Source: Peterkaempfera bronchialis (GTDB taxonomy: Bacteria > Actinomycetota > Actinomycetes > Streptomycetales > Streptomycetaceae). Taken from it: a DNA stretch of 64,000 nt. Below are positions 1 to 64,000 of this stretch, piece by piece. A model generated the notes under the pieces. It worked only from the letters and a program-made list of their open reading frames with translations. It was not told the origin of the DNA and searched no databases. The first letter of the stretch is position 1; each line of letters begins with the position of its first letter. Both the position numbers and the translations under genes were made by a program. The stretch is from positions 3,100,001 through 3,164,000 of the forward strand of contig NZ_CP031264.1 of NCBI RefSeq assembly GCF_003258605.2, written 5' to 3'.

Positions 1-221
1 AGGGTGTAGCCGCCGGGGGACGGGTTGACCACGGAGAGGACGTAGAGGGGGAGGTCGAAGAGTTCGGCTTCCGTCATGGCGCGGTCCAGGGCCCACAGGG
101 AGCCGTTGGAGCCGTCCACTGCGGCGAGGATGCCGGGGGTGGGCGGCGAGTCGGGGGGCTGGTCCGAGACGGGGAGGTCGGCTGGGTCGGGGTGGGCGGG
201 GAGGTGGGACGGGTGGGGCAT
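1..221 (-). CDS. Universal stress protein (UspA family), 3' end outside window
   Basis: Only the first 73 codons lie in the window, because the gene runs off the left edge. After a proline-rich leader of about 33 residues comes ILAAVDGSNGS, the first beta strand and turn of the Usp fold, followed by a helix ALDRAMTEAE and a second strand LYVLSVVNP. This order is typical of Usp proteins, which are cytoplasmic ATP-binding stress proteins, often with two tandem domains in actinomycetes. The ATG at 221 is preceded by AAAGGACG, a plausible ribosome site. The long Pro/Asp/His leader before the domain is unusual, so a downstream start cannot be ruled out. Confidence 0.75.
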   Translation of the reverse strand, partial: MPHPSHLPAHPDPADLPVSDQPPDSPPTPGILAAVDGSNGSLWALDRAMTEAELFDLPLYVLSVVNPSPGGYT

Positions 222-299
222 GGCACGTCCTTTGGGGGGTGGTCCGTGCCTCCCTTATAGCGCGGGGCGTGGTTCTTTGCGGGTCGTGGTGCGGGGTTT

Positions 300-510
300 G
301 TGGTGGGGGTTGTTGGGCTGGTGCGGGTGTCGGCCGGTCCGGGGTGGGGGGTCCCGGGCGTCCGGTGCTCGCCGGTGTCCCCCTGCGCTCGTTCCTCGCT
401 CCGGGGGAACCGGCTGCATCCTCCATGGGCCCCTCCTCGCCGAAGGCGGGCAAGGAGGGAGTCCGGGACCCCCCACCCCTACCCGTCCGCCACCCTCCGC
501 CCGTGGGGGG
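300..510 (+). repeat. Dispersed intergenic repeat element, long copy
   Basis: The 48 bases at 463-510 occur again, perfectly, on the opposite strand at 49716-49763. The left part, 300-343, also matches that site with a one-base indel. Between the shared ends this copy carries about 110 extra bases. A perfect 17-bp inverted repeat, GGGGTGGGGGGTCCCGG at 341-357 and its complement at 463-479, brackets that insert, and smaller GC-rich stems lie inside it. No convincing ORF is present. It lies downstream of the cyclase gene and upstream of the stress-protein gene, so it may end or process transcripts. Confidence 0.8.
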
Positions 511-677
511 AAGGTCTGTCCGTGCATGGTTGATGTGAGTGGGTCGGTCAGGCTCTCGGGCCCCTACTCGGCCGGCATCCTCCGCCCGTGGGGGGAGAGT
601 TGGGTCGGTGGGGCTTTCGGGGCCGGGTGTTCCACTCCGGACCGGCCGGCATCCTCCGGTCGGTGGGAGGGCTGGGG
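511..677. other. Intergenic tail with related repeat fragments
   Basis: No gene is apparent. The 15-mer CCGCCCGTGGGGGGA at the end of the neighbouring repeat recurs at 582-596. The 9-mer GCATCCTCC appears at 416-424, 575-583 and 649-657, each time within a similar GGCCGGC- or CGGCT-type context. These look like decayed partial copies of the same element family. The cyclase stop codon follows at 678. Confidence 0.5.
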
Positions 678-2879
678 TCAGGCGGGGTGGAGGGCGCGCC
701 GGGCGGCGATGGGCATGCCGGTCCAGCAGGAGCCGGCTTGGCGGGCGGTGTAGCGGCGGAGCCAGAGTTCGGTGGAGACCAGGTCGGCGAGGCCGTCGAG
801 GGGGACGGGGGCGGTGCCGGCGGCGGCGTGGGCGAGGTCTTTCTGGACGGCGAGGAGGTCGATCAGGCCGAGTTCGGCCAGAAGGGGGGCGCGGAAGAGT
901 TCGGTGAGGCCGTCGGCGGCGTGGCGCAGGCCGGTGCGGACGGTGGCGGCGCGGTCGGTGTGGGGGGCGGCGCCCCAGTCGGCGGGGAGGTCGGCGATGC
1001 CGGCGCCGGCGAGGACGGCGCGCAGCAGGGTGTGGCGGGCGCCGGGCTGGACGCGCAGGCCGTCCGGGACCAGTCGGCAGGCTCGGATCACCTGGTTGTC
1101 GAGGAAGGGGGCGTGCAGGCGCTGGCCGTGCTGCTCGGTCGCCTGGACGAGGGTGCGGTAGTCGGCGGCGTGGCGGTGGAGGGCGAGGCGGGCGCGGCGT
1201 TCGCCGGGGCGTTCGGAGGGTGCGGGGCGGCGGGCGGCGAGCCGGAGGCGTACGGCGATGCCGGAGAGTGCGGCGTCGGAGAGCCAGCGGGCGGCCGGGC
1301 CGGGGACGCACCAGGTGAGGGCGGTGGTGGAGGCGTGGCCGGGGCTGGTGGCGGCGGCGGGTCCGCGGCGGGCGATCAGGCGGACCGCTGCGTCCTCCAG
1401 GGCTTCGGCGTAGGGGGCGCGGGCGAGGCGGCGGGCGGCGCGGAAGACGGAGACGGGGGTGGCGAGGGCGCCGGTGAGGGGGCCTTCGGTGGCGGTGTCG
1501 GCGCGGGCGAGGGCGGCGACGGGGCGGAGCAGGTCGCGGCGGCGGTGGTCGCGGACCAGGTCGGCGAGGCGGGCGGGGTGTCCGTCGAGGGCCTGGCGGG
1601 CGCCGTAGCCGGTGAGGTGGTCGGCGCCGCCTGCGGCCAGCCGGGCGCGTACGGCGGAGGCTTCGATCAGGGCGGGGCCGGGTTCGTCGGTGAGGGGGCC
1701 GGTGAAGGGGTCGTCGGCGAGGTCGGCGTAGGGGAGCGCGTGGGTGGTGGCGGGGACGACGGTGTGGTGGAGGCGGGGTACGGCGCCGGCGAGGGTGCGG
1801 GCGCGTTCCAGGGGGGCGGTGGGGGCTTCGGCGAAGGTGATGGCGGTGAGTCCGGCGGGCGCGGGGGCGGTGGCCTGCGGGCGGGCCCACGATCCTTTGA
1901 CGGCGCCGCTGCGGGGGGTCGCCTCGGCGGGGCGTGGGATGTCGGGCCGGGGGGCGGTGGCGCCGGTCTGGTGGGCGGCGGGGGTGGCGGCGGCGAGCAG
2001 GGCGAGGGTGGTGGAGGCGGTGCCGCCGGAGAGGTCGGCGCCGATCCGGGGCCTCGGCGGGGCTCCGCCGGGGGGTGCCGAGGCGGGGGTGCGGACCCGG
2101 CAGCGTACGGCTTCGAGGAGGGAGCGGGTGAGTTCGCGGACCGCCGGTGCCTCGGCCAGTTGGGCGGGTCCGCCGGCGCTGGGTGCGGGGGCGTCGTACG
2201 AGGCGGTCTGGGCGCGGCCGGAGCGGATGGAGAGCGAGTGGGCCGGTGGCACCCGGTGGACGTGCAGGTACGGGGTGGTGGTGCCGACGGCCTCGGGGGC
2301 TTCCGGGCAGGCCAGTCGGGCGGCGAGGTGGGCGGCGTCCAGGCCGGTGCCGACCAGGTCGGCGAGCGGCAGTGCGGCGGTCGCGTAGGCGGTGCCGCCG
2401 CACCAGGGGGTGTGGAAGACGGGCAGCGTCCCGGCGAGGTCGGTGAGCAGCACCGTGCGGGTGCCGAGTTGGAGGGCGGCGGTGTAGCTGCCGGGCCAGG
2501 CGGTGAGGTGGCGCAGGGCGCCGCCCCGGGCTGCGGCGAGGCCGGAGCGGAGTTCGGCGTCGGAGGCGCCGCAGCGGCCGACGACGGCCAGCCGGGCGGT
2601 GGGCGAGGTGCGGCGGGAGGGCGGGACGGCGGGCGGCTGGTCGGGGTCCTGGGGGATGTCGGGGAAGCCGGTGGCGGTCTCGGCGGTGGCGCCGGGCCGC
2701 AGGGTGACCAGCCGGATCTCGTCGGGACGCCAGTCGCCCACTGCCCAGAGCGGGTCGGGGCCGGGCCAGAGGAGGCGGGCGGCGATGGGGCGTACGGTGC
2801 GGAGCGGGTCGGAGCCGGGCTCATGCGCCGGAGTACCGGTTCCCGGCACGCTTCCGGCCCAGCCCGCCAACCACCGCAT
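678..2879 (-). CDS. Asparagine-synthetase/lasso-cyclase-like protein, stand-alone
   Basis: This 733-residue protein matches the layout of the asparagine synthetase B superfamily branch that includes lasso-peptide cyclases (McjC/albusnodin type). A degenerate Ntn-like N-terminal domain begins MRWLAGW and has no nucleophile Cys at position 2. An ATP-pyrophosphatase domain follows, with ADLSGGTAS around residues 282-289 and AAGGADHLTGYG around 416-426. Superfamily members use ATP to adenylate a carboxylate and form an amide. The usual SGGxDS loop here reads SGGTAS, so the Mg-binding Asp is replaced by Ala, while the second conserved Asp (about residue 420) is kept. The start at 2879 is chosen because GGAGG sits just upstream; an ATG at 2909 is possible. 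No lasso leader peptidase, RRE protein or clear precursor is nearby, so the substrate is unknown. Confidence 0.7.
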   Translation of the reverse strand: MRWLAGWAGSVPGTGTPAHEPGSDPLRTVRPIAARLLWPGPDPLWAVGDWRPDEIRLVTLRPGATAETATGFPDIPQDPDQPPAVPPSRRTSPTARLAVVGRCGASDAELRSGLAAARGGALRHLTAWPGSYTAALQLGTRTVLLTDLAGTLPVFHTPWCGGTAYATAALPLADLVGTGLDAAHLAARLACPEAPEAVGTTTPYLHVHRVPPAHSLSIRSGRAQTASYDAPAPSAGGPAQLAEAPAVRELTRSLLEAVRCRVRTPASAPPGGAPPRPRIGADLSGGTASTTLALLAAATPAAHQTGATAPRPDIPRPAEATPRSGAVKGSWARPQATAPAPAGLTAITFAEAPTAPLERARTLAGAVPRLHHTVVPATTHALPYADLADDPFTGPLTDEPGPALIEASAVRARLAAGGADHLTGYGARQALDGHPARLADLVRDHRRRDLLRPVAALARADTATEGPLTGALATPVSVFRAARRLARAPYAEALEDAAVRLIARRGPAAATSPGHASTTALTWCVPGPAARWLSDAALSGIAVRLRLAARRPAPSERPGERRARLALHRHAADYRTLVQATEQHGQRLHAPFLDNQVIRACRLVPDGLRVQPGARHTLLRAVLAGAGIADLPADWGAAPHTDRAATVRTGLRHAADGLTELFRAPLLAELGLIDLLAVQKDLAHAAAGTAPVPLDGLADLVSTELWLRRYTARQAGSCWTGMPIAARRALHPA

Positions 2880-2904
2880 CGCGCCTCCAGGGGATTCCCC
2901 GTCG

Positions 2905-2918
2905 GGCACAATCGTGCC
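2905..2918. promoter_or_regulatory. Short palindrome upstream of cyclase gene
   Basis: GGCAC-AATC-GTGCC has perfect 5-bp arms and ends about 25 bases before the cyclase start codon. It may be an operator or a leader hairpin. No matching regulator can be assigned. Confidence 0.25.
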
Positions 2919-3096
2919 ACCTGTGGCGCGCGAGGGCTGCGGTGTTGACGCGTGTGATGTGCGTCCGGGTGGCGGAGGAGTGGTGACGGTGCGTCATGGA
3001 TGGGGTCAGGTGGCGGGGTACGAGACCGGCCCGGGCCTCCCCCTCCTCGGCCCGGACCGGTGGTTCGCAGCGGGGCGCTCGGGGAAGCACACAGCC

Positions 3097-3122
3097 CGGG
3101 AGGGCGTCGGCACGCCCTCCCG
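3097..3122. terminator. Perfect 11-bp hairpin in divergent intergenic region
   Basis: CGGGAGGGCGT (3097-3107) and ACGCCCTCCCG (3112-3122) pair perfectly around a CGGC loop. The hairpin sits between two divergently transcribed genes, where a terminator is not expected. It could be an attenuator in the long leader of the cyclase gene, or mark the end of an unrecognised small transcript. Confidence 0.45.
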
Positions 3123-3345
3123 AGCCGATCCGCCGCCCGCGGGGAATGAGGCGGCGGTGTCCCCCGGCCCACCGGGTCCTCGGACGATGGGCCGACCCAC
3201 GCCCTCCAGAGAACCCTCGCCCCAATGGTCTGGACAGGTCGCACAGGGCGGCGCACGTCTACACGGAACCGGAGCACGCGCACTGCTCTTACAACCGGCA
3301 AGCGGCCGGAAAAGCGCGCAATCTCGCCATCCGGAATGCGGGCTC

Positions 3346-3374
3346 TTAACCGTCGGGATGCACCGAACTACTCT
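3346..3374 (+). promoter_or_regulatory. Candidate sigma-70-type promoter for the sporulation-type regulator
   Basis: TTAACC (3346-3351) and TACTCT (3369-3374) are separated by 17 bases, close to the actinomycete TTGAC-N17/18-TANNNT pattern. They lie about 50 bases before the proposed TTG start at 3423. Confidence 0.3.
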
Positions 3375-3422
3375 GGGTGTGCCAAGGCTGTCGGAACGCC
3401 AGTGCCCGAGGGGGTGGCAGGG

Positions 3423-4913
3423 TTGACAATCATCAGCCCGCGGGGACCGAACGAGAAGCTCGGCACGCTGCTGTCCCTCGCCGGGATCAGCAACGCCGGG
3501 TTGGCGCGGCGCGTCAACGACCTCGGTGCGCAGCGCGGCCTGACGCTGCGGTACGACAAGACGTCGGTGGCCCGGTGGGTCACCAAGGGCATGGTGCCGC
3601 AGGGTCCGGTGCCGCATCTGATCGCCAGTGCGATCGGCGGGAAGCTGGGCCGGCCGGTGCCGTTGGAGGAGATCGGGCTGGGGGACACCGACCCGGCGCC
3701 GGAGGTGGGGCTGGCGTTTCCCCGGGAGGTGCCGGAGGCGGTGCGGACCGCCACCGACCTGTGGAAGGTGGATCTGGAGAACCGCCGGGGTCCCGGGGGT
3801 GGCCGGTGGAGCGACAGCCTGGCGGGGACGTTCTCGGTGGCCGCGTACGCCACACCGGTGTCGCGGTGGCTGATAACGCCCGCCGACGCGTCGGTGGCGC
3901 GGGACGCGGCGGTGATCGCGGCGTCGCCGGCGGCCGGGGCGGGGCATGGCAGCAGCATCCTGACGGCGGCGGCCTCGCCGGCGGAGCTGTCGTCGTACCG
4001 GGTGGGGCACGCGGATGCGGCGAAGCTGCGGGAGGCGGCGCAGGAGGCGCGGCGGTGGGACTCCAAGTACGGCGGCGGGGACTGGCGTTCGTCGATGGTG
4101 CCGGACTGCCTGCGGGTGGAGGCGGCGCCGCTGCTGCTGGCGTCGTACAGCGATGACGTGGGGCGGGCGCTGTTCGGGGCGACGGCGGAGCTGACCCGGT
4201 TGGCGGGGTGGATGGCGTTCGACACCGGGCAGCACGAGGCGGCGCAGCGGTACTACATCCAGGCGCTGCGGCTGGCGCGGGCGGCTGCGGATGTGCCGCT
4301 GGGCGGGTATGTGCTGGCGTCGATGTCGTTGCAGGCGACATATCGGGGGTTCGCCGACGAGGGGGTGGACCTGGCGCAGGCGGCGCTGGAGCGGAACCGG
4401 GGGTTGGCGACGGCGCGGACGATGAGCTTCTTCCACCTGGTGGAGGCGCGCGCGCATGCCCGGGCGGGGCATGCGGGGCCGTGTTCGGCGGCGTTGGCGG
4501 CGGCGGAGTCGTGGTTGGAGCGGTCCCGGGGCGGTGACGCGGATCCGGCGTGGGTGGACTTCTACTCGTACGACCGGCTGGCGGCGGATGCGGCGGAGTG
4601 CTTCCGGGACCTGGGGGTGCCGGCCAAGGTGCGGCAGTTCACGCGGGAGGCGCTGGCCCGGCCGACGGAGGGGTTCGTCCGGTCGCATGGGCTGCGGCTG
4701 GTGGTGTCCGCGATGGCGGAGGCGCAGGCCGGGGAGCTGGACGCGGCGGTGGAGGCGGGGGCCCGGGCGGTGGAGGTGGCGGGGCGGATCTCGTCGCAGC
4801 GCACCCGGGAGTATGTGCTGGAGATGCTGCGGCGGCTGGAGCCGTTCCGGGGGGAGCGGGCGGTGCGGGAGCTGGAGGAGCGGGCCAAGCTGGTGTTGGC
4901 GGCTCCGGCGTAG
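3423..4913 (+). CDS. ORF1590/NsdA-like sporulation-associated regulator with TPR-like repeats
   Basis: The 496-residue product starts [16 protein letters not shown], then [13 protein letters not shown] and [11 protein letters not shown], which look like a helix-turn-helix. The rest is alpha-helical and TPR-like, with stretches such as [19 protein letters not shown]. Streptomyces proteins of this build include the S. griseus ORF1590 product and NsdA, which affect differentiation and antibiotic timing. From memory, ORF1590 is made in two sizes from alternative starts. I chose the TTG at 3423, which has AGGGGG upstream, but the in-frame GTG at 3402 is also possible. The frame stays open far upstream, so the N-terminus is uncertain. 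It is followed on the same strand by lhgO and trmB. Confidence 0.65.
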
Positions 4914-4983
4914 CCCCTGCGCGGTGTCCGTGGTGCGTGGCACGATCGCGGGGGCGGGTCGCTGCGGAAGGGAAGAGGGCCTG

Positions 4984-6225
4984 GTGGCGTACGACTACGA
5001 CGTGCTGGTGGTCGGCGGCGGGATCGTCGGGCTGGCGACGGCGTATGCGCTGGTGCGGGGGCGGCCGGGGCTGGCGGTGGGGGTGCTGGAGAAGGAGGAC
5101 TTCCTGGCCTCGCACCAGACGGGGCGCAACAGCGGGGTGATCCACAGCGGGGTGTACTACCGGCCGGGGTCGTTCAAGGCCCGGTTCGCGGTGGGCGGTG
5201 CGGCGGAGATGGTGGAGTTCTGCCGGGAGCACGGGATCGCGTACGAGGTGACCGGGAAGCTGATCGTGGCGGTGGACCGGGAGGAGCTGCCCCGGTTGCA
5301 TGCGCTGGCGCAGCGGGGCCGGGAGAACGGCATCCCGGTGCGGGAGCTGGGGGCGGCGCAGATCGGCGATTTCGAGCCACATGTGGCGGGGGTGGCGGGG
5401 CTGCATGTGGGGTCGACGGGGATCTGCGACTTCCCGGCGGTGGCGCGTACCCTCGCCAAGCTCGCGGAGGAGGCGGGGGCCGAGCTGCGGCCGGCGACCG
5501 AGGCGCGGTCGGTGGCGCACCGGGCGGACGGGGTGACGGTGGGGACGCGCCGGGGCGAGCTGCGGGCCGGGGTGCTGGTGAACTGCGCCGGGCTGCAGAG
5601 CGACCGGGTGGCGCGGCTGGCCGGGGACGATCCGGGGGTGCGGATCGTGCCGTTCCGGGGTGAGTACTACACCTTGGCGCCGGAGCGGCAGGGGCTGGTG
5701 CGGGGGCTGGTGTATCCGGTGCCGGACCCGGCGTTCCCGTTCCTGGGGGTGCATCTGACGCGGGGCGTGCACGGGGAGGTGCATGTGGGGCCCAATGCGG
5801 TGCCGGCGCTGGCCCGGGAGGGCTATGACTGGCGGACGGTGCGGCTGCGGGATGTGGCGGACACGGTCGCGTACCCGGGGACCTGGCGGGTCGCGCGGCG
5901 GCACTGGCGGTACGAGGTGGGCGAGTTGCACCGCTCGCTGTCCAAGCGGGCGTTCACGGCGGCCGTACGGCGGCTGCTGCCGGAGGTGTCGGCGGGGGAT
6001 CTGGTGCCGGCCGCGGCGGGGGTGCGGGCGCAGGCGGTGGCGCGGGACGGGTCGCTGCTGGACGACTTCGCGTTCGCGGGTTTCGACCCGGAGGCGAGGG
6101 CTGCGGCGCCGTCCCGGCTGGTGCATGTGCTGAACGCGCCGTCCCCGGCGGCGACCGCTTCGCTGCCGATCGGCCGGGAGGTGGCACGGCGGGCGCTGGC
6201 GGCGCTGGACGCGGGCCGGGGGTAG
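4984..6225 (+). CDS. lhgO: L-2-hydroxyglutarate oxidase
   Basis: This is a 413-residue FAD-dependent oxidoreductase of the DAO family. The dinucleotide-binding motif VVGGGIVGLATAYAL is at the N-terminus, followed by the family signature TGRNSGVIHSGVYYRPGSFKA. Later motifs include VNCAGLQSDRVA and FRGEYYTL, and a C-terminal SPAATASLPIG is in the FAD-contacting position. The enzyme oxidises L-2-hydroxyglutarate to 2-oxoglutarate, removing a dead-end product of central metabolism. The GTG start at 4984 has a GGAAGAGGG ribosome site upstream. The length is normal for LhgO. It lies 70 bases after the regulator and 27 before trmB. Confidence 0.88.
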   Translation: MAYDYDVLVVGGGIVGLATAYALVRGRPGLAVGVLEKEDFLASHQTGRNSGVIHSGVYYRPGSFKARFAVGGAAEMVEFCREHGIAYEVTGKLIVAVDREELPRLHALAQRGRENGIPVRELGAAQIGDFEPHVAGVAGLHVGSTGICDFPAVARTLAKLAEEAGAELRPATEARSVAHRADGVTVGTRRGELRAGVLVNCAGLQSDRVARLAGDDPGVRIVPFRGEYYTLAPERQGLVRGLVYPVPDPAFPFLGVHLTRGVHGEVHVGPNAVPALAREGYDWRTVRLRDVADTVAYPGTWRVARRHWRYEVGELHRSLSKRAFTAAVRRLLPEVSAGDLVPAAAGVRAQAVARDGSLLDDFAFAGFDPEARAAAPSRLVHVLNAPSPAATASLPIGREVARRALAALDAGRG

Positions 6226-6252
6226 GGGCGGTCCCCGTAGGATGGGTGCACT

Positions 6253-7014
6253 GTGACTGCCTCCACCGATTCCCGCCCGTACCCGCACGCCGCCACGCCC
6301 GAGCAGCACCGGGAGCGGCGGATCCGTTCGTTCCACCCTCGGCGCGGTCGGCTGACCTCGGCCCAGGGAAGCGCGCTGGAGCGGCTGTGGCCTCGGTACG
6401 GGACGCCGATCGACGGGACGCCGCTGGATCTGGCGGAGCTGTTCGGCGGTGCGCTGCCGGTAGTGCTGGAGATCGGCTTCGGGATGGGCGAGACCACGGC
6501 GGCGATGGCTGCCGCCGACCCGGGCACCGGCATCCTGGCGGTGGATGTGCACACCCCCGGCCACGGCAATCTGCTCGCCCGGGTCGAGCAGGACAGCCTG
6601 GAGAATGTGCGGCCGGCGGCGGGTGACGCGGTGCTGCTGCTGCGGGACATGCTGGCGCCGGGGTCGCTGGCCGGGCTGCGGGTGTACTTCCCCGATCCCT
6701 GGCCGAAGAGCAAGCACCACAAGCGGCGGCTGATCCAGCCGGAGTTCGTCGCGCTGGCCGTCTCCCGGCTGGCGCCGGGCGCCACCGTGCACTGCGCGAC
6801 CGACTGGGAGCCGTACGCGGAGCAGATGCTGGAGGTGCTGTCCGCCTCACCGGAACTGGTGAACCTGCACCCCGAGGGCGACGGCACGGTGCTGGAGGAC
6901 GGCAGCGTGCCCGGCTATGCGCCGAGGCCCGCGTGGCGGCCGGTGACCAAGTTCGAGCGGCAGGGCCTGGCCAAGGGGCACCGGGTGCACGATCTGCTCT
7001 TCCGGCGGCGCTGA
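6253..7014 (+). CDS. trmB: tRNA (guanine-N7-)-methyltransferase
   Basis: The 253-residue protein carries the TrmB hallmarks: EIGFGMGE (SAM-binding motif I), VDVHTPGHGNLL, VYFPDPWPKSKHHKRRL around residues 137-152, and ATDWEPYAEQM. It transfers a methyl group from SAM to G46 of tRNA. The GTG start at 6253 was chosen because the coding pattern begins there and the previous gene ends at 6225. It is probably co-transcribed with lhgO. Confidence 0.93.
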   Translation: MTASTDSRPYPHAATPEQHRERRIRSFHPRRGRLTSAQGSALERLWPRYGTPIDGTPLDLAELFGGALPVVLEIGFGMGETTAAMAAADPGTGILAVDVHTPGHGNLLARVEQDSLENVRPAAGDAVLLLRDMLAPGSLAGLRVYFPDPWPKSKHHKRRLIQPEFVALAVSRLAPGATVHCATDWEPYAEQMLEVLSASPELVNLHPEGDGTVLEDGSVPGYAPRPAWRPVTKFERQGLAKGHRVHDLLFRRR

Positions 7015-7027
7015 CGGGCCCGTTCGC

Positions 7028-7063
7028 GGTGCCACGGCAGGTGTCACGGCAGGTGTCACGTTA
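7028..7063 (+). repeat. 12-bp tandem repeat, three copies
   Basis: GGTGYCACGGCA-like units occur at 7028-7039, 7040-7051 and 7052-7063, differing at one to three positions. They fill the space between trmB and the prsW-like gene, with no ORF. Confidence 0.6.
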
Positions 7064-7134
7064 GGTGCGGTGGGCGCCACTCAGGGTGTGCGTAAGCCCT
7101 CCCCCGGGTGCGGTGCTTCCCCTAAGGTCGTGGC

Positions 7135-8370
7135 GTGAGCAGCCCGCAGCCGGTCGGCCCGTGGTGTTCCGCGCACGCCCGGCCGCAGGACTCCGTGCCG
7201 TGGTTCCGGCGGCGGATGCCGACGGTGGGCCGGGGTGTGCGGCTGGTGGCACCGGCGGCCTTCCTGGCGCTGTGCGGGGTGCTGATCCTGGCGATGGTGG
7301 AGCGGCAGACCGGTCGGCCCGGCTTCCTGGTGGGGCTGGGTCTGGCGGTGCTGCCGGTGCCGCTGGTGCTGGGGTCGCTGGCGTGGCTGGACCGGGTGGA
7401 GCCGGCGCCGCTGCGCAGCCTGCTGTTCTGCTTCGGCTGGGGGGCGTGCGCGGCGACGCTGGTCGCCATCTGGGCCAACAGCTGGACGGCCGGGCTGCTG
7501 GCCTCGCATCAGAGCCCTCGGGGGGAGACCATCGGCTCCGCGGTGGTCGCGCCGCTGGTGGAGGAGAGCTGCAAGGGCGCGGCGGTGCTGCTGCTCTTCC
7601 TGGTGCGGCGGCGGTACGTCGGTTCGGTGATCGACGGCATCGTGCTGGCCGGTTTTGTCGCCTGCGGCTTCGCCTTCACCGAGAACGTGCTCTATCTGGG
7701 CCGCTCCTACACCGAGGACCAGGCGGTGGGGAACGGCATGGGCGGCACCGTGTACACCTTCGTCCTGCGCGGGGTGATGTCGCCGTTCGCGCATCCGCTG
7801 TTCACCGCCCTGATCGGGATCGGGTTCGGCGTGGCTGCGGTCGGCCGGGGGCGGCTGCTGCGGGTGGCGGCGCCGGTGGGCGGCTGGCTGGCGGCGGTGG
7901 TGCTGCACGGCACATGGAACGCTGCGGCGTCGCTGGGCACCGGCGGTTTCCTGCTGGTGTACGGGGTCTTCATGGTGCCGGCGTTCGGCGGGCTGATCGG
8001 ACTGTCGGTGTGGTCGCGCAGCGATGAGCTGAAGGTGGTCGGGCGTCAGCTTCCGGTGTACGTCTGGGCGGGCTGGCTGGGCCCGGCCGAGCCGGCGGCG
8101 CTGTCGGCGATGCGGCTGCGGGGGCGGGCGCGGCGGCGGGCGCGGGCGCTGTACGGGCCGGCGGGCGGCCGGGCGGTGGCCGAGTACATCGCGCTGGCCA
8201 CCGCGCTGGCGCTGCTGCGGCGGCGGGCGGAGCGGGGTTCGACGCCGGTCGCGGAGTTCACGGTGCGGGAGCGGGAGTTGCTGCACCGGCTGTGGGAGCG
8301 CCGTCCGGTCGCGGCGGTGGTGCTGGCGGAGGTGGCGGCGGCCGCGCCGTGCTCGTACGGCCGCAGCTGA
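7135..8370 (+). CDS. PrsW-family intramembrane metalloprotease
   Basis: This is a 411-residue multipass membrane protein. The four PrsW motifs are present in order: EESCKG (residues 143-148), FAFTEN (179-184), HPLF (220-223) and HGTWN (258-262). The Glu and His residues would form the metal site in the membrane. PrsW of Bacillus cleaves an anti-sigma factor; Streptomyces members are mostly unassigned and the target here is unknown. The soluble tail after about residue 310 is Arg/Ala-rich. The GTG start at 7135 has CTAAGG upstream. Its position directly after trmB suggests co-expression. Confidence 0.85.
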   Translation: MSSPQPVGPWCSAHARPQDSVPWFRRRMPTVGRGVRLVAPAAFLALCGVLILAMVERQTGRPGFLVGLGLAVLPVPLVLGSLAWLDRVEPAPLRSLLFCFGWGACAATLVAIWANSWTAGLLASHQSPRGETIGSAVVAPLVEESCKGAAVLLLFLVRRRYVGSVIDGIVLAGFVACGFAFTENVLYLGRSYTEDQAVGNGMGGTVYTFVLRGVMSPFAHPLFTALIGIGFGVAAVGRGRLLRVAAPVGGWLAAVVLHGTWNAAASLGTGGFLLVYGVFMVPAFGGLIGLSVWSRSDELKVVGRQLPVYVWAGWLGPAEPAALSAMRLRGRARRRARALYGPAGGRAVAEYIALATALALLRRRAERGSTPVAEFTVRERELLHRLWERRPVAAVVLAEVAAAAPCSYGRS

Positions 8371-8478
8371 GGGGGCGGGGCGGGGCGTTAGTACGTTCGG
8401 TGGTGCTCCGATTGCGGAGCGTGGCAGGCCGTGACATCCGTGGAGGGGTACGCCCGTCTCTTCCCGAAAGGCTCTGCC

Positions 8479-9042
8479 ATGCGCAACAGACGGCTCGCAG
8501 CCGTAATCGCCGGTGCCCTGCTCGCCGGTTCGCTGACCGCCGGTGCGGGGGTCGCCATCGCCACCGCCGACCGGGACGAGGCCCCCGGGCCCGCCCCGGT
8601 CGCCCCCGCCCCGCACGCCAGGACCGACGCCGCCCGCACGCTCGACGTGCTGTCCTCCCTGGGCACGGTCACGCACCGCGTCAATGACCTGGTCGTCGCG
8701 GCCAAGCACGGTTCGGGCACCACCGAGGCGCAGCAGAGCGCCTCCGCGCTGGGCAACGCGGCGGAGGAGTTGGCGGCCAAGGTCGGGAAGTCCGCCGGGC
8801 AGGGGGTGCCGGACCGCCACCAGCGGACCACCCGCGACAGGGTTGCCATCCCGACCGTCGAGCAGGCCATCGCGGCGCTCCGGACGGATGTGCAGGCGCT
8901 GCTGGCGGCGCTCCGGGCCAATGACCCGGCTGCGGCGGCCAAGGCGGTCGAGGCGGTGGCGCGGGACACCGTCGCCCTGGTGAAGGCGATCCTCGCCGCC
9001 CTTGACGCGCCTGCGCTGCCGGTGGGCATCCCGGCGTCCTGA
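8479..9042 (+). CDS. Small secreted protein of unknown function
   Basis: The 187-residue product begins MRNRRLAAVIAGALLAGS, a clear Sec signal peptide with a basic n-region, a hydrophobic core and probable cleavage near AIATA. The mature part is Ala-rich and predicted helical (DVLSSLGTVTHRVNDLV; VEQAIAALRTDVQALLAAL). It has no cysteines and no known catalytic motif. The start at 8479 is preferred to the ATG at 8431 because GAAAGG precedes it and the signal peptide begins there. A strong hairpin follows the stop codon. Confidence 0.75.
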   Translation: MRNRRLAAVIAGALLAGSLTAGAGVAIATADRDEAPGPAPVAPAPHARTDAARTLDVLSSLGTVTHRVNDLVVAAKHGSGTTEAQQSASALGNAAEELAAKVGKSAGQGVPDRHQRTTRDRVAIPTVEQAIAALRTDVQALLAALRANDPAAAAKAVEAVARDTVALVKAILAALDAPALPVGIPAS

Positions 9043-9053
9043 GGCGGGTCGGA

Positions 9054-9083
9054 GGGGGTTGCGGCCGTCCGGCTGCGGCCCCC
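9054..9083 (+). terminator. Hairpin after secreted-protein gene
   Basis: Arms 9054-9066 and 9071-9083 form a 13-bp stem with three G-U pairs and a GTCC loop. It lies just after the stop codon at 9042 and is followed by TTC. Confidence 0.6.
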
Positions 9084-9184
9084 TTCGGCGTGCGGGGGCG
9101 GGGGCGGCGGGTTCCCCTTGTACGCGTTGTACGCGCACGGCTGCGCTCCGCAGACCGCGGTCGGCGCGGTCGGCGCGGTCGCGG

Positions 9185-9208
9185 ACGCCACCCTCCTGGG
9201 GGTGGCGT
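9185..9208 (-). terminator. Hairpin after LysR gene
   Basis: ACGCCACCC and GGGTGGCGT form a perfect 9-bp stem with a 6-base loop. It lies between convergent genes, 48 bases downstream of the LysR stop codon, and could act in both directions. Confidence 0.55.
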
Positions 9209-9255
9209 GCGGGCCGGCGTCCGGGCTGGTGTGTGCGGGCTGGTGTGCGGCAGGG

Positions 9256-10149
9256 TCAGCCGCGGTCCGGCAGCGCCGCCCGGACATGCCGGACCAGGGC
9301 GCGGGCGGCGGGGCCGACCGGTCCCGCGGACCGCCAGGCCAGGGCGAGGCGGCCGCGCAGCCGGGGGCGGGTCAGGGTGAGGATGTGGAGCCGGTCGGCG
9401 TAGCAGCGGGCCAGGGACTCGGGGACGACGGCCGCGCCCAGGCCGCGTACGGCGAGCCGCGCCAGCACATTGGGGTCGCCGGCCTCGAAGGCGATGCGGG
9501 GTCGGAGGCCCGCTGCGGCGCAGGCGTGGTCCAGGGCGGTGCGCAGCCCGGTGCCCGGGGGCAGGCTGATCAGGGGCCGGTCGGCGAGCGCGCGGAGGGT
9601 GGCGGAGGTCCTGGCCGCCAGCGGGTCGTCGCGGCCCACGACCACCACCAGCGGCTCGTCCACCACGACCTGGAGCGCCACCCCGGGCGGGGTGGCGGTG
9701 GGCAGGCCGATCACGGCCAGGTCGGTGCTGCCGGTGGCGACGGCATGGACCAGCCGGTCGGAGGTGTCCTCGGTCAGGCCGGTCTCCACCGCCGGGTGGT
9801 CGTGGTGGAAGGCCGCCAGCAGCCCGGGCAGGTCGATGTCCGGGCCCAGCGAGGTGACCGTGCCGACGGTGACCTGCCCGCGTACCAGCCCGGCCAGCTC
9901 GTCCACCGCTTCGCGGGCCCCGGCGACGGCGGCGAGCGCGGCTCTGGCGTACGGGAGCACGGCCGCGCCCGCCTCGGTCAGGCGGACGGTGCGGCCGGAG
10001 CGGTCCAGCAGTTCCTGGCCGAGTTCGCGTTCCAGCTTGCGGATCTGGGCGCTCACGCCGGGCTGGGCGACATGCAGCCGGGCCGCAGCCCGGGTGAAGT
10101 TGGCCTCCTCGGCGACGGTGGCGAAGTACTCCAGCTGGCGCAGCTCCAT
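9256..10149 (-). CDS. LysR-family transcriptional regulator
   Basis: The 297-residue protein opens MELRQLEYFATVAEEANFTRAAARLHVAQPGVS, the classic LysR winged helix-turn-helix, and continues with a periplasmic-binding-type effector domain (for example VTVGTVTSLGPDIDLPGLL and GLGAAVVPESLA). It is transcribed divergently from the SnoaL-like gene, with about 100 bases between start codons, so that gene is its likely target. LysR proteins usually bind such shared regions and respond to a small molecule; the effector is unknown. Confidence 0.88.
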   Translation of the reverse strand: MELRQLEYFATVAEEANFTRAAARLHVAQPGVSAQIRKLERELGQELLDRSGRTVRLTEAGAAVLPYARAALAAVAGAREAVDELAGLVRGQVTVGTVTSLGPDIDLPGLLAAFHHDHPAVETGLTEDTSDRLVHAVATGSTDLAVIGLPTATPPGVALQVVVDEPLVVVVGRDDPLAARTSATLRALADRPLISLPPGTGLRTALDHACAAAGLRPRIAFEAGDPNVLARLAVRGLGAAVVPESLARCYADRLHILTLTRPRLRGRLALAWRSAGPVGPAARALVRHVRAALPDRG

Positions 10150-10251
10150 AACCGATGATGCTAGCGACGAGTCGTACCAGCTCTTGGACGTATGGACGGG
10201 CGGCGCCGGAGGATGGCGGCACGGCACCCGATTCCGCTGAAGGAGACCCCG

Positions 10252-10641
10252 ATGACCGCCGACGCCGCCCAGGTCGCCGCCGCCTACTTCGAGACCTGGA
10301 AGGCCAGGGACTTCACCGCCCTCAGGTCGCTGCTCGCCGACGACGTGGAGTTCAGCGGGCCGCTCGCCCGGGTGCGGGGCGCCGACGACTGTATCCGGGG
10401 CATCGAGGGACTCTCCCGGATCGTCACCGATGTCGTCGTCCGGAAGGTCTTCCGCGACGGTGGCGATGTGCTGACCTGGTTCGAGCTGCACACCACGGTC
10501 GCGGACCCGGTGCCGGTCGCCAACTGGAGCCGGGTGGAGGGCGGCCTGATCACCCGTATCCGGGTGGTCTTCGACGCCCGTCCGCTCGCGTCGGCCTCGG
10601 GGGCTGGGGCTGGGGCCGGGGCGGGGGCGGCTGCCGGCTGA
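10252..10641 (+). CDS. SnoaL-like (NTF2 fold) protein
   Basis: The 129-residue product shows the NTF2/SnoaL pattern: AAAYFETWKARDFTALRSLLADDVEFSGP, then RGADDCIRGIEGLSRI, and a final beta region. Such proteins act as small-molecule isomerases, hydrolases or binding scaffolds in a cone-shaped fold. ATG at 10252 has AAGGAGA upstream. The C-terminus is a low-complexity Gly/Ala tail encoded by a GGGGCTG-type repeat (about 10600-10636). The divergent LysR gene probably controls it. Confidence 0.75.
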   Translation: MTADAAQVAAAYFETWKARDFTALRSLLADDVEFSGPLARVRGADDCIRGIEGLSRIVTDVVVRKVFRDGGDVLTWFELHTTVADPVPVANWSRVEGGLITRIRVVFDARPLASASGAGAGAGAGAAAG

Positions 10642-10689
10642 GCGGAGACCGGTTCGACGTGGGGCGTCGGGGCGCGGCAGGGTGCTGCC

Positions 10690-11496
10690 ATGACCGGTAG
10701 CGGACTGGACGACCACGGCTTCATCGCGCGGGAGGGCTCCCTCGGCCTGGTGCCGGAGGAGTTCGCCGCCGTGGTCGACGCCGCCCGTACCCGGATCGCC
10801 GCAGCCTTCGGCCCCGCCCGACTGCACAGCGCCTACCTGTACGGCAGCATCCCGCGCGGCACCGCCGTCCCCGGCGTCTCCGACCTCGACCTGCTGCTCG
10901 CGCTGCGCCACCGGCCGGGCGCTGCCGACCGGGCAGACGCCAGGGCGCTGGAAGCCTCCCTGGACGCCGACTTCCCGCAGGTCGACGGGGTGGGCGTGCT
11001 GCTGCACGACAGGGCCACCCTGCTGAGCGACCTGGAGCGGTACGACCTGGGCTGGTTCCTGGCCTGCCTCTGCACCCCGCTGCTCGGCGACGACCTCGCC
11101 GCACGGCTGCCCCGTTACCGCCCCACCTCCCTGCTGGCCCGCGAGACCAACGGCGACCTGGCCCTGCTCCTCCCCCGCTGGCGCGCCCAGGCCGCCGCCG
11201 CCCGCACGGCCCCCGAACGCCGGGCCCTCTGCCGCCGGGTCGCCCGCCGGATCGTCCGCACCGGGTTCACCCTGGTGATGCCGCGCTGGGGCGGCTGGAC
11301 CAGCGACCTCACCGCCTCCGCCGAGGCGTTCGCCCGCTACTACCCGGACCGCGCCGACCAGCTGCGCCGGGCCGCAGCGGCAGCCCGCACCCCCACCGCC
11401 GACCCGGCCGTCCTCACCCTCCTGATCGACGACCTCGGCCCCTGGCTGGCCACCGAATACACATCCGTCCACGGCCACAAGACCCCCCGCCCCTGA
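10690..11496 (+). CDS. Nucleotidyltransferase-domain protein
   Basis: The 268-residue protein contains LYGSIPRGTAVPGVSDLDLLL (around residues 49-70). This is the GS-x(n)-DxD signature of the polymerase-beta nucleotidyltransferase superfamily, as in aminoglycoside adenylyltransferases and minimal MNT proteins. The helical C-terminal half resembles the substrate-binding part of such enzymes. It lies 48 bases after the SnoaL-like gene on the same strand. The substrate is unknown; antibiotic adenylylation is one possibility, and no adjacent HEPN partner is visible. Confidence 0.75.
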   Translation: MTGSGLDDHGFIAREGSLGLVPEEFAAVVDAARTRIAAAFGPARLHSAYLYGSIPRGTAVPGVSDLDLLLALRHRPGAADRADARALEASLDADFPQVDGVGVLLHDRATLLSDLERYDLGWFLACLCTPLLGDDLAARLPRYRPTSLLARETNGDLALLLPRWRAQAAAARTAPERRALCRRVARRIVRTGFTLVMPRWGGWTSDLTASAEAFARYYPDRADQLRRAAAAARTPTADPAVLTLLIDDLGPWLATEYTSVHGHKTPRP

Positions 11497-11600
11497 CGCA
11501 CCCCGAGCACAGGGCAGCTTTCCCATCGCAGCCGCCACCCGATACCTTCCCGTGAACGCGACCGGCCGCGCCGGTCGCCCGCAGTGTGCGGCGAGGTGCG

Positions 11601-11729
11601 ATGAGCAGCGGCAACTGGAAGTTCAACGGGCCCTGGAGTTGTCCTGAAGCTCGCCATGGGCACAGCGCCCGCAATGTCAGTGGCCCCTGCTATACCAAGG
11701 ACACTGCCAACCGTCAGGAGCCGCAATGA
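11601..11729 (+). CDS. 42-residue leader ORF coupled to the helicase gene
   Basis: ATG at 11601 is preceded by GCGAGG and opens a 42-codon frame starting MSSGNWKFNGPWSCPE. Its TGA at 11727-11729 overlaps the helicase ATG at 11726 in an ATGA arrangement, typical of translational coupling. It has two cysteines and several aromatic residues and no known domain. It could be a real small partner protein or a leader peptide that sets helicase translation. Confidence 0.4.
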   Translation: MSSGNWKFNGPWSCPEARHGHSARNVSGPCYTKDTANRQEPQ

Positions 11730-14700
11730 CTCACCCGGTCCACCTCCAGGCCGTCCCTGGCATCTACGAGAAGCTGATCACGGACAGGCTGGAGGAACGG
11801 CTCCGGGAGCTCAGCGCCGAGGGATGGCTGGCCGGTCACAAGTCGGTGGGCACGGAGTCCAGCTCCCATGTACTGGCCCGCCACATCGCCGACACGGTGA
11901 CCCGGTTGCTCAAGTCACTCGACCATGAGAAACGGGTCGCCGCGGCCAACCAGATCCTGGACCACCTGGCCACCCTCAATGGCGCTCGCGAGTGGATAGA
12001 GCGGGTGGCCGACGGCCCGCGAGAACTGGTCACCCTCGCCCAGCAGGAAGCTGAGGGCGTCTATCAGCTGCGGCCGTTGACCCCGCTGTCGGACACTGCA
12101 CTGTTCACCAACTCCCCGGACGATCTCAACCTTGGTTCGGAGCTGCGCGGCGAACTCGCCACAGCCGACCGTGTGGATCTGCTCTGCGCCTTCGTGAAGT
12201 GGCATGGCGTCCGCGTCCTCGAAGGTGCCCTTCGGGCTGCTCATCAGCGTGGCGTCCGGATCCGTGTCATCACCACGACGTACATCGGGGCCACCGAGCG
12301 ACGCGCTCTCGATCGTCTGGTTCGGGAGTTCGGCGCCGAGGTGAAGGTCAACTACGAGCTGCTCTCCACACGTCTACACGCCAAGGCATGGTTGTTCCGC
12401 CGCAACAGCGGCTTCGACACCGCCTATGTCGGCAGTTCCAACCTCTCCAAGGCTGCCCTGCTTGACGGCCTGGAGTGGAACGTTCGCCTGTCTTCCGTGG
12501 CCACGCCGGCAGTGCTCAAGAAGTTCGAAGCGACCTTCGACGCCTACTGGCACGACCCGTCCTTCGAGAGTTACGACCCCGATCGAGACGCTGAGCTCCT
12601 GGACAGGGCTCTAAGCGAGGCGAGCGGCAAGACCGACCGAACCACTGCCACCATCTCCCTCTCCGGCCTTGAGGTCCGCCCCTATCCGCACCAGCAGGAC
12701 ATGCTGGAGCGTCTGGAGGTCGAGCGGTCCATCCACAACCGGCACCACAATCTGTTGGTGGCGGCCACGGGCACGGGCAAGACCGTCATGGCGGCCCTGG
12801 ACTACAGAGCCCTCCGCAAGAAGCATCAGCGCGACCTCAAGCTGCTCTTTATCGCGCACCGCAAGGAGATCCTGGACCAGTCGCTCCGCACCTACCAGGA
12901 GGTGCTGATCGACGCCAACTTCGGTGAGTGCCTGGTCAATGGCCAGGTGCCTCGGGACTGGACACATGTCTTCGCCAGCGTGCAGTCCCTCAATGCTCGA
13001 ACCCTGGACCGCTTCTCGCCGGACCACTTCGACGTCATCGTGATCGACGAGTTCCACCACGGTGTGGCACCCACGTACCGCAAGATCATCGACTACTTCC
13101 AGCCGCTGGAGTTGCTTGGCCTCACAGCGACCCCCGAGCGGACGGACGGAAAGAACGTCCAGGACGAGTTCTTCGACGGCCGCATCGCAGCCGAGATGCG
13201 GCTGTGGGAGGCGCTGGAGAACGAGCTGCTGAGTCCGTTCCACTACTTCGGCATCGCCGACAACACCGACATGACCGGGCTTGAATGGAAGCGCGGCACC
13301 TACGACCCCGCCGAGCTCGACAACCTCTTCACTGGCAACGACGCACGGGCTCGATTGGTCGTCAAAGCGGTCCAAGACAAGATCGCCGATCCAGGTTCGA
13401 TACGCGCACTTGGCTTCTGTGTCTCGGTGGCCCATGCCAAGTTCATGGCTGACTACTTCAACCGTGCCGGGTTGAACGCCAAGGCTCTGTCCGGGGGGAC
13501 ACCAACCGAGGAGCGGAAGGCCGCTCTCAGCGGGCTGCGGGACGGCTCCGTGCAGGTGATCTTCTCCGTGGACCTCTTCAACGAGGGGCTGGACGTCCCG
13601 GACGTCGACACATTGCTTCTACTGCGGCCGACTTCCAGCACCACCGTCTTCCTCCAGCAGCTTGGGCGTGGTCTGCGCCGAAGCGAGAACAAGGCCGTCC
13701 TCACAGTCCTGGATTTCATTGGCATGCACCGCAAGGAGTTCCGCTTCGAGAACCAGTTCCGCGCGCTGACCAACCTCACCCGCAATCGCCTGGCTGACCA
13801 CATCGAGGACGACTTCCCCCGGCTTCCCTCGGGCTGCCAGATCATCCTCGACCGCAAGTCGAAGGATCGGGTGCTGGACAACGTCCGGAGCCAGCTGAAG
13901 ATCAACGCGACCCAACTCGCCAAAGAGATCAGCGAGTACGGCGAGCCGAAGCTGGCCGCCTACCTACGCGAGAGCAATCGCGAACTCAAGGAGCTCTACC
14001 GCTCGAACAACTCCTGGACCGGCCTGCTCCGCCGCGCCAAGTTGCTGTCCGACCCCGTCCCGGATGGTGAAGCCGAACTGTCGAAGCGAGCGTCCGCCTT
14101 TCTCCACGTGGACGACCCGCTCCGGATCTCCGCCTACACCAAGCTGCTGTCAGATGACGCACCCCGCTACGAGGAGCTGTCATCGCAGGAGCAGGCGTTC
14201 GCCCGCATGCTGTTCTTCTCCCTCTGGCCGCTTGGCGGAGGCTTCGCCACCTACCAGAAGGGCTTCGACGCACTCCGCCCGCAGGTAGCCTTCCGCAGCG
14301 AACTCCGCCAGATCCTCGACCACGGCCTGGAACACACCGAGCACATCCCGATCCCGCTGCTGGGCTCCCAGATCGGTATCCCACTCGCCGTTCACGCCTC
14401 ATACAGCCGCGAGGAGATCCTGCCTGCTCTCGGCCAAGCCGGCCTGGGAGCATTCCTTCCAGGTAACTTTCGGGAGGGCGTGAAGTGGTGTCAGAACATC
14501 AAGACTGACGCACTGCTCATCACCCTGGAAAAGGACGAAAAGGACTTCTCTCCGCAGACTCGGTACAGGGACTTCGCCATGGGCCCGGATGTCTTCCACT
14601 GGGAGTCCCAAAACCAGACCTCGGAGAGCTCCCCCACTGGCCTGCGCTACCAGCAGCACCGAGAGAAGGGCACCCATGTGCTGCTCTTCGTCCGCCGCTA

Positions 14701-14857
14701 CAAGAAGACCGACATCGGCGGCCCTCAGCCCTGGATGCTCCTCGGCCCGGCCCACTACGAGTCACATGAGGGCAGCAACCCTATGGGCATCGTCTGGAAG
14801 CTGGACCACCAACTGCCAGCCGACGTCTGGACCTACTCCGCAATCGCCGCTGGCTGA
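11726..14857 (+). CDS. PLD-nuclease / superfamily 2 helicase / DUF3427 fusion, candidate defence protein
   Basis: This 1043-residue protein has three parts. The N-terminal third has a single phospholipase-D HxK motif, RLHAKAWLF (residues 216-224), followed by VGSSNLSKAAL. The centre is a DEAD/DEAH helicase: AATGTGKT (346-353), IDEFHH (440-445), LTATPERTDG (466-475) and QLGRGLRR (645-652). The remainder, after about residue 690, matches the DUF3427 region found in related proteins. Such fusions occur in accessory islands and are suspected to act on foreign DNA. Codon use is clearly less GC-rich than in neighbours, which suggests acquisition. AGGAG precedes the ATG. The 3' end overlaps the convergent gene by 25 bases. 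Confidence 0.85.
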   Translation: MTHPVHLQAVPGIYEKLITDRLEERLRELSAEGWLAGHKSVGTESSSHVLARHIADTVTRLLKSLDHEKRVAAANQILDHLATLNGAREWIERVADGPRELVTLAQQEAEGVYQLRPLTPLSDTALFTNSPDDLNLGSELRGELATADRVDLLCAFVKWHGVRVLEGALRAAHQRGVRIRVITTTYIGATERRALDRLVREFGAEVKVNYELLSTRLHAKAWLFRRNSGFDTAYVGSSNLSKAALLDGLEWNVRLSSVATPAVLKKFEATFDAYWHDPSFESYDPDRDAELLDRALSEASGKTDRTTATISLSGLEVRPYPHQQDMLERLEVERSIHNRHHNLLVAATGTGKTVMAALDYRALRKKHQRDLKLLFIAHRKEILDQSLRTYQEVLIDANFGECLVNGQVPRDWTHVFASVQSLNARTLDRFSPDHFDVIVIDEFHHGVAPTYRKIIDYFQPLELLGLTATPERTDGKNVQDEFFDGRIAAEMRLWEALENELLSPFHYFGIADNTDMTGLEWKRGTYDPAELDNLFTGNDARARLVVKAVQDKIADPGSIRALGFCVSVAHAKFMADYFNRAGLNAKALSGGTPTEERKAALSGLRDGSVQVIFSVDLFNEGLDVPDVDTLLLLRPTSSTTVFLQQLGRGLRRSENKAVLTVLDFIGMHRKEFRFENQFRALTNLTRNRLADHIEDDFPRLPSGCQIILDRKSKDRVLDNVRSQLKINATQLAKEISEYGEPKLAAYLRESNRELKELYRSNNSWTGLLRRAKLLSDPVPDGEAELSKRASAFLHVDDPLRISAYTKLLSDDAPRYEELSSQEQAFARMLFFSLWPLGGGFATYQKGFDALRPQVAFRSELRQILDHGLEHTEHIPIPLLGSQIGIPLAVHASYSREEILPALGQAGLGAFLPGNFREGVKWCQNIKTDALLITLEKDEKDFSPQTRYRDFAMGPDVFHWESQNQTSESSPTGLRYQQHREKGTHVLLFVRRYKKTDIGGPQPWMLLGPAHYESHEGSNPMGIVWKLDHQLPADVWTYSAIAAG

Positions 14858-15237
14858 TCCTTGCCCGCCCCGACTGGCCGTAGCACTGCATCCTGCTCGA
14901 AGTCGAACCGAAGGACAAACGCCAGTTCCCCGAGCCGTCTGAGCACATGCTCAACGGCTTGGGGACCTGCGACACCAGCAGGTGGTCGGACTCTGTCCCA
15001 GCGGATCAGCTCCGAGCAGAGAACAATCCGTGGGGACACCTGGAGCGTCAACAGGAACTCATCGTTCTCTTGGTCCAATACCAGCAACTGCTGGAGCTCC
15101 AACCCCGGCAACGCACCGAAGTGCTGTGCTGCCCCAAGCAGGTTGCCGAGGTTGAGAGAATCTGCCCAGACGTCCTCAGTTGCATCAAACTCCTCAGTGA
15201 CGGCCTCCACCAGTTCCGAGCTGATCGGGCTCGTCAC
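14833..15237 (-). CDS. 134-residue protein coupled to an RsbW-like protein
   Basis: The product begins TSPISSELVEAVTEEFDAT and is acidic and Leu-rich (GLELQQLLVLDQEND, FLLTLQVSP). No domain is recognised. Its GTG start (15237-15235) overlaps the stop codon of the upstream RsbW-like gene as GTGA, so translation is probably coupled and the two proteins may work together. Its 3' end overlaps the helicase 3' end by 25 bases in the convergent direction. Confidence 0.65.
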   Translation of the reverse strand: MTSPISSELVEAVTEEFDATEDVWADSLNLGNLLGAAQHFGALPGLELQQLLVLDQENDEFLLTLQVSPRIVLCSELIRWDRVRPPAGVAGPQAVEHVLRRLGELAFVLRFDFEQDAVLRPVGAGKDQPAAIAE

Positions 15238-15884
15238 GCCGCATCACCCTCCGACTCGAAGCGCGTGTGCGCCTGATCGAGCGCTTCGCCTGGATCCCAT
15301 CCATGGGATGACAGCCAGTTCATAAGGTCCACCAACAGCGCGACGGCGGTCTCCCTCATCAACACTGGCCCCACTCGCAGTTCCGCCCCTACAAGCGCTG
15401 GCGCCGGTCCATACAGCAACAGCAGAGCCTCAGCCCGATCCACCCGGTGGCCACCGGCATGCCCAGCGGGCCCAGCCACCCCGCCATCCAGCTCAGCCCA
15501 GATGACCTTGCCAGGGCCGCCCTGATCCGCCCCCCAGCGGTCAGCGAGTGCGCCGACGATCTCCAGCCCTCGACCTCCTTCCGCATGCTCGGCCGCATGG
15601 CGGGATGTCGGCGTCGCACCGCCACCGTCAGGATCGTGGACCTCAATGCGTAGAAACCCGTCTCGCATCATCACCGTGAGTCGACTGGGCACACTCGTTC
15701 CCACATGCTCGATCACATTGGTGACCAGCTCGCTGAGGATCAGCTGCGCCCCTTCAGCCAGGTGCGACAGCCCCCACGATCGCAGGTGTGTACGCATGAT
15801 CCGGCGCAGAGCGCCAACGACCTCAGGCCGAGCCTCGAAATCGAGATCCCACCGCTTCCTCTGCACGCACTGACATGCGAGCAT
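15234..15884 (-). CDS. RsbW-like ATP-binding protein with C-terminal extension
   Basis: The 216-residue protein has the GHKL/HATPase fold of anti-sigma factor kinases. The N box is ILSELVTNVIEHVG, the G1 region HDPDGGGA, and G2 GGRGLEIVGALADRWG. Streptomyces encode many such proteins, often beside XRE/DUF397 pairs, and they can bind or phosphorylate regulatory partners. A C-terminal segment of about 75 residues (from about VDRAEALLLLYG) extends beyond the kinase fold and is not recognised. GGGAGG precedes the ATG at 15884. It is divergent from the XRE gene. Confidence 0.8.
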   Translation of the reverse strand: MLACQCVQRKRWDLDFEARPEVVGALRRIMRTHLRSWGLSHLAEGAQLILSELVTNVIEHVGTSVPSRLTVMMRDGFLRIEVHDPDGGGATPTSRHAAEHAEGGRGLEIVGALADRWGADQGGPGKVIWAELDGGVAGPAGHAGGHRVDRAEALLLLYGPAPALVGAELRVGPVLMRETAVALLVDLMNWLSSHGWDPGEALDQAHTRFESEGDAA

Positions 15885-16001
15885 GCCGCCTCCCGGAGAT
15901 CAGCAAGGCTAACCATGGATGCGGAGAGCGACCATGTGAGCACCCTCCGCACCCGCAAGTGTGCTGGCTCATTTGCGATCTGCCATCGCAACCTTGCGCC
16001 G

Positions 16002-16019
16002 TTCACCTTCAAGAGTGAA
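16002..16019. promoter_or_regulatory. Inverted repeat between RsbW-like and XRE genes
   Basis: TTCAC (16002-16006) and GTGAA (16015-16019) flank an 8-base centre about 50 bases before the XRE start. Its position between divergent genes fits an operator for the XRE regulator. Confidence 0.3.
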
Positions 16020-16070
16020 GATGCAGCGCGATACTCGGCCTCAGCAGCCCGCTCTGGCCAGACTTGTGCC

Positions 16071-16952
16071 ATGGCACAGAGCCCGACACCGACAGTCAGA
16101 CGCCGTCGCCTCGGCGTGCAGATGAGGCAGCTTCGCGGGCAGGCGAACCTCACTCTTGATCAGGTCGCGGAGGCTACAGGCTGGGATCGCGCCAAGATCA
16201 GCCGCCTTGAGAACGGCCGATCCGGCATCCGCCTCAAAGAAATCAAGGACCTGCTCACCCTCTACCGCGTCGACGACCCCGGCCTGGCCGCCGCGCTGGA
16301 GTGCCTGGCTCGTGAAGGCTCCAAACGCGGCTGGTGGCAGAACTACAGCGACGTACTGAACCCGGCCTACGCTGACTTCATCAGCCTGGAGACCGACGCC
16401 TCACGGATGTGCGAGTACCAAGTCACCCTGATTCCGGGGCTATTCCAGACCACCCCCTACGCCCGTGAGGTGATCGCGGCGATCAACATGGGCAGCGAGC
16501 CGGACGAGGTCAACCGGCTCGCCGAGTTGCGGGCAGCCCGGCAGTCCGTTCTTACGCGCTCTGGTCCGCCGCTGTCTGTCTGGGCCATCATTCATGAGGC
16601 AGCCCTGCGCCAACGCACCGTCCGCCCCAACATCATGCGTGACCAGCTGCGGCGTCTCCTGGAGATCGCCGAGCTCCCACACGTCACCATCCAGGTGCTT
16701 CCTCTGACTTCAACTCCCCACCCCGGTGTCGCCGGAGCCTTCACACTCCTCAGCTTCGCCGGCACCACCGGGCTCGACGTGGCCCTGGCCGAAAACCTGA
16801 CAGGCGCCGTATACATCGAGGAGGAACGAGAGGTGAGCGTGTACGTTGACGCCTTTGAACGCCTACGCGCGTCGGCACTTCCCACCACGGAGTCCAGCGA
16901 GCTCATCGATCGGCTGGCAGACACCCACAGGCTCACAGAGGAGAGCACGTGA
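16071..16952 (+). CDS. XRE-family regulator with DUF5753 domain
   Basis: The 293-residue protein begins with a helix-turn-helix: RRRRLGVQMRQLRGQANL, then LDQVAEATGWDRAKISRLENG. The long C-terminal DUF5753 region includes EYQVTLIPGLFQTTPYAR and TIQVLPLTSTPHPGVAG. This architecture is abundant in Streptomyces (BldB/WhiJ-type systems), where the regulator pairs with a small DUF397 protein and often an RsbW-like protein, as here. ATG at 16071 was chosen because the domain begins there; the frame is open further upstream. Confidence 0.9.
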   Translation: MAQSPTPTVRRRRLGVQMRQLRGQANLTLDQVAEATGWDRAKISRLENGRSGIRLKEIKDLLTLYRVDDPGLAAALECLAREGSKRGWWQNYSDVLNPAYADFISLETDASRMCEYQVTLIPGLFQTTPYAREVIAAINMGSEPDEVNRLAELRAARQSVLTRSGPPLSVWAIIHEAALRQRTVRPNIMRDQLRRLLEIAELPHVTIQVLPLTSTPHPGVAGAFTLLSFAGTTGLDVALAENLTGAVYIEEEREVSVYVDAFERLRASALPTTESSELIDRLADTHRLTEEST

Positions 16953-17152
16953 TCAGCCCCGACGTTTGGAAGAAGAGCAGCTACAGCGGCGGAAACAACA
17001 ACTGCGTGGAGGTGACCGGCACTTCTGGGGATGCCCCTCAGGTCCTCGTACGCGACTCCAAGGATCCGCACGGCCCCAAGCTCGGCTACTCGGGGATGGC
17101 GTGGAGCGCGTTCGTCAGCGCACTGCGTGCGGGAGAACTCTCCCGCCACTGA
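16949..17152 (+). CDS. DUF397-domain protein
   Basis: The 67-residue product contains WKKSSYSGGNNNCVEV and VLVRDSKDPHGPKLGYS, the DUF397 signature, ending WSAFVSALRAGEL. DUF397 proteins are thought to bind or neutralise the adjacent XRE-DUF5753 regulator. The GTG start at 16949 overlaps the stop codon of that regulator as GTGA, so expression is tightly coupled. Confidence 0.92.
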   Translation: MISPDVWKKSSYSGGNNNCVEVTGTSGDAPQVLVRDSKDPHGPKLGYSGMAWSAFVSALRAGELSRH

Positions 17153-17218
17153 GGGCCATGGAGATCGAGCGGGCGGCCCCCGACCGCCACATCTCGAACG
17201 TGCATACGATGTCGGACT

Positions 17219-17962
17219 ATGGGGAATCCAGCCTGGGTATGGGATGAGCTTCTGCTCGCTTGCGCAGTCGTCGTTCAGAACGACTGGCGGGAGCTTCGAG
17301 AGAACGACCCAAGGGTCCACGAGCTCTCAGCAGTCCTGCGCGCCCTGCCCTTCCACGGACATGAAGCTCGCAGCGACGCCTTCCGGGGTCCCGGCAGCGT
17401 GAGCCGCAAGAGCACGGACATCGCCACCGCGCATCCCACGTACGCGGGCAAGACCACCCGAGGCGGCAGGACCACCAGGCTGGTGGTCGACGCGTTCATC
17501 GCAGACCCTACGAGGATGGTGACTGCGGCAGAAACGATCCGTCACATCGTCTCGGCCGGGATCTTCGTGGGCGCGGCCGAGGAAGAAGCCGACCTCGATG
17601 ACTGGACCGCTCCTGAAGGCCGCCTGCTAGCCAGACTTCACCGCACCCGCGAGCGCAACCCTGCCCTACGCCGCCGGAAGATCGCCTCGGTGCGAAGGGC
17701 TAGCCTTCCCCTGAGCTGCGAAGTCTGCGCCTTCGACTTCGCCGACTTCTACGGATCTCTCGGAGAGGGATACATCGAGGTCCACCACACCGTTCCCCTG
17801 CACATATCCGGTGATACGGACACCTCGCTGAGCGACCTCGCCCTGCTCTGCTCAAACTGCCACCGCATGTGCCATCGCAGCCACGAGTCCGGAGCGAGAT
17901 GGCGTAGTCCAGAGTCACTGCGGACGCTTGTAGCGTCTCGACCTCGCCTCCTAGGCCCGTAG
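17219..17962 (+). CDS. HNH endonuclease with sulfur-binding-domain-like N-terminus
   Basis: The 247-residue protein ends with an HNH nuclease: CEVC (167-170), YIEVHHTVPL (185-194) and DLALLCSNCHRMCHR (206-220). Paired cysteines probably hold a structural zinc and the His-His pair is catalytic. The N-terminal half, with LLLACAVVVQNDWREL, HELSAVLRALP and FRGPGSVSRKSTDIATAHP, resembles the domain of ScoMcrA-type enzymes that reads phosphorothioate DNA (typical core FRNPNGVxxKxxN). It may therefore be a type IV, modification-dependent restriction enzyme. The domain match is from memory and needs structural comparison. No dnd genes lie in the window. Confidence 0.75.
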   Translation: MGNPAWVWDELLLACAVVVQNDWRELRENDPRVHELSAVLRALPFHGHEARSDAFRGPGSVSRKSTDIATAHPTYAGKTTRGGRTTRLVVDAFIADPTRMVTAAETIRHIVSAGIFVGAAEEEADLDDWTAPEGRLLARLHRTRERNPALRRRKIASVRRASLPLSCEVCAFDFADFYGSLGEGYIEVHHTVPLHISGDTDTSLSDLALLCSNCHRMCHRSHESGARWRSPESLRTLVASRPRLLGP

Positions 17963-17975
17963 CCCTGTGGGGGGC

Positions 17976-18515
17976 TCAGATGATGGTGAGGGTGGTTACG
18001 CCGGTGGCGGTGGTGACTCCGGTGGTGAGGCAGAGGAGCAGGGAGGGCTGGAGGAGGGTGGTGACCCGGACCGTGGTGTGGCCCTGGAAGCGGCCGGCGG
18101 TGACGGTGCCGGTGAGGGTGGTGATGATCTGGCCGGCGACGGCGTTGGTGGCGGCGGATTCGCTGAAGGTGCTGGTGTCGCCGGTGCTCCAGTGGAAGAC
18201 CCGGGTGTCCTGGAAGGGGTCGAGGAGGTCGTTGCAGCCGACGTGGATGGTGAACTGCGTGCCGTACCAGCCGCCGGTCACCTGGCCTGCGCCGTCCACG
18301 CAGGAGGTCAGCCGTTCGTCGGTGGTGATGGTGATGTCCTTCGGCTGGAAGGTGAGACCCGGGTGGTAGGTGGTGGTCTCGGTGCCCAGGCACTCCAGCA
18401 GGGTGGGCGGGGCGGCCTGGGCCGGGGTGGGGGCGAGGGCCAGCATGGCGGTGGCGAGTGCGGTGGTGGCCGCCCAGATCGCGGGGCGGCGCAGTCGTGG
18501 TCTGCTGTCGGTCAT
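17976..18515 (-). CDS. Small secreted protein, cysteine-containing
   Basis: The 179-residue product has a signal peptide (RRPAIWAATTALATAMLAL, cleavage near AQAAPP). The mature domain is Thr-rich and probably beta-rich, with Cys residues in LECLG, TSCVDG, HVGCNDLL and LLLCLTT that could form two disulfides. The pattern resembles the abundant small exported proteins of Streptomyces; function is unknown. The start at 18515 has GGGAGACC upstream. It ends 14 bases from the convergent HNH gene. Confidence 0.7.
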   Translation of the reverse strand: MTDSRPRLRRPAIWAATTALATAMLALAPTPAQAAPPTLLECLGTETTTYHPGLTFQPKDITITTDERLTSCVDGAGQVTGGWYGTQFTIHVGCNDLLDPFQDTRVFHWSTGDTSTFSESAATNAVAGQIITTLTGTVTAGRFQGHTTVRVTTLLQPSLLLCLTTGVTTATGVTTLTII

Positions 18516-18670
18516 GGAGGTCTCCCTGGGGCAGGCGGCTGTGGTTTGTGTGATGCCCTGACCATCGGACTGGGATACCGGCGCGCGGCAGCAGTGGGCG
18601 CGTGACGGGCACCGTGGGGGGGCGCGGGGAGGCAGGAGTCCGCCCCGGGGTGCGGCACGCGGGTGGGGGC

Positions 18671-19636
18671 TCAGTGGCTGTAGACGACCGACCACGGCCG
18701 GTGCGGGGGTGATGGTGGTAACGCGCTGTGGCCGGGTGGGGTGGACGGGCGGGCGGGGGAGAGGACGGCGGCGGCGAGTTCGGCGAAGTGGCGGGCGGCG
18801 GGGTGCGGGGTCCGGGCGGGCCAGGCGCCGGCGATCCGCTGGGTGAGGGGCCTGCCGGACAGGGGCCGCCAGGCCACGCGCGGCTCCTTGCGCGCCACCG
18901 GGCCCTGGTCGAAGGCGACTCCGTATCCGGCGGCCACCATGCCGATCAGGAACTCGGGGTTACGGGCGTGCCGGATACGTCCGGGGACGAAGCCGCCCTG
19001 GCGGCACAGGTCCAGCGTGCCGTCGTACCAGCCGGGAGCGGTGGCCCTGGGGAAGAGCACAAGGTCGTGGCCGGACAGTTCGTCAAGTGCGACCTCCGGC
19101 TGCCGGGCAAGGGGCGAGGTGCGCGGCAGGACGACCCCCAACTCCACCGCCACCGCCGGGCCCAGGACCAGATCGGGGGCGTCCACCGGCTGGTGGACCA
19201 GCCCCACGTCGAGTCGGCCGGAGGTGAGCAGCCGCAGCTGCTCCTCCGTGGTCGCCTCCAGCAGGTCGACGCGGAGGCCCGGCGAACGGTCCGTGCAGGC
19301 GGCGAGTAGCGCGGGCAGTACGGGGGCTGCGGTGTCCGGCGGGACGGCCGCCCTCAGGGTGCCCAGTTCACCGTCGCGTGCCCGGAGTACCCGCGTACGG
19401 AGCCGGTCGTCCCGGGCCAGCAGTTCCCGGGCCTCCTCCAGCAGCACCGCGCCCGAGGCCGTCAGCCGGACCTGGCGGCGGGAGCGGTCGAAGAGTTCGG
19501 CGCCGAGTTCCCGCTCCAACCGGCGGATGGACTGGCTGAGCGGTGGCTGGGCCATGCCGAGCAGGTCGGCCGCGCGGCTGAAGTGCAACTCCTCGGCGAC
19601 GACGACGAAGATACGCAGATGCCGCAAGAGGTCCAC
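18671..19636 (-). CDS. LysR-family transcriptional regulator
   Basis: The 321-residue protein begins MDLLRHLRIFVVVAEELHFSRAADLLGMAQPPLSQSIRRLERELG, a typical LysR DNA-binding domain, followed by an effector domain (RAAVPPDTAAPVLPALLA; GRLDVGLVHQPVDAPDL). Only 13 bases separate its start from the divergent beta-lactamase-fold gene, the classic layout of an ampR/ampC-like regulator and target pair. The last 25 or so residues are Pro/Ser-rich. Confidence 0.87.
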   Translation of the reverse strand: MDLLRHLRIFVVVAEELHFSRAADLLGMAQPPLSQSIRRLERELGAELFDRSRRQVRLTASGAVLLEEARELLARDDRLRTRVLRARDGELGTLRAAVPPDTAAPVLPALLAACTDRSPGLRVDLLEATTEEQLRLLTSGRLDVGLVHQPVDAPDLVLGPAVAVELGVVLPRTSPLARQPEVALDELSGHDLVLFPRATAPGWYDGTLDLCRQGGFVPGRIRHARNPEFLIGMVAAGYGVAFDQGPVARKEPRVAWRPLSGRPLTQRIAGAWPARTPHPAARHFAELAAAVLSPARPSTPPGHSALPPSPPHRPWSVVYSH

Positions 19637-19649
19637 CCCGGGAGCCTAG

Positions 19650-20597
19650 GTGACAGGAGACGAGACGCGGATGTCGATCGAGGAGAGGCTGCACAAGGTC
19701 TTCGCAGACGCGGGGGCCGAGGCGCGGCTGCATGCCGTCGCCGTCGGTGCGGAGCCCCCGGGAACGGCGGATAGTGCCAGGAGCGGGGTCGGGATCGGCG
19801 CGGATGAGCCGGTCGTGATCGCGTCCGTGTTCAAGGTGCTGCTGGTGCTGGAGTTCGCGCGGCAGGTCGCGGCGGGGCAACTCGACCCACGGGAACGGGT
19901 CCTGGTGACCGCGGAGGACCGGCTCGGCGGGTGGGGCACGGCGGGCTGCCTGGACGATGTCGAGCTGTCGCTGCGCGATCTGGCCCACTTCACCATGTCG
20001 GTCAGCGACAATTCGGCGGCCGACCTGCTGATGGCCAGGGTGGGAGTGGACACGGTGCGGCTGCTGGCCAGGGAACTCGGCCTCGACCGCACCCGGATCG
20101 TCGGTGGCCCTCGGGAGGTGCTGCGGACGATGCTGGCGGAGGTAGGGGCGGGCGACGAGCAGGAGTTCGCCGCCGTCTATCCGTCGCTGCCGGCCGAGCG
20201 GCTGCGGCGGCTGAGCGCGCTGGACCCGCTGCGGACCAACGCGTCCACCCCGCGCGAGATCACCCGGCTTCTGGGGCTCGTCTGGCGGGACGAGGCGGGG
20301 CCGCCCGAGGCCTGCGCGCAGGTACGTGACCTGATGGGCAGCCAGGTCTTCCGGCACCGGCTGATCTCGGGCTTCCCCGACGAGGTGGTGGTCGCCGCGA
20401 AGACGGGCACGCTGCCGGGACTCCATATCGAGGCGGGCGTCGTCCACTACCCCGACGGCGGGCGGTATGCGGTCGCCGTCTTCGCGCGGACACTCGACCT
20501 CGCCACCGGCCGCGCCCAGGTGGATGCCGCCATCGGTACGGCCGCGCGGATCGCGGTGGAGTATCTGCGCGCCGCAGACCGGCGGAAGGGCGTCTGA
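19650..20597 (+). CDS. Serine hydrolase, class A beta-lactamase-related
   Basis: The 315-residue protein carries the three class A motifs: SVFK (59-62), SDN (119-121) and KTG (251-253). No signal peptide is visible, unlike secreted beta-lactamases, so a cytoplasmic role or esterase-type activity is possible. Typical omega-loop Glu placement could not be confirmed. The GTG at 19650 is used, but the ATG at 19671, preceded by AGGAGA, is equally plausible. The divergent LysR gene is its probable regulator. Confidence 0.8.
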   Translation: MTGDETRMSIEERLHKVFADAGAEARLHAVAVGAEPPGTADSARSGVGIGADEPVVIASVFKVLLVLEFARQVAAGQLDPRERVLVTAEDRLGGWGTAGCLDDVELSLRDLAHFTMSVSDNSAADLLMARVGVDTVRLLARELGLDRTRIVGGPREVLRTMLAEVGAGDEQEFAAVYPSLPAERLRRLSALDPLRTNASTPREITRLLGLVWRDEAGPPEACAQVRDLMGSQVFRHRLISGFPDEVVVAAKTGTLPGLHIEAGVVHYPDGGRYAVAVFARTLDLATGRAQVDAAIGTAARIAVEYLRAADRRKGV

Positions 20598-20680
20598 GCA
20601 GCGGTCATAGCCGGACCGATATGGGAGCAGCGGGTTCTCGATCTTGGACGGCGGCAGGTCGGGCCTGGTCTGCTGCCGTC

Positions 20681-21676
20681 ATGAGTGACAACCACGCACA
20701 GCGGAGTCGGCTCAGCCGTCGTACGGTCCTCAGGAGTGCCGCCCTCGGCGCGGCCGCTGCCCCACTGCTGCCCGCCGGGGCAGCGGCGGCGGCCGGCGGT
20801 CCGGCGTCGCCGCCCCCACGCCGCAGGACGGCGCCGGTGTCGCTGCGCTGGCTCGGCACTGCGGGCTGGCGCATCGACTGGGACGGCCGGACGGTGCTCT
20901 TCGACCCGTACATCACCCGCTTTTCAACCGGCATGTTCAGCGGCGGCTTCGACCCGGGCACGGAGCTGCGGACGGAGGCCGGTCTCGTCCGCCGGCACGC
21001 CGGGCGACCGGAGGTCATCCTGGTCAGCCACAGCCACTGGGACCACCTCAATGACGTCCCGTATCTCGCCCGTACCACCGGGGCGCAGGTTGTCGGCACG
21101 GAGACCACGTACCACCTGCTGCGTTCCTGGGGCGTCGACGCGGCGCAGCTCTCCGTGGTCCGGGGCGGTGAGGTGCTGGACTTCGGCGGGTTCACCGTCG
21201 AGGCCGTCTCCTCCCGGCACAGCCGCAACCAGCGGCACTCCTACTTCGCCCCGGGCATCCTCAACGCCGTGCCCGCCGCTGCCCCGACGACCATCGGCGA
21301 CCTGCCGGAGGGCGACACCCTGGCCTTCCAGGTGACGATCGGCGACGGCCCGTCGGCCTTCCTCATGGGTGCGAGCGACTTCGCGGAACGGGAGGCGGAC
21401 GGGCTGCGGCCGGACCTCGCCATGGTGGCGGTGCCGTCCAGTACGGCGACCCACCGCTATGTCCCCCGGCTGCTCGCGGCGCTGGGTCGGCCCGGGATTG
21501 TCGTACCGGTGCACTGGGACAACTTCGAGACGCCGCTCAGCGGGCCGGTGAGCCGTGATCCGGCGGTGGATCTGGACGGATTCCTGGCGGCGGTGGGCCG
21601 GGAGAGTCCGTCGTCCCGCACCGTCGTACCCGACTACCGCACGCTGTACGACGGGGAGATGCGGCCCCGGCGGTGA
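20681..21676 (+). CDS. Tat-exported metallo-beta-lactamase-fold hydrolase
   Basis: The 331-residue protein starts with a twin-arginine signal (SRLSRRTVLRSAALGAAAAP). The MBL fold then includes LFDPYITRF and the metal motif SHSHWDHLND (from residue 116), then GTETTYHLLRSWG and PVHWDNFETPL, where a late His can complete the site. It resembles the UlaG/YtnP-like branch acting on lactones or phosphodiesters; the substrate is unknown. The ATG at 20681 is chosen because the Tat signal begins there. The beta-lactamase-fold gene is 84 bases upstream. Confidence 0.82.
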   Translation: MSDNHAQRSRLSRRTVLRSAALGAAAAPLLPAGAAAAAGGPASPPPRRRTAPVSLRWLGTAGWRIDWDGRTVLFDPYITRFSTGMFSGGFDPGTELRTEAGLVRRHAGRPEVILVSHSHWDHLNDVPYLARTTGAQVVGTETTYHLLRSWGVDAAQLSVVRGGEVLDFGGFTVEAVSSRHSRNQRHSYFAPGILNAVPAAAPTTIGDLPEGDTLAFQVTIGDGPSAFLMGASDFAEREADGLRPDLAMVAVPSSTATHRYVPRLLAALGRPGIVVPVHWDNFETPLSGPVSRDPAVDLDGFLAAVGRESPSSRTVVPDYRTLYDGEMRPRR

Positions 21677-21760
21677 GCGGATCCGCTCCGGGCCGGTTGT
21701 CAGTGGTGGCTCCTACGGTGATGTCTCAAGGGGATCCGACCGCCTGAGGGGGCCACCCGT

Positions 21761-23233
21761 ATGACCAGCGCCGTGACGACCGACGGGACGACCGACGGGA
21801 CGACGTATCTGGAGCTGTCCGAGGAGGGCGGCGGTGCGCACAAGTTCTACGAGGTGCGGGTCGCCGGCGCCGAGGTGACGATCCGGTACGGGCGGATCGG
21901 CGAGCAGGGCCAGGTGCGGTCGTCGAGGTTCCCCGGTGCGGAGAAGGCGGCGGCGGCAGCGGCCCGCAAGGTGGGCGAGAAGGTGCGCAAGGGGTATGCG
22001 CCGGCGGTGCCCGGGGGGCGGCAGGCGCGGCCGGTGACGCGGCGCCAGCTGGTGAGCAGCACCTCGACGGCGCGGCAGGCTCCGGTGCTGTGGCGGTTCG
22101 CCTCCGGGGCACCGGCGTTCGGGATCTTCGTGGGCGAGGAGTACGCCTATGTCGGCAATCAGCGCGGCGATGTGTACACGCTCACCCACGACGGCCGGGT
22201 CACCGGCCGGTTCGGCCTGCCGGACGGGGTGAAGTGCATTGTGGCCGACGACTTCTGGCTCTACGCCGGGTGCGACGACGGCCGGGTGTACGACCTGAGC
22301 GGCAAGGTGCCGCGCGTGGCGTATGAGATCGCCGGGGACGTGGACATCTACTGGCTCGACATCGACGACGGCGTGCTGGGCGTCTCGGACCGGCAGGGCG
22401 GCATCACCACGGTCGACCACGAGGACGAGTTCCAGTGGTCTCGGGGCAGCCAGGGCCGCCAGGGCAGCCACGGCTGGATGGTGCGGTGCTCGGGCGACAG
22501 CGTCTTCCACGGCCACTCCAGCGGTGTGGACGCCTATGGCGCCCGCAGCGGCGAGCCGCTGTGGCACACCCCGACCGAGGGGCCGGTGCTGTTCGGCTGG
22601 CAGGAGCCGGGCGAGGTCTTCGCCGGTACCGGGCGGGGCTGGGTGTACCGGCTGGCGAAGGCGGACGGGGCGGTGCGCTCGCGGTACCGCTGCGACGCGG
22701 CGGTCTTCTCCTGCGCCACCTCCCCGGACGGGCGCTATGTCTTCGCCGGGGACAACCACTCCTCGGTCTACTGCTTCGCGGCCGACGGCACCCGGCTGTG
22801 GAAGCTCGGCACCGGCTGCGGCTCGGCGTACTCCATGCAGTACCGCGACGAGCGGCTCTACATCGTCACCACCGACGGCTCCCTGGCCTGCATCGACGCG
22901 ACGGAGTCGGCGGTGCGGGAGGCCCAGCAGGGGCGGCTGCCCGAGCGGCGTGACATCAAGACCGCGCAGCTGGCGGCGGTGGCGCCGTCGGCCCAGGTGG
23001 AGACCGTCAGCGAGGCGGTGGTGCAGGCGTCCGGCGGGGTGGTCGTGGAGTGTGTGCAGGAGGCAGGTCGGCTGCGGGTGCGGGTGGTGTCGCCGGGCTA
23101 CGACCCGGAGCTGCGGGTGCAGTTCCCCAAGGACATCCGGGTGCCCGGTGCGCGCTATCTGGTCGCCGAGGTGCGGTCGTCGGCGGCGGGCGGCTTCTAC
23201 CGGGCGCGCGGCGACATCAGGCGGCTGCTCTGA
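21761..23233 (+). CDS. WGR-domain protein with PQQ-like beta-propeller
   Basis: The 490-residue product has an N-terminal WGR domain (YLELSEEGGGAHKFYEV, then VTIRYGRIGEQGQ), a fold known from PARPs and bacterial DNA-associated proteins. From about residue 110 it carries repeated blades such as AYVGNQRGDVYTLTHDG, LYAGCDDGRVYDLSG, VFAGDNHSSVYCF and LYIVTTDGSLACID, a PQQ/BamB-type propeller. There is no signal peptide, so it is cytoplasmic. This fusion suggests a scaffold or sensor that couples nucleic-acid binding to partner binding; the function is unknown. Confidence 0.8.
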   Translation: MTSAVTTDGTTDGTTYLELSEEGGGAHKFYEVRVAGAEVTIRYGRIGEQGQVRSSRFPGAEKAAAAAARKVGEKVRKGYAPAVPGGRQARPVTRRQLVSSTSTARQAPVLWRFASGAPAFGIFVGEEYAYVGNQRGDVYTLTHDGRVTGRFGLPDGVKCIVADDFWLYAGCDDGRVYDLSGKVPRVAYEIAGDVDIYWLDIDDGVLGVSDRQGGITTVDHEDEFQWSRGSQGRQGSHGWMVRCSGDSVFHGHSSGVDAYGARSGEPLWHTPTEGPVLFGWQEPGEVFAGTGRGWVYRLAKADGAVRSRYRCDAAVFSCATSPDGRYVFAGDNHSSVYCFAADGTRLWKLGTGCGSAYSMQYRDERLYIVTTDGSLACIDATESAVREAQQGRLPERRDIKTAQLAAVAPSAQVETVSEAVVQASGGVVVECVQEAGRLRVRVVSPGYDPELRVQFPKDIRVPGARYLVAEVRSSAAGGFYRARGDIRRLL

Positions 23234-23444
23234 GCACGGCTTCAGGGGTGCGGAAGCCCGCCGGTCCTGGCGGTGGCGTCCAGGCTGAGGCAATCCAGGG
23301 GCGTCATCGACTTCTTGCAGACTTTGGCACAGCTCTTGCGTTGGTTGGCAGGTTCATTGCATGCTCGGCTCGCTGCGCACTGCGAACCAGTCATCAGCCA
23401 CGTACCGGTGGACCCGGTGTGCGGCCGCTGAGCGGAGGAGTCAC

Positions 23445-25424
23445 ATGGGAGTCTCACGCCGGTCGTTCATCGCCTCCATGGTGGCCGGGTCCACCATCGG
23501 CACCTGGTCGCTGCTCGAACCGGCCCGCGCCACGGCAGCGGTCGCGTCCCCGGCCGCCAGCCCTGCCGGTGATGTCGTCGGAAAGATCACCGTCGGCTAC
23601 CAGGGCTGGTTCGCCTGCCCCGGCGACGGGGCGCCGATCAACGGCTGGTGGCACTGGAGCCAGGACTGGTCCAAGTCCCCCTCGCCGAGCAACAACGCGA
23701 TCAGGGCCTGGCCCGACATGGCCGACTACACCCAGGGCTACCGGACCTCGTACGGGAACCTCGGCGACGGCCGGCCGGCGACCCTCTTCTCCTCGTACGA
23801 CCAGCAGACGGTGGACACCCACTTCCGCTGGATGCAGCAGAACGGCTGCGACACCGCCGCCCTCCAGCGCTTCAACCCGACCGGCGGGGAGGGCCCGACC
23901 CGCGACGGGATGGCCGTGAAGGTGCGGTCCGCCGCGGAGGCGTACGGCCGGAAGTTCTACATCATGTACGACGTCACCAACTGGACGGACATGCAGTCGC
24001 AGATCAAGACGGACTGGACCGGCAAGATGTCCGCCCTGACCGCGTCGTCCGCCTATGCCCGGCAGAACGGCAAGCCGGTGGTGGGCATCTGGGGCTTCGG
24101 CTTCAACGACCCCGCGCGCCCCTGGTCCCCCGCCGTCTGCCTGGAGGTCGTCAACTGGTTCAAGAGCCAGGGCTGCTATGTGATGGGCGGGGTACCGACC
24201 TACTGGCGCACCGGGGTCAACGACTCCAGGCCCGGCTTCCTCGACGTCTACCACGCCTTCCACATGCTGTCGCCGTGGATGGTGGGACGGATCGGCAACG
24301 CGGCCGACTCGGACAACTTCTACGCCAACCTCAACGTCCCCGACCAGGCCGACTGCAACGCCCATGGGATCGACTACCAGCCGTGCGTCATGCCCGGGGA
24401 CATCACGGCACGCCAGCGGGCGCACGGCGACTTCATGTGGCGGCAGTTCTACAACATGGTCCGGGTGGGCGCGCAGGGCATCTACATCTCCATGTTCGAC
24501 GAGTACAACGAGGGGAACCAGATCGCCAAGACGGCGGCGACCGCCGCCCAGGTGCCGTCCGGCTCGGGGCTGCTGGCGCTGGACGAGGACGGTACGGCCT
24601 GCTCCTCGGACTACTACCTCAGGCTCACCGCCGACGGCGGCAGGATGCTCAAGGGCCAGATCGCCCTGACCCCGGTGCGCCCGACCTCCCCCCTCGGCGG
24701 CTCCGGCGGCGACCTCCAGCCGCCCACCGCCCCCACCGGCCTCCAGGTGACCGGCCACAGCTCCACCACCGTGTCGCTGGCCTGGGGCGCCTCCACCGAC
24801 AACGTCGGGGTGACGGCGTACCAGGTGTACCGCGTCACCGGCTCCACCAGGTCACTGCTGGGGACCACCGGCACCACCGCGTTCACCGTCACGGGCCTGG
24901 CCCCGTCCACCGCCTATGCGTTCTGCGTCACCGCCCAGGACGCGGCCGGAAACGTCTCGGCCGCCTCGAACACGGTGAATGCCACCACCGACGCGGGCGC
25001 CCCGGTCAACCTCGCCGCCGGAAAGGCCACCTCGGAGAGCAGCCACACCCAGGGCTATGTCAGCGGCAATGCCGTGGACGGGAACCGCGACACCTACTGG
25101 GAGAGCGCCAACAACGCCTTCCCGCAGTGGTTGCAGGTCGATCTCGGGGCCAGGACGAGCACCAGGCGCATCGTGCTCACCCTGCCGCCGGCCGCCGCCT
25201 GGAGCACCCGGACCCAGACCCTCTCCGTGCTGGGCAGCACCGACGGGTCGCAGTTCAGCACCGTGGCGGGGTCGGCCGGCTACACCTTCGACCCGGCCAC
25301 CGGAAACACCGCCACCATCACCTTCCCGGCCGCAGCCGACGTCCGCCATCTGCGGCTGGTCTTCACCGCCAACACGGGATGGCCCGCCGGGCAGGTCTCC
25401 GAGTTCCAGGTCTACGCGTCCTGA
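23445..25424 (+). CDS. Tat-exported glycoside hydrolase (GH71/GH99-like) with FnIII and discoidin/CBM32 domains
   Basis: The 659-residue protein begins with a Tat signal (GVSRRSFIASMVAG). The catalytic region (about 45-425) contains VGYQGWFACPGDG, WWHWSQDW, FYIMYDVTNW and ISMFDEYNEGNQIAK, matching the endo-acting GH71/GH99-like clan that cleaves alpha-linked or fungal and plant polysaccharides. A fibronectin III domain (PPTAPTGLQVTGHSST to TVNATTDAG) and a C-terminal F5/8-type carbohydrate-binding module (NLAAGKATSESS to SEFQVYAS) follow. GGAGG lies 5 bases before the ATG. It probably acts on polymers outside the cell. Confidence 0.78.
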   Translation: MGVSRRSFIASMVAGSTIGTWSLLEPARATAAVASPAASPAGDVVGKITVGYQGWFACPGDGAPINGWWHWSQDWSKSPSPSNNAIRAWPDMADYTQGYRTSYGNLGDGRPATLFSSYDQQTVDTHFRWMQQNGCDTAALQRFNPTGGEGPTRDGMAVKVRSAAEAYGRKFYIMYDVTNWTDMQSQIKTDWTGKMSALTASSAYARQNGKPVVGIWGFGFNDPARPWSPAVCLEVVNWFKSQGCYVMGGVPTYWRTGVNDSRPGFLDVYHAFHMLSPWMVGRIGNAADSDNFYANLNVPDQADCNAHGIDYQPCVMPGDITARQRAHGDFMWRQFYNMVRVGAQGIYISMFDEYNEGNQIAKTAATAAQVPSGSGLLALDEDGTACSSDYYLRLTADGGRMLKGQIALTPVRPTSPLGGSGGDLQPPTAPTGLQVTGHSSTTVSLAWGASTDNVGVTAYQVYRVTGSTRSLLGTTGTTAFTVTGLAPSTAYAFCVTAQDAAGNVSAASNTVNATTDAGAPVNLAAGKATSESSHTQGYVSGNAVDGNRDTYWESANNAFPQWLQVDLGARTSTRRIVLTLPPAAAWSTRTQTLSVLGSTDGSQFSTVAGSAGYTFDPATGNTATITFPAAADVRHLRLVFTANTGWPAGQVSEFQVYAS

Positions 25425-25458
25425 CCGCGCCGGGCCCCGGGGCGGCGGCGCGCATCGC

Positions 25459-26481
25459 TCAGCCGCCCTCGGGGAGCAGCACCATGCGGAAGCGGGCCGC
25501 CCCGGAGAGCATCCGGGCGAAGGCGTCGTTCACTTCCGACAGCGGCACCGTCTCGGTCATCGGCCGGACGCCGCTGAGCGCGCTGAAGGCAAGGGTGTCC
25601 TCGACGTCCTGCGCGGTGCCGGACGGGTGGCCGTGCACCGAGCGGGCGCCGCTGATCAGCTGGCTCGGGCTGATCCGCAGCGGGTCGCCCACCGCGCCGA
25701 GCGCGATCAGCCTGCCCCGGTGCGCCAGGCCGTCGAACGCCGCGGACATGGCGTCCGCGCTGGCCGCCGTGGCCAGCACCACCTTGGCCCCGCCGAGTGC
25801 CTGGAGGGCGCCGGCGGGGTCGCCCGCAGAGCTGTCGATGTAGTGGTCGGCGCCCAGTTGCAGCGCGAGCTCCTCCTTGCCCCGGCCACGGGCCACCGCC
25901 ACCGTCTCAAAGCCGAGCTTGGCCGCGTACTGGACGCCGAGGTGGCCGAGCCCCCCGATACCGAGCACCGCGACCAGGTCACCGGGGCGGGCCCCGCTGC
26001 TGCGCAGGGCGCTGAAGGTGGTGACCCCCGCGCAGCCGAGCGGGGCGGCCTCGACGGCCGAGAGGGCGTCGGGAATGCGGGCGAGGGCGGTGGCCGGGGC
26101 GATCATATGGGTCGCATAGCCGCCGTCGTACGCCCAGCCGGGGACCTGGAGGTTGCGGCAGTTGATGAAGTCGCCCTCGCGGCAGGGCAGGCAGTGGCCG
26201 CAGTTGCCGCCGAACCAGCCCACCTCGACCCGCTCCCCGGTCTCCCAGCCCTCCACACCCTCCCCCAGCGCATCGATGCGTCCGGCCACCTCATGGCCGG
26301 TGACCAGCGGGAAGCGCACCCCGGGAAAGGTGCTCTGGACGAAGGCTTCGTCGCTGTGGCAGACGCCCGCCGCCTCGACGGCGATGCGGACATGGCCGAG
26401 GGCGGGCTGCGGCAGCTCCCGCTCGACGATCTCGAACCTGCCGCCGGGTTCGGCGACCTGGGCGACGCGCATGGAGGGCAT
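25459..26481 (-). CDS. Zinc-dependent alcohol dehydrogenase
   Basis: The 340-residue medium-chain dehydrogenase shows AGVCHSDEAF and GHEVAGRIDALGEGV (catalytic zinc ligands Cys and His), the structural-zinc cysteine cluster GNCGHCLPCREGDFINC, and the NAD-binding GIGGLGHLGVQYA. It oxidises alcohols or reduces aldehydes with NAD(P)H, as in the AdhP group. It is transcribed towards the glycoside hydrolase and has no obvious operon partner. Confidence 0.9.
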   Translation of the reverse strand: MPSMRVAQVAEPGGRFEIVERELPQPALGHVRIAVEAAGVCHSDEAFVQSTFPGVRFPLVTGHEVAGRIDALGEGVEGWETGERVEVGWFGGNCGHCLPCREGDFINCRNLQVPGWAYDGGYATHMIAPATALARIPDALSAVEAAPLGCAGVTTFSALRSSGARPGDLVAVLGIGGLGHLGVQYAAKLGFETVAVARGRGKEELALQLGADHYIDSSAGDPAGALQALGGAKVVLATAASADAMSAAFDGLAHRGRLIALGAVGDPLRISPSQLISGARSVHGHPSGTAQDVEDTLAFSALSGVRPMTETVPLSEVNDAFARMLSGAARFRMVLLPEGG

Positions 26482-26606
26482 GGGCCTGTCCGGTGGGTGC
26501 GGGGGCTCGGGCGGCGGGTGCCGCCCCGTGGTCCATCCTCACGCGGGCGGCCGGGTTTCTCGCGCCGGGCGGGGCCGTACGGGCGGCCGAGGCAGGTGAC
26601 GTACCG

Positions 26607-26924
26607 TCAGGCGGCGATGCCGAGGAGGGCGTCCAGGCCGGACAGCTGGAGAACCCCGGCAGGCTGCTCCTGGACGCCGACCAGGGTGGGGACGTCGGCG
26701 CCCGAGGTGGTCTGCCGGCGGCGCAGCTCGACCAGGAAGTGCAGTCCGGCGGAGTCCATGAAGGGGACGCCGCGCATGTCCACCCGGATCCGGCCGGGCG
26801 GGTCGGGGAGGCGGGTGAGCAGGCCGTCCAGCAGCGGGCGGGTGTCGTGGTCGATGTCACCGACCAGGGTCAGGACGGTGAGGCCGCCGCGCTGGTCGAG
26901 GGTGACGGCGAGGGTCTGCTCCAT
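26607..26924 (-). CDS. STAS-domain anti-sigma factor antagonist
   Basis: The 105-residue protein shows the STAS fold: GGLTVLTLVGDIDHDTRPLL, then IRVDMRGVPFMDSAGLHFLVELR, where Ser in MDSAG is the expected phosphorylation site. Such proteins release sigma factors by binding RsbW-like kinases. No cognate kinase is adjacent, but RsbW-like genes occur elsewhere in the window (15.2 and 46.0 kb). Confidence 0.88.
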   Translation of the reverse strand: MEQTLAVTLDQRGGLTVLTLVGDIDHDTRPLLDGLLTRLPDPPGRIRVDMRGVPFMDSAGLHFLVELRRRQTTSGADVPTLVGVQEQPAGVLQLSGLDALLGIAA

Positions 26925-27105
26925 GCGGTGGCCGCCCGCCTTCGAGGGTCGGGAGCCCTGCGGTGGGCACCGTACGACAGCGCCGACCGGCCGGACTCGT
27001 GTCCCTCCACCGTGCCACCGCCGCCCCGGCCCGCGCCAGCCGGATGCCCGCCGACGGCGTGAACGCCGGGGCGGCGCGTGGGCCGGTAGCCGCTACCGTA
27101 CGGGG

Positions 27106-27954
27106 ATGGACGCGCTGGCTCTCGCTCTCACCCCGCACACCCGTACCGACGATCTGCTGGAGTGGTGCGCCGCCCAGGGCCGCGAGGTGGCGGAGCGGCC
27201 ACTGCGCACCGTACTCACCCTGCTGGAGCTGTCCGGTACACCGGTGCACGACGGCTTCCCCGAGCCGACCGCCGCCGACCTCGACCAGCTGCTCCACGAG
27301 CAGCTGCCGATGACCGCCGACACCGAGCCGGACGGGGACCAGGCGTACCTGGACGCGGTGGCCGCGATCATCGACCACCAGCGGGCGGCCAAGCGCCTCA
27401 ACGCCAAGCGGCAGGCCCGGCTCCACGAGGAGCTGGCCGGGTTCGGCGACGGCTTCCGGCTGGCGATGCGGATGCCGGGTCGGCTGACCTGGCCCCGGCT
27501 GTACGCGATGCTGCTCCGCCGGGACGGCGTCGACGGCTCCGACCAGGCCGCTGTGCGGGCCTGGCTGGACGCCTTCCGGCAGCGCGACGCGGACCAGCGG
27601 GCGGCGGCCTGGGCGGACCTCCCGCAGCTGATCACGCCGGAGGAGGAGCACGGCCGCCCGGAGGCGTGGGGCCACACCCGGCTGCTCACCCTCGGCATGG
27701 CGACGGAGAACGCCCGGCTCTTCCTCGGCAACCGCCTGCTGGAGCGGGTCTACCGTTCGCTCACCGCCATGGTCGCCGAGGGCCGGGGGCTGCCTCCGGA
27801 GCTCGGCCGCGATGTGGAGGGCTATGGGCGCCTGGTCGCCGAGGAGGCCGCGCGGCTGCTGGGCGAATGGACCGTCCCGGGCCTGCCCGCCCTGCTGCGC
27901 GCCGACTACCCGGACCTGGCACCCGAGCCGGACCCCGCCGAGATCCCGCGCTGA
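27106..27954 (+). CDS. Hypothetical cytoplasmic protein
   Basis: The 282-residue protein is largely helical, with no signal peptide or membrane segment. Visible features are DDLLEWCAAQGREVAERPLRTVL, a basic stretch QRAAKRLNAKRQARLHEEL, and MPGRLTWPRLYAMLLRR. I do not recognise the family. The ATG at 27106 follows CGGGG, a weak ribosome site. It is divergent from the STAS gene and precedes the 53-bp repeat array. Confidence 0.65.
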   Translation: MDALALALTPHTRTDDLLEWCAAQGREVAERPLRTVLTLLELSGTPVHDGFPEPTAADLDQLLHEQLPMTADTEPDGDQAYLDAVAAIIDHQRAAKRLNAKRQARLHEELAGFGDGFRLAMRMPGRLTWPRLYAMLLRRDGVDGSDQAAVRAWLDAFRQRDADQRAAAWADLPQLITPEEEHGRPEAWGHTRLLTLGMATENARLFLGNRLLERVYRSLTAMVAEGRGLPPELGRDVEGYGRLVAEEAARLLGEWTVPGLPALLRADYPDLAPEPDPAEIPR

Positions 27955-28009
27955 ACGCGGTCTGCTGACTGGGCATCAGGCGGAGTGGCGGGGCGGTCCC
28001 CGTGTGCGC

Positions 28010-28612
28010 ACAGAATCGGGCCGCTTCGCGGAGGATGCGCGGCCGGATGGACCTGTGTGCGCGCAGTGCCCGGCCGTGTCGCGGAGGATGTGTGGCGGGG
28101 TGGGTCCGCGTACGCGCGGTGCCGGGCCGCTTCGCGGAGGATGCGCGGCGGGATGTGAACACAGGGGTCACCCCCGTACCCACAGCGCCCAACCGCGTTC
28201 CGGAGGATGCGCCGCCGGATGGGCCCGTGTGCACGAAGTGCCGGGCAGCGTCGCGGAGGATGCGCCGCAGGGTGGGTCACCGTGCCCGCAGTGCCGGGCC
28301 GCTTCGCGGAGGATGCGCGGCGGGATGTGAACACAGGGGTCACCCCCGTACCCACAGCGCCCAACCGCGTTCCGGAGGATGCGCCGCTGGATGGGTCCGC
28401 GTGCACGAAGTGCCCGGCCGCATCGCCGAGGATGCGCCGCCGGATGGGTCTGCGTGCGCGCAGTGCCAGGCCGCGTCGCGGAGGATGCGTGGCGGGATGG
28501 GTCTGAGCGCGCGGTGCACGGCGGGGTCGCGGAGGATGCGCCGCCGGATGGGTCCGCGTGCGCGCAGTGCCCGGCCGCGTTGCGGAGGGTGTGCGGCGGG
28601 GTGGGTCCGTAT
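28010..28612. repeat. 53-bp tandem repeat array with duplicated 172-bp higher-order unit
   Basis: Eleven copies of a GCGGAGGATGCG-type core recur. The GAGG base positions are 28031, 28084, 28137, 28203, 28256, 28309, 28375, 28428, 28481, 28532 and 28585. Spacing is 53 bp except for two 66-bp units and one of 51. The 66-bp units (28137-28202 and 28309-28374) are identical and carry an extra block containing GAACACAGGGGTCACCCCC. They belong to a 53+53+66 = 172-bp unit present twice. There are no unique spacers, so it is not CRISPR. All three forward frames stay open because the unit is GC-rich, and no convincing protein results. Confidence 0.9.
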
Positions 28613-28689
28613 TGCACCGGAACCCGGGGGAATGCGCGGCCGTTTGCAGAGTCGGAGAAGCAGCAGTGCCGAGATGGAGGAGGAGCGCG

Positions 28690-28992
28690 ATGGCGAAGGT
28701 TCCGACGGCCGTGGTGGCGGCGGGCGGGCTGGTCGGCGGGTATGGCGTGGCCCGGTGGACCAGGAAGCGGCCGCTGGGCGGGGTCGCGCTGGCCGCGGCC
28801 GGTGCGGTGGCGGCCCGGCAGTGGCAGCGGCAGGCGGGTACGGCCGGTGCGGTGGCGCTGACCGGGCTCTATGCGGCGGCGTTCGCCGGCTCGCATCCGC
28901 TGGCGAAGCGGCTCGGCGCGTGGCCCTCGGTCTTCGCCGTCTCCGGTGCGGTGGCGCTGGCCTCGTATGTCGTGGCGGACCGCCGCGCCTGA
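28690..28992 (+). CDS. Small multipass membrane protein
   Basis: The 100-residue product is strongly hydrophobic, with about three membrane segments (VPTAVVAAGGLVGGYGVA; GVALAAAGAVAA; AVALTGLYAAAFAGS then VFAVSGAVALASYVV). No catalytic motif is visible. The ATG at 28690 has GGAGGAG upstream and lies just after the tandem repeat array, which could therefore influence its expression. A perfect 15-bp hairpin follows the stop codon. Confidence 0.65.
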   Translation: MAKVPTAVVAAGGLVGGYGVARWTRKRPLGGVALAAAGAVAARQWQRQAGTAGAVALTGLYAAAFAGSHPLAKRLGAWPSVFAVSGAVALASYVVADRRA

Positions 28993-29023
28993 GCCGGTCC
29001 TGATCCGGTGCGATCCGGGCAGG

Positions 29024-29066
29024 CCGACGGCCCCGGTGTCGGGGGGATGATCACCGGGGCCGTCGG
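29024..29066. terminator. Perfect 15-bp hairpin, bidirectional terminator
   Basis: CCGACGGCCCCGGTG (29024-29038) and its exact complement (29052-29066) flank a 13-base loop. It separates the convergent membrane-protein and M23-peptidase genes. Confidence 0.75.
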
Positions 29067-29097
29067 AGTCGGGAGGGGCAGCGCGGACGCGCGGGTC

Positions 29098-30015
29098 TCA
29101 GACGTCCAGGCCGTGCGACTGGAGCCACGGCCGGGGGTCGATCGGCGCACCGCCGCCGGGCCGGACCTCCAGGTGCAGGTGCGGGCCGGTGACATTGCCG
29201 GTGGCGCCGGAGCGGGCGATGACGTCGCCGGGCTTCACGCCGCCGGAGCCCTGGACGATCGACGACAGGTGGCAGTACCAGATCTCGGTGCCGTCCGGCA
29301 GGGTCTCGATGATGCGGTAGCCGTACGCCCCCGACCAGCCGGCCGAGGTGATCTCACCCATGCCCAGCGCCTTGACGGGGGTTCCGGTGGGGACGGCGAA
29401 GTCCAGGCCGGTGTGCAGGTGCGACCAGTAGGAGCCGGCCTGCCCGAACCCGGCCGTGAGGGTGTAGCCGGAGACCGGGATCGCAAAGGTGCCGAGCAGC
29501 TTGCGCTCCGCCTCGCGGGCGGCGCGCTCCTCGGCCTCCTTCTTCTCCCGGGCCTCCTGGGCCCGCTTGGCGACCAGGTCCTTGGCGGCGGCCTCGGCGG
29601 CGGCCTGCTCCTGGACGGCGCGCTTGGCCTCGGCCTCCCGGGCGGCCTGGAGGCGGGCCGACTCGTCGGCGGCGGTGCGCTGGCTGTCGGCCTGCGCCTG
29701 GATGCGGGCGGCGAGGGCCAGGCCCGGGTCGGTGGCCTCGGCGAAGGCGGTCTCATGGGCCTCGTCGGCGTGCTCGGCCGAGGTGGTGGCGGCGTAGCTG
29801 GTGAAGCCCGTGGTGCCCAGGGTGGCGGCCATCGCGGCGACGCCTATCACCGCCGAGGAGCCCATGTTCCCGCTGCGCTGCTTGGGCAGCCGGTGGCGGC
29901 CACGGTCCGGGTCGCCGCCGAAGGCGGGGACGGGCTCGTGGACGGCGCCCCAGGGCTGCTCGGCGGGCGCGGACAGGGTCGAGGGCATGCCCTCGGTACG
30001 GTACGACGACGCCAC
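29098..30015 (-). CDS. M23-family (LytM) peptidoglycan endopeptidase
   Basis: The 305-residue protein has a cytoplasmic N-terminus, a hydrophobic segment (SSAVIGVAAMAATLGTTGF, about 53-71), a long Ala/Glu/Lys coiled coil (about 95-170) and a C-terminal LytM domain. The domain includes HLHTGLDFAVPTGTPVKA (HxxxD zinc motif), WYCHLSSI and GPHLHLEV (HxH). It is predicted to cleave peptide cross-links in the wall from outside the membrane. The GTG start at 30015 has GGAG upstream. A c-di-AMP riboswitch lies in its leader. Confidence 0.9.
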   Translation of the reverse strand: MASSYRTEGMPSTLSAPAEQPWGAVHEPVPAFGGDPDRGRHRLPKQRSGNMGSSAVIGVAAMAATLGTTGFTSYAATTSAEHADEAHETAFAEATDPGLALAARIQAQADSQRTAADESARLQAAREAEAKRAVQEQAAAEAAAKDLVAKRAQEAREKKEAEERAAREAERKLLGTFAIPVSGYTLTAGFGQAGSYWSHLHTGLDFAVPTGTPVKALGMGEITSAGWSGAYGYRIIETLPDGTEIWYCHLSSIVQGSGGVKPGDVIARSGATGNVTGPHLHLEVRPGGGAPIDPRPWLQSHGLDV

Positions 30016-30034
30016 GGTAGGCGTACTCCTTTCC

Positions 30035-30215
30035 TTCCCTCTCGCCTACCGGGTTAGCTGACGGGTTCGGAGCAGGAAGGTCTCCTACGGCCTTCGGGGC
30101 CTGGAGTCGTGCCCGGGCGGAAGCGCGCATGGTCACGCTCCGTCAGGGCGCGGGCAGGTCCGTTCGGCCGATTCACCCCAAGGAACGGTGGTTCCCCGGC
30201 TCCCGGGCGCCGCGA
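30035..30215 (-). ncRNA. ydaO/yuaA-type cyclic di-AMP riboswitch
   Basis: On the minus strand the leader contains GCCGGGGAACCAC, TTGGGGTGAATC, GGAGACCTTCCTGCTCCGAA and CCGTCAGCTAACCCGGTAGG in this order. These are the conserved blocks of the ydaO aptamer. In actinomycetes this element precedes wall hydrolases and usually turns expression off when c-di-AMP is high. The M23 gene start is about 20 bases downstream, so control of this peptidase is expected. Confidence 0.9.
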
Positions 30216-30266
30216 GGACGACGCCCTGAGGATTAGGCGATGGCGCACGGTGCCGTCCTGGTACGG

Positions 30267-30295
30267 CGTTTGCAACCGCGCTGCGTTATCAAACG
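30267..30295. promoter_or_regulatory. Inverted repeat upstream of riboswitch
   Basis: CGTTTG (30267-30272) and CAAACG (30290-30295) lie about 50 bases upstream of the aptamer in an AT-richer patch. This is where the promoter of the peptidase transcript should be. The rest of the 30216-30459 gap shows no gene. Confidence 0.3.
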
Positions 30296-30459
30296 TTAAT
30301 CCCAGGACGCCGCGATTCCAAGCCACTTGGAAGATGCGAAAGGAGACGACAGCGGCACGAGGGGTGATTTGTCGTAGATGAAAGGACCTGCGGCTTCCCT
30401 CCCCTTCCGCCCCGTCAGGAGTCGGTCACCGAGCGTCAGGTGTGCCGCCGGGCGTGTCG

Positions 30460-32007
30460 TCAGGCCGGTGCCGTACCCGACACCTCCGGCTCCTCTGCGG
30501 TCAGCGGCATGGCGATCGACTCCAGACCGCGCCGCTCCGCCTTCACCCCGAGGAAGAGCTCCACCACCCCCGCCGCGATCATCAGCGCCGCGCCGAGCGA
30601 GAACGCCAGCGCCGTGTCGGCGGTCTTCCCGGTGGAGACCAGGTCGGCGAAGATCAGCGGGCCGGAGATGCCGCCGACGGCCGTACCCACCGCGTAGAAG
30701 AAGGCAATCGCCAGCGCCCGGGTCTCCATCGGGAAGACCTCGCTCACCGTGAGGTACGCCGAGCTGGCGCCCGCCGAGGCGAAGAAGAGCACCACGGTCC
30801 AGCAGAGCGTCAGCGTGACCGCCGACAGCGCGCCGCTGCGGAAGAGCGCCGCCGTCCCCAGCAGCAGCACCCCGGAGAGGAGGTAGGTGCCGGAGATCAT
30901 CGGCTTGCGGCCGACCGAGTCGAAGAGCGGGCCGAGGAGGAGCGGGCCCATGAAGTTGCCGACGCAGATCACCGCGAAGTAGTAGCCGGTGAAGCCGTTG
31001 GGCACGGCGAAGAAGGTGGTGAGGATGGTCGCGTACCCGAAGGTCACCGCGTTGTAGAGGAACGCCTGGCCGATGAAGAGCGAGAGGCCCAGCACCGTGC
31101 GGCCCGGGTAGAGCCGCACCATGGTGCGGGCGATGGTGACAAAGCCGATGGAGCGCCGCTGCCGGATGGTGATCGACTGGTCGGGTTCGTCCAGCACCAC
31201 CTGCTTCTCGTCCTGGACGATCCGCTCGGCCTCCGCCACGACCTCCTCCGCCTCGCGGTTGCGCCCGTGGATGAAGAGCCACCGCGGGCTCTCCGGTACA
31301 TGGCGGCGGACCAGCAGGATCACCAGCCCCAGCACCACGCCCAGGCCGAAGGCGAGCCGCCAGCCGACGTTCACGGGCAGCAGGGAGGTGTTCAGCAGCG
31401 GCACCGAGACCAGCGCCCCGGCGCCGGCCCCGATCCAGAAGGAGCCGTTGATGATGATGTCGATCCGGCCACGGTGGCGGCTCGGGATCAGTTCGTCGAT
31501 GGCCGAGTTGATCGCCGCGTACTCACCGCCGATGCCGAAGCCGGTGAAGAAGCGGCAGAGGAAGAAGAACCAGGCCGTCCAGGAGACGGCGGTCAGCGCG
31601 GTCGCCGCCAGGTAGACGCAGAGAGTGAGCATGAAGAGCTTCTTGCGGCCGTGCCGGTCGGTGAGCCAGCCGAAGAAGAGCGCCCCGGTGCAGGCGCCCG
31701 CCACATAGAGGGCGGCGGCCAGGCCGGAGACCTGCGCGGCGGAGATCGCCAGGCCGCTGCCCTTCTGGGAGAGCCGGCCGGCGATATTGCCGACGATGGT
31801 GACCTCAAGGCCGTCCAGGATCCAGACCGTGCCCAGGCCGATGACGATCCGCCAGTGCCACCCCGACCAGGGCAGCCGGTCCAGCCGGGCGGGGACCTTG
31901 GTGCTGATGGTGCCGGTCTGCACCCCGCCCCGGCTCACCGTCTCCCCCGGCGCGTGATCGTCCCCGGTGCCACCCGGTCCCGTCCCCTGCCCTGCCGTGG
32001 AACTCAT
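30460..32007 (-). CDS. MFS transporter, sugar-porter/SV2-like
   Basis: This 515-residue protein has about twelve membrane segments. Motifs are GWLTDRHGRKKLFML (loop 2-3), RFFTGFGIGGEYAAINSAIDELIPSRHRGR (helix 4 to loop), RRHVPESPRWLF after helix 6, and GPLFDSVGRKPMI (loop 8-9). These are features of the metabolite:H+ symporter and sugar-porter branches. The central loop (about 235-275) is acidic. The substrate is unknown. It stands alone, 84 bases from the VOC gene on the same strand. Confidence 0.87.
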   Translation of the reverse strand: MSSTAGQGTGPGGTGDDHAPGETVSRGGVQTGTISTKVPARLDRLPWSGWHWRIVIGLGTVWILDGLEVTIVGNIAGRLSQKGSGLAISAAQVSGLAAALYVAGACTGALFFGWLTDRHGRKKLFMLTLCVYLAATALTAVSWTAWFFFLCRFFTGFGIGGEYAAINSAIDELIPSRHRGRIDIIINGSFWIGAGAGALVSVPLLNTSLLPVNVGWRLAFGLGVVLGLVILLVRRHVPESPRWLFIHGRNREAEEVVAEAERIVQDEKQVVLDEPDQSITIRQRRSIGFVTIARTMVRLYPGRTVLGLSLFIGQAFLYNAVTFGYATILTTFFAVPNGFTGYYFAVICVGNFMGPLLLGPLFDSVGRKPMISGTYLLSGVLLLGTAALFRSGALSAVTLTLCWTVVLFFASAGASSAYLTVSEVFPMETRALAIAFFYAVGTAVGGISGPLIFADLVSTGKTADTALAFSLGAALMIAAGVVELFLGVKAERRGLESIAMPLTAEEPEVSGTAPA

Positions 32008-32091
32008 GCGCGGTCCTCCACAGTCGCCAGCCGGACCGCCGGTCCGGCCGGCGGCAGCGCTCTGGCGTGCGTCTGCCCAGCGCCGCGGGGG

Positions 32092-32439
32092 CTAACGCAC
32101 CAGGCAGAACTCGTTGCCCTCGGGGTCTTGCATCACCTGGAAAGCCCCCTGGTCGTCCATCCGCACCCCGCCGACCGCCCGGGCGCCGCGCGCCAGCAGC
32201 TCGTCCCGGGCCTGCTCGATGTCCTCGACGCAGATGTCCAGATGGAGGCGGTTCTTACCGGTGGGCCTGGGCTCCGGCACCCGCTGGAAGGCCAGTCTGG
32301 GCTGCCCGTCCGGCGGGTCCACATACGACCAGTCGGGCTCCCGGTCCACCGGCCGGCCGCCGAGCACCGCAGCCCAGAAGCGCACCAGTGCGGCCGGCTC
32401 GGCGCAGTCGATGACGAGTTCGTCGATTCGTCCCACCAC
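32092..32439 (-). CDS. VOC (glyoxalase-like) family protein
   Basis: The 115-residue protein is a single glyoxalase/bleomycin-resistance-type domain: DELVIDCAEPAALVRFWAAVLGG, then RLHLDICVEDIEQARDELLARGAR and MQDPEGNEFCLVR with the terminal Glu. Such proteins act as dimers with a metal site, in detoxification or as binding proteins. The substrate cannot be told from sequence. Confidence 0.85.
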   Translation of the reverse strand: MVGRIDELVIDCAEPAALVRFWAAVLGGRPVDREPDWSYVDPPDGQPRLAFQRVPEPRPTGKNRLHLDICVEDIEQARDELLARGARAVGGVRMDDQGAFQVMQDPEGNEFCLVR

Positions 32440-32510
32440 AGGGCCAACCTAGCCCGGAAATGAGTAGCCGTACTCATGTGGCACGCACCACCCCCGGCCA
32501 GGATGCAGCC

Positions 32511-32798
32511 ATGAGTGCATCGATGCAGCCGCGCACCACTGCCGCCTACTACCTGCAGGCGGTCATCTCCTTCGCGCTCTCCGGCACCGCGCTGGCCGTG
32601 GGGATCGCCTATCTGCCGGTGGACGCCTGGATGCGGGCCTTCCTCGCCGTCGGCCTGCTCTATGTGATCACCTCGGCGTTCACCCTGGCCAAGTGCGTAC
32701 GGGACCGGCAGGAGAGCGCGGACATGGTCAGCCGGGTCGACCAGGCGCGGCTGGAGAAGCTGCTTGCCGAGCACGACCCGTTCAAGACCGACCTCTGA
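32511..32798 (+). CDS. YiaA/YiaB-family two-helix membrane protein
   Basis: The 95-residue product has two membrane helices (AYYLQAVISFALSGTALAVGIAYL; AFLAVGLLYVITSAFTLAKCV) and a charged C-terminus with KTDL. The pattern VRDRQE after the second helix fits the YiaAB domain. The ATG at 32511 is preceded by CCAGGA. It is divergent from the VOC gene and ends 3 bases from the convergent tautomerase gene. Confidence 0.8.
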   Translation: MSASMQPRTTAAYYLQAVISFALSGTALAVGIAYLPVDAWMRAFLAVGLLYVITSAFTLAKCVRDRQESADMVSRVDQARLEKLLAEHDPFKTDL

Positions 32799-32801
32799 GG
32801 G

Positions 32802-32993
32802 TCAGGCGGTGCGGTCGGCAATCGGGGTGCCGCCGGTGGCCCAGTTCTCCGCCGGGATCTCGTCGATGGTCACCCAGATGTTCTCCGGCTTGACGCCGGT
32901 GGCCCGTACATAGGCTTCGGTGAGCTCGCGGACGATCTCGCGCTTCTGCTCGGCGGTACGGCCGGCGATCTGCTTGACCTGGATCAGGGGCAC
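32802..32993 (-). CDS. 4-oxalocrotonate tautomerase family protein
   Basis: The 63-residue protein starts with Met (GTG codon) followed by Pro, which would be the catalytic N-terminal proline after Met removal: PLIQVKQIAGRTAEQKREIVRELT. VTIDEIPAENWATGG near the end matches the family. It catalyses keto-enol tautomerisation of dicarboxylates or related compounds as a small oligomer. The start at 32993 is fixed by the Pro and by GAGGAG upstream. Confidence 0.88.
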   Translation of the reverse strand: MPLIQVKQIAGRTAEQKREIVRELTEAYVRATGVKPENIWVTIDEIPAENWATGGTPIADRTA

Positions 32994-33246
32994 GGCTGGC
33001 TCCTCGTCGGTTGCGGTGGGGCTGCTGCGCCCTCTGTCGCGGGCCACTCCATCACCGGGCGCCGCCATGCGACAAGCGGCACCTCAGGCGGTGGCGGTTC
33101 GACGGTGATCGCGGTGGACCGGCCGGAGGCGGCCGGGGCGGCGGACTCCGGCGACCGGGCCCGACAGATTCGCCGTCCGGGTGATACTTCAGAAGGGGCC
33201 CGGGCACCGGCCCGGCCCACGAGATGCAGAAAGGGGTGAGACGACC

Positions 33247-33516
33247 GTGTGGTTGAGGAATGGACTGGAACCGTGGCACCTGATCCTGGTGCTGGTCGTG
33301 GTCGTCCTGCTGTTCGGCTCCAAGAAGCTTCCGGAGATCGCGCGCGGGCTGGGCAAATCGATGCGCATCCTCAAGGCCGAGACCAAGGCCATGCGCGACG
33401 AAGCCCCGACGGTGGAGCGCGTGACCGCCTCCGAGCAGCCGTCGGCCATGCCCACGGCCGCCACCCCTGCGGCCGAGGCCGAGGCTGAGGAGCAGCCGCA
33501 GCGCAAGGCGTCCTGA
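33247..33516 (+). CDS. tatA: Sec-independent protein translocase TatA
   Basis: The 89-residue product has the TatA layout: a short N-terminus, one membrane helix ([32 protein letters not shown], including the FGxxKLPE hinge), an amphipathic helix and an Ala/Glu-rich acidic tail. It forms the pore of the twin-arginine export pathway, which the Tat-signalled proteins at 20.7 and 23.4 kb would use. The GTG at 33247 is used; the TTG two codons later is also possible. tatC is not in the window, as is usual in Streptomyces. Confidence 0.9.
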
Positions 33517-33525
33517 CCCCGGGCC

Positions 33526-33558
33526 CCGGCCGCACGGGCATCCGTCCCGTACGGCCGG
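33526..33558. terminator. Hairpin between tatA and ogt
   Basis: CCGGCCGCACGGG (33526-33538) pairs with CCCGTACGGCCGG (33546-33558) with one mismatch and a 7-base loop. It lies between convergent genes and may terminate both. Confidence 0.6.
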
Positions 33559-33597
33559 GAACCCGGTGCGTCAGGTGGGTCCGGTCGGCCCGGCGGG

Positions 33598-34158
33598 TCA
33601 GGCCGGGCCGCTCCAGTCCAGGGTGGGCGCCAGTACCCCCTCCAGGGTCAGCAGCCAGCGTTTGACCTCCACCCCGCCGTAGCCGCCGCCGTAGCCGCCC
33701 AGCCCGTCCGAGGCGACCACCCGGTGGCACGGCACGATCAGCGCGACCGGGTTGGACCCCATGATCTGGCCCACCTCGCGGGCCGCCGCCCACCGCTCCC
33801 CGGTCGGCACGGCGTCGTACACCCCGCTGCCCGCCGCCAGTTCCCCGTAGGTCACCGTGCGGCCGTAGCCGACGGCGCGGTGCAGCGCCTGGAGCACCGT
33901 GCGCTGCGGGCCCGAGGTGAGGCTCCAGTCGACCGGGAAGTCGAAGACCCGCCGCCGCCCCGCCAGATACTCGCCGACCTGGCGTGCCACCAGCGCGGTC
34001 CGCTGGGCATCGGCGGGCGGCGCCGTCGCCAGCCGGGCCGGTACCTCGTCCGGCGGCTGCGCCGAGAACGCCACCGCGGCGGCCCCGGCGGCGGTCACGG
34101 CCACGCTCACCCCGCCCAGCGGCTCCGGCGCTGCCACGCTCGCCCAGCTGACGGCCAT
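33598..34158 (-). CDS. ogt: Methylated-DNA-protein-cysteine methyltransferase
   Basis: The 186-residue protein has the alkyl-acceptor motif VPCHRVV, with Cys144 as acceptor, preceded by TVTYGELA and GQIMGSNPVALI, which form the DNA-binding and active-site elements. It repairs O6-alkylguanine by irreversible self-alkylation. The start at 34158 is chosen over 34311 because GGAGCGCGGGAG precedes it and the upstream part reads as Pro/Arg filler. Confidence 0.9.
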   Translation of the reverse strand: MAVSWASVAAPEPLGGVSVAVTAAGAAAVAFSAQPPDEVPARLATAPPADAQRTALVARQVGEYLAGRRRVFDFPVDWSLTSGPQRTVLQALHRAVGYGRTVTYGELAAGSGVYDAVPTGERWAAAREVGQIMGSNPVALIVPCHRVVASDGLGGYGGGYGGVEVKRWLLTLEGVLAPTLDWSGPA

Positions 34159-34298
34159 CTCCCGCGCTCCCCTTCCGTCGGCTCCGTCGGCCCGTACCGA
34201 ACCAGTGTCCCGCCCGCCGACGTCTGCCCGGGCGGCCGGGGAACGGTGAGGTCCGAAATCCGCCGGACCCGGGCGGCGGAACCTGCTGGAGTGGTGCC

Positions 34299-35135
34299 AT
34301 GACCAGCTCACTCCACGACAGTGCCGTGCTCCTCCGCTCCCTCCATGTCCCCGGTCGGCCGCTGATCCTGCCCAACGCCTGGGATGTGGCCACCGCCCGC
34401 CTGGCCGAGGACGCCGGGGCGTCCGCCATCGCCACCACCAGCGCCGGTGCCGCCTGGGCGCTGGGCGCCGCCGACGGCGACCGGCTGGACCGCGACCGCG
34501 CCCTGGACCTGGTCGCCCGGATCGCCGCCGCCGTCGAGGTACCCGTCACGGCCGACATCGAGAGCGGCTATGCCGACGAGCCGGACGGCGTCGGGGAGAC
34601 CGTACGTGGGGTGCTCGCCGCCGGGGCCGTGGGCATCAATCTGGAGGACGCCCGCTACGACGACGACGCACCGCTGCGGGCCCCGGCGAAGCAGGCCGAG
34701 CGGATCGCCGCCGCCCGCGCCGCCGCCGACGCGGCCGGAGTCCCGCTCTACCTCAACGCCCGGATCGACACCTATCTGCGGCAGGTCGGCGACCCCGCCA
34801 CCCGGCTGCGGGACACCCTGGACCGGGCCGCCGTCTATCTGGCGGCGGGCGCCGACGGGGTGTTCGTCCCCGGCGTCCTCGACCCGGAGGTCCTCTCCGC
34901 CCTGGTGGCCGGGGTGGACGCCCCGCTCAATGTGCTGGTCGGGCCGGGCGCCCCAGCCGTTCCCGCGCTGGCCGCCCTCGGCGTGGCCCGGGTCAGCGCC
35001 GGGTCCTCCATCGCGGTGGCCGCCTATGCGCTGGCCGCCCGCAGCGCCCGTGAACTCCTCACGGACGGCACCACCACCTCCCTCACCGGCGACCTCGGCT
35101 ACGCCGACCTCAACGCCCTGCTCGCCCGCCCCTGA
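34299..35135 (+). CDS. Isocitrate lyase / PEP-mutase family protein
   Basis: The 278-residue TIM-barrel enzyme shows LILPNAWDVATARLAEDAGASAIATTS, then PVTADIESGYAD (metal-binding region), VGINLEDARYDD and LYLNARIDTYL. This is the carboxyvinyl-carboxyphosphonate/PEP mutase superfamily, which cleaves or forms C-C or P-C bonds next to a carboxylate. The exact reaction is unknown. There is no phosphonate gene nearby. It is transcribed away from ogt, with 140 bases between starts. Confidence 0.85.
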   Translation: MTSSLHDSAVLLRSLHVPGRPLILPNAWDVATARLAEDAGASAIATTSAGAAWALGAADGDRLDRDRALDLVARIAAAVEVPVTADIESGYADEPDGVGETVRGVLAAGAVGINLEDARYDDDAPLRAPAKQAERIAAARAAADAAGVPLYLNARIDTYLRQVGDPATRLRDTLDRAAVYLAAGADGVFVPGVLDPEVLSALVAGVDAPLNVLVGPGAPAVPALAALGVARVSAGSSIAVAAYALAARSARELLTDGTTTSLTGDLGYADLNALLARP

Positions 35136-35305
35136 CCACTGCGGTCGGGCGGAGGGCCAGCGGCCCGGCCCTGGCGCCGCCGCCCACGCCGGGGCAGCCG
35201 TGCCACCCGTACGGGTGAACTCCCCGGGGCGGGGCCGTGCGGCTGCGGCGGACGGCCGACGGCCGCGCGGACAGGGCGGTCACGGGGTGCCACGATGGCC
35301 GCACT

Positions 35306-35956
35306 GTGACGACCTGGCCGCTGCCCCGTGCCGTGCGCGCCACCGTGTTCGGAGCCGTCTGCACGGCGCTGGCCGGGGCCGCGCACCTCGGCATGTCGCC
35401 GACGGCGGAACTGCCGGTGCGGGCGCTGCTGGTCGGCTTCGCGGGGACGGCCCTGCTGAGCGGGCTGTTGAGCGGGCTGCTGGGGAGGGTGCGGGGCGGC
35501 CACTGCGGGGGTCCGACGGCCGCCGGTGCCTGGACGGTCACCGTGCAGGCCGCGCTGCATCTGCTGCTGGAGCACGCCGGGTCGGCCCAGTCCACCGGCC
35601 CGGGGTGCGCGCACGCCATGGCGGATATGCCCGCCGCCTCCCCGCACGGCGGGCCGCCCGCCGAAATGGCCGCCGGGATGCCCGTCGGTATGCCCGTCGG
35701 TATGGCCGCCGCCCATCTGCTGGCGGCCGTCGGCTGCGCGCTAGTGATGCGGCGCGGTGAAGCGGCCCTGGGCCGCGTCTTCGAGGCCCTGTGCGCGCTG
35801 GCGTTCGCCCCGTTGCTGCTGCTGCGGTCGGTACGGCCCGCCACGGCGGGCCCGGTCCGCCGCCGGACACCCCGGCGGGCGCGCTCGCCCCGGCTGCTGC
35901 TGCTCTCGTACGCGCTGGTCACTCGCGGTCCGCCGCAGGCCGCCCGGCCGATCTGA
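35306..35956 (+). CDS. Membrane protein with Met/His-rich loop
   Basis: The 216-residue product has about five hydrophobic helices (TVFGAVCTALAGAAHLG; ALLVGFAGTALLSGLLSGLL; AAHLLAAVGCALVM; VFEALCALAFAPLLLL). A loop contains CAHAMADM, HGGPPAEM and the tandem MPVGMPVGM. Met/His loops of this kind can bind copper, and the next genes are CopA-related, so a role in copper sensing or transfer is a reasonable inference. The GTG at 35306 was chosen because coding signal begins there. Confidence 0.65.
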   Translation: MTTWPLPRAVRATVFGAVCTALAGAAHLGMSPTAELPVRALLVGFAGTALLSGLLSGLLGRVRGGHCGGPTAAGAWTVTVQAALHLLLEHAGSAQSTGPGCAHAMADMPAASPHGGPPAEMAAGMPVGMPVGMAAAHLLAAVGCALVMRRGEAALGRVFEALCALAFAPLLLLRSVRPATAGPVRRRTPRRARSPRLLLLSYALVTRGPPQAARPI

Positions 35957-36062
35957 CCCACTCGTCGCCCGCGCGGCGGGTGCTCCGCCCGGAGCACCCG
36001 CCGCGCCGGGCCCGCATGCCTGGCGACCGCGTACGCCCCACCGCACCTCCGGAGCCCCACCC

Positions 36063-36260
36063 ATGACCACGTTCCGCCCCCGTATCCGCCCGCGTCTCGG
36101 CCCCCGTCTGGGCCCGCTCGCCTTCGGCCTGCTGCTGGCGGTGCTCTTCATCTGCGCCTTCGCGGCGGGCCGCGCCGCCGCCCCGGCCGCGCCCGGCCTC
36201 CGCCCCTCCCCCGACGGCCCGCACGGCAGCGGCATGCCCGGAATGGGGGCGATGCGATGA
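36063..36260 (+). CDS. Small membrane protein coupled to CopA
   Basis: The 65-residue product has a basic N-terminus, one membrane helix (LAFGLLLAVLFICAFAAG) and a short exported tail ending HGSGMPGMGAMR. The His and Met residues suggest metal contact. Its TGA overlaps the copA ATG (36257) as ATGA, so the two are translated together. It may be a small partner of the pump. Confidence 0.7.
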   Translation: MTTFRPRIRPRLGPRLGPLAFGLLLAVLFICAFAAGRAAAPAAPGLRPSPDGPHGSGMPGMGAMR

Positions 36261-38602
36261 GCGACCTCACGGCCGAGGCCGGGTCGGTCGCCACCGGCCT
36301 GCTGGTCACCGATCTGGCGGTCGGCGGGATGACCTGCGCCGCCTGCGCCTCCCGGGTGGAGCGGCGGCTGGGCCGCCTGGAGGGCGTCACCGCCGGGGTC
36401 AATCTGGCCACCGGCCGGGCCAGGGTGGTGCATCCGGCGGGGGTGCCGGTGGCGGAGCTGCTGGCCGCCGTGGAGCGGGCCGGGTACACCGCCGAGCCCG
36501 TGGCCGCCGGGGCGCCCCCGACCGCGTCCGCGGACGGGCCCGACGGCGATGGCGACGGCGGGGCGGGCGAGTTGCGGCGGCTGTCGGTGCTCGCGGCGTT
36601 CGCGCTGCCGGTGATCGCGCTGTCGATGGTGCCCGCGCTGCAATTCCGGTACTGGCAGTGGGTCTGCTTCCTGCTGGCCGGGCCGGTGGTGTGCTGGGGC
36701 GCCGCCGGAATCCACCGGCGGGCGCTGCGCGGGCTGCGGCACTCCACCGCCACCATGGACACCCTGGTCAGCCTGGGGGTGCTGGCCTCATACGGCTGGT
36801 CGGCGTATGCGCTGCTGCTCGGCGGCGCGGGCCGGCCCGGGATGCGGATGCCGTTCTCGCTGACCGCCGGGGCCGCCGGCGGGGCGCACCTCTATCTGGA
36901 GGCGGCGGTCGGGGTGCCGCTCTTTGTGCTCTGCGGGCGCTTTCTGGAGGGGCGGGTGCGGCGACGCACCGGTTCGGCGCTGCGGGCGCTGGCCGGGCTG
37001 GCCGCCAAGGACGTCTGGGTGCGCGAGAACGGCGAGGAGCGCCGGATCCCCGTCGCCGAGCTGCTGCCGGGCCGGGAGTTCGTGGTGCGGCCGGGCGAGA
37101 AGGTGGCCACCGACGGGGTGGTCGTGGACGGCCGGTCGGCGCTGGACCTGAGCCTGCTCACCGGGGAGAGCACACCGGTGGAGGCCGGGCCCGGCGACCC
37201 GGTCGCGGGCGCCACCCTCAATGTCGGCGGCACGCTGGTGGTACGGGCCACGGCGGTGGGCGCGGACACCCGGCTGGCCCGGATCACGGCGCTGGTCACC
37301 GAGGCGCAGGCGGGCAAGGCCCGGGCGCAGCGGCTGGCCGACCGGGTGGCGGGGGTGCTGGTGCCGGGGGTGCTGGCGGTCGCGGTAGGTGTGCTGGGGT
37401 TCTGGCTGGGGGCGGGGGTCCGGCCGCAGGCGGCGGTCACGGCGGCGGTGGCGGTGCTGGTGGTGGCGTGCCCGTGTGCGCTGGGGCTGGCGACGCCCAC
37501 CGCGCTGCTGGCCGCCACCGGGCGCGGCGCCGAACTGGGCATCCTGGTACGCGGCCCGGAGGTGCTGGAGTCGCTGCGCCGGATCGACACGGTGGTGCTG
37601 GACAAGACCGGCACCCTGACCAGCGGCCGGATGCAGCTGGCGGAGACCACCGCCGCCCCCGGGCAGGACGCCGCACAGGTGCTGCGGCTGGCGGGCGCGG
37701 TGGAGCACCACTCCGAACATCCCGTCGGCCGCGCCCTGGCCGCCGCCGCCCGGCAGTCCACCGGCGGGGAGCTGCCGCCCGCCACCGGCTTCGCCGCGAC
37801 GCCCGGCCTCGGGGTGGCGGGCGAGGTCGAGGGGCGGCGGGTACGGGTGGTGCGGCCCGGGGAGGCGGGCGGTGCGCTGCCCGGGGTGCTGCGGGAGGCC
37901 CTGGCGCGGGCGGAGGCGGACGGCCGTACGGCGGTGCTGGCGGAGCTGGACGGCCGCCCGGCGGCGGTCTTCGCGGTCGGCGACACCCTGCGGCCGGGCA
38001 GCTACCGCGCCGTGCACCGGCTGCGCGGCCTGGGGCTGGAGACGGTGCTGCTCACCGGCGACCGGCAGGGGGCGGCCCGCGCGGTCGCCGAGCAGCTGGG
38101 CATCAGCGAGGTCCACTCCGGCGCCTCACCCGAGCGCAAGGCCGAGCTGGTGGCCGAGTTGCGGGCGGCGGGCCGCCGTACCGCCGTGGTCGGCGATGGG
38201 GTGAATGACGCGGTCGCGCTGGCCGCCGCCGATCTGGGCATCGCGATGGGGTCCGGCACCGACGCGGCGATCGGCGCGGCCGGGTTGACCCTGGTGCGCA
38301 GCGACCCCGAGGCCGTGGTGGACGCCGTACTGCTGGCCCGGCGCACCCTGGGCACCGTACGGGCCAACCTGGCCTGGGCGTTCGGCTACAATGCGGTGCT
38401 CGTCCCACCGGCCGCGCTGGGGCTGCTCAACCCGATGCTCGCCGCCGCCGCGATGTCGGCCAGCTCGGTGCTGGTGGTCGGCAACAGCCTGCGGCTGCGG
38501 GCCTGGCGTCCGCCGGGGCGGGGGCCGGGGCGCGGGCGCGGTGCGGGGCGCGGGCGCGGGCGCGGTGCGGGTCAGCAGGGGGCGGCGTCGACCACGGCGT
38601 AG
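36257..38602 (+). CDS. copA: Copper-translocating P-type ATPase
   Basis: The 781-residue P1B ATPase has one N-terminal heavy-metal domain (GMTCAACAS, Cys27 and Cys30), TGES (302-305), the membrane metal motif CPC (405-407), the phosphorylation site DKTGT (449-453), the His-Pro nucleotide signature EHHSEHP (483-489) and GDGVND (646-651). CPC with Asn/Tyr in the late helix (GYNAVLVP) fits monovalent copper or silver export. The last 40 or so residues are a low-complexity Gly/Arg tail from a GCGCGGG-type repeat. The 3' end overlaps the convergent HMA-like gene by 31 bases. Confidence 0.93.
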   Translation: MSDLTAEAGSVATGLLVTDLAVGGMTCAACASRVERRLGRLEGVTAGVNLATGRARVVHPAGVPVAELLAAVERAGYTAEPVAAGAPPTASADGPDGDGDGGAGELRRLSVLAAFALPVIALSMVPALQFRYWQWVCFLLAGPVVCWGAAGIHRRALRGLRHSTATMDTLVSLGVLASYGWSAYALLLGGAGRPGMRMPFSLTAGAAGGAHLYLEAAVGVPLFVLCGRFLEGRVRRRTGSALRALAGLAAKDVWVRENGEERRIPVAELLPGREFVVRPGEKVATDGVVVDGRSALDLSLLTGESTPVEAGPGDPVAGATLNVGGTLVVRATAVGADTRLARITALVTEAQAGKARAQRLADRVAGVLVPGVLAVAVGVLGFWLGAGVRPQAAVTAAVAVLVVACPCALGLATPTALLAATGRGAELGILVRGPEVLESLRRIDTVVLDKTGTLTSGRMQLAETTAAPGQDAAQVLRLAGAVEHHSEHPVGRALAAAARQSTGGELPPATGFAATPGLGVAGEVEGRRVRVVRPGEAGGALPGVLREALARAEADGRTAVLAELDGRPAAVFAVGDTLRPGSYRAVHRLRGLGLETVLLTGDRQGAARAVAEQLGISEVHSGASPERKAELVAELRAAGRRTAVVGDGVNDAVALAAADLGIAMGSGTDAAIGAAGLTLVRSDPEAVVDAVLLARRTLGTVRANLAWAFGYNAVLVPPAALGLLNPMLAAAAMSASSVLVVGNSLRLRAWRPPGRGPGRGRGAGRGRGRGAGQQGAASTTA

Positions 38603-38787
38603 CCCGCCTCGGCGAGGGCCGCGCGGATCTGCTGCCCCTCGACGTCGCTCCCTCGGACGGTGACCGTGCGGGCTCCCGGGTCGACGGTGACCTCATGCAC
38701 CCCGTCCACCCGGGCGAGGGACCGGCGGATGCCGCCGGCCCCGCCCGCCCGGTCGCCGCCCTGCACGGTGTAGCGGATCTCGTCCAT
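38572..38787 (-). CDS. HMA-like protein lacking the metal-binding cysteines
   Basis: The 71-residue protein has the strand-helix pattern of heavy-metal-associated chaperones (CopZ): IRYTVQGG, then IRRSLARVDGVHEVTVDPGARTVTVRGSDV and IRAALAEAGYAVVDAAPC. Where CopZ has GMTCxxC, this reads GGDRAGGAGG, so neither metal Cys is present; the only Cys is the last residue. It may be a decayed chaperone, or a fold reused for protein contact with CopA. It overlaps the end of copA on the opposite strand. Confidence 0.75.
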   Translation of the reverse strand: MDEIRYTVQGGDRAGGAGGIRRSLARVDGVHEVTVDPGARTVTVRGSDVEGQQIRAALAEAGYAVVDAAPC

Positions 38788-38977
38788 GGTGTCGGCCTCC
38801 CGGTCGTGCAGCAGCGCTGCTCACCAGCAGTACGTGCGGGCGGCCCCGGGGGTTCGGTCGGCGGCCGTCACCTACCCGGACGGCCCAGCGCCGCCCGCCG
38901 TCGGGGGCAAGGCTGCCGAGCTGCGCGGGTGGTCCGACCGCAGGGAAGGCGCCCGTCTCGGCTGGGAGGATGAGCCC

Positions 38978-39331
38978 ATGCATCTGGTCCCTGCGGAACG
39001 CGCCGCCCACCGCACCATCGACGGACACCGGGTGTGCGAGGCGATCGAGGCGATCGGCGACCCGGGCGAGGTACGGGCCTGGGCCGACCGGTTCGCGCTG
39101 CTGGCCGATCCGGGGCGGCTGGCCCTGCTGCTGGCGCTGCACCGCGTCGGGCCCGTCGCCGTCTCCGACCTGGCCGTGGCCACCGGGATGAAGGACACCG
39201 CCGTCTCCCAGGCGCTGCGGCTGCTGCGGGCGGCGGGGGTGGCCGCCGGTGAGAAGGACGGCCGGGTGGTGCGCTACCGGCTGGTCGACCCGCAGGTGGC
39301 CGCGCTGCTGGAGCATGCCGCCCGGGGGTGA
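38978..39331 (+). CDS. ArsR-family transcriptional regulator
   Basis: The 117-residue protein has the ArsR winged helix: RFALLADPGRLALLLALHRVGPVAVSDLAVATGMKDTAVSQALRLL, then KDGRVVRYRLVD. Candidate metal residues are His16 and Cys20 (GHRVCEAI), His27-type contacts being absent, so this fits NmtR/CmtR/KmtR-like sensors better than ArsR itself. GGGAGGA precedes the ATG. It sits between the copper pump genes and sodF and may control either, or the HMA-like gene. Confidence 0.85.
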   Translation: MHLVPAERAAHRTIDGHRVCEAIEAIGDPGEVRAWADRFALLADPGRLALLLALHRVGPVAVSDLAVATGMKDTAVSQALRLLRAAGVAAGEKDGRVVRYRLVDPQVAALLEHAARG

Positions 39332-39490
39332 CGCCCGGGGTTCATGGGAGGCGGGGCCGGCCAGGGGCCCGGCGGGCGCCGGGTGGGAAGACGATCACCT
39401 GTCGGAAGGCCCGCGCCCGGAGCAGGGAGCGGTCACCCGAAAGCTGACGGGCCGACCCCGCCTGTCCTCATGCTGATGCAGAGAAGTGGT

Positions 39491-39511
39491 TATTGCAAGT
39501 AAGTCGCAATA
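39491..39511. promoter_or_regulatory. Nur/Fur-family box before sodF
   Basis: TATTGC (39491-39496) and GCAATA (39506-39511) form a perfect inverted repeat with a 9-base centre, 46 bases before the sodF start. In Streptomyces coelicolor the nickel sensor Nur represses sodF through a TTGC-type palindrome. The same logic, with sodF off when nickel is available, is likely here. Confidence 0.75.
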
Positions 39512-39557
39512 GGGTTGGTCCCGGCTCGACCACGATCAACGAGAGGGGCTGTGCCTG

Positions 39558-40166
39558 ATGGGCACGTACTCGCTTCCCGACCTGCCCTACGACTACGCCG
39601 CGCTGGAGCCGGCGATCACCGGGCAGATCCTGGAGCTGCACCACGCCAAGCACCACGCCGCCTACGTCAAGGGCGCCAACGACACCCTGGAGCAGATCGC
39701 CGAGGCCCGGGACAAGGACCAGCTCACCCCCACCGGGCTGGTGGGCCTGGAGAAGACCTACGCCTTCAACCTCTCCGGCCACGTCCTGCACTCCATCTTC
39801 TGGGAGAACCTCTCCCCGGACGGCGGGGACCGCCCCGACGGCGCACTCGCCGACGCCATCGACGAGCACCTGGGCGGCTTCGAGGCGTTCAAGAAGCAGC
39901 TCAGCGTCGCCACCGCCTCCGTGCAGGGCTCCGGCTGGGGCGTCCTGGCCTGGGAGCCGCTGGGCAAGCGGCTGATCGTGGAGCAGGTCTACGACCACCA
40001 CGGCAACGTCGGCCAGGGCACCACCCCGCTGCTGGTCTTCGACGCCTGGGAGCACGCCTACTACCTCCAGTACAAGAACGTCCGCCCCGACTACGTCAGC
40101 AAGCTCTGGGACCTCGTCAACTGGAATGACGTCAAGGCCCGCTTCGCCGCCGCCACCGGCGCCTGA
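39558..40166 (+). CDS. sodF: Iron superoxide dismutase
   Basis: The 202-residue protein is a Fe/Mn [30 protein letters not shown] (ligand His28), [14 protein letters not shown] (His78), and [17 protein letters not shown] (Asp162, His166). It dismutes superoxide to oxygen and peroxide in the cytoplasm. The ATG at 39558 has GAGAGGGG upstream. The upstream palindrome indicates nickel- or metal-responsive control. The nickel-type SodN is not in the window. Confidence 0.95.
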
Positions 40167-40182
40167 GCGCCTGAGTGCCTCC

Positions 40183-40220
40183 GCGCGGCCCGGGTGCACC
40201 GAGCCGGTCCCGGGCCGCGC
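40183..40220. terminator. Perfect 12-bp hairpin between sodF and copCD
   Basis: GCGCGGCCCGGG (40183-40194) and CCCGGGCCGCGC (40209-40220) flank a 14-base loop between convergent genes, so this is a probable bidirectional terminator. Confidence 0.7.
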
Positions 40221-40223
40221 CAC

Positions 40224-42053
40224 TCACCGGTACGGGGGGATGTCCACCTCGGCGGTCACCGTGTCCTCGTCGATGTCGGAGGTCCGCACCACCGCCGTCA
40301 CGGTCCAGCGGCCCGCCATCGGCACCCGCAGGTCGTCGGCCTGCCATGCGGCGCCACGGCGCTGGAGCCGCACCTCCAGCGGCCCCACCCCCCGCTCGGG
40401 CAGCGCCATCCGGATCCGCAGCTCGGGCACCACCGCGATGGCCCCGCCACGGGTGAGCACCACCGCCTGTACGGAGTTGTCGCCGACCCGGCCCGGGTCC
40501 ATCACCACGGAGACGCTGCCCCGGCCGCGACCGCCGGCCGCCCCGGTGTCAAAGGGCAGCTCCAGGTAGACGGTGGGCGCCGGAACAGCCACCGCCACCG
40601 TGCCGAACTCCTCCTGTGTACGGCCAGGCTCCGTGGTCGTCAGCAGCGCGGTGAGCGCCAGCACCACGGCGCCGATCCCCACCTCGGCCGCCACCGACCG
40701 CCGCAGCCGCCGCCGCTCCGGGCCCTCCTCCCGCTGTGCCCCGGCCACCGGTACCGCAGGCCCGTCCACCGGCGCCGAGGCCGCCCGCAGCCGCGCCGTC
40801 CAGCGCCGCGAGTACCCGGCGGCGGCCAGCAGCACCGCCACCCCGCCCAGCTTGGCCAGCAGCAGCCGGCCGTACCCGGTGCCGCCCAGGGCGTGCCATG
40901 ACCCCACCTGCCGCCAGGACTGGTACGCCCCCGTCAGCGCCAGCACCACGACCGCGCCCTGCGCCAGCCGCGAGAAGCGGGCCGCCGCCGACGCCAGCTC
41001 CGGCAGCGGGTCCGCCACCCGGTACAGGGTGACCAGCAGCGCCGCCAGCCCGCCCAGCCAGACCGCCATCGCCAGCAGGTGCAGCAGATCCAGCGGCACG
41101 GCCAGCGGGACCTGGAGACCCGCCGAGGCATGCTCGGCCGCCGCCCAGGTGGCCGCCGTGCCGCAGGCCGCCGCCCCCGGCAGCAGACTCCCGGACCAGC
41201 CCCTCCGGCTCGTCCGCGTACCGACCCGCCGGGCCGCCGCCCGCCGCAGCGCCACGCCCAGCAGCACCACCAGTACCAGCCGCAGCAGCAGCGCCACGGC
41301 GGGCCGCCCACCCGCCGTCTCCCGCACCGAGGCCAGGTCGAACACCGCGCCCAGGCCGCCCCCCGACTCGTACGGGGCGCGCAGCACCAGCAGCGCGGCC
41401 GTCGCGGAGAGCAGCATCAGCCACCCGGCCAGCACCAGCCGTCTCAGCGGCCCCGGCACCGCCGCCCTCCGGCACCACCCCGCGAAGGCCGCACCCCCGA
41501 CCAGCAGGCAGAACCCCGTGTACGCCAGATACCGGCCGAGGTCGTAGAGGACACCCACCGCCCCGCCGCCCGCGTCCTCGACCGGGACCGCCGGGGCGCC
41601 CGAGGACGCGCGGCCGAAGGAGAAGGTGAAACCACCCGAGACGGGGTGGCTGTCGGCGGAGACCACCCGCCAGGAGACGACATAGGTGCCCTCGGCCAGG
41701 GGGCCGGGCAGCGCCACCCGGGCGGTGCGGCCGTCGCCGCCCGCATGCCCGGGCCGCCGGTCGTCCACCCGCAGCCCGTCCGGGCCCAGCACCCGCACCG
41801 CCTCCGAGGGCACCGACACATCCTCGCTGAAGCTGAGGACGACCTCCTTGGGGGCGGACGCGGTGACCGCGTCCTGCGCCGGGGAGGTGGACACCAGGGC
41901 GGCGTGCGCGGCGGCCCGCCCCGCGCCGACCAGCAGCAGGGCGGGCACCGTGCACAGCAGCACCAGTACGGCCGCGAACGCCCGCGACAGCCGCAACCGC
42001 AACCGCAACCGCAACCGGAGCCGGAGCCGGAGCCGGAGTCCGCCGACCGCCAT
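40224..42053 (-). CDS. CopC-CopD fusion, copper resistance/uptake protein
   Basis: The 609-residue protein has an odd N-terminus of eight Leu-Arg pairs, then a signal helix (AFAAVLVLLCTVPALLLVG). A CopC domain follows (AHAALVSTSPAQDA with the Cu-binding N-terminal His, VLSFSEDVS, SADSHPVSGGFTF), then about eight membrane helices of the CopD type (YLAYTGFCLLVGGAAFAG; LHLLAMAVWLGGLAALL; SRLAQGAVVVLALTGAYQSW). The last 140 or so residues form an extracytoplasmic beta domain. CopC-CopD fusions bind and move copper across the membrane. It belongs with the copA region functionally. Confidence 0.87.
   Translation of the reverse strand: MAVGGLRLRLRLRLRLRLRLRLSRAFAAVLVLLCTVPALLLVGAGRAAAHAALVSTSPAQDAVTASAPKEVVLSFSEDVSVPSEAVRVLGPDGLRVDDRRPGHAGGDGRTARVALPGPLAEGTYVVSWRVVSADSHPVSGGFTFSFGRASSGAPAVPVEDAGGGAVGVLYDLGRYLAYTGFCLLVGGAAFAGWCRRAAVPGPLRRLVLAGWLMLLSATAALLVLRAPYESGGGLGAVFDLASVRETAGGRPAVALLLRLVLVVLLGVALRRAAARRVGTRTSRRGWSGSLLPGAAACGTAATWAAAEHASAGLQVPLAVPLDLLHLLAMAVWLGGLAALLVTLYRVADPLPELASAAARFSRLAQGAVVVLALTGAYQSWRQVGSWHALGGTGYGRLLLAKLGGVAVLLAAAGYSRRWTARLRAASAPVDGPAVPVAGAQREEGPERRRLRRSVAAEVGIGAVVLALTALLTTTEPGRTQEEFGTVAVAVPAPTVYLELPFDTGAAGGRGRGSVSVVMDPGRVGDNSVQAVVLTRGGAIAVVPELRIRMALPERGVGPLEVRLQRRGAAWQADDLRVPMAGRWTVTAVVRTSDIDEDTVTAEVDIPPYR
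41991..42038. repeat. Hexanucleotide microsatellite inside copCD
   Basis: CCGCAA is repeated four times (41991-42014) and CCGGAG four times (42015-42038). On the coding (minus) strand both encode Leu-Arg, giving (LR)8 just before the signal helix. Unit gain or loss would keep the reading frame and change the charge of the n-region. Confidence 0.9.
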
Positions 42054-42145
42054 GGACCACTCCCCGGAACCGAGGGGCCGCCCGTCGGCCCCCCTCGGCA
42101 GCGGCTACGCACACCGGCCGCGCCCGGTTCAGCCGTGCGCCTCGG

Positions 42146-42988
42146 TCAGGGCTTCCGGGCGACCCCGGACCAGTAGTAGGCAGCGGCGGGGTCGGCCGGC
42201 GCCTCCCCGTCCGGGCGCCACCCCATCACCGGCACCACGCCCGGCTCCACCAGCTCCCAGTCGCCGAAGAACCGCGCCACCTGCTCCCGGGTACGCGGCA
42301 CCAGCGTCATCCCGCCCTGCCCGGCCGCCTCCGCGATCCGGGCCATCGCCGCCGGGTCGAAGTCGGCCCCCGGGTGGGTCACGGCCACGCAACTCCCCGA
42401 CGGCAGGGCGTCCATCAACTCCCCGGCCAGCGACCAGGGGTCGTCCGCGTCGGCGATCAGCATCAGCACCGCGACCAGGGTGAGGCCCACCGGCTGGTCC
42501 AGGTCCAGGGTGGCGGCCAGCACCGGGTCGGCGAGGATCTTCCCCGGCTCGCACAGGTCCGCGTGGATGTACGCGGTGCGGCCGTGCTCGCCGCCCGCCA
42601 TCAGCGCACGGGCATGGGCAAGCACGATCGGGTCGTTGTCCACATAGACGACCCGGCTCTCCGGGGCGACGGCCTGCGCCACCTCATGGGTGTTCCCCTC
42701 GGTGGGGATGCCGGTGCCGATGTCCAGGAACTGCCGGATGCCGACCTCCCCGGCCAGGTACCGCACCGCCCGGCCCAGGAAGCGGCGGTTCTCCCGCGCC
42801 ATGGTGCGGATGGACGGGATCTGCTGCTCGAACATCTCCCCCAGCGTCCGGTCGGGGGCGAAGTTGGTCTTGCCGCCCAACCAGTAGTCGTACATCCGGG
42901 CCGAGTGCGGCAGATCGGTGCGCAGATCGACCGGCTCCGCCTCCGGCCCCCGCGCGTCCAACCGCATCCAGTCCGTCGTGTCCGCCAT
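42146..42988 (-). CDS. SAM-dependent methyltransferase, DUF574 family
   Basis: The 280-residue protein contains LRTDLPHSARMYDYWLGGKTNFAPDR, then GIRQFLDIGTGIPTEGNTHEVAQ (SAM site), VVYVDNDPIVLAHARALM and YIHADLCEPGKIL, the hallmarks of the S-adenosyl methyltransferase family expanded in Streptomyces. The targets are unknown. The ATG at 42988 has GGGGTGGGGAACG upstream, and the domain begins there; the ORF runs on upstream into a different, VapC-like fragment. Confidence 0.88.
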   Translation of the reverse strand: MADTTDWMRLDARGPEAEPVDLRTDLPHSARMYDYWLGGKTNFAPDRTLGEMFEQQIPSIRTMARENRRFLGRAVRYLAGEVGIRQFLDIGTGIPTEGNTHEVAQAVAPESRVVYVDNDPIVLAHARALMAGGEHGRTAYIHADLCEPGKILADPVLAATLDLDQPVGLTLVAVLMLIADADDPWSLAGELMDALPSGSCVAVTHPGADFDPAAMARIAEAAGQGGMTLVPRTREQVARFFGDWELVEPGVVPVMGWRPDGEAPADPAAAYYWSGVARKP

Positions 42989-43135
42989 CGTTCCCCACCC
43001 CTGCCTTCGGCTCCCCGACTGTCCGTCAGTTCGCCATGCTAGACCGGTACAGCAACACCCCACACTCCACTTCACCCATCCCATCCACCACCTGCCACCA
43101 CTGGCCACCACCGGCCACCGGTCAGACCACGACCA

Positions 43136-43204
43136 CCGATCGATCAGGTCCAGGTCGATGTACGCGCAGGTGTCGAGCAACCCGGCCCAGTAGCGGTCAG
43201 CCAC
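43136..43204 (-). pseudogene. Possible remnant of a VapC (PIN-domain) toxin
   Basis: In frame upstream of the methyltransferase, a GTG at 43204 begins VADRYWAGLLDTCAYIDLDL, which resembles the start of VapC toxins (G-L-L-D-T-S/C-x-x-I-x-L with the first catalytic Asp). The similarity ends after about 23 residues and no antitoxin is seen. The rest of the 42989-43355 gap holds no gene. This is a weak, pattern-based call. Confidence 0.3.
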
Positions 43205-43355
43205 GGTCGCGCGGCCAGGGGTCCTCGTCGCCGACGCCGGGTCTACAGTGTCCACTCTTACGGTCCCGGGGATCGTCCATCGGCGCCCTCAGCCCTGCAA
43301 CGGCCACCCCTGGGAGCCGAGCCGGGCCCGCAGGGGCGGACGCCCAGGAGGCACT

Positions 43356-43877
43356 GTGCACATCGAGGCCGAGACCATCCACACCACCCGACTCACCCTG
43401 CTCCCACTCCACGCGGACCACGCCGAAGAGATGGCCGCCGTACTCTCCGACCCGGCCCTGCACACCTTCATCGGCGGTGCGCCCGCCACCCCGCAGGCCC
43501 TGCGCTCCCGCTATGAACGCCTGGCCGCCGGTTCACCCGACCCCGCCGTCTCCTGGTGCAACTGGGTGGTCCGACTCCGCGACCAGGCATGCCTGACCGG
43601 CACGGTCCAGGCGACCATCGACGGAGGCATCGCCGAAATCGCCTGGGTGGTGGGAACCCCCTGGCAGGGACGCGGCATCGCCACCGAAGCAGCCCAAGCC
43701 CTCGTCGCCTGGCTCGCCAACCAACCCGTCCACACCGTGATCGCCCACATCCACCCCGACCACCAAGCATCCGCCGCCGTCGCCACCGCCGCCGGCCTCA
43801 CCCCCACCACCCACCGCCACGAAGGCGAAATCAGGTGGCAACTCACCATGCGGCAGCCACCCCTCCACACCCCCTGA
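43356..43877 (+). CDS. GNAT-family N-acetyltransferase
   Basis: The 173-residue protein matches the RimJ/RimL-like GNAT group: TTRLTLLPLHADHAEEMAAVLSDPALHTFIGG, then AEIAWVVGTPWQGRGIATEAAQALVAWL, where QGRGIA is the acetyl-CoA pyrophosphate loop. It transfers an acetyl group from acetyl-CoA to an amine; the substrate is unknown. The GTG at 43356 has CAGGAGG upstream. Confidence 0.87.
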   Translation: MHIEAETIHTTRLTLLPLHADHAEEMAAVLSDPALHTFIGGAPATPQALRSRYERLAAGSPDPAVSWCNWVVRLRDQACLTGTVQATIDGGIAEIAWVVGTPWQGRGIATEAAQALVAWLANQPVHTVIAHIHPDHQASAAVATAAGLTPTTHRHEGEIRWQLTMRQPPLHTP

Positions 43878-43941
43878 CGACACCCCTCGGCCACCAGCCC
43901 CAAAACAGAGGCCGCGGCACCCAAGCGACCCGCCCCGAGGC

Positions 43942-44526
43942 TCAGCGAAGGTAGGTCCGCTGCCACTCCGCGATGGGCATGGACTGCGCGGCCTCGGCCA
44001 AGGCGAGAGCGGAGGCCGTCTTCAGCTTGGCCCGGGTGGAGTCCACCCACTCCTGGGCTGCGGCGTAGCCCTGCTGCAAGTACTCCAATCCCTGGATCAC
44101 GCATTCCAGCTTGTCCGCGTCATGAGCGACCAGGACCTCCAAGGAGTCGCCGTTCTCGTACTCGTGGACAACAGCCTTGACCCCGTCCGCGACGGCCGGG
44201 TGCGCGTCGGCGACCTGGTCTGCGGTGACCTCCTCGTTGGAGGAGGCCACCAGATAGCGGCGTCCGATCCACGGGATGTCGCCGATGCGGCTCTCCTGGG
44301 AGTCGTGAAAGGTGCACAGCAACGCAACCTTGGCCGGATCTGCCCCTTCCATCATCGCCAGGACCGCGCCGATCACCGCAGTCCGCCAGGAATGCTCAGC
44401 GATGGTCTCGGGGTCCTTGACGCCTGCGATCCACCACCCGGACCGCTTCGCGCGCTTGAGCGCACCCAGCTCCATGAAGTACCCAACGGTGCCGGCATCG
44501 GCCTCTGCGTCGCGCTGGTCGGTCAT
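43942..44526 (-). CDS. HD-domain phosphohydrolase (YfbR/HDDC2-like)
   Basis: The 194-residue protein has IAEHSWRTAVIG (first His), LLCTFHDSQESRIGDIP (HD pair with downstream Glu) and AHDADKLECVIQGLEYL (final Asp). This is the H...HD...D metal pattern of YfbR-like 5'-deoxynucleotidases. These remove phosphate from dNMPs and can change nucleotide pools. It follows the XRE gene by 21 bases on the same strand, so the two form an operon. Confidence 0.85.
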   Translation of the reverse strand: MTDQRDAEADAGTVGYFMELGALKRAKRSGWWIAGVKDPETIAEHSWRTAVIGAVLAMMEGADPAKVALLCTFHDSQESRIGDIPWIGRRYLVASSNEEVTADQVADAHPAVADGVKAVVHEYENGDSLEVLVAHDADKLECVIQGLEYLQQGYAAAQEWVDSTRAKLKTASALALAEAAQSMPIAEWQRTYLR

Positions 44527-44547
44527 GTGGTGTCCTCTCCAAGGGGG

Positions 44548-45687
44548 TCACACGCGGTGCAGTCTCAGACCGTAGTGGACAGACTCCAGGTCGGCCCGGG
44601 ATCGACGGGAGACAACGTCACTGTCGAGCAGGTCGCAGACACGTTGGCCCAGAGCGGTGTTGAGAGCAGGGTCAGCCGCGAGCAAGCCCGGCCGGGAACC
44701 GATCAGCGACCACACCGAGCGCACGTTGAGGTCGATACAGCCCAGGTGGGGTTGAAGGCGATCGGTGAGGCGGCGGAGCAGCGCGAGACGATCCCAGGAG
44801 TTGGAGCGGGCAACCATGAAAGAGTCGTCGGCTCGCGGCAAGGGGTCCAGCCCGAGCCAGTAGGCCCAGTAGTTCAGGTTCGCGGTCTCACCGATGTCAT
44901 CCATGCCGTAAGAGAGGAACGCGTGGATACCGTCGAGGTTGCCGTGCCGAGTCATGCCTGCCGCCACAGAGCGGTAGTCAGCCCAATGCGGCGTCCACCG
45001 ACCTCGCGTAGGCGCGGCGAGGTGGCGGCGCATGTCCGCGAGCCATGAGGCAGTGTCTGGGGCTTCGTCGTACGAGCACAGGTACAGCGCTTGGCGCCGC
45101 AACAGCGCCCCCGCGTCGCCCGCCCGGTGCCCGAGTTCTGCGGCCCAACGCAGATGGGCGAACAACGCGATGCGTTCGTCCGCCCCGAGCAGAGGGGCGT
45201 CCGCGACAGGGCCTCGGCGACGCGTTTTGGTACTGGTAGAGGGAGGAAACGCAGCAGGTGCCTTACCCGTGAGTGACCAAGCGATCATGTGCGTGGTGTC
45301 CCGGTTGACGACCCAGCCCGCCAGCGGGTGTTCGTGCAAGTCTGAGCCCGAACGCCCTGACAAGGCATAGGAGATCAAGGTATCGGCGTCAGTGGCTTCG
45401 CCGAGGAGGACGAGCAGGCCCGGATCAGCCCCCATACGCAGCAGGGTGCGGCGCACTTCACGAAGCTTGCCGACCGAGATCGCGGTCAGAGGCCGACGTC
45501 CTGATTCCCAGCCCTGCACGCTGGTGGTGTCCATCCGCAGAGCTTCGGCGAACTGCTGTTGCGTGTGGCCCGTGCGCTCACGGGTGATCTTGAGCAAGTG
45601 CCCGGCGATACGGCCTTCATTGGGCTGCGACCGCGCAGCACTATCAGTCAGTGTTGTGCGGCGCCCCACAGAGGGCTGAGCAGCCAT
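44548..45687 (-). CDS. XRE-family regulator with large C-terminal domain
   Basis: The 379-residue protein has a helix-turn-helix near residues 25-75 (GRIAGHLLKITRERTGHTQQQFAEALRMDTTSVQGWESGRR). The long C-terminal region includes HPLAGWVVNRDTTHMIAWSLTG and AYWLGLDPLPRADDSFM. It resembles Streptomyces regulators found beside HD-domain or RsbW-like genes. Here it is co-directional with the HD gene and divergent from an RsbW-like gene, so it may repress both through the shared 349-base region. Codon use is somewhat less GC-biased than in flanking genes. Confidence 0.8.
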   Translation of the reverse strand: MAAQPSVGRRTTLTDSAARSQPNEGRIAGHLLKITRERTGHTQQQFAEALRMDTTSVQGWESGRRPLTAISVGKLREVRRTLLRMGADPGLLVLLGEATDADTLISYALSGRSGSDLHEHPLAGWVVNRDTTHMIAWSLTGKAPAAFPPSTSTKTRRRGPVADAPLLGADERIALFAHLRWAAELGHRAGDAGALLRRQALYLCSYDEAPDTASWLADMRRHLAAPTRGRWTPHWADYRSVAAGMTRHGNLDGIHAFLSYGMDDIGETANLNYWAYWLGLDPLPRADDSFMVARSNSWDRLALLRRLTDRLQPHLGCIDLNVRSVWSLIGSRPGLLAADPALNTALGQRVCDLLDSDVVSRRSRADLESVHYGLRLHRV

Positions 45688-46036
45688 GACGTCTCCCCGC
45701 TGACTGACCTGCTGCTCGACTACTCGTACCCGCAGTCAGTCCACTCTCCATCTGACAAACCGTAGCTTGTTCGTGACCAAGCGTACGCGGCTGAGAGCGA
45801 CCCGGACCAACCTGCGTGCGGCTGTTTCAGATCTTCTCGGCATATTCCCCTCCGAGTGCTCGACTCCTCGGGACCGCGGCGGGGACAGCTGCTCTCAACA
45901 CAGGGGAAGTGACGCAGGTGAGAACGACGGGGGCCGAACCCCTATCCCAACAGTGGGTGCCCAGCGGGCCATGCTTGACCGACCGCTTGATCGGAAGTGC
46001 ATCTCAGCCTGCTTCACCATGCGGATGGGGGCAGCT
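45688..46036. other. Divergent control region, 349 bases
   Basis: No gene is convincing here, although the frame of the downstream RsbW-like gene stays open to 45767. The region is relatively AT-rich around 45740-45780 and must contain promoters for both directions. No clear operator palindrome was found. Confidence 0.4.
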
Positions 46037-46495
46037 ATGACCTCAGCCATCCAGCCGAAGCCGCCAGAGCAGTTGGCATGGGGCACGTGGGTGTCCTCGA
46101 ACAGCAAAGGTGTGCGGCTCGCCCGCTGGCACATGGCCTCGCAGTTGGCAGACGCCGGCTTCGATCGCGACGTGGTACGGGACATAGAGCAGATTGCGGG
46201 CGAGCTGATTGCCAATGCCGTGCTGCATGGCTGCCGAGGAGTGGGCCTGGCGCGCCTGAGGGTCACGGCTCAGGACGACGGGCTGCTGGTGGAGGTGTTC
46301 GACCCGAGCCCAGCACGGCCGAGTGCGGTCGTGTCACGGCCGGACGCCGAGTCAGGCCGGGGGCTGCTGATGGTTGAGGCTCTTGCCGACGAGTGGGGCG
46401 TGGTGGAGCACGGCGGGTCCGGCAAGACGGTGTGGGCGCGGTGCACCATGCGTCGCGAAGTCGGTGAACGGGACGCCGGGGGACAGCCGTGCTGA
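46037..46495 (+). CDS. RsbW-like ATP-binding regulator
   Basis: The 152-residue protein has the HATPase motifs: an N box in IEQIAGELIANAVLHG, a G1-like EVFDPSPARPS and a G2 ESGRGLLMVEALADEWGV followed by GGSGKTVWA. It resembles the stand-alone anti-sigma-type kinases of Streptomyces. The ATG at 46037 has GGGGG upstream; upstream in-frame codons are thought to be non-coding. The next gene starts inside its last codons (overlap of 7 bases). Confidence 0.82.
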   Translation: MTSAIQPKPPEQLAWGTWVSSNSKGVRLARWHMASQLADAGFDRDVVRDIEQIAGELIANAVLHGCRGVGLARLRVTAQDDGLLVEVFDPSPARPSAVVSRPDAESGRGLLMVEALADEWGVVEHGGSGKTVWARCTMRREVGERDAGGQPC

Positions 46496-47070
46496 TCCCC
46501 GTGCACCCTCGGGCGCAACCGGCCAAGGGCTCTGTCGTTGCCTCCCCCATGGCAACGGCACCGCCCACCCGGACCTCGACGACCACCTCCGCCTGGCCAC
46601 CTGGGAGCTGGCCAACGCCTGAGGACCCACCGGTCCAGCGGCCCCACGCTCCCCGCTGGGGCGGGTCGCTCACGTGGCCGCGCCACCTGCTGAAGCCGCC
46701 CCGCCCCACCAGGGGCCGTCCGCCGTCCTGGGTACCGCGAACCGTTCAACGTGTCCGGGTCGGCGTGCACTGGGACGCGGTACGGCTGCCGAAATCGGCG
46801 GCCCATGACCTCGTCGCCCACTGGACGGGACCGGTGATCGCCGGGCCCGCCGGCGAGTGGTTCTTCCTACTGAAGCCGGGCAGCACAAACGGCTGGTCGC
46901 TCCCCGGAAGCCGCCGCCAACCCCCAGGCAGCCTGATCGAAGTACCGCCCGCCCACACCCGAACCCGCAACGACACCAGTTGGGCAGTCCCACCGACCGC
47001 TCCTCTCCCCACCGGGCCCGAACTGCGCCAAGCCCTCACCACCACCGTCCGCCCCGGAGATCATCCGTGA
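46489..47070 (+). CDS. Hypothetical protein, primase-like small-domain family
   Basis: The 193-residue product has a Pro-rich first half and a conserved-looking second half: VRVGVHWDAVRLPKSAAHDLV, then GPVIAGPAGEWFFLLKPG and SLIEVPPAHTRTRNDTSW. This loosely resembles small Streptomyces proteins related to the N-terminal part of bifunctional DNA primase/polymerase domains. The GTG at 46489 overlaps the RsbW-like stop codon, and its own stop overlaps the next GTG (47067), so the three genes are tightly coupled. The true start may be further downstream. Confidence 0.6.
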   Translation: MLIPVHPRAQPAKGSVVASPMATAPPTRTSTTTSAWPPGSWPTPEDPPVQRPHAPRWGGSLTWPRHLLKPPRPTRGRPPSWVPRTVQRVRVGVHWDAVRLPKSAAHDLVAHWTGPVIAGPAGEWFFLLKPGSTNGWSLPGSRRQPPGSLIEVPPAHTRTRNDTSWAVPPTAPLPTGPELRQALTTTVRPGDHP

Positions 47071-47579
47071 CCGCCCCACCCACACCAGCCCTGATATCCC
47101 GCCTCAGAGCGTGGAACTGGATCGACGCCGACCCCTACGGACGCCCGCTGCCGATGCTGCTGGTCGCGCACCCGCCCACCGGCCACCCCGGCGAGAGCGC
47201 CCGCTCCATCGACGCCGCCATGCGCGGTCTGTCCCGCACCCTCGGGCTCGCCCCGCCGCACACACCGCTGCCCGCCATCGGCCCCGTCCTACGCCCCCGC
47301 CACGGCTCCCAGGTCCGCCTCAACGTCGCCGCCATCGGCTATGGCCTGCTGGCAACGGTCGAACCCCGCTGGCTGACCGCCGCCACCCGGCGCGGCCACG
47401 CCGTCGTCGCCGCCGCCCTCACCCCCGTACCCCCCTGGGTGATGACGGGCGCCCTCGACCGAAAGCTCCGCCCGGCCCTTACCTCCGGCCGCATCCACTT
47501 CGGCATCGCCGAACTCACCAGCAGCCGTAAGCACTTCCCTCCGCTGCCCCGTGAACACCCGCCACCCCACGACCGCTGA
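47067..47579 (+). CDS. Hypothetical protein, third gene of coupled module
   Basis: The 170-residue product begins TAPPTPALISRLRAWNWID and contains GRPLPMLLVAHPPTGHPG and GLLATVEPRWLTAATRRGHAVVAAAL, with no signal peptide, and ends in a Pro/His tail. I do not recognise the family. The start overlaps the preceding stop codon as GTGA. A perfect 14-bp hairpin follows 67 bases after the stop codon. Confidence 0.6.
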   Translation: MTAPPTPALISRLRAWNWIDADPYGRPLPMLLVAHPPTGHPGESARSIDAAMRGLSRTLGLAPPHTPLPAIGPVLRPRHGSQVRLNVAAIGYGLLATVEPRWLTAATRRGHAVVAAALTPVPPWVMTGALDRKLRPALTSGRIHFGIAELTSSRKHFPPLPREHPPPHDR

Positions 47580-47645
47580 CGCCGCGCCCCACACACACCC
47601 CTGGAGGTGATCGACCTCGGCTGGCTTTGCATGGCTTCGGATAGT

Positions 47646-47676
47646 GCGGGCCCCTGCCAAGCTGGCAGGGGCCCGC
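47646..47676. terminator. Perfect 14-bp hairpin, bidirectional terminator
   Basis: GCGGGCCCCTGCCA (47646-47659) and its exact complement (47663-47676) flank a 3-base AGC loop between convergent genes. It is one of the strongest terminator candidates in the window. Confidence 0.85.
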
Positions 47677-47724
47677 AGGGTAGAGAGCCGACTTACCGTC
47701 TGGAGGCGCCCTGACGGCCCGGCC

Positions 47725-48444
47725 TCACTTCAGGTGCCGGTCGAAGAACCGGCTCCCGTCCTCCACCTCGAACCACGGGGTGCCGACGTGCCCGCCCAGA
47801 TTGGCGTGCAGCGTCTTCTCCTTGGTGCCGAAGGCGTCGAACAGGTCCAGGGCCCGCTGCCGGGGGTTCCCCTCGTCGTCCCACTGCATCAGGAACAGCA
47901 GCGGAATGGTGACCTGCGGGGCCTCCTCGCGCTGGGCGCGGGGCACGTACCCCCCGGCGAAGAAGCCGGCGGCCGCGATGCGCGGCTCGACCACCGCCAG
48001 CCGAACGCCGACAGCGGTCCACCCCGAGTACCCGACCGGCCCGCCGATCTCGGGCAGCGAGAGGAGGGCGTCCAGGGTGGTCCGCCATTCCGGGACCGCT
48101 TTTTCGACCAGGGGGCCGATGAAGGACTCGAAGATCTCATCGACCGGCTCGCCGGCCTGCATCGCCCGGCGGAGGTCGGCGCGGGCCTGCTCGTCGGCGG
48201 CGGAACGGGGCCGGTCACCGCACCCGGGGGCGTCGATGGCGGCCACCGCGTAGCCGAACGACGCGTAGTGCCGGGCCCGGGCCACCAGCCGGGATTCCCT
48301 CTTGGGCAGGCCGTTGTTGGGGGCCATCAGGATCAGCGGAGCCGGTGCGGCTCCAGGCGTCCACAGGGTGCCGGGGATCTCACCGAGGGTGAATTCGCGT
48401 TCGAGGACGCCGTCGTCGAGGCGCTGCTCGGAAGTGAACTGCAT
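47725..48444 (-). CDS. Alpha/beta hydrolase, dienelactone-hydrolase-like
   Basis: The 239-residue protein has LILMAPNNGLPKRES near the oxyanion region, then GYAVAAIDAPGCGDRP, the nucleophile elbow GYSGWT, and ANLGGHVGTPWFEVEDG with the probable catalytic His. The expected acid lies in MQWDDEG. No signal peptide is present. The substrate is unknown. Confidence 0.8.
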   Translation of the reverse strand: MQFTSEQRLDDGVLEREFTLGEIPGTLWTPGAAPAPLILMAPNNGLPKRESRLVARARHYASFGYAVAAIDAPGCGDRPRSAADEQARADLRRAMQAGEPVDEIFESFIGPLVEKAVPEWRTTLDALLSLPEIGGPVGYSGWTAVGVRLAVVEPRIAAAGFFAGGYVPRAQREEAPQVTIPLLFLMQWDDEGNPRQRALDLFDAFGTKEKTLHANLGGHVGTPWFEVEDGSRFFDRHLK

Positions 48445-48702
48445 GGTCGTGCCTTTCGGGAGTGCTCTTGAACGGCGCTCCCGGACGACCTACCGCCCGA
48501 CCGTGACCCCGGAGGGGAGCACCCATGTCGATACTGCGTTCACGGGTACCACCTCCTCGTTCTCTCGCACGGCCTCCGGCAACGTAGCAGTGGTCGCCGT
48601 GGTCCGCCAAACGGTTTCCTGGAGCTGATGATCCAGGACAGAATCAGACCTCTTTCGTCCCTATTCTCGCCGTCGATAGGCATCATCAGCGAGAGGAACA
48701 CC

Positions 48703-49233
48703 ATGCCGGAGCAGACCAACGCCGCGCCCGAGGGCTACACCACGGTTGCGCCCTGGGTCGTGACCGACGACACGGGGGCTTTCCTCGACTTCGTCGCCCA
48801 GGCGTTCGACGGGGAGGAGCTCGGGCGGGTGGCGACCGAGGACGGCTTGATCGGTCACGGTGAGATCCGCGTGGGCGACACCGTCGTGTTGGCCTTCGAC
48901 CGGCGCGCGGACTGGCCCACCATGCCGAGCCTGCTCCGCGTGTTCGTCACCGACGCGGACCAGGCGTTCGCACGGGCCGTCGCGGCCGGCGGGCAGGTCG
49001 TCACCGCGCTGGCGGACAACGCCTTCGGACAGCGCGGCGGGCGCATCAAGGACCCCTTCGGCAACATCTGGTGGGTGGTCAGCCACGTGGAGGACGTCGC
49101 TGAGGACGAGATGTGGAAGCGGCTGCAGAACCCCGTCTACGCCGAGGCCATGCGCGTGGCCCAGGAGACGCTCGACGCTGAGCTCAGCGGTCATCACGGG
49201 CGCAGCAGCGCGCCCGTCAGGACGACCAGCTGA
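48703..49233 (+). CDS. VOC-family protein, PhnB-like
   Basis: The 176-residue protein has the VOC pattern seen in PhnB-like proteins: TTVAPWVVTDDTGAFLDFVAQAFDGEELGRV, HGEIRVGDTVVLAFD, VFVTDADQAFARAVAAGGQVV, and RIKDPFGNIWWVVSHVEDV. A role in binding or converting small molecules is likely, without clear chemistry. GAGAGGA precedes the ATG at 48703. Confidence 0.85.
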   Translation: MPEQTNAAPEGYTTVAPWVVTDDTGAFLDFVAQAFDGEELGRVATEDGLIGHGEIRVGDTVVLAFDRRADWPTMPSLLRVFVTDADQAFARAVAAGGQVVTALADNAFGQRGGRIKDPFGNIWWVVSHVEDVAEDEMWKRLQNPVYAEAMRVAQETLDAELSGHHGRSSAPVRTTS

Positions 49234-49372
49234 TCAATGCCGGTCCGGGCTCCCCCGTGTCAGACCCGAGGCCGACCTGACCTGCTTCGCCGACAAGGGC
49301 TACCTTCCGGGTGGGCGGGACTGGGCGGCCGGCGGGTGGGTAGGCGCACACGCTGAGCGAGGTGGTGAGGCG

Positions 49373-49708
49373 ATGCGTGGTTCGAAGCGGCGGGCCCGGG
49401 GGTCGGTGGTGTACGGGCCGTATCGGCCGCCGGAGCGGCCCCAGCGGTGGCGGCATGAGCGGACCGGGACCGAGCCCGTCACCGCTCGCAGTGACCTCAA
49501 GCTGCGGCGGACGCTGTCGCTGATCTTCGCCCCGCTGTTCCTCATCGGCACGGCCGGGTTCGCCCTGCTCGCCTCGCAGGCGGTCTCCGGCGGCCCGGTG
49601 CCCAACCGGGGCACCTATGTCCTCTTCGCCGCGATCTGCGCCGCCCTGGCCGTAATCGCGGTGATCGACCTGGTGGTCATCGCCCGCCGGATGTCCACGG
49701 GCAGGTAG
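49373..49708 (+). CDS. DUF6343-like small membrane protein
   Basis: The 111-residue product has RTGTEPVTARSDLKLRRTLS, which matches the DUF6343 signature, followed by two membrane helices (LIFAPLFLIGTAGFALLAS; TYVLFAAICAALAVIAVIDLVVIA). The function is unknown. The stop codon abuts the short copy of the dispersed repeat. Confidence 0.75.
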   Translation: MRGSKRRARGSVVYGPYRPPERPQRWRHERTGTEPVTARSDLKLRRTLSLIFAPLFLIGTAGFALLASQAVSGGPVPNRGTYVLFAAICAALAVIAVIDLVVIARRMSTGR

Positions 49709-49715
49709 CAGACCA

Positions 49716-49803
49716 CCCCCCACGGGCGGAGGGTGGCGGACGGGTAGGGGTGGGGGGTCCCGGACCGGCCGACACCCGCACCAGCCCACACAACCCCCAC
49801 CAC
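49716..49803 (-). repeat. Dispersed intergenic repeat element, short copy
   Basis: On the minus strand, 49763-49716 is identical over 48 bases to 463-510, and 49803-49764 matches 300-340 with one indel. The central insert of the long copy is missing. Inside, ACCCCCCAC (49715-49723) and GTGGGGGGT (49750-49758) can form a hairpin. It fills the gap between convergent genes, so it may serve as their terminator. Confidence 0.85.
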
Positions 49804-49810
49804 CCACGCT

Positions 49811-50959
49811 CTAGACGGCCCAGCGCAACACCGCTCCCAGCCCGCCCACGGGCCCGGCCACGTCGTCGGGAACGGCCAGTACCTCGGCGTCGGCCGCCGC
49901 CGCACACCGCAGCAGCGCATCGTCGGCCCGCGCCGCCACCGGCTCGGGCACGCCCATGGCCCGTACCTGGCCCCGCTGCACCGCGACCTGCTCCGGCTCG
50001 GGCCCGACCCAGACCGACCGCGCCGGATCGGCCCCGGCCCGTCCCAGCAGCAGCGCCGCCACCTGACGGCCCCGCGCCGCGTCCACCACGGCCGGCATGC
50101 CCTCGGCAGCCCCGCCTGGCCCGGTGTCGACGCCGAGTGCGCCGTGTTCCCCGGGCCGCCCGCGCCCCGCGCGGAAGCGGCTCAGGAACTCCTCCAGCCG
50201 CTCCCGCACATACCGCTCGCACAGCTCGGCGATCTGCCGGTCCAGCAGCCGCGTCGAAGCCCCGGCCGCCCGTCCCCCGCCGTCCACCTCCACGGTGACG
50301 CCGCGCAGCTGCTCCGGCAGCCGCCCGTACACCGCCCGCCGCTCCCGGGGGTCGCCCACCAGCACCAGCAGTTGCGCGCCGCTGCCCGGCCACCGCCGGG
50401 CCAGCTCGGCCGCGACCATCTCCGCCGTGCGGTTGCGCTGGTTCTCGACCCGGTTGCGGTAGTGCCACTCGGCGCGGTCGGACGGCACCGTACGGTGCCC
50501 CCGGCCCTGCCAGTCCCGGCCCTCCGCCTGGCCGACGGGCTCCCGCCCATGGGGGGCGCGCAGCTCCATGTCCACGCCGCCTCGGTCGACGTACGCGACC
50601 AGGCAGAGCGGTTCCTCGCCGAGCAGCCCCATCAGCGGCGCGACATGCGGCAGCGCCGACCACCAGGTGTCGACGGTCAGGGGCGAGGCGTCCAGCGGCA
50701 GGTCGAGCACCACCTCTCCGCCGGTGGCGAAGACCGCCCGCCCGGCCGGGGCGCGCGAGACGGGTTCGGCGGCGAGCCGTTCCAGGACGGCGGACCGGGT
50801 GGGGGTGTCCACACCCTGCTCCACCAGGCGGTCGGCCACCGAGCGTTCGCGCAGCTGCCGCAGCTTGGCGGCGTCGGCGGTGGCGCGTGAGGTGTCCAGA
50901 TAGACGGAGGCCCAGGGGCCGGAGTGGTCGAGAAGCGGTTTGAGAAAGCCGATTTCCAT
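49811..50959 (-). CDS. baeRF/Vms1-like peptidyl-tRNA hydrolase domain protein
   Basis: The 382-residue protein starts EIGFLKPLLDHSGPWASVYLDTSR and includes EWHYRNRVENQRNRTAEMVAAELAR and LLVLVGDPRERRAVYGRLPEQL, matching the bacterial archaeo-eukaryotic release factor (baeRF) families. Such proteins share the eRF1 domain 2 fold and are proposed to act on ribosomes or peptidyl-tRNA. The start at 50959 is used because GGGGGAG lies upstream; 50983 is an alternative. The C-terminus has an eL30-like region (ARADDALLRCAAAADAEVL). Confidence 0.8.
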   Translation of the reverse strand: MEIGFLKPLLDHSGPWASVYLDTSRATADAAKLRQLRERSVADRLVEQGVDTPTRSAVLERLAAEPVSRAPAGRAVFATGGEVVLDLPLDASPLTVDTWWSALPHVAPLMGLLGEEPLCLVAYVDRGGVDMELRAPHGREPVGQAEGRDWQGRGHRTVPSDRAEWHYRNRVENQRNRTAEMVAAELARRWPGSGAQLLVLVGDPRERRAVYGRLPEQLRGVTVEVDGGGRAAGASTRLLDRQIAELCERYVRERLEEFLSRFRAGRGRPGEHGALGVDTGPGGAAEGMPAVVDAARGRQVAALLLGRAGADPARSVWVGPEPEQVAVQRGQVRAMGVPEPVAARADDALLRCAAAADAEVLAVPDDVAGPVGGLGAVLRWAV

Positions 50960-51107
50960 GATCTCCCCCATGCTCGGGGACACTGATCATCACCAGGACG
51001 GACGCCTACCCCGCCCCGTCCCACGAATGCCGGGCACCGGGCACGCGTGCGGGCGCGGCCGAGGGGGCACGAGGCTCTGTACGACGGCGGAACGACCGGA
51101 GGATGCC

Positions 51108-51821
51108 TTGGCCAGAGTCCTGCTGCGGGTCCATGCCCAGGTGTCGGGCGAGGGCGATCCCCCGTACCTCTCCGACCTGCGGGTCCTCCTGGTCGCCGAT
51201 GTGCTGCTGCGTACGGCCGGGCTCAGCGGCCGGCAGACCCTGGTGGGCCTGGGCCTGCCCGGCGACCTGCCCCCGGACCGGGTGAAGGCGCTGACCCGGG
51301 ACGCCGAACTGCTGGGCACCCACCCGGCCGCCGCCGTCGCCCCCTCCCCCGACCTCGCCGCCGCCCTGGGCGGCCCCACCGACATCCACATCTCCACCAC
51401 CCCCAACCCCACCGACGCCGAAACCGACACCCCTCACATCGACGTCGGCCCAGCCCAGGGCCCCGCAGCCCTCCCCGCCGACCCCCTCGCCCTGCGCCTG
51501 GCCCTGCTCGACCTCGCCCCCGCCGAACCGGCCGACCTCACCCCGGACACCCTGGCCGACGCCGCCCGCACCCTCGCCCACTGGCGCCGCCGGGTGGCCG
51601 ACTGGGCCCGCGAACCGTCCCACGCCGCGCATGCCGAGAGCGTCCGCACCGCCCGCGCCCGCTACGCCGCCGGCCTGGACACCCCCGCCGTCCTGGACCT
51701 GCTGCGCCGACTCGACCAGACCGACGAGGCCGACGCGGTGCCCGCCGGCTCCAAGTTCGAGACCTTCGTCCACCTGGACCGGGTCCTCGGCCTGGAACTG
51801 GCCCGCGACATCGGCTACTGA
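51108..51821 (+). CDS. CysRS C-terminal-like protein of unknown function
   Basis: The 237-residue product begins ARVLLRVHAQVSGEGDPPYL with no catalytic HIGH or KMSKS motif. Its end, LDTPAVLDLLRRLDQ, then GSKFETFVHLDRVLGLELARDIG, resembles the helical bundle of cysteinyl-tRNA synthetase. It may be a tRNA- or partner-binding paralogue. The middle is Pro/Thr-rich. The TTG at 51108 was chosen because GGAGG lies 5 bases upstream. It is divergent from the baeRF gene. Confidence 0.6.
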   Translation: MARVLLRVHAQVSGEGDPPYLSDLRVLLVADVLLRTAGLSGRQTLVGLGLPGDLPPDRVKALTRDAELLGTHPAAAVAPSPDLAAALGGPTDIHISTTPNPTDAETDTPHIDVGPAQGPAALPADPLALRLALLDLAPAEPADLTPDTLADAARTLAHWRRRVADWAREPSHAAHAESVRTARARYAAGLDTPAVLDLLRRLDQTDEADAVPAGSKFETFVHLDRVLGLELARDIGY

Positions 51822-51845
51822 GCCGCGTACGGAACCGCGCGCCCC

Positions 51846-52706
51846 TCAGCCCATCGCCCGCCCGGCCGCGATGCGCTGCCGGGCCGCCTCGTAGAGCACC
51901 GCCGTCGCCGCATTGGCCGCGTTGAGCGAGCTGGCCGAACCGGTCATGGGGATGCTCACGGTGTGGTCGCACAACTCGCGCCACGCCGCGCTCAGCCCGG
52001 AGGTCTCATTGCCGACGAGCAGCAGCACGGGGCGGGTCAGGTCGAAGTCGAAGACGTCCGCCTCGCCGTGCTCGTCCATGCCGACCACCGCCACCGGGTG
52101 CCCCTGGGCGCGCTTGCCGTCCAGCCAGGCGACGACCTCCCGCTGCGAGGGCACCCGGACCGTCGGCAGCGCGAAGAGCGACCCCGTACCCGCCCGGACG
52201 CACTTGGGGTCGTACACATCGGCGGCGTGCCCGGTGACGATCAGCCCGTCGGCCCCGAAGGCGTCGGCCGAGCGGATGATCGAGCCGAGGTTCCCGGGGC
52301 TGGTCGGCCGGTCGAAGAGGACCCCGAGGAAGCCGTGGTCGACCGTGATCCGGTCCAGGTCGTCCTCTGGCATCTCCACCACCGCGACGACCTCGGGCGC
52401 GGCCTGCTCCTTCTCCCCCAGCTCGGCCAGCAGCTCCGGGGCCATGGCGATGCACTCGGCCCGGGTGCTGCCGAGCAGGTCCCGGGCCCAGCGGGAGAGG
52501 ACGCGCCCGGAGTCGTAGAGCACCGCGCGCAGCGGCCAGCCGTGCTCCACCGCGAGGGTGATCGGCCGGACTCCCTGGACCAGGAACTCCCCGGCCCGCT
52601 GCCGCTTGTTCCGGTTGGTGAGCAGCGACTGCCACTGCTGGAAGCGGGCGTTGCGGGTCGTGATCCGTTGTACCGCCGCCACCAAAGCACCCCACTGCGT
52701 CCGCAC
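51846..52706 (-). CDS. SpoU/TrmH-family RNA 2'-O-methyltransferase
   Basis: The 286-residue protein has the three SPOUT motifs: DRPTSPGNLGSIIRSADAFGADGLI, LLLVGNETSGLS and IPMTGSASSLNAANAATAVLYEA, which build the knotted SAM site. An N-terminal substrate-binding region (NKRQRAGEFLVQGVRPITLA) is typical of rRNA or tRNA 2'-O-ribose methylases. The target base is unknown. It converges with the CysRS-like gene. Confidence 0.9.
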   Translation of the reverse strand: MRTQWGALVAAVQRITTRNARFQQWQSLLTNRNKRQRAGEFLVQGVRPITLAVEHGWPLRAVLYDSGRVLSRWARDLLGSTRAECIAMAPELLAELGEKEQAAPEVVAVVEMPEDDLDRITVDHGFLGVLFDRPTSPGNLGSIIRSADAFGADGLIVTGHAADVYDPKCVRAGTGSLFALPTVRVPSQREVVAWLDGKRAQGHPVAVVGMDEHGEADVFDFDLTRPVLLLVGNETSGLSAAWRELCDHTVSIPMTGSASSLNAANAATAVLYEAARQRIAAGRAMG

Positions 52707-52829
52707 CGCGCCAAACGCCGCACCGCCCGGCCCAGCGGCCCGAGATGCGACAGAACCAGCAGGCTACCGCGCGCGCCCGAGGCGGCCCCCGGGGGAGACT
52801 GGGAGGGAGAGGCGAGACAGGAGAGCCGC

Positions 52830-53477
52830 ATGACCACCGAGACGATCCACCTCGCCGCCGGCGGTTCGGAGCTGACCGGCGACCTCGTCCTGCCGCCGCA
52901 GCCGCGCGGCGTGGTGCTCTTCGCGCACGGCAGCGGCAGTTCGCGGCACAGCCCCCGCAACCGGGCCGTGGCCGGGGCACTCCAGGAGGTGGGCCTGGGG
53001 ACGCTGCTGCTGGACCTGCTCACCGAGGAGGAGGAGCGGGTGGACGCGGTGACCGCCGAGCACCGCTTCGACATCCCGCTGCTGGGCCGCCGCCTGGTCG
53101 CGGCGGTCGACCTGCTCGCCGCCCGGCCGGACACGGCGGCCCTGCCGCTGGGCCTGTTCGGTGCGTCCACCGGCGCGGCGGCGGCGCTGCTGGCGGCGGC
53201 CGAGCGGCCCGCGCAGGTGCGGGCGGTGGTCTCCCGGGGCGGCAGGCCGGACCTGGCCGGGGAGGCGCTGAGCGGCGTACGGGCCCCGGTGCTGCTGCTG
53301 GTCGGCGGCGCCGACCGCGAGGTGCTGCGGCTGAACCGGGAGGCCGCCGCGCTCCTGACGGCGCCGCATGAGGTGACCGTGGTCCCGGGGGCGACGCATC
53401 TCTTCGAGGAGCCGGGCGCGCTGGGCCGGGTCGCCGCCGCGGCGGCCGACTGGTTCCTACGGATGGACCCCGCCTGA
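52830..53477 (+). CDS. Alpha/beta hydrolase (dienelactone-hydrolase type)
   Basis: The 215-residue protein includes VVLFAHGSGSSRHSPRNRAVAGAL (oxyanion region), GLFGASTGAAAALLAAA (nucleophile elbow GASTG), APVLLLVGGADREVL (Asp) and VPGATHLFEEPGAL (His). Streptomyces homologues often sit beside phosphoribosyltransferase genes; none is seen here. ATG at 52830 has ACAGGAGA upstream. Confidence 0.83.
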   Translation: MTTETIHLAAGGSELTGDLVLPPQPRGVVLFAHGSGSSRHSPRNRAVAGALQEVGLGTLLLDLLTEEEERVDAVTAEHRFDIPLLGRRLVAAVDLLAARPDTAALPLGLFGASTGAAAALLAAAERPAQVRAVVSRGGRPDLAGEALSGVRAPVLLLVGGADREVLRLNREAAALLTAPHEVTVVPGATHLFEEPGALGRVAAAAADWFLRMDPA

Positions 53478-53599
53478 CCACCGCCTGACCGCCCCCGCTC
53501 CGCCCGGCCGCCCCCGCTCCGCCCCGCCGATGGACGGCTGCCATGATGCGGGAGCCGGTGACCCCCGCCGGTCCCTCCCCGCACCCCCGAGGAGCGAGC

Positions 53600-54427
53600 G
53601 TGGCCGCGCAGCCGACCGTTCTCCATGTCACCGACCTCGCCTATCCGGCCGCCGGCCGGCGCTACTGCGACGAGGACATCCAGCTCTCCACCCGGCTCCG
53701 CGAGGACTTCACGGTGGCCCTCTGCCATCCGCTGGACGCGGTCCGCCTGATGGACGGGTTCGATGTGGTGCTGGTCCGCAACAGCGGGCCGGTGCTGCAC
53801 TACCGCGACGAGTACGAGGAGTTCCGCGCCCAGGCCGCCGCCCGTGGCACCCGGGTCCTCAACCCGCTGACCGGCCGGGGCGACATGGCGGGCAAGCGCT
53901 ATCTGCTGGACCTCACCGCCGCCGGGTACCCGGTCATCCCCACCGTGGACCGCCGCGAGCACCTGGACCGGCTGCCGCAGTCCCCGGCCTATGTCGTCAA
54001 GCCCGAGCTGGGCGCCGACTCCATAGGTCTGCGGGTGGTCGGTCCGGATGAGCTGGGCGGCCTCGCCCTGGACGGCTGCCTGGTCCAGCCGCGCATCGAC
54101 TTCCGCTACGAGGTGTCCTTCTACTTCGTGGACCGGGTCTTCCAGTACGCGCTGAACGCCCCGCGCCCCGACCGCCGTTGGGAGCTGGCCCCGTACCGGC
54201 CGGACGCCGCCGACGTGGAGTTCGCCCAGCGGTTCGTGGACTGGAACACCCTGGACCACGGCATCCAGCGGGTGGACGCCTGCCGCACCCAGGACGGGCG
54301 GCTGCTCCTGGTGGAGCTGGAGGACCTCAACCCGTACCTCTCGCTGGACCTGCTGGACGGCACCACCCGCGACGCCTTCGTCACCGCCGTCAAGCGGTCC
54401 GTGCGGTCCCTGCTCGACGCCGGCTAA
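53600..54427 (+). CDS. ATP-grasp-like protein
   Basis: The 275-residue protein contains a pre-ATP-grasp region ([16 protein letters not shown]), then [41 protein letters not shown] and [14 protein letters not shown], where the acidic residues fit metal-ATP binding. Members ligate a carboxylate to an amine or thiol. The product is unknown. The GTG at 53600 has GAGGAG upstream. It lies 61 bases before cobH on the same strand. Confidence 0.75.
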
Positions 54428-54488
54428 CGCCCAGGCGGCCAACCCACCGGCTGACTATGCTCCGCCCGCAACAAGGAGAGGGACCCCT

Positions 54489-55115
54489 GTGATCGAGTAC
54501 GAGAAGGACGGCGCGGAGATCTACCGCCGGTCGTTCGCGACCATCCGCGCCGAGGCGGACCTGGCCGGGCTGCCGCCGGAGGTGTCGCAGGTCGCGGTGC
54601 GGATGATCCATGCCTGCGGCATGGTGGACCTGGTCCGCGACCTGGCCTTCAGCCCGCAGTCGGTGGCCCGGGGCCGGGCGGCGCTGCGCGCCGGGGCGCC
54701 GGTGCTCTGCGATGTGGCCATGGTGGCCAGCGGCATCACCCGCAAGCGCCTGCCCGCCGCCAACGAGGTGGTCTGCACGCTCTCCGACCCGGCCGTCCCG
54801 GACCTGGCCCGCGAGCTGGGCACCACCCGCAGCGCGGCGGCGCTGGAACTGTGGGGTGACCGGCTGGACGGCGCCGTGGTCGCGGTCGGCAACGCGCCCA
54901 CCGCCCTCTTCCGGCTGCTGGAGCTGATCGAGGCGGGCGCCCCGCGCCCGGCCCTGGTGATCGGGGTGCCGGTCGGCTTTGTGGGCGCCGCCGAGTCCAA
55001 GCAGGCGCTGGCCGACCACCCGTCCGCCCTGGACCACCTGGTGGTGCACGGCCGACGCGGCGGCAGCGCAATGGCGGCGGCAGCGGTCAACGCCCTCGCC
55101 TCCGACCAGGAGTAG
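54489..55115 (+). CDS. cobH: Precorrin-8X methylmutase
   Basis: The 208-residue protein has [20 protein letters not shown] and [15 protein letters not shown], where His41 is the expected proton-transfer residue. [19 protein letters not shown] and [15 protein letters not shown] follow. It moves a methyl group from C-11 to C-12 to give hydrogenobyrinate (or the cobalt form, CbiC) in cobalamin synthesis. The GTG at 54489 has AAGGAGAG upstream. Confidence 0.93.
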
Positions 55116-55134
55116 AACCCCAACCCCCGCCCCG

Positions 55135-55182
55135 TACCGCCGCAGACCCCTACCGCCGCAGACCCCTACCGCCCCAGACCCC
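55135..55182. repeat. 16-bp tandem repeat, three copies
   Basis: TACCGCCGCAGACCCC occurs at 55135-55150 and 55151-55166, with a one-base variant at 55167-55182. It spans the space between convergent cobH and cobK and runs into the cobK stop region. Confidence 0.85.
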
Positions 55183-55906
55183 CCAGCCACGCGACCGCGT
55201 CCGCGACCTCCGCCACCACCGGTACGCCGCCCGGCAGCGCGGGCCGCCGCACCAGCAGCACCGGAATCCCCAGCTCACGCGCGGCGGTGAGCTTGGCGGC
55301 CGTCGCCGTGCCCCCGCTGTCCTTGGTCACCACCACGTCGATGCGGTGGTCGCGCAGCAGCGCCCGCTCGCCCTCCACGGTGAACGGCCCCCGGTCCAGC
55401 AGCACCCGGGTGCGCGGCGGCAGCGGCGGCTCGGGGGCGTCGACCGACCGGGCGAGGAACCACAGGTCGGCCAGGTCCGCGAAGGACGCCGCCTCCAGCC
55501 GCCCGGTGGTGAGGAAGACCCGGCGGCCGAGGGTCGGCAGCACTTCCGCCGCCTCGGCGAACGACCCGGCCCAGTGCCAGCGGTCCCCGGGACCGGCGAC
55601 CCACCCGGGGCGGCGCAGCACCAGCAGGGGAACATGGACGGCGGCGGCTGCCTCGGCCGCGTTGGCGGTGATGGTCCGGGCGAAGGGATGGGTGGCGTCG
55701 ATGAGCGCGTCGGTCCGCTCTGCGCGCAGCCAGTGGGCCAGCCCGGCGGGGCCGCCGAAGCCGCCGATGCGTATCCGGCCGGTGGGCAGCCGGGGTGCGG
55801 CGACCCGTCCGGCCAGCGAGCTGGTGACCTGCTGCGCGGGGTCGGCGGACAGTTCGGCCGCCAGCCGCCGTGCCTCGGCCGTGCCGCCCAGGATGAGTAC
55901 TCTCAC
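55166..55906 (-). CDS. cobK: Precorrin-6A/cobalt-precorrin-6A reductase
   Basis: The 246-residue protein begins MRVLILGGTAEARRLAAEL, then LPTGRIRIGGFGG, ALIDATHPFARTITANAAEA and VVVTKDSGGTATAAKLTAARELGIPVLLVRRP, all typical of CobK/CbiJ. It reduces precorrin-6A with NADPH in corrin ring synthesis. It is divergent from cbiD, with 29 bases between starts, and convergent with cobH. Confidence 0.92.
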   Translation of the reverse strand: MRVLILGGTAEARRLAAELSADPAQQVTSSLAGRVAAPRLPTGRIRIGGFGGPAGLAHWLRAERTDALIDATHPFARTITANAAEAAAAVHVPLLVLRRPGWVAGPGDRWHWAGSFAEAAEVLPTLGRRVFLTTGRLEAASFADLADLWFLARSVDAPEPPLPPRTRVLLDRGPFTVEGERALLRDHRIDVVVTKDSGGTATAAKLTAARELGIPVLLVRRPALPGGVPVVAEVADAVAWLGGLGR

Positions 55907-55935
55907 GGTGCGCCGCCGACGCGAGGGGCCGGGGA

Positions 55936-57102
55936 ATGTCGGAGGGCCGGGGGATGGCGGGGGGCCGGGGGATGGCTGAGCAGCAGGCGGCGGGCGGCCG
56001 GGCGGCCCAGCTGGAGCGCAGCGGGCTGCGGCCCGGCTGGACCACGGGTGCCTGTGCGACCGCTGCCACCACCGCCGCGTACACCGCGCTGCTGACCGGC
56101 GCTTTCCCGGACCCGGTGGCCGTCACGCTGCCCGGTGGCCGGCAGCCGTACTTTGCGCTCGCCGCCGAGGAGTTGACGCCTGGTCAGGCGATGGCGGGGG
56201 TGGTGAAGGACGCCGGGGACGACCCGGATGTGACCCATGGCGCCCTGGTCCGCGCCACCGTACGCCTCGGCCCGCCCGGTTCCGGGGTGGTCTTCCGGGC
56301 CGGTCCCGGGGTGGGGACGGTGACCAAGCCGGGTCTGCCGCTGCCGGTCGGCGAACCGGCCGTCAACCCGGTGCCCCGGCAGCTGATCCGGGACGCGGTG
56401 GCCGCCGTGGCCGCCCGCCACGGGGGCGGCGGGGATGTCACCGTGGTTCTCTCCGTCGACCACGGCGAGGAGATCGCCCGTTCCACGTGGAACCCTCGGC
56501 TGGGCATCCTCGGCGGTCTCTCCATCCTGGGCACCACCGGGGTGGTGGTCCCGTACTCCTGCTCCGCCTGGATCGACTCCATCCGGCGCGGGATCGACGT
56601 GGCCCGCGCGGCCGGTCACGCGCATGTCGCCGGGTGCACCGGCGCCACCTCGGAGAAGGTCGCGGTGGCGGAGTACGGCCTGCCGGAGGACGCCCTGCTG
56701 GACATGGGCGACTTCGCGGGCGCCGTGCTGAAGTACCTGCGCCGCCACCCCGTCCCCCGGCTCACGATCGCGGGCGGCTTCGCCAAGCTGTCCAAGCTGG
56801 CCGCCGGCCATCTCGACCTGCACTCCGGCCGCTCCCAGGTCGACAAGGGCTTTCTGGCCGAGCTGGCCCGCGCGGGCGGCGGTGACGAGGCGCTGGTGGG
56901 GGCGGTGGCGCGGGCCAACACCGCGCTGGAGGCGGTGCGGCTCTGCGCCGCAGCCGGGGTGCCGCTCGGCGATCTGGTCGCCCGGACCGCCCGGCAGCAG
57001 GCGCTGGGCGTGCTGCGCGGCTCGCCGGTCGCGGTGGATGTGATCTGTATCGACCGCGCCGGGTCGGTCGTGGGCCGCGCCGCGCCCGCCGGGCCGCGCT
57101 GA
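55936..57102 (+). CDS. cbiD: Cobalt-precorrin-5B (C1)-methyltransferase
   Basis: The 388-residue protein shows LRPGWTTGACATAATTAAYTALL, VVKDAGDDPDVTHGA, GPGVGTVTKPGLPLPVGEPAVNPVPR and TIAGGFAKLSKLAAGHLDLHS, diagnostic of CbiD, which methylates C-1 of the anaerobic-type intermediate. The first residues are encoded by an imperfect GGGCCGGGGGATGGC repeat that supplies ATG codons at 55936, 55954 and 55972, so the real start is ambiguous. Confidence 0.92.
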   Translation: MSEGRGMAGGRGMAEQQAAGGRAAQLERSGLRPGWTTGACATAATTAAYTALLTGAFPDPVAVTLPGGRQPYFALAAEELTPGQAMAGVVKDAGDDPDVTHGALVRATVRLGPPGSGVVFRAGPGVGTVTKPGLPLPVGEPAVNPVPRQLIRDAVAAVAARHGGGGDVTVVLSVDHGEEIARSTWNPRLGILGGLSILGTTGVVVPYSCSAWIDSIRRGIDVARAAGHAHVAGCTGATSEKVAVAEYGLPEDALLDMGDFAGAVLKYLRRHPVPRLTIAGGFAKLSKLAAGHLDLHSGRSQVDKGFLAELARAGGGDEALVGAVARANTALEAVRLCAAAGVPLGDLVARTARQQALGVLRGSPVAVDVICIDRAGSVVGRAAPAGPR

Positions 57103-57128
57103 GGTCCGGTGGGCGGCGCGGTCCGGTC

Positions 57129-57404
57129 TCAGTTGCGGGAGCTGCGGGAGTTGCCGAAGAGGATGCGGTAGGCGACCAGCAGCACCAGCGACCCGGCGAT
57201 GGCCGCTCCCCAGGTGGGCAGGTCGAAGAAGTGCTTGCTGATCGGCCGGTCGAAGAACTTGGCGGACAGCCAGCCGCCGACGAACGCCCCGGCCACGCCG
57301 ATCAGCGTGGTGCCGATCAGGCCGCCGGGGTCGCGCCCCGGCAGGATGGCCTTGGCAATCGCTCCGGCGACCAGGCCGAGGATGATCCAGGCGATGATTC
57401 CCAT
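57129..57404 (-). CDS. GlsB/YeaQ/YmgE-family stress membrane protein
   Basis: The 91-residue product has three membrane helices with the family glycines: GIIAWIILGLVAGAIAKAILPGRDPGGLIGTTLIGVAGAFVGG. A C-terminal helix precedes the basic end NSRSSRN. Such proteins are often stress- or sigma-B-type induced; function is unknown. The start at 57404 is fixed by the domain start and AGGA upstream. Confidence 0.88.
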   Translation of the reverse strand: MGIIAWIILGLVAGAIAKAILPGRDPGGLIGTTLIGVAGAFVGGWLSAKFFDRPISKHFFDLPTWGAAIAGSLVLLVAYRILFGNSRSSRN

Positions 57405-57497
57405 GGTGCGGTCCTGTCTCTCGGGTGGAACCTCGGGTGGAACACGGGTACGGACGAACGGTTGCCCAGGAAGACGCTTCCCGGGCCGCATGCGGTT

Positions 57498-58457
57498 TCA
57501 CCGGCGGAAACCCCGGTCGGGGTCGCGCGGCTCGGCGTCGGCGAAGGCGGTGAACCAGGCGGGCGGGCGCAGGTCGCCGAGGCCCAGTTCGCGGTTGGCC
57601 TCGGAGTCGGGGTCCTCGATGCCGTCCGCGCCGGGTTCACCCAGCAGCAGGATGTCGTGGTCGCGGGGGAAGAACGCCCGGCAGGCGGTCCAGTCGTAGT
57701 CGAAGGGGTGCGCCGGGAGGCCGTCCATCAGCTCGGCGATGTGGTCGGGCTCGTCCTCCAGGGCCGCTGCGGCGTCGGCGAGCGCCAGGTGGAGGGCCAT
57801 CTCCTCGGCCGGGCAGCGGGGCTGCGGCCAGCGGCCGTCGGCGAGGTCGCCGGCCAGGTCGTCGAAGGCGCGGGCCATCCGGCGCCGCCAGGCCGCGTCC
57901 TGCTTCCAGGTGAGCCGGGGCAGGCGGCCCAGGACCGCCCACTCGTGCTCCTCGCCCGGTGCGACCGGCGCCCCGCCGTACTCCTCCACGTCGTCGTAGC
58001 CGGCGTCGGCGAGCGCGGAGAGCTGCTCGTACAGCAGGCAGGCGGTGCGCGGGGTGAGCAGCCACCCCTCGCCCGGGGCGGCGGCCGGTGGCAGGTCGAG
58101 CGGGAACAGCTCGGCGAAGTCCGGCTCGAAGGCGTCGGCGGGCCGGGTGGTGAGGGCACCGCCGAGCAGTTCCACGCCGGGGATGCCCTCCAGGAGCTGT
58201 TCGGGGTCGAGCAGCACATTGAGGGCGCCCTGCGGGCCCTCGTCCACCTCGGCGGCCATCGCGGCGCGCTGGCGTTCCGGGTCGGCGCCCTCGAAGCGGA
58301 GTCCGCTTACCGCCCGGTGTCCGGCCGCCCGCAGGGCGGGCCAGTCGGTGACCCGGATCTCCAGGGTGACGACCGCCTCGATCTCCGGCGCCCGGTCGCC
58401 CGGGCCGCCTCTGCCGTCCTGGCCGTCCCCGCAGGTCTGTTCGTCGTGATCGCCCAT
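57498..58457 (-). CDS. Hypothetical cytoplasmic protein, acidic
   Basis: The 319-residue protein has no signal peptide or membrane helix. It is acidic and contains EAVVTLEIRVTDWPALRAAGHRAV, GGAPVAPGEEHEWAVLGRLPRLTW and AFFPRDHDILLLGEPGADGIED near the C-terminus. I do not recognise a domain. It is the second of a same-strand run with the GlsB-type gene. Confidence 0.65.
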   Translation of the reverse strand: MGDHDEQTCGDGQDGRGGPGDRAPEIEAVVTLEIRVTDWPALRAAGHRAVSGLRFEGADPERQRAAMAAEVDEGPQGALNVLLDPEQLLEGIPGVELLGGALTTRPADAFEPDFAELFPLDLPPAAAPGEGWLLTPRTACLLYEQLSALADAGYDDVEEYGGAPVAPGEEHEWAVLGRLPRLTWKQDAAWRRRMARAFDDLAGDLADGRWPQPRCPAEEMALHLALADAAAALEDEPDHIAELMDGLPAHPFDYDWTACRAFFPRDHDILLLGEPGADGIEDPDSEANRELGLGDLRPPAWFTAFADAEPRDPDRGFRR

Positions 58458-58504
58458 GGGGGCAACAGTAGGGAGTCGGTGGCGCTCCGGGGGTCAGGTG
58501 GGGG

Positions 58505-58957
58505 TCAGCGGCAGCCGCGTCCGCGCGGGCGGCAGCGCGAGACGCAGGCGTCGGTGAGGAAGCCCAGGCCGATGCCGAGCATCCAGAAGTCCTTGGCCAG
58601 CGGCAGCCCCTGCTCGGTGGGGGCGAGGCTGCCGGGCTTCCGCATGCCGGGCGTGCGCAGGTACAGGCCCACCAGGCCGCCGGAGAAGGCCGTCAGCCCG
58701 GCTCCGGCGAGCGCGGAGGGCACCACGGGCAGCAGCAGCGCCGCGCCGAGGGCGATCTCGGCGGCGCTGAGCAGCTTGAGGAAGGCCCGGGGCTCGATCC
58801 GTTCGAGGAACGGGTAGCTTCCGCAGGCCATGCCGTGCAGGGCCCGGGCGGTCTGCTCGTCGTCCAGGCTGCGGCGCTTGGTCAGTCCCGAGTTGAGGAT
58901 GAAGGCGCCGGTCGCCAGGCGGGGCGCGAGGTCGCCGGGCTTGAGGGGAAGTCGCAC
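58505..58957 (-). CDS. DoxX-like membrane protein
   Basis: The 150-residue product has an N-terminal segment LAPRLATGAFILNSGLTKR and further helices (LKLLSAAEIALGAALLLPVVPS; LTAFSGGLVGLYL; MLGIGLGFLTDACV), consistent with the DoxX fold. The GTG at 58957 has AGGAG upstream. The last residues are Cys/Arg-rich (CVSRCRPRGRGC). Redox or lipid-related functions are known for some relatives; none can be assigned. Confidence 0.75.
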   Translation of the reverse strand: MRLPLKPGDLAPRLATGAFILNSGLTKRRSLDDEQTARALHGMACGSYPFLERIEPRAFLKLLSAAEIALGAALLLPVVPSALAGAGLTAFSGGLVGLYLRTPGMRKPGSLAPTEQGLPLAKDFWMLGIGLGFLTDACVSRCRPRGRGCR

Positions 58958-59071
58958 GGTGGGCTCCTGGAGGGGGCGACGGGTGGCCCGCGATCGGTTC
59001 CCCGATCGGCGCGGCCCATGCCTGCGACCGCTGCGGACCACCCGTGGGGACCATCCGGCGGAGCCTTCCGG

Positions 59072-59124
59072 CAGCCCCGGCCCGGTCAGCCCCGGCCCGG
59101 TCAGCCCCGGCCCGGTCAGCCCCG
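59072..59124. repeat. 15-bp tandem repeat, about 3.5 copies
   Basis: CAGCCCCGGCCCGGT occurs at 59072-59086, 59087-59101 and 59102-59116, with a partial fourth copy. It lies between the antiporter stop codon and the DoxX-like gene start, which are co-directional. Confidence 0.85.
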
Positions 59125-59143
59125 TCACCGCCCCCAGGCCCGG

Positions 59144-60364
59144 TCAGCCCCCGGCGCGGGAGGCGTCGGCCAGTTCGGGCGCGGAGGACCCGGGTGGGGG
59201 CGGCGGGGTGCCGCGCAGCCCGCGCAGCCGGCGGGCGACCGGTTCGGTCCAGCGGGCGGCCAGCGGGCCGACGATGACCAGCACCAGGACGTATGCGGTG
59301 GCCAGCGGGCCGATCCGGGGTTCGGTGCCGACGGCGAGGCCCGCGATGACGATGGAGAACTCGCCGCGCGCCACCAGGGTGCCGCCCGCGCGCCAGCGGC
59401 CGGCCGGTTTGACCCCGGCGCGGCGGGCCGCGTACCAGCCGGTGGCGATCTTGGTTCCGGTGGTGACCACGGCGAGCAGGACGGCGGTGAGCAGGACGGG
59501 CGGGATCGCGGCGGGGGCGGTGCTCAGGCCGAAGAAGACGAAGAAGACGGCGGCGAAGAGGTCCCGGAGCGGGGTGAGCAGGTTGCGGGCTCCCTCGGCG
59601 ACCTCGCCGGAGAGGGCGATGCCGACCAGGAAGGCGCCGACGGCGGCGGAGACCTGGAGTTCCTGGGCGAAGCCGGCGACGACCAGGGTGAGGCCGAGGA
59701 CCACCAGCAGCAGCATCTCGGGGTTGTCGGAGGAGACCGCGCGGCTGATCAGCCGTCCGTGGCGGAGCGCGATGTAGAGCACCGCGCCGACCGTGCCGAG
59801 GGAGATCACCAGCGTGAGGGAGCCGCCGGCCAGGCTCATCCCGGCCAGCAGGGCGGTGAGCAGCGGCAGGTAGACGGCCATGGCGAGGTCCTCGATGACG
59901 AGGACGCCGAGGATCACGGGTGTTTCCCGATTGCCTAGTCGGCCGAGGTCGCCGAGGACTTTGGCGATGACTCCGGAGGAGGAGATCCAGGTGACTCCGC
60001 CGAGTGCCACGGCGGCGACCGGTCCCCAGCCGAGCAGCAGGGCGGCGGCGGCTCCGGGGAGGGCGTTGAGGAGGAAGTCGACGGCGCCGGAGGGGTACTG
60101 GGTCTTGAGGCTGGTGACCAGTTCGGGGGCGCTGTACTCCAGGCCGAGCAGCAGGAGCAGCAGGATCACGCCGAGTTCGGCGCCGGTGGCGGTGAACTCC
60201 TCGCTGGCGTCGAGGGGGAGGATGCCGCCGTGGCCGAAGGCGAGTCCGGCCAGCAGGTACAGGGGTATGGGCGAGAAGCCGAAGCGCCCGGCGATCCGGC
60301 CGAGGATGCCGAGGGCGAGGATGACCGCGCCGAGTTCGATGAGCAGGGCGGTGGGGTCGTGCAC
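59144..60364 (-). CDS. Monovalent cation:proton antiporter, KhtU/KefB-like (CPA2)
   Basis: The 406-residue protein has about twelve helices: LIELGAVILALGILGRIAGRF, PLYLLAGLAFGHGG, ATGAELGVILLLLLLGLEY, and WISSSGVIAKVLGDLGRLGNRETPVILGVLVIEDLAMAVYLP, the conserved CPA2 region with an ED pair. It lacks the C-terminal RCK domain of KefB, which is supplied by the separate gene 6 bases upstream. It probably exports K+ in exchange for H+. Confidence 0.88.
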   Translation of the reverse strand: MHDPTALLIELGAVILALGILGRIAGRFGFSPIPLYLLAGLAFGHGGILPLDASEEFTATGAELGVILLLLLLGLEYSAPELVTSLKTQYPSGAVDFLLNALPGAAAALLLGWGPVAAVALGGVTWISSSGVIAKVLGDLGRLGNRETPVILGVLVIEDLAMAVYLPLLTALLAGMSLAGGSLTLVISLGTVGAVLYIALRHGRLISRAVSSDNPEMLLLVVLGLTLVVAGFAQELQVSAAVGAFLVGIALSGEVAEGARNLLTPLRDLFAAVFFVFFGLSTAPAAIPPVLLTAVLLAVVTTGTKIATGWYAARRAGVKPAGRWRAGGTLVARGEFSIVIAGLAVGTEPRIGPLATAYVLVLVIVGPLAARWTEPVARRLRGLRGTPPPPPGSSAPELADASRAGG

Positions 60365-60370
60365 TGGCGG

Positions 60371-60856
60371 TCAGCCTCCTGTGATCAGGTCTGCGACGGC
60401 TTCCACTCCCTCGCGGGTACCGACAACGACCAGGATGTCGCCGGCTGCGAAGCGGAAGTCGGGCGTGGGCGAGGGGGTGGCGGAGGTGCGGCGGAGCACG
60501 GCGACGATGGAGGCGCCGGTGCGGGTGCGGGCCTGGGTGGCGCCCAGGGTCCGGCCGCTGTACGGGGACCGCGCGGTGACCGGGATGTGCTCGGTGACCA
60601 GGTCGATCTCGATGTCCCCGGGGAGCTGCACGACGGGGTCCGGGGCCAGCAGTTTGGCCAGGGTGGCGGCTTCGTGCGGGGCCAGCGGCACGGTGTCCTT
60701 GCAGGCGTCGTCGTCCTCGGGGTCGTGGAAGGCGAGGAACCGCCGGCCGTCCTGGTGCGCGACCACGGAGACATGCTGGTTGTCCTCGGTGACCAGGTCG
60801 TAGCGGACTCCGACACCGGGGAGAAGGGTCTGGCGGGCGTGGGCTGCGTGGTCCAT
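60371..60856 (-). CDS. KhtT-like regulatory subunit with TrkA-C domain
   Basis: The 161-residue protein has an N-terminal region of small beta strands (LLPGVGVRYDLVTEDNQHVSVVAHQDGRR) and a C-terminal TrkA-C domain (ITARSPYSGRT-like ITV, GASIVAVLRRTSA, FAAGDILVVVGTREGVEAV). KhtT controls the KhtU antiporter in Bacillus and can respond to ligands such as c-di-AMP. The gene is 6 bases upstream of the antiporter, so the pair is one operon. Confidence 0.88.
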   Translation of the reverse strand: MDHAAHARQTLLPGVGVRYDLVTEDNQHVSVVAHQDGRRFLAFHDPEDDDACKDTVPLAPHEAATLAKLLAPDPVVQLPGDIEIDLVTEHIPVTARSPYSGRTLGATQARTRTGASIVAVLRRTSATPSPTPDFRFAAGDILVVVGTREGVEAVADLITGG

Positions 60857-60998
60857 GCGGGGCTCCGGGGTAGATGGGGGCAGCGGTTCTCGGTCGGATT
60901 TTACCATTCCATTACCATCAGCCTGAAGATGCTGGGCGACGCTGCCGAATCCGGGTAGGCGAGTGGGGGAGGCAGGACCGAGCGAGCGGAGGCCGGCT

Positions 60999-63005
60999 GT
61001 GGACAGCGCACTCCCGTCCACGGGTGCCCGGGGCACCGTGGCGCAGCGGATCATCGAGGACCACCTGCTGGAGGGGAGGACCGTCCCCGGCGAGGAGATC
61101 GCCCTGCGGGTGGACCAGACCCTCACCCAGGACGCCACCGGGACGCTGGTGATGCAGGAGCTGGAGGCGCTGGGCCTGGACCGGGTCCATACCCAGGTGA
61201 GCGTCCAGTACGTCGACCACAACCTGCTCCAGGCGGACGAGCGCAACGCCGAGGACCATGTCTTCCTGCGGTCGGCGGCCCGCCGCTTCGGGATCTGGTT
61301 CTCCAAGCCGGGAAACGGCGTCTCGCACCCGACCCATATGCAGCGGTTCGGAATCCCCGGCCGGACCCTGATCGGGTCGGACTCCCACACCTGCGCCGCC
61401 GGGTCGCTGGGCATGCTGGCGATCGGCGTCGGCGGTCTGGAGGTCGCCCTCGCCATGGCCGGCCGACCGCTCCATGTGCGGATGCCGCGCATCTGGGGCA
61501 TCCGGCTGACCGGGACGCTGCCGGAGTGGGTGAGCGCCAAGGACGTCGTGCTGGAGATGCTGCGCCGGCACGGGGTGAAGGGCGGCGTCGACCGCATCCT
61601 GGAGTACCACGGGCCCGGGCTGCGCGGCCTGACCGCCATGGACCGGCATGTGATCGCCAACATGGGCGCCGAGCTGGGCGCCACCGCCACCGTCTTCCCC
61701 GCCGACGACGCGGTCCGCGACTTCCTGCGCGCCGAGGGGCGGGAGCAGGACTTCACCGAGCTCACCGCCGCGCCCGACGCCCGCTACGACCTGGACGAGG
61801 AGATCGACCTCTCCGCCCTGGAGCCACTGATCGCCGCACCCACCTCGCCGGGCAATGTGACTCCGGTACGGGAGGTCGCCGGGCGGCCGATCGGGCAGGC
61901 CGTCGTCGGCTCCTCGGCCAACCCCGGCCTGCGCGACTTCGCGATGGCCGCCGCCATCGTCAAGGGCCGCCAGACCGCCGGCGAGGTCAGCTTCGACATC
62001 AACCCGACCTCCCGGGAGATCCTCCAGGACCTCACCCTGGGCGGCCACACCTTCGACCTGATCGCCGCCGGCGGCCGCATCCACCAGGCGGGCTGCCTCG
62101 GCTGCATCGGCATGGGCCAGGCCCCGGCAGCCGGGCGCAACTCGCTGCGTACCTTCCCCCGCAACTTCCCCGGCCGCTCCGGCACCGACGACGACGCGGT
62201 GTGGCTCTGCTCACCGGAGACGGCGGCGGTCTCCGCGCTCACCGGGCGGATCACCGACCCCCGCGACTGGGCGGCCGAGCACGGGGTGGGCTACCCGGAG
62301 CTGGACCTGCCCGAGCGGGCCACCGTCAACACCGCCATGCTGGAGCCGCCGCTGCCCGCCGAGCAGGCCGCCACCGTGCAGTTGGAGCGCGGTCCCAACA
62401 TCTCGGCGCTGCCCGACTTCCCGCCGCCGCCGGACACCGTCGAGGGGCCGGTGCTGCTCAAGGCCGGGGACGACGTCTCCACCGACGAGATCTCCCCCGC
62501 CGGGGCGAAGGCCCTGCCGTACCGGTCGAACATCCCCAAGCTGGCCGCGTTCACCCTCACCCGCATCGACCCGGACTACCCGGAGCGGGCCGCCGAGGTC
62601 AGGGCGGCCGGCGGCCATCTGATCGTCGCCGGGGAGAACTACGGCCAGGGGTCCTCCCGCGAGCATGCCGCGATCACCCCCCGCCATCTCGGGCTGAACG
62701 CCGTCATCGCCAAGTCCTACGCCCGCATCCACTGGCAGAACCTCGCCAACTTCGGCATCCTCGCCCTCGAATTCGACGACCCCGCCGACTACGACCGGAT
62801 CAGCGTCGGCGACCGGCTGCGGATCGACGGCGTCCACCGGGCGCTGGCCGCCGACGCGCCGCCGACGCTGCTGGTGCGGAACACCACCACCGGCGACGAC
62901 TACCGCGTGCACCACCGGCTCTCCCCGCGCCAGCGCGCCGATGTGCTGGCCGGCGGCGCCGTCCCCGCCCTGGCGGCACAGGCTCAGCGGCGGGGGAAGG
63001 AGTAG
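60999..63005 (+). CDS. acn: Aconitate hydratase
   Basis: The 668-residue protein has iron-sulfur cluster cysteines in GSDSHTCAAGSLG (Cys132) and AGCLGCIGMGQ (Cys366, Cys369). Substrate motifs are VDHNLLQ, GVSHPTHMQRFGIPG and GENYGQGSSREHAA in the swivel domain. The length and layout fit the shorter, Aquifex-type aconitase (about 650 residues) rather than the 900-residue AcnA. It interconverts citrate and isocitrate. The GTG at 60999 has GGAGG upstream. It is divergent from the KhtT-like gene and overlaps the convergent deacetylase gene by 22 bases. Confidence 0.93.
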   Translation: MDSALPSTGARGTVAQRIIEDHLLEGRTVPGEEIALRVDQTLTQDATGTLVMQELEALGLDRVHTQVSVQYVDHNLLQADERNAEDHVFLRSAARRFGIWFSKPGNGVSHPTHMQRFGIPGRTLIGSDSHTCAAGSLGMLAIGVGGLEVALAMAGRPLHVRMPRIWGIRLTGTLPEWVSAKDVVLEMLRRHGVKGGVDRILEYHGPGLRGLTAMDRHVIANMGAELGATATVFPADDAVRDFLRAEGREQDFTELTAAPDARYDLDEEIDLSALEPLIAAPTSPGNVTPVREVAGRPIGQAVVGSSANPGLRDFAMAAAIVKGRQTAGEVSFDINPTSREILQDLTLGGHTFDLIAAGGRIHQAGCLGCIGMGQAPAAGRNSLRTFPRNFPGRSGTDDDAVWLCSPETAAVSALTGRITDPRDWAAEHGVGYPELDLPERATVNTAMLEPPLPAEQAATVQLERGPNISALPDFPPPPDTVEGPVLLKAGDDVSTDEISPAGAKALPYRSNIPKLAAFTLTRIDPDYPERAAEVRAAGGHLIVAGENYGQGSSREHAAITPRHLGLNAVIAKSYARIHWQNLANFGILALEFDDPADYDRISVGDRLRIDGVHRALAADAPPTLLVRNTTTGDDYRVHHRLSPRQRADVLAGGAVPALAAQAQRRGKE

Positions 63006-63787
63006 GTGTAGCCCTCGCTGTCCAGGCGGTCCAGCAGGCGGCGCAGGGCCGCCACGGTCTGCGCACGGTCGCCGCCGCCGTCGTGCATCAGCACGATCCG
63101 GCCGGGCTTCAGCTGGGAGAGCACCGTGCCGAGGATCGCGTCCGAGCCGGGGCGCCGCCAGTCCTCGGAGTCGACCTGCCAGCCCAGCGGGCGCAGTCCG
63201 TGGTCGGCGGCCACCGCGCGGATCGCCGGGGTGAAGTCCCCTCCCGGGGCGCGGTAGTACCAGAGCTTCGCCCCCGGCCCGGCGGCTGCGGCGATGTCCC
63301 GCTGGGCGTCCAGGACCTCGTGCCGGTTGTAGGCGTCCGACCGGCTGCTCTGCCGCTCGTTGTGGTGCACCGAGTGGTCGCAGAGCCGGTGGCCCTCGGC
63401 GACCACCTGCCGGACCAGGTCCGGGTGGGCCGCCGCATTGGGCCCGATCATGCAGAAGACCGCCTTGGCGTGGTGCTGCTTCAGCAGGGCCAGCACCTGG
63501 GGCGTCCAGTTGGGGTCCGGGCCGTCGTCGAAGGTGAGGCCGACGCTGCGGCCGCCGTCCTCCAGGGTGTGCTGGATCTCCCTGCCGACCGTCGTCGCCG
63601 GCGTCGGCTTCGACGTAGGCGACAGCGGTGGCGGCGGCACCCGGTCGTGCTGCTGGGTGGCCCGGCCCGCCGGGATCCTCCCTCCGGCGGCCTCCGCGGA
63701 CCCGTCCCCCGATGTTCCGCATGCGGCCAGCGACAGCGCCAGCCCTGCGGCGGCCAGTACGGCCGCCACCCCCCTGCCTATCCGCAC
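62984..63787 (-). CDS. Polysaccharide deacetylase (NodB-type) lipoprotein
   Basis: The 267-residue protein starts VAAVLAAAGLALSLAACG, a lipobox with Cys, so it is probably a surface lipoprotein. The NodB domain shows LTFDDGPDPNWTP, HRLCDHSVHHNE (metal His), YYRAPGGDFTPAI and VLMHDGGGDR. It is predicted to remove acetyl groups from peptidoglycan or other glycans. The GTG at 63787 was chosen for the lipoprotein signal; the frame is open upstream. Confidence 0.87.
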   Translation of the reverse strand: MRIGRGVAAVLAAAGLALSLAACGTSGDGSAEAAGGRIPAGRATQQHDRVPPPPLSPTSKPTPATTVGREIQHTLEDGGRSVGLTFDDGPDPNWTPQVLALLKQHHAKAVFCMIGPNAAAHPDLVRQVVAEGHRLCDHSVHHNERQSSRSDAYNRHEVLDAQRDIAAAAGPGAKLWYYRAPGGDFTPAIRAVAADHGLRPLGWQVDSEDWRRPGSDAILGTVLSQLKPGRIVLMHDGGGDRAQTVAALRRLLDRLDSEGYTYSFPRR

Positions 63788-63918
63788 CTGCGCCGCCCCG
63801 CTCTCTCCACCTCTGACGCCGTCCCCTGGCGCTTTCCAGCCTGACAACCGCAGTTCACAGCCGGATGTGCGCGATGTCCGGTTACTGCAACGGTCCCGGC
63901 GCGGGCGCGGATCCGGCC

Positions 63919-64000
63919 TCAGCGCCGGGTGCCGCAGCCGGGGCAGAAGGCCGCTCCGTCGGGCAGCGCGGCGGAGCAGGACGGGCACTGCGGCTGCTGG
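63919..64000 (-). CDS. C-terminal zinc-ribbon of a protein cut by the window edge
   Basis: The last 26 codons read QPQCPSCSAALPDGAAFCPG then CGTRR and stop. The two CxxC pairs form a zinc ribbon. The main part of the gene lies outside the window, so the protein cannot be identified. Confidence 0.7.
   Translation of the reverse strand, partial: QQPQCPSCSAALPDGAAFCPGCGTRR

Follow-up and report, generated by a model that had tools for sequence, protein, structure and literature searches.

The 53-bp tandem array in the 64 000-nucleotide stretch of the Peterkaempfera bronchialis genome analysed here (the window, to which coordinates refer unless stated otherwise, at 3,100,001-3,164,000 of a single 7.09-Mb contig) is very probably an intergenic minisatellite that was born from a decayed fragment of a mycothiol-S-transferase (MST) gene and is now neutral. 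The array occurs once: a search of the 7.09-Mb genome for further copies of the 53-bp unit, which the earlier note had called for, returned the array locus only. It is absent from both sister species (G001 and G002, of the same genus), where an intact MST gene occupies the syntenic position; the orthologue of that gene is missing from the array-bearing genome, and the repeat unit resembles a segment of it. If this reading is right, the birth of a minisatellite can be read in a bacterium, in that the parent gene, the segment, its orientation and the site are identifiable by comparison with sister species.

Layout of the array

The features of the locus are collected in Table 1. The eleven cores start at 28028, 28081, 28134, 28200, 28253, 28306, 28372, 28425, 28478, 28529 and 28582, and are spaced in this order by 53, 53, 66, 53, 53, 66, 53, 53, 51 and 53 bp (53 in 7 of 10 cases). 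The earlier note had described eleven cores at an almost exact 53-bp period between 28010 and 28612: the number of cores stands, as does the end at 28612, but three of the ten spacings differ from 53 and the start is better set at 28019. Tandem Repeats Finder called the 53-bp period in three blocks (28019-28155, 28193-28327 and 28365-28609) and, in addition, a period of 172 bp over 28021-28499 (2.8 copies, score 746). The two 66-bp units said to be identical are indeed so, and the 172-bp superunit said to be present twice is also found, the three-unit blocks 28028-28199 and 28200-28371 being 89.5% identical, with an exact match of 97 bp at offset 172. The array copies are mostly 70-90% identical to each other, and GGAGGATG is exact in 9 of the 11 units. 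The motif is unlikely to be a ribosome-binding site followed by a start, GGAGG and ATG standing there without spacing. As head-to-tail copies of a unit within the 10-100 bp range, the array is a minisatellite.

Table 1. Features of the array locus (positions in the window)
Feature	Position	Strand	Remarks
Upstream gene	27106..27954	+	adjoins the MST gene in both sister species; 76-77% identity
Low-coordinate edge unit, putative 3' end of the former gene	27998..28048	-	IRPRILREAARFCAHTG
Tandem array, 11 copies of a 53-bp unit	28019..28612	.	two copies at 66 bp, one at 51 bp, last incomplete
Longest exact match at offset 172 (97 bp)	28119..28215	+	= 28291-28387; trace of a multi-unit duplication
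First 66-bp unit	28134..28199	+	53-bp unit enlarged by a 13-bp insertion; includes GTGAACACAGGGGTCAC
Unit nearest to the MST segment	28276..28326	-	IPPRILREAARHCGHGD vs ILLHIIRETAHHSGHAD; 38/51 bases identical to sister gene
Second 66-bp unit	28306..28371	+	identical to 28134-28199
Small membrane-type protein gene	28690..28992	+	first codons and ~75 bp upstream align with G002
M23 peptidase gene	29098..30015	-	next syntenic anchor, kept in both sister species

The unit amounts to 17 codons plus 2 bases; as 53 cannot be divided by three, each successive copy falls in another frame, and the array yields no repeat protein. A protein-coding repeat was rejected on this ground and on the finding that the reading frames of the array match no Pfam family, even at E 10. 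The long open frames seen in the array probably reflect its G+C content.

The MST gene of the sister species and its resemblance to the unit

Between the shared flanking genes, G001 and G002 have no array and carry instead an intact antisense gene that matches the Pfam MST family (PF04978, also DUF664, of the DinB superfamily) with E-values of 4.9e-39 and 2.2e-37 in the two species. The two syntenic genes share 73% identity. The best match that the array-bearing genome offers to them is a paralogue at genome position 3,023,137, 105 kb away, which is only 46% identical, and the array itself contains no open reading frame matching the PF04978 profile. The upstream gene at 27106-27954 has no match in Pfam or NCBIfam. 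On the other side, the small membrane gene follows the MST gene in G002, where its protein is 95% identical, and alignment with this species places the resumption of the conserved 5' flank directly after the array. A longer form of the membrane protein starting inside the array (ORF 28558-28992) was considered and discarded, sister homology beginning at the ATG at 28690; the earlier statement that a membrane protein starts 78 bp after the array (end 28612, gene start 28690) is correct. In G001 the small membrane gene was not detected at the syntenic place (L038, 3573-3931). A c-di-AMP riboswitch (RF00379; 30028-30249, minus strand), scoring 71.6 bits against a gathering score of 38, immediately precedes the M23 peptidase gene.

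Read on the minus strand, the unit encodes IPPRILREAARHCGHGD, which aligns with the segment ILLHIIRETAHHSGHAD of a sister MST protein; another unit reads IPPRILRDAAWHCAHAD, and the sister segments include VLLHVLRETAHHCGHAD as well. At the nucleotide level, and in the same register, the consensus unit shares 38 of 53 bases with the MST gene of G001 and 37 of 53 with that of G002. The control consisted of 800 kb of evenly spaced sequence from the same genome plus the window, i.e. 1.72 million windows when both strands and all rotations are counted, and its maximum for the consensus unit was 36. Compared one at a time, seven of the ten complete units share 34, 34, 35, 35, 36, 37 and 38 of 51 bases with the G001 gene, for a control maximum of 32 of 51. 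Similarity to MST over the full unit is thus above the genomic background. A 17-residue profile drawn from 26 MST proteins gave 20.8 bits for the best unit, the maximum among 126 406 six-frame control windows being 10.3, and the eight top-scoring windows of the array are eight units, all on the minus strand and in one register. This profile was built only after the MST match had been noticed; the strongest independent points are therefore the position, the orientation and a ranking of 26 MST genes of the family by similarity to the units, in which the two syntenic genes come first and second and the paralogue of the same genome near the bottom. When all array frames were compared with 592 genomic reading frames by a generic Smith-Waterman search with BLOSUM62, MST did not stand out; the R/P/A-rich frames of the array score well against many sequences, hence the lack of discrimination.

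That this similarity is coincidental, and the array of some other origin, is in our view very improbable. The matched segment is admittedly short (17 codons), and further short exact matches to the unit exist in relatives; but these span 18-34 bases and lie mostly in loci that had been chosen for matching the array, while a match over the full unit is seen in MST genes only, and of the 26 the syntenic pair matches best, with the strand as expected. Of the 130 N-terminal codons of MST, no clear remnant was found. Past the last unit, the minus-strand reading PRVPVQYGP (28603-28640) resembles the PRFPWGP that precedes the MST segment in the sister species, and is possibly a further remnant. The earlier note held that no annotated gene explains the repeat; it had missed that the unit is, as judged from these alignments, a fragment of the minus-strand MST gene that is syntenic in the sister species.

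Under the MST origin, the ancestor would have carried a minus-strand MST gene (PF04978) flanked by the gene at 27106-27954 and by the membrane gene at 28690, and most of this gene would have been lost. A segment of ~53 bp, from the conserved C-terminal stretch HxxRExAxHxGHAD, would have been tandemly duplicated, and growth to eleven copies may have proceeded by replication slippage or unequal exchange, with one step duplicating a 172-bp block of three units. The amplification would either have broken the gene or have come after its loss. The copies would then have drifted apart, and the array is presumably neutral at present.

Possible functions of the array

Three options had been put forward earlier, a binding array, a structured RNA and a VNTR. 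The VNTR-like, neutral one fits best and phased binding is disfavoured. In the latter, a DNA-binding protein would sit on the cores along one face of the helix, which we consider extremely improbable. Regular spacing and the good conservation of the core columns (CGGAGGATG) are what would be expected of such an array, but the cores do not face the same side as had been supposed: within a 10.5-bp turn they fall at 0, 0.5, 1, 4, 4.5, 5, 8, 8.5, 9, 7.5 and 8 bp, so that most of the turn is covered, the helical phase being lost at the 66- and 51-bp steps. Moreover, the core is accounted for as sequence inherited from the MST gene. Nor does the same genome have a second core array, and the pattern of two successive cores was found in none of 394 other family genomes. 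Among ~85 000 species, represented by one genome each, a similar core pattern matched 3 stretches, none of them the array, and no shared family of core arrays appears. The case calls for caution, as a near-helical period with a conserved core can be the legacy of a gene fragment and is no sure sign of protein binding.

To the second option, a non-coding RNA folded into repeated stem-loops, we give hardly any credence either. Folding of the minus strand is slightly more stable than that of most shuffled sequences (z -1.59, 2 of 20 shuffles being as stable), but the plus strand folds no better than its shuffles (z +1.66, 20 of 20 as stable), so that in the folding check proposed earlier neither strand goes convincingly beyond the 20 shuffles made for each. 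There is no Rfam match inside the array, and in several units a possible CCGC/GCGG hairpin is disrupted by changes that are not compensated.

Another possibility is that the array, irrespective of how it arose, at present adjusts the expression of the downstream membrane gene through its length, as a VNTR placed upstream of a gene could do. The genes on either side of the array run in the same direction, 77 bp separate its end from the start codon, and an upstream tandem-repeat array is reported to act in a length-dependent manner on fpg1 in Mycobacterium tuberculosis (PMC2734929). Such tuning is nevertheless unlikely, given that the conserved 5' flank of the membrane gene is still in place beyond the array and that the orthologue of this gene in G002 has no array. 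No promoter-like or terminator-like sites were found in 27900-29100. Substitutions are unevenly distributed over the columns of the unit (variance test, p 0.003), and mild constraint on the unit is therefore possible; a search for a contiguous block of 22 bases that is significantly spared found none (p 0.18). It is decidedly unlikely that a fragment of the lost enzyme has been co-opted as a non-coding regulatory array, acting on the membrane gene through its length or through a bound protein.

Comparison with known repeats

The array is a bacterial minisatellite, the uncommon feature of which is that a parent gene can be identified. With the intergenic minisatellites and VNTRs of bacteria it shares head-to-tail, non-coding copies with point differences and a larger duplicated block, as well as its presence in one species and absence from the sisters; it differs from them in that its parent can be named, an MST gene fragment at the same locus. 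As compared with the MST genes themselves (PF04978), the unit corresponds, in decayed form, to 17 codons of the conserved C-terminal segment, but the array lacks an intact reading frame and is no longer a gene. Tandem repeats of a constant size of 52 nt, in many arrays per genome and with differing sequences, are known from Firmicutes only (Subirana and Messeguer, PMC8161180). The period of those described in Bacillus, about 52 (51-53), is close to that of the array and is likewise not a multiple of three, but the Firmicutes repeats form several arrays of the same size per genome, whereas in the 864 kb (~12%) of the P. bronchialis genome that were sampled, only one other array with a period of 50-55 was seen, and it has two copies. 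Like the array, the MIRUs are intergenic direct repeats of actinobacteria that occur in tandem; they are, however, dispersed, the H37Rv chromosome having them at about 41 sites (PMC2734929), whereas the 53-bp unit is confined to one.

A mobile, plasmid or phage origin was also considered and set aside: blastn against plasmids and phages gave short, weak matches only, and one 55-bp plasmid match (E 4e-4) does not lie within a repeat. One of the 3 stretches matched by the core pattern belongs to Actinoplanes sp. NBRC 103695 (L082, 4278-4447), where 27-bp units form a 54-bp superunit; this array, with its look-alike core GCGGAGGATGAGCCGC, adjoins a gene end, and both its period and its sequence differ from those of the 53-bp array. 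Long arrays of other periods, intergenic or genic, are present in the 864 kb of the P. bronchialis genome, such arrays therefore not being rare in it. Those outside obvious genes include L101 11010-11482 (157 bp x 3), L087 19720-20000 (68 bp x 4.2) and L090 127-465 (69 bp x 4.9).
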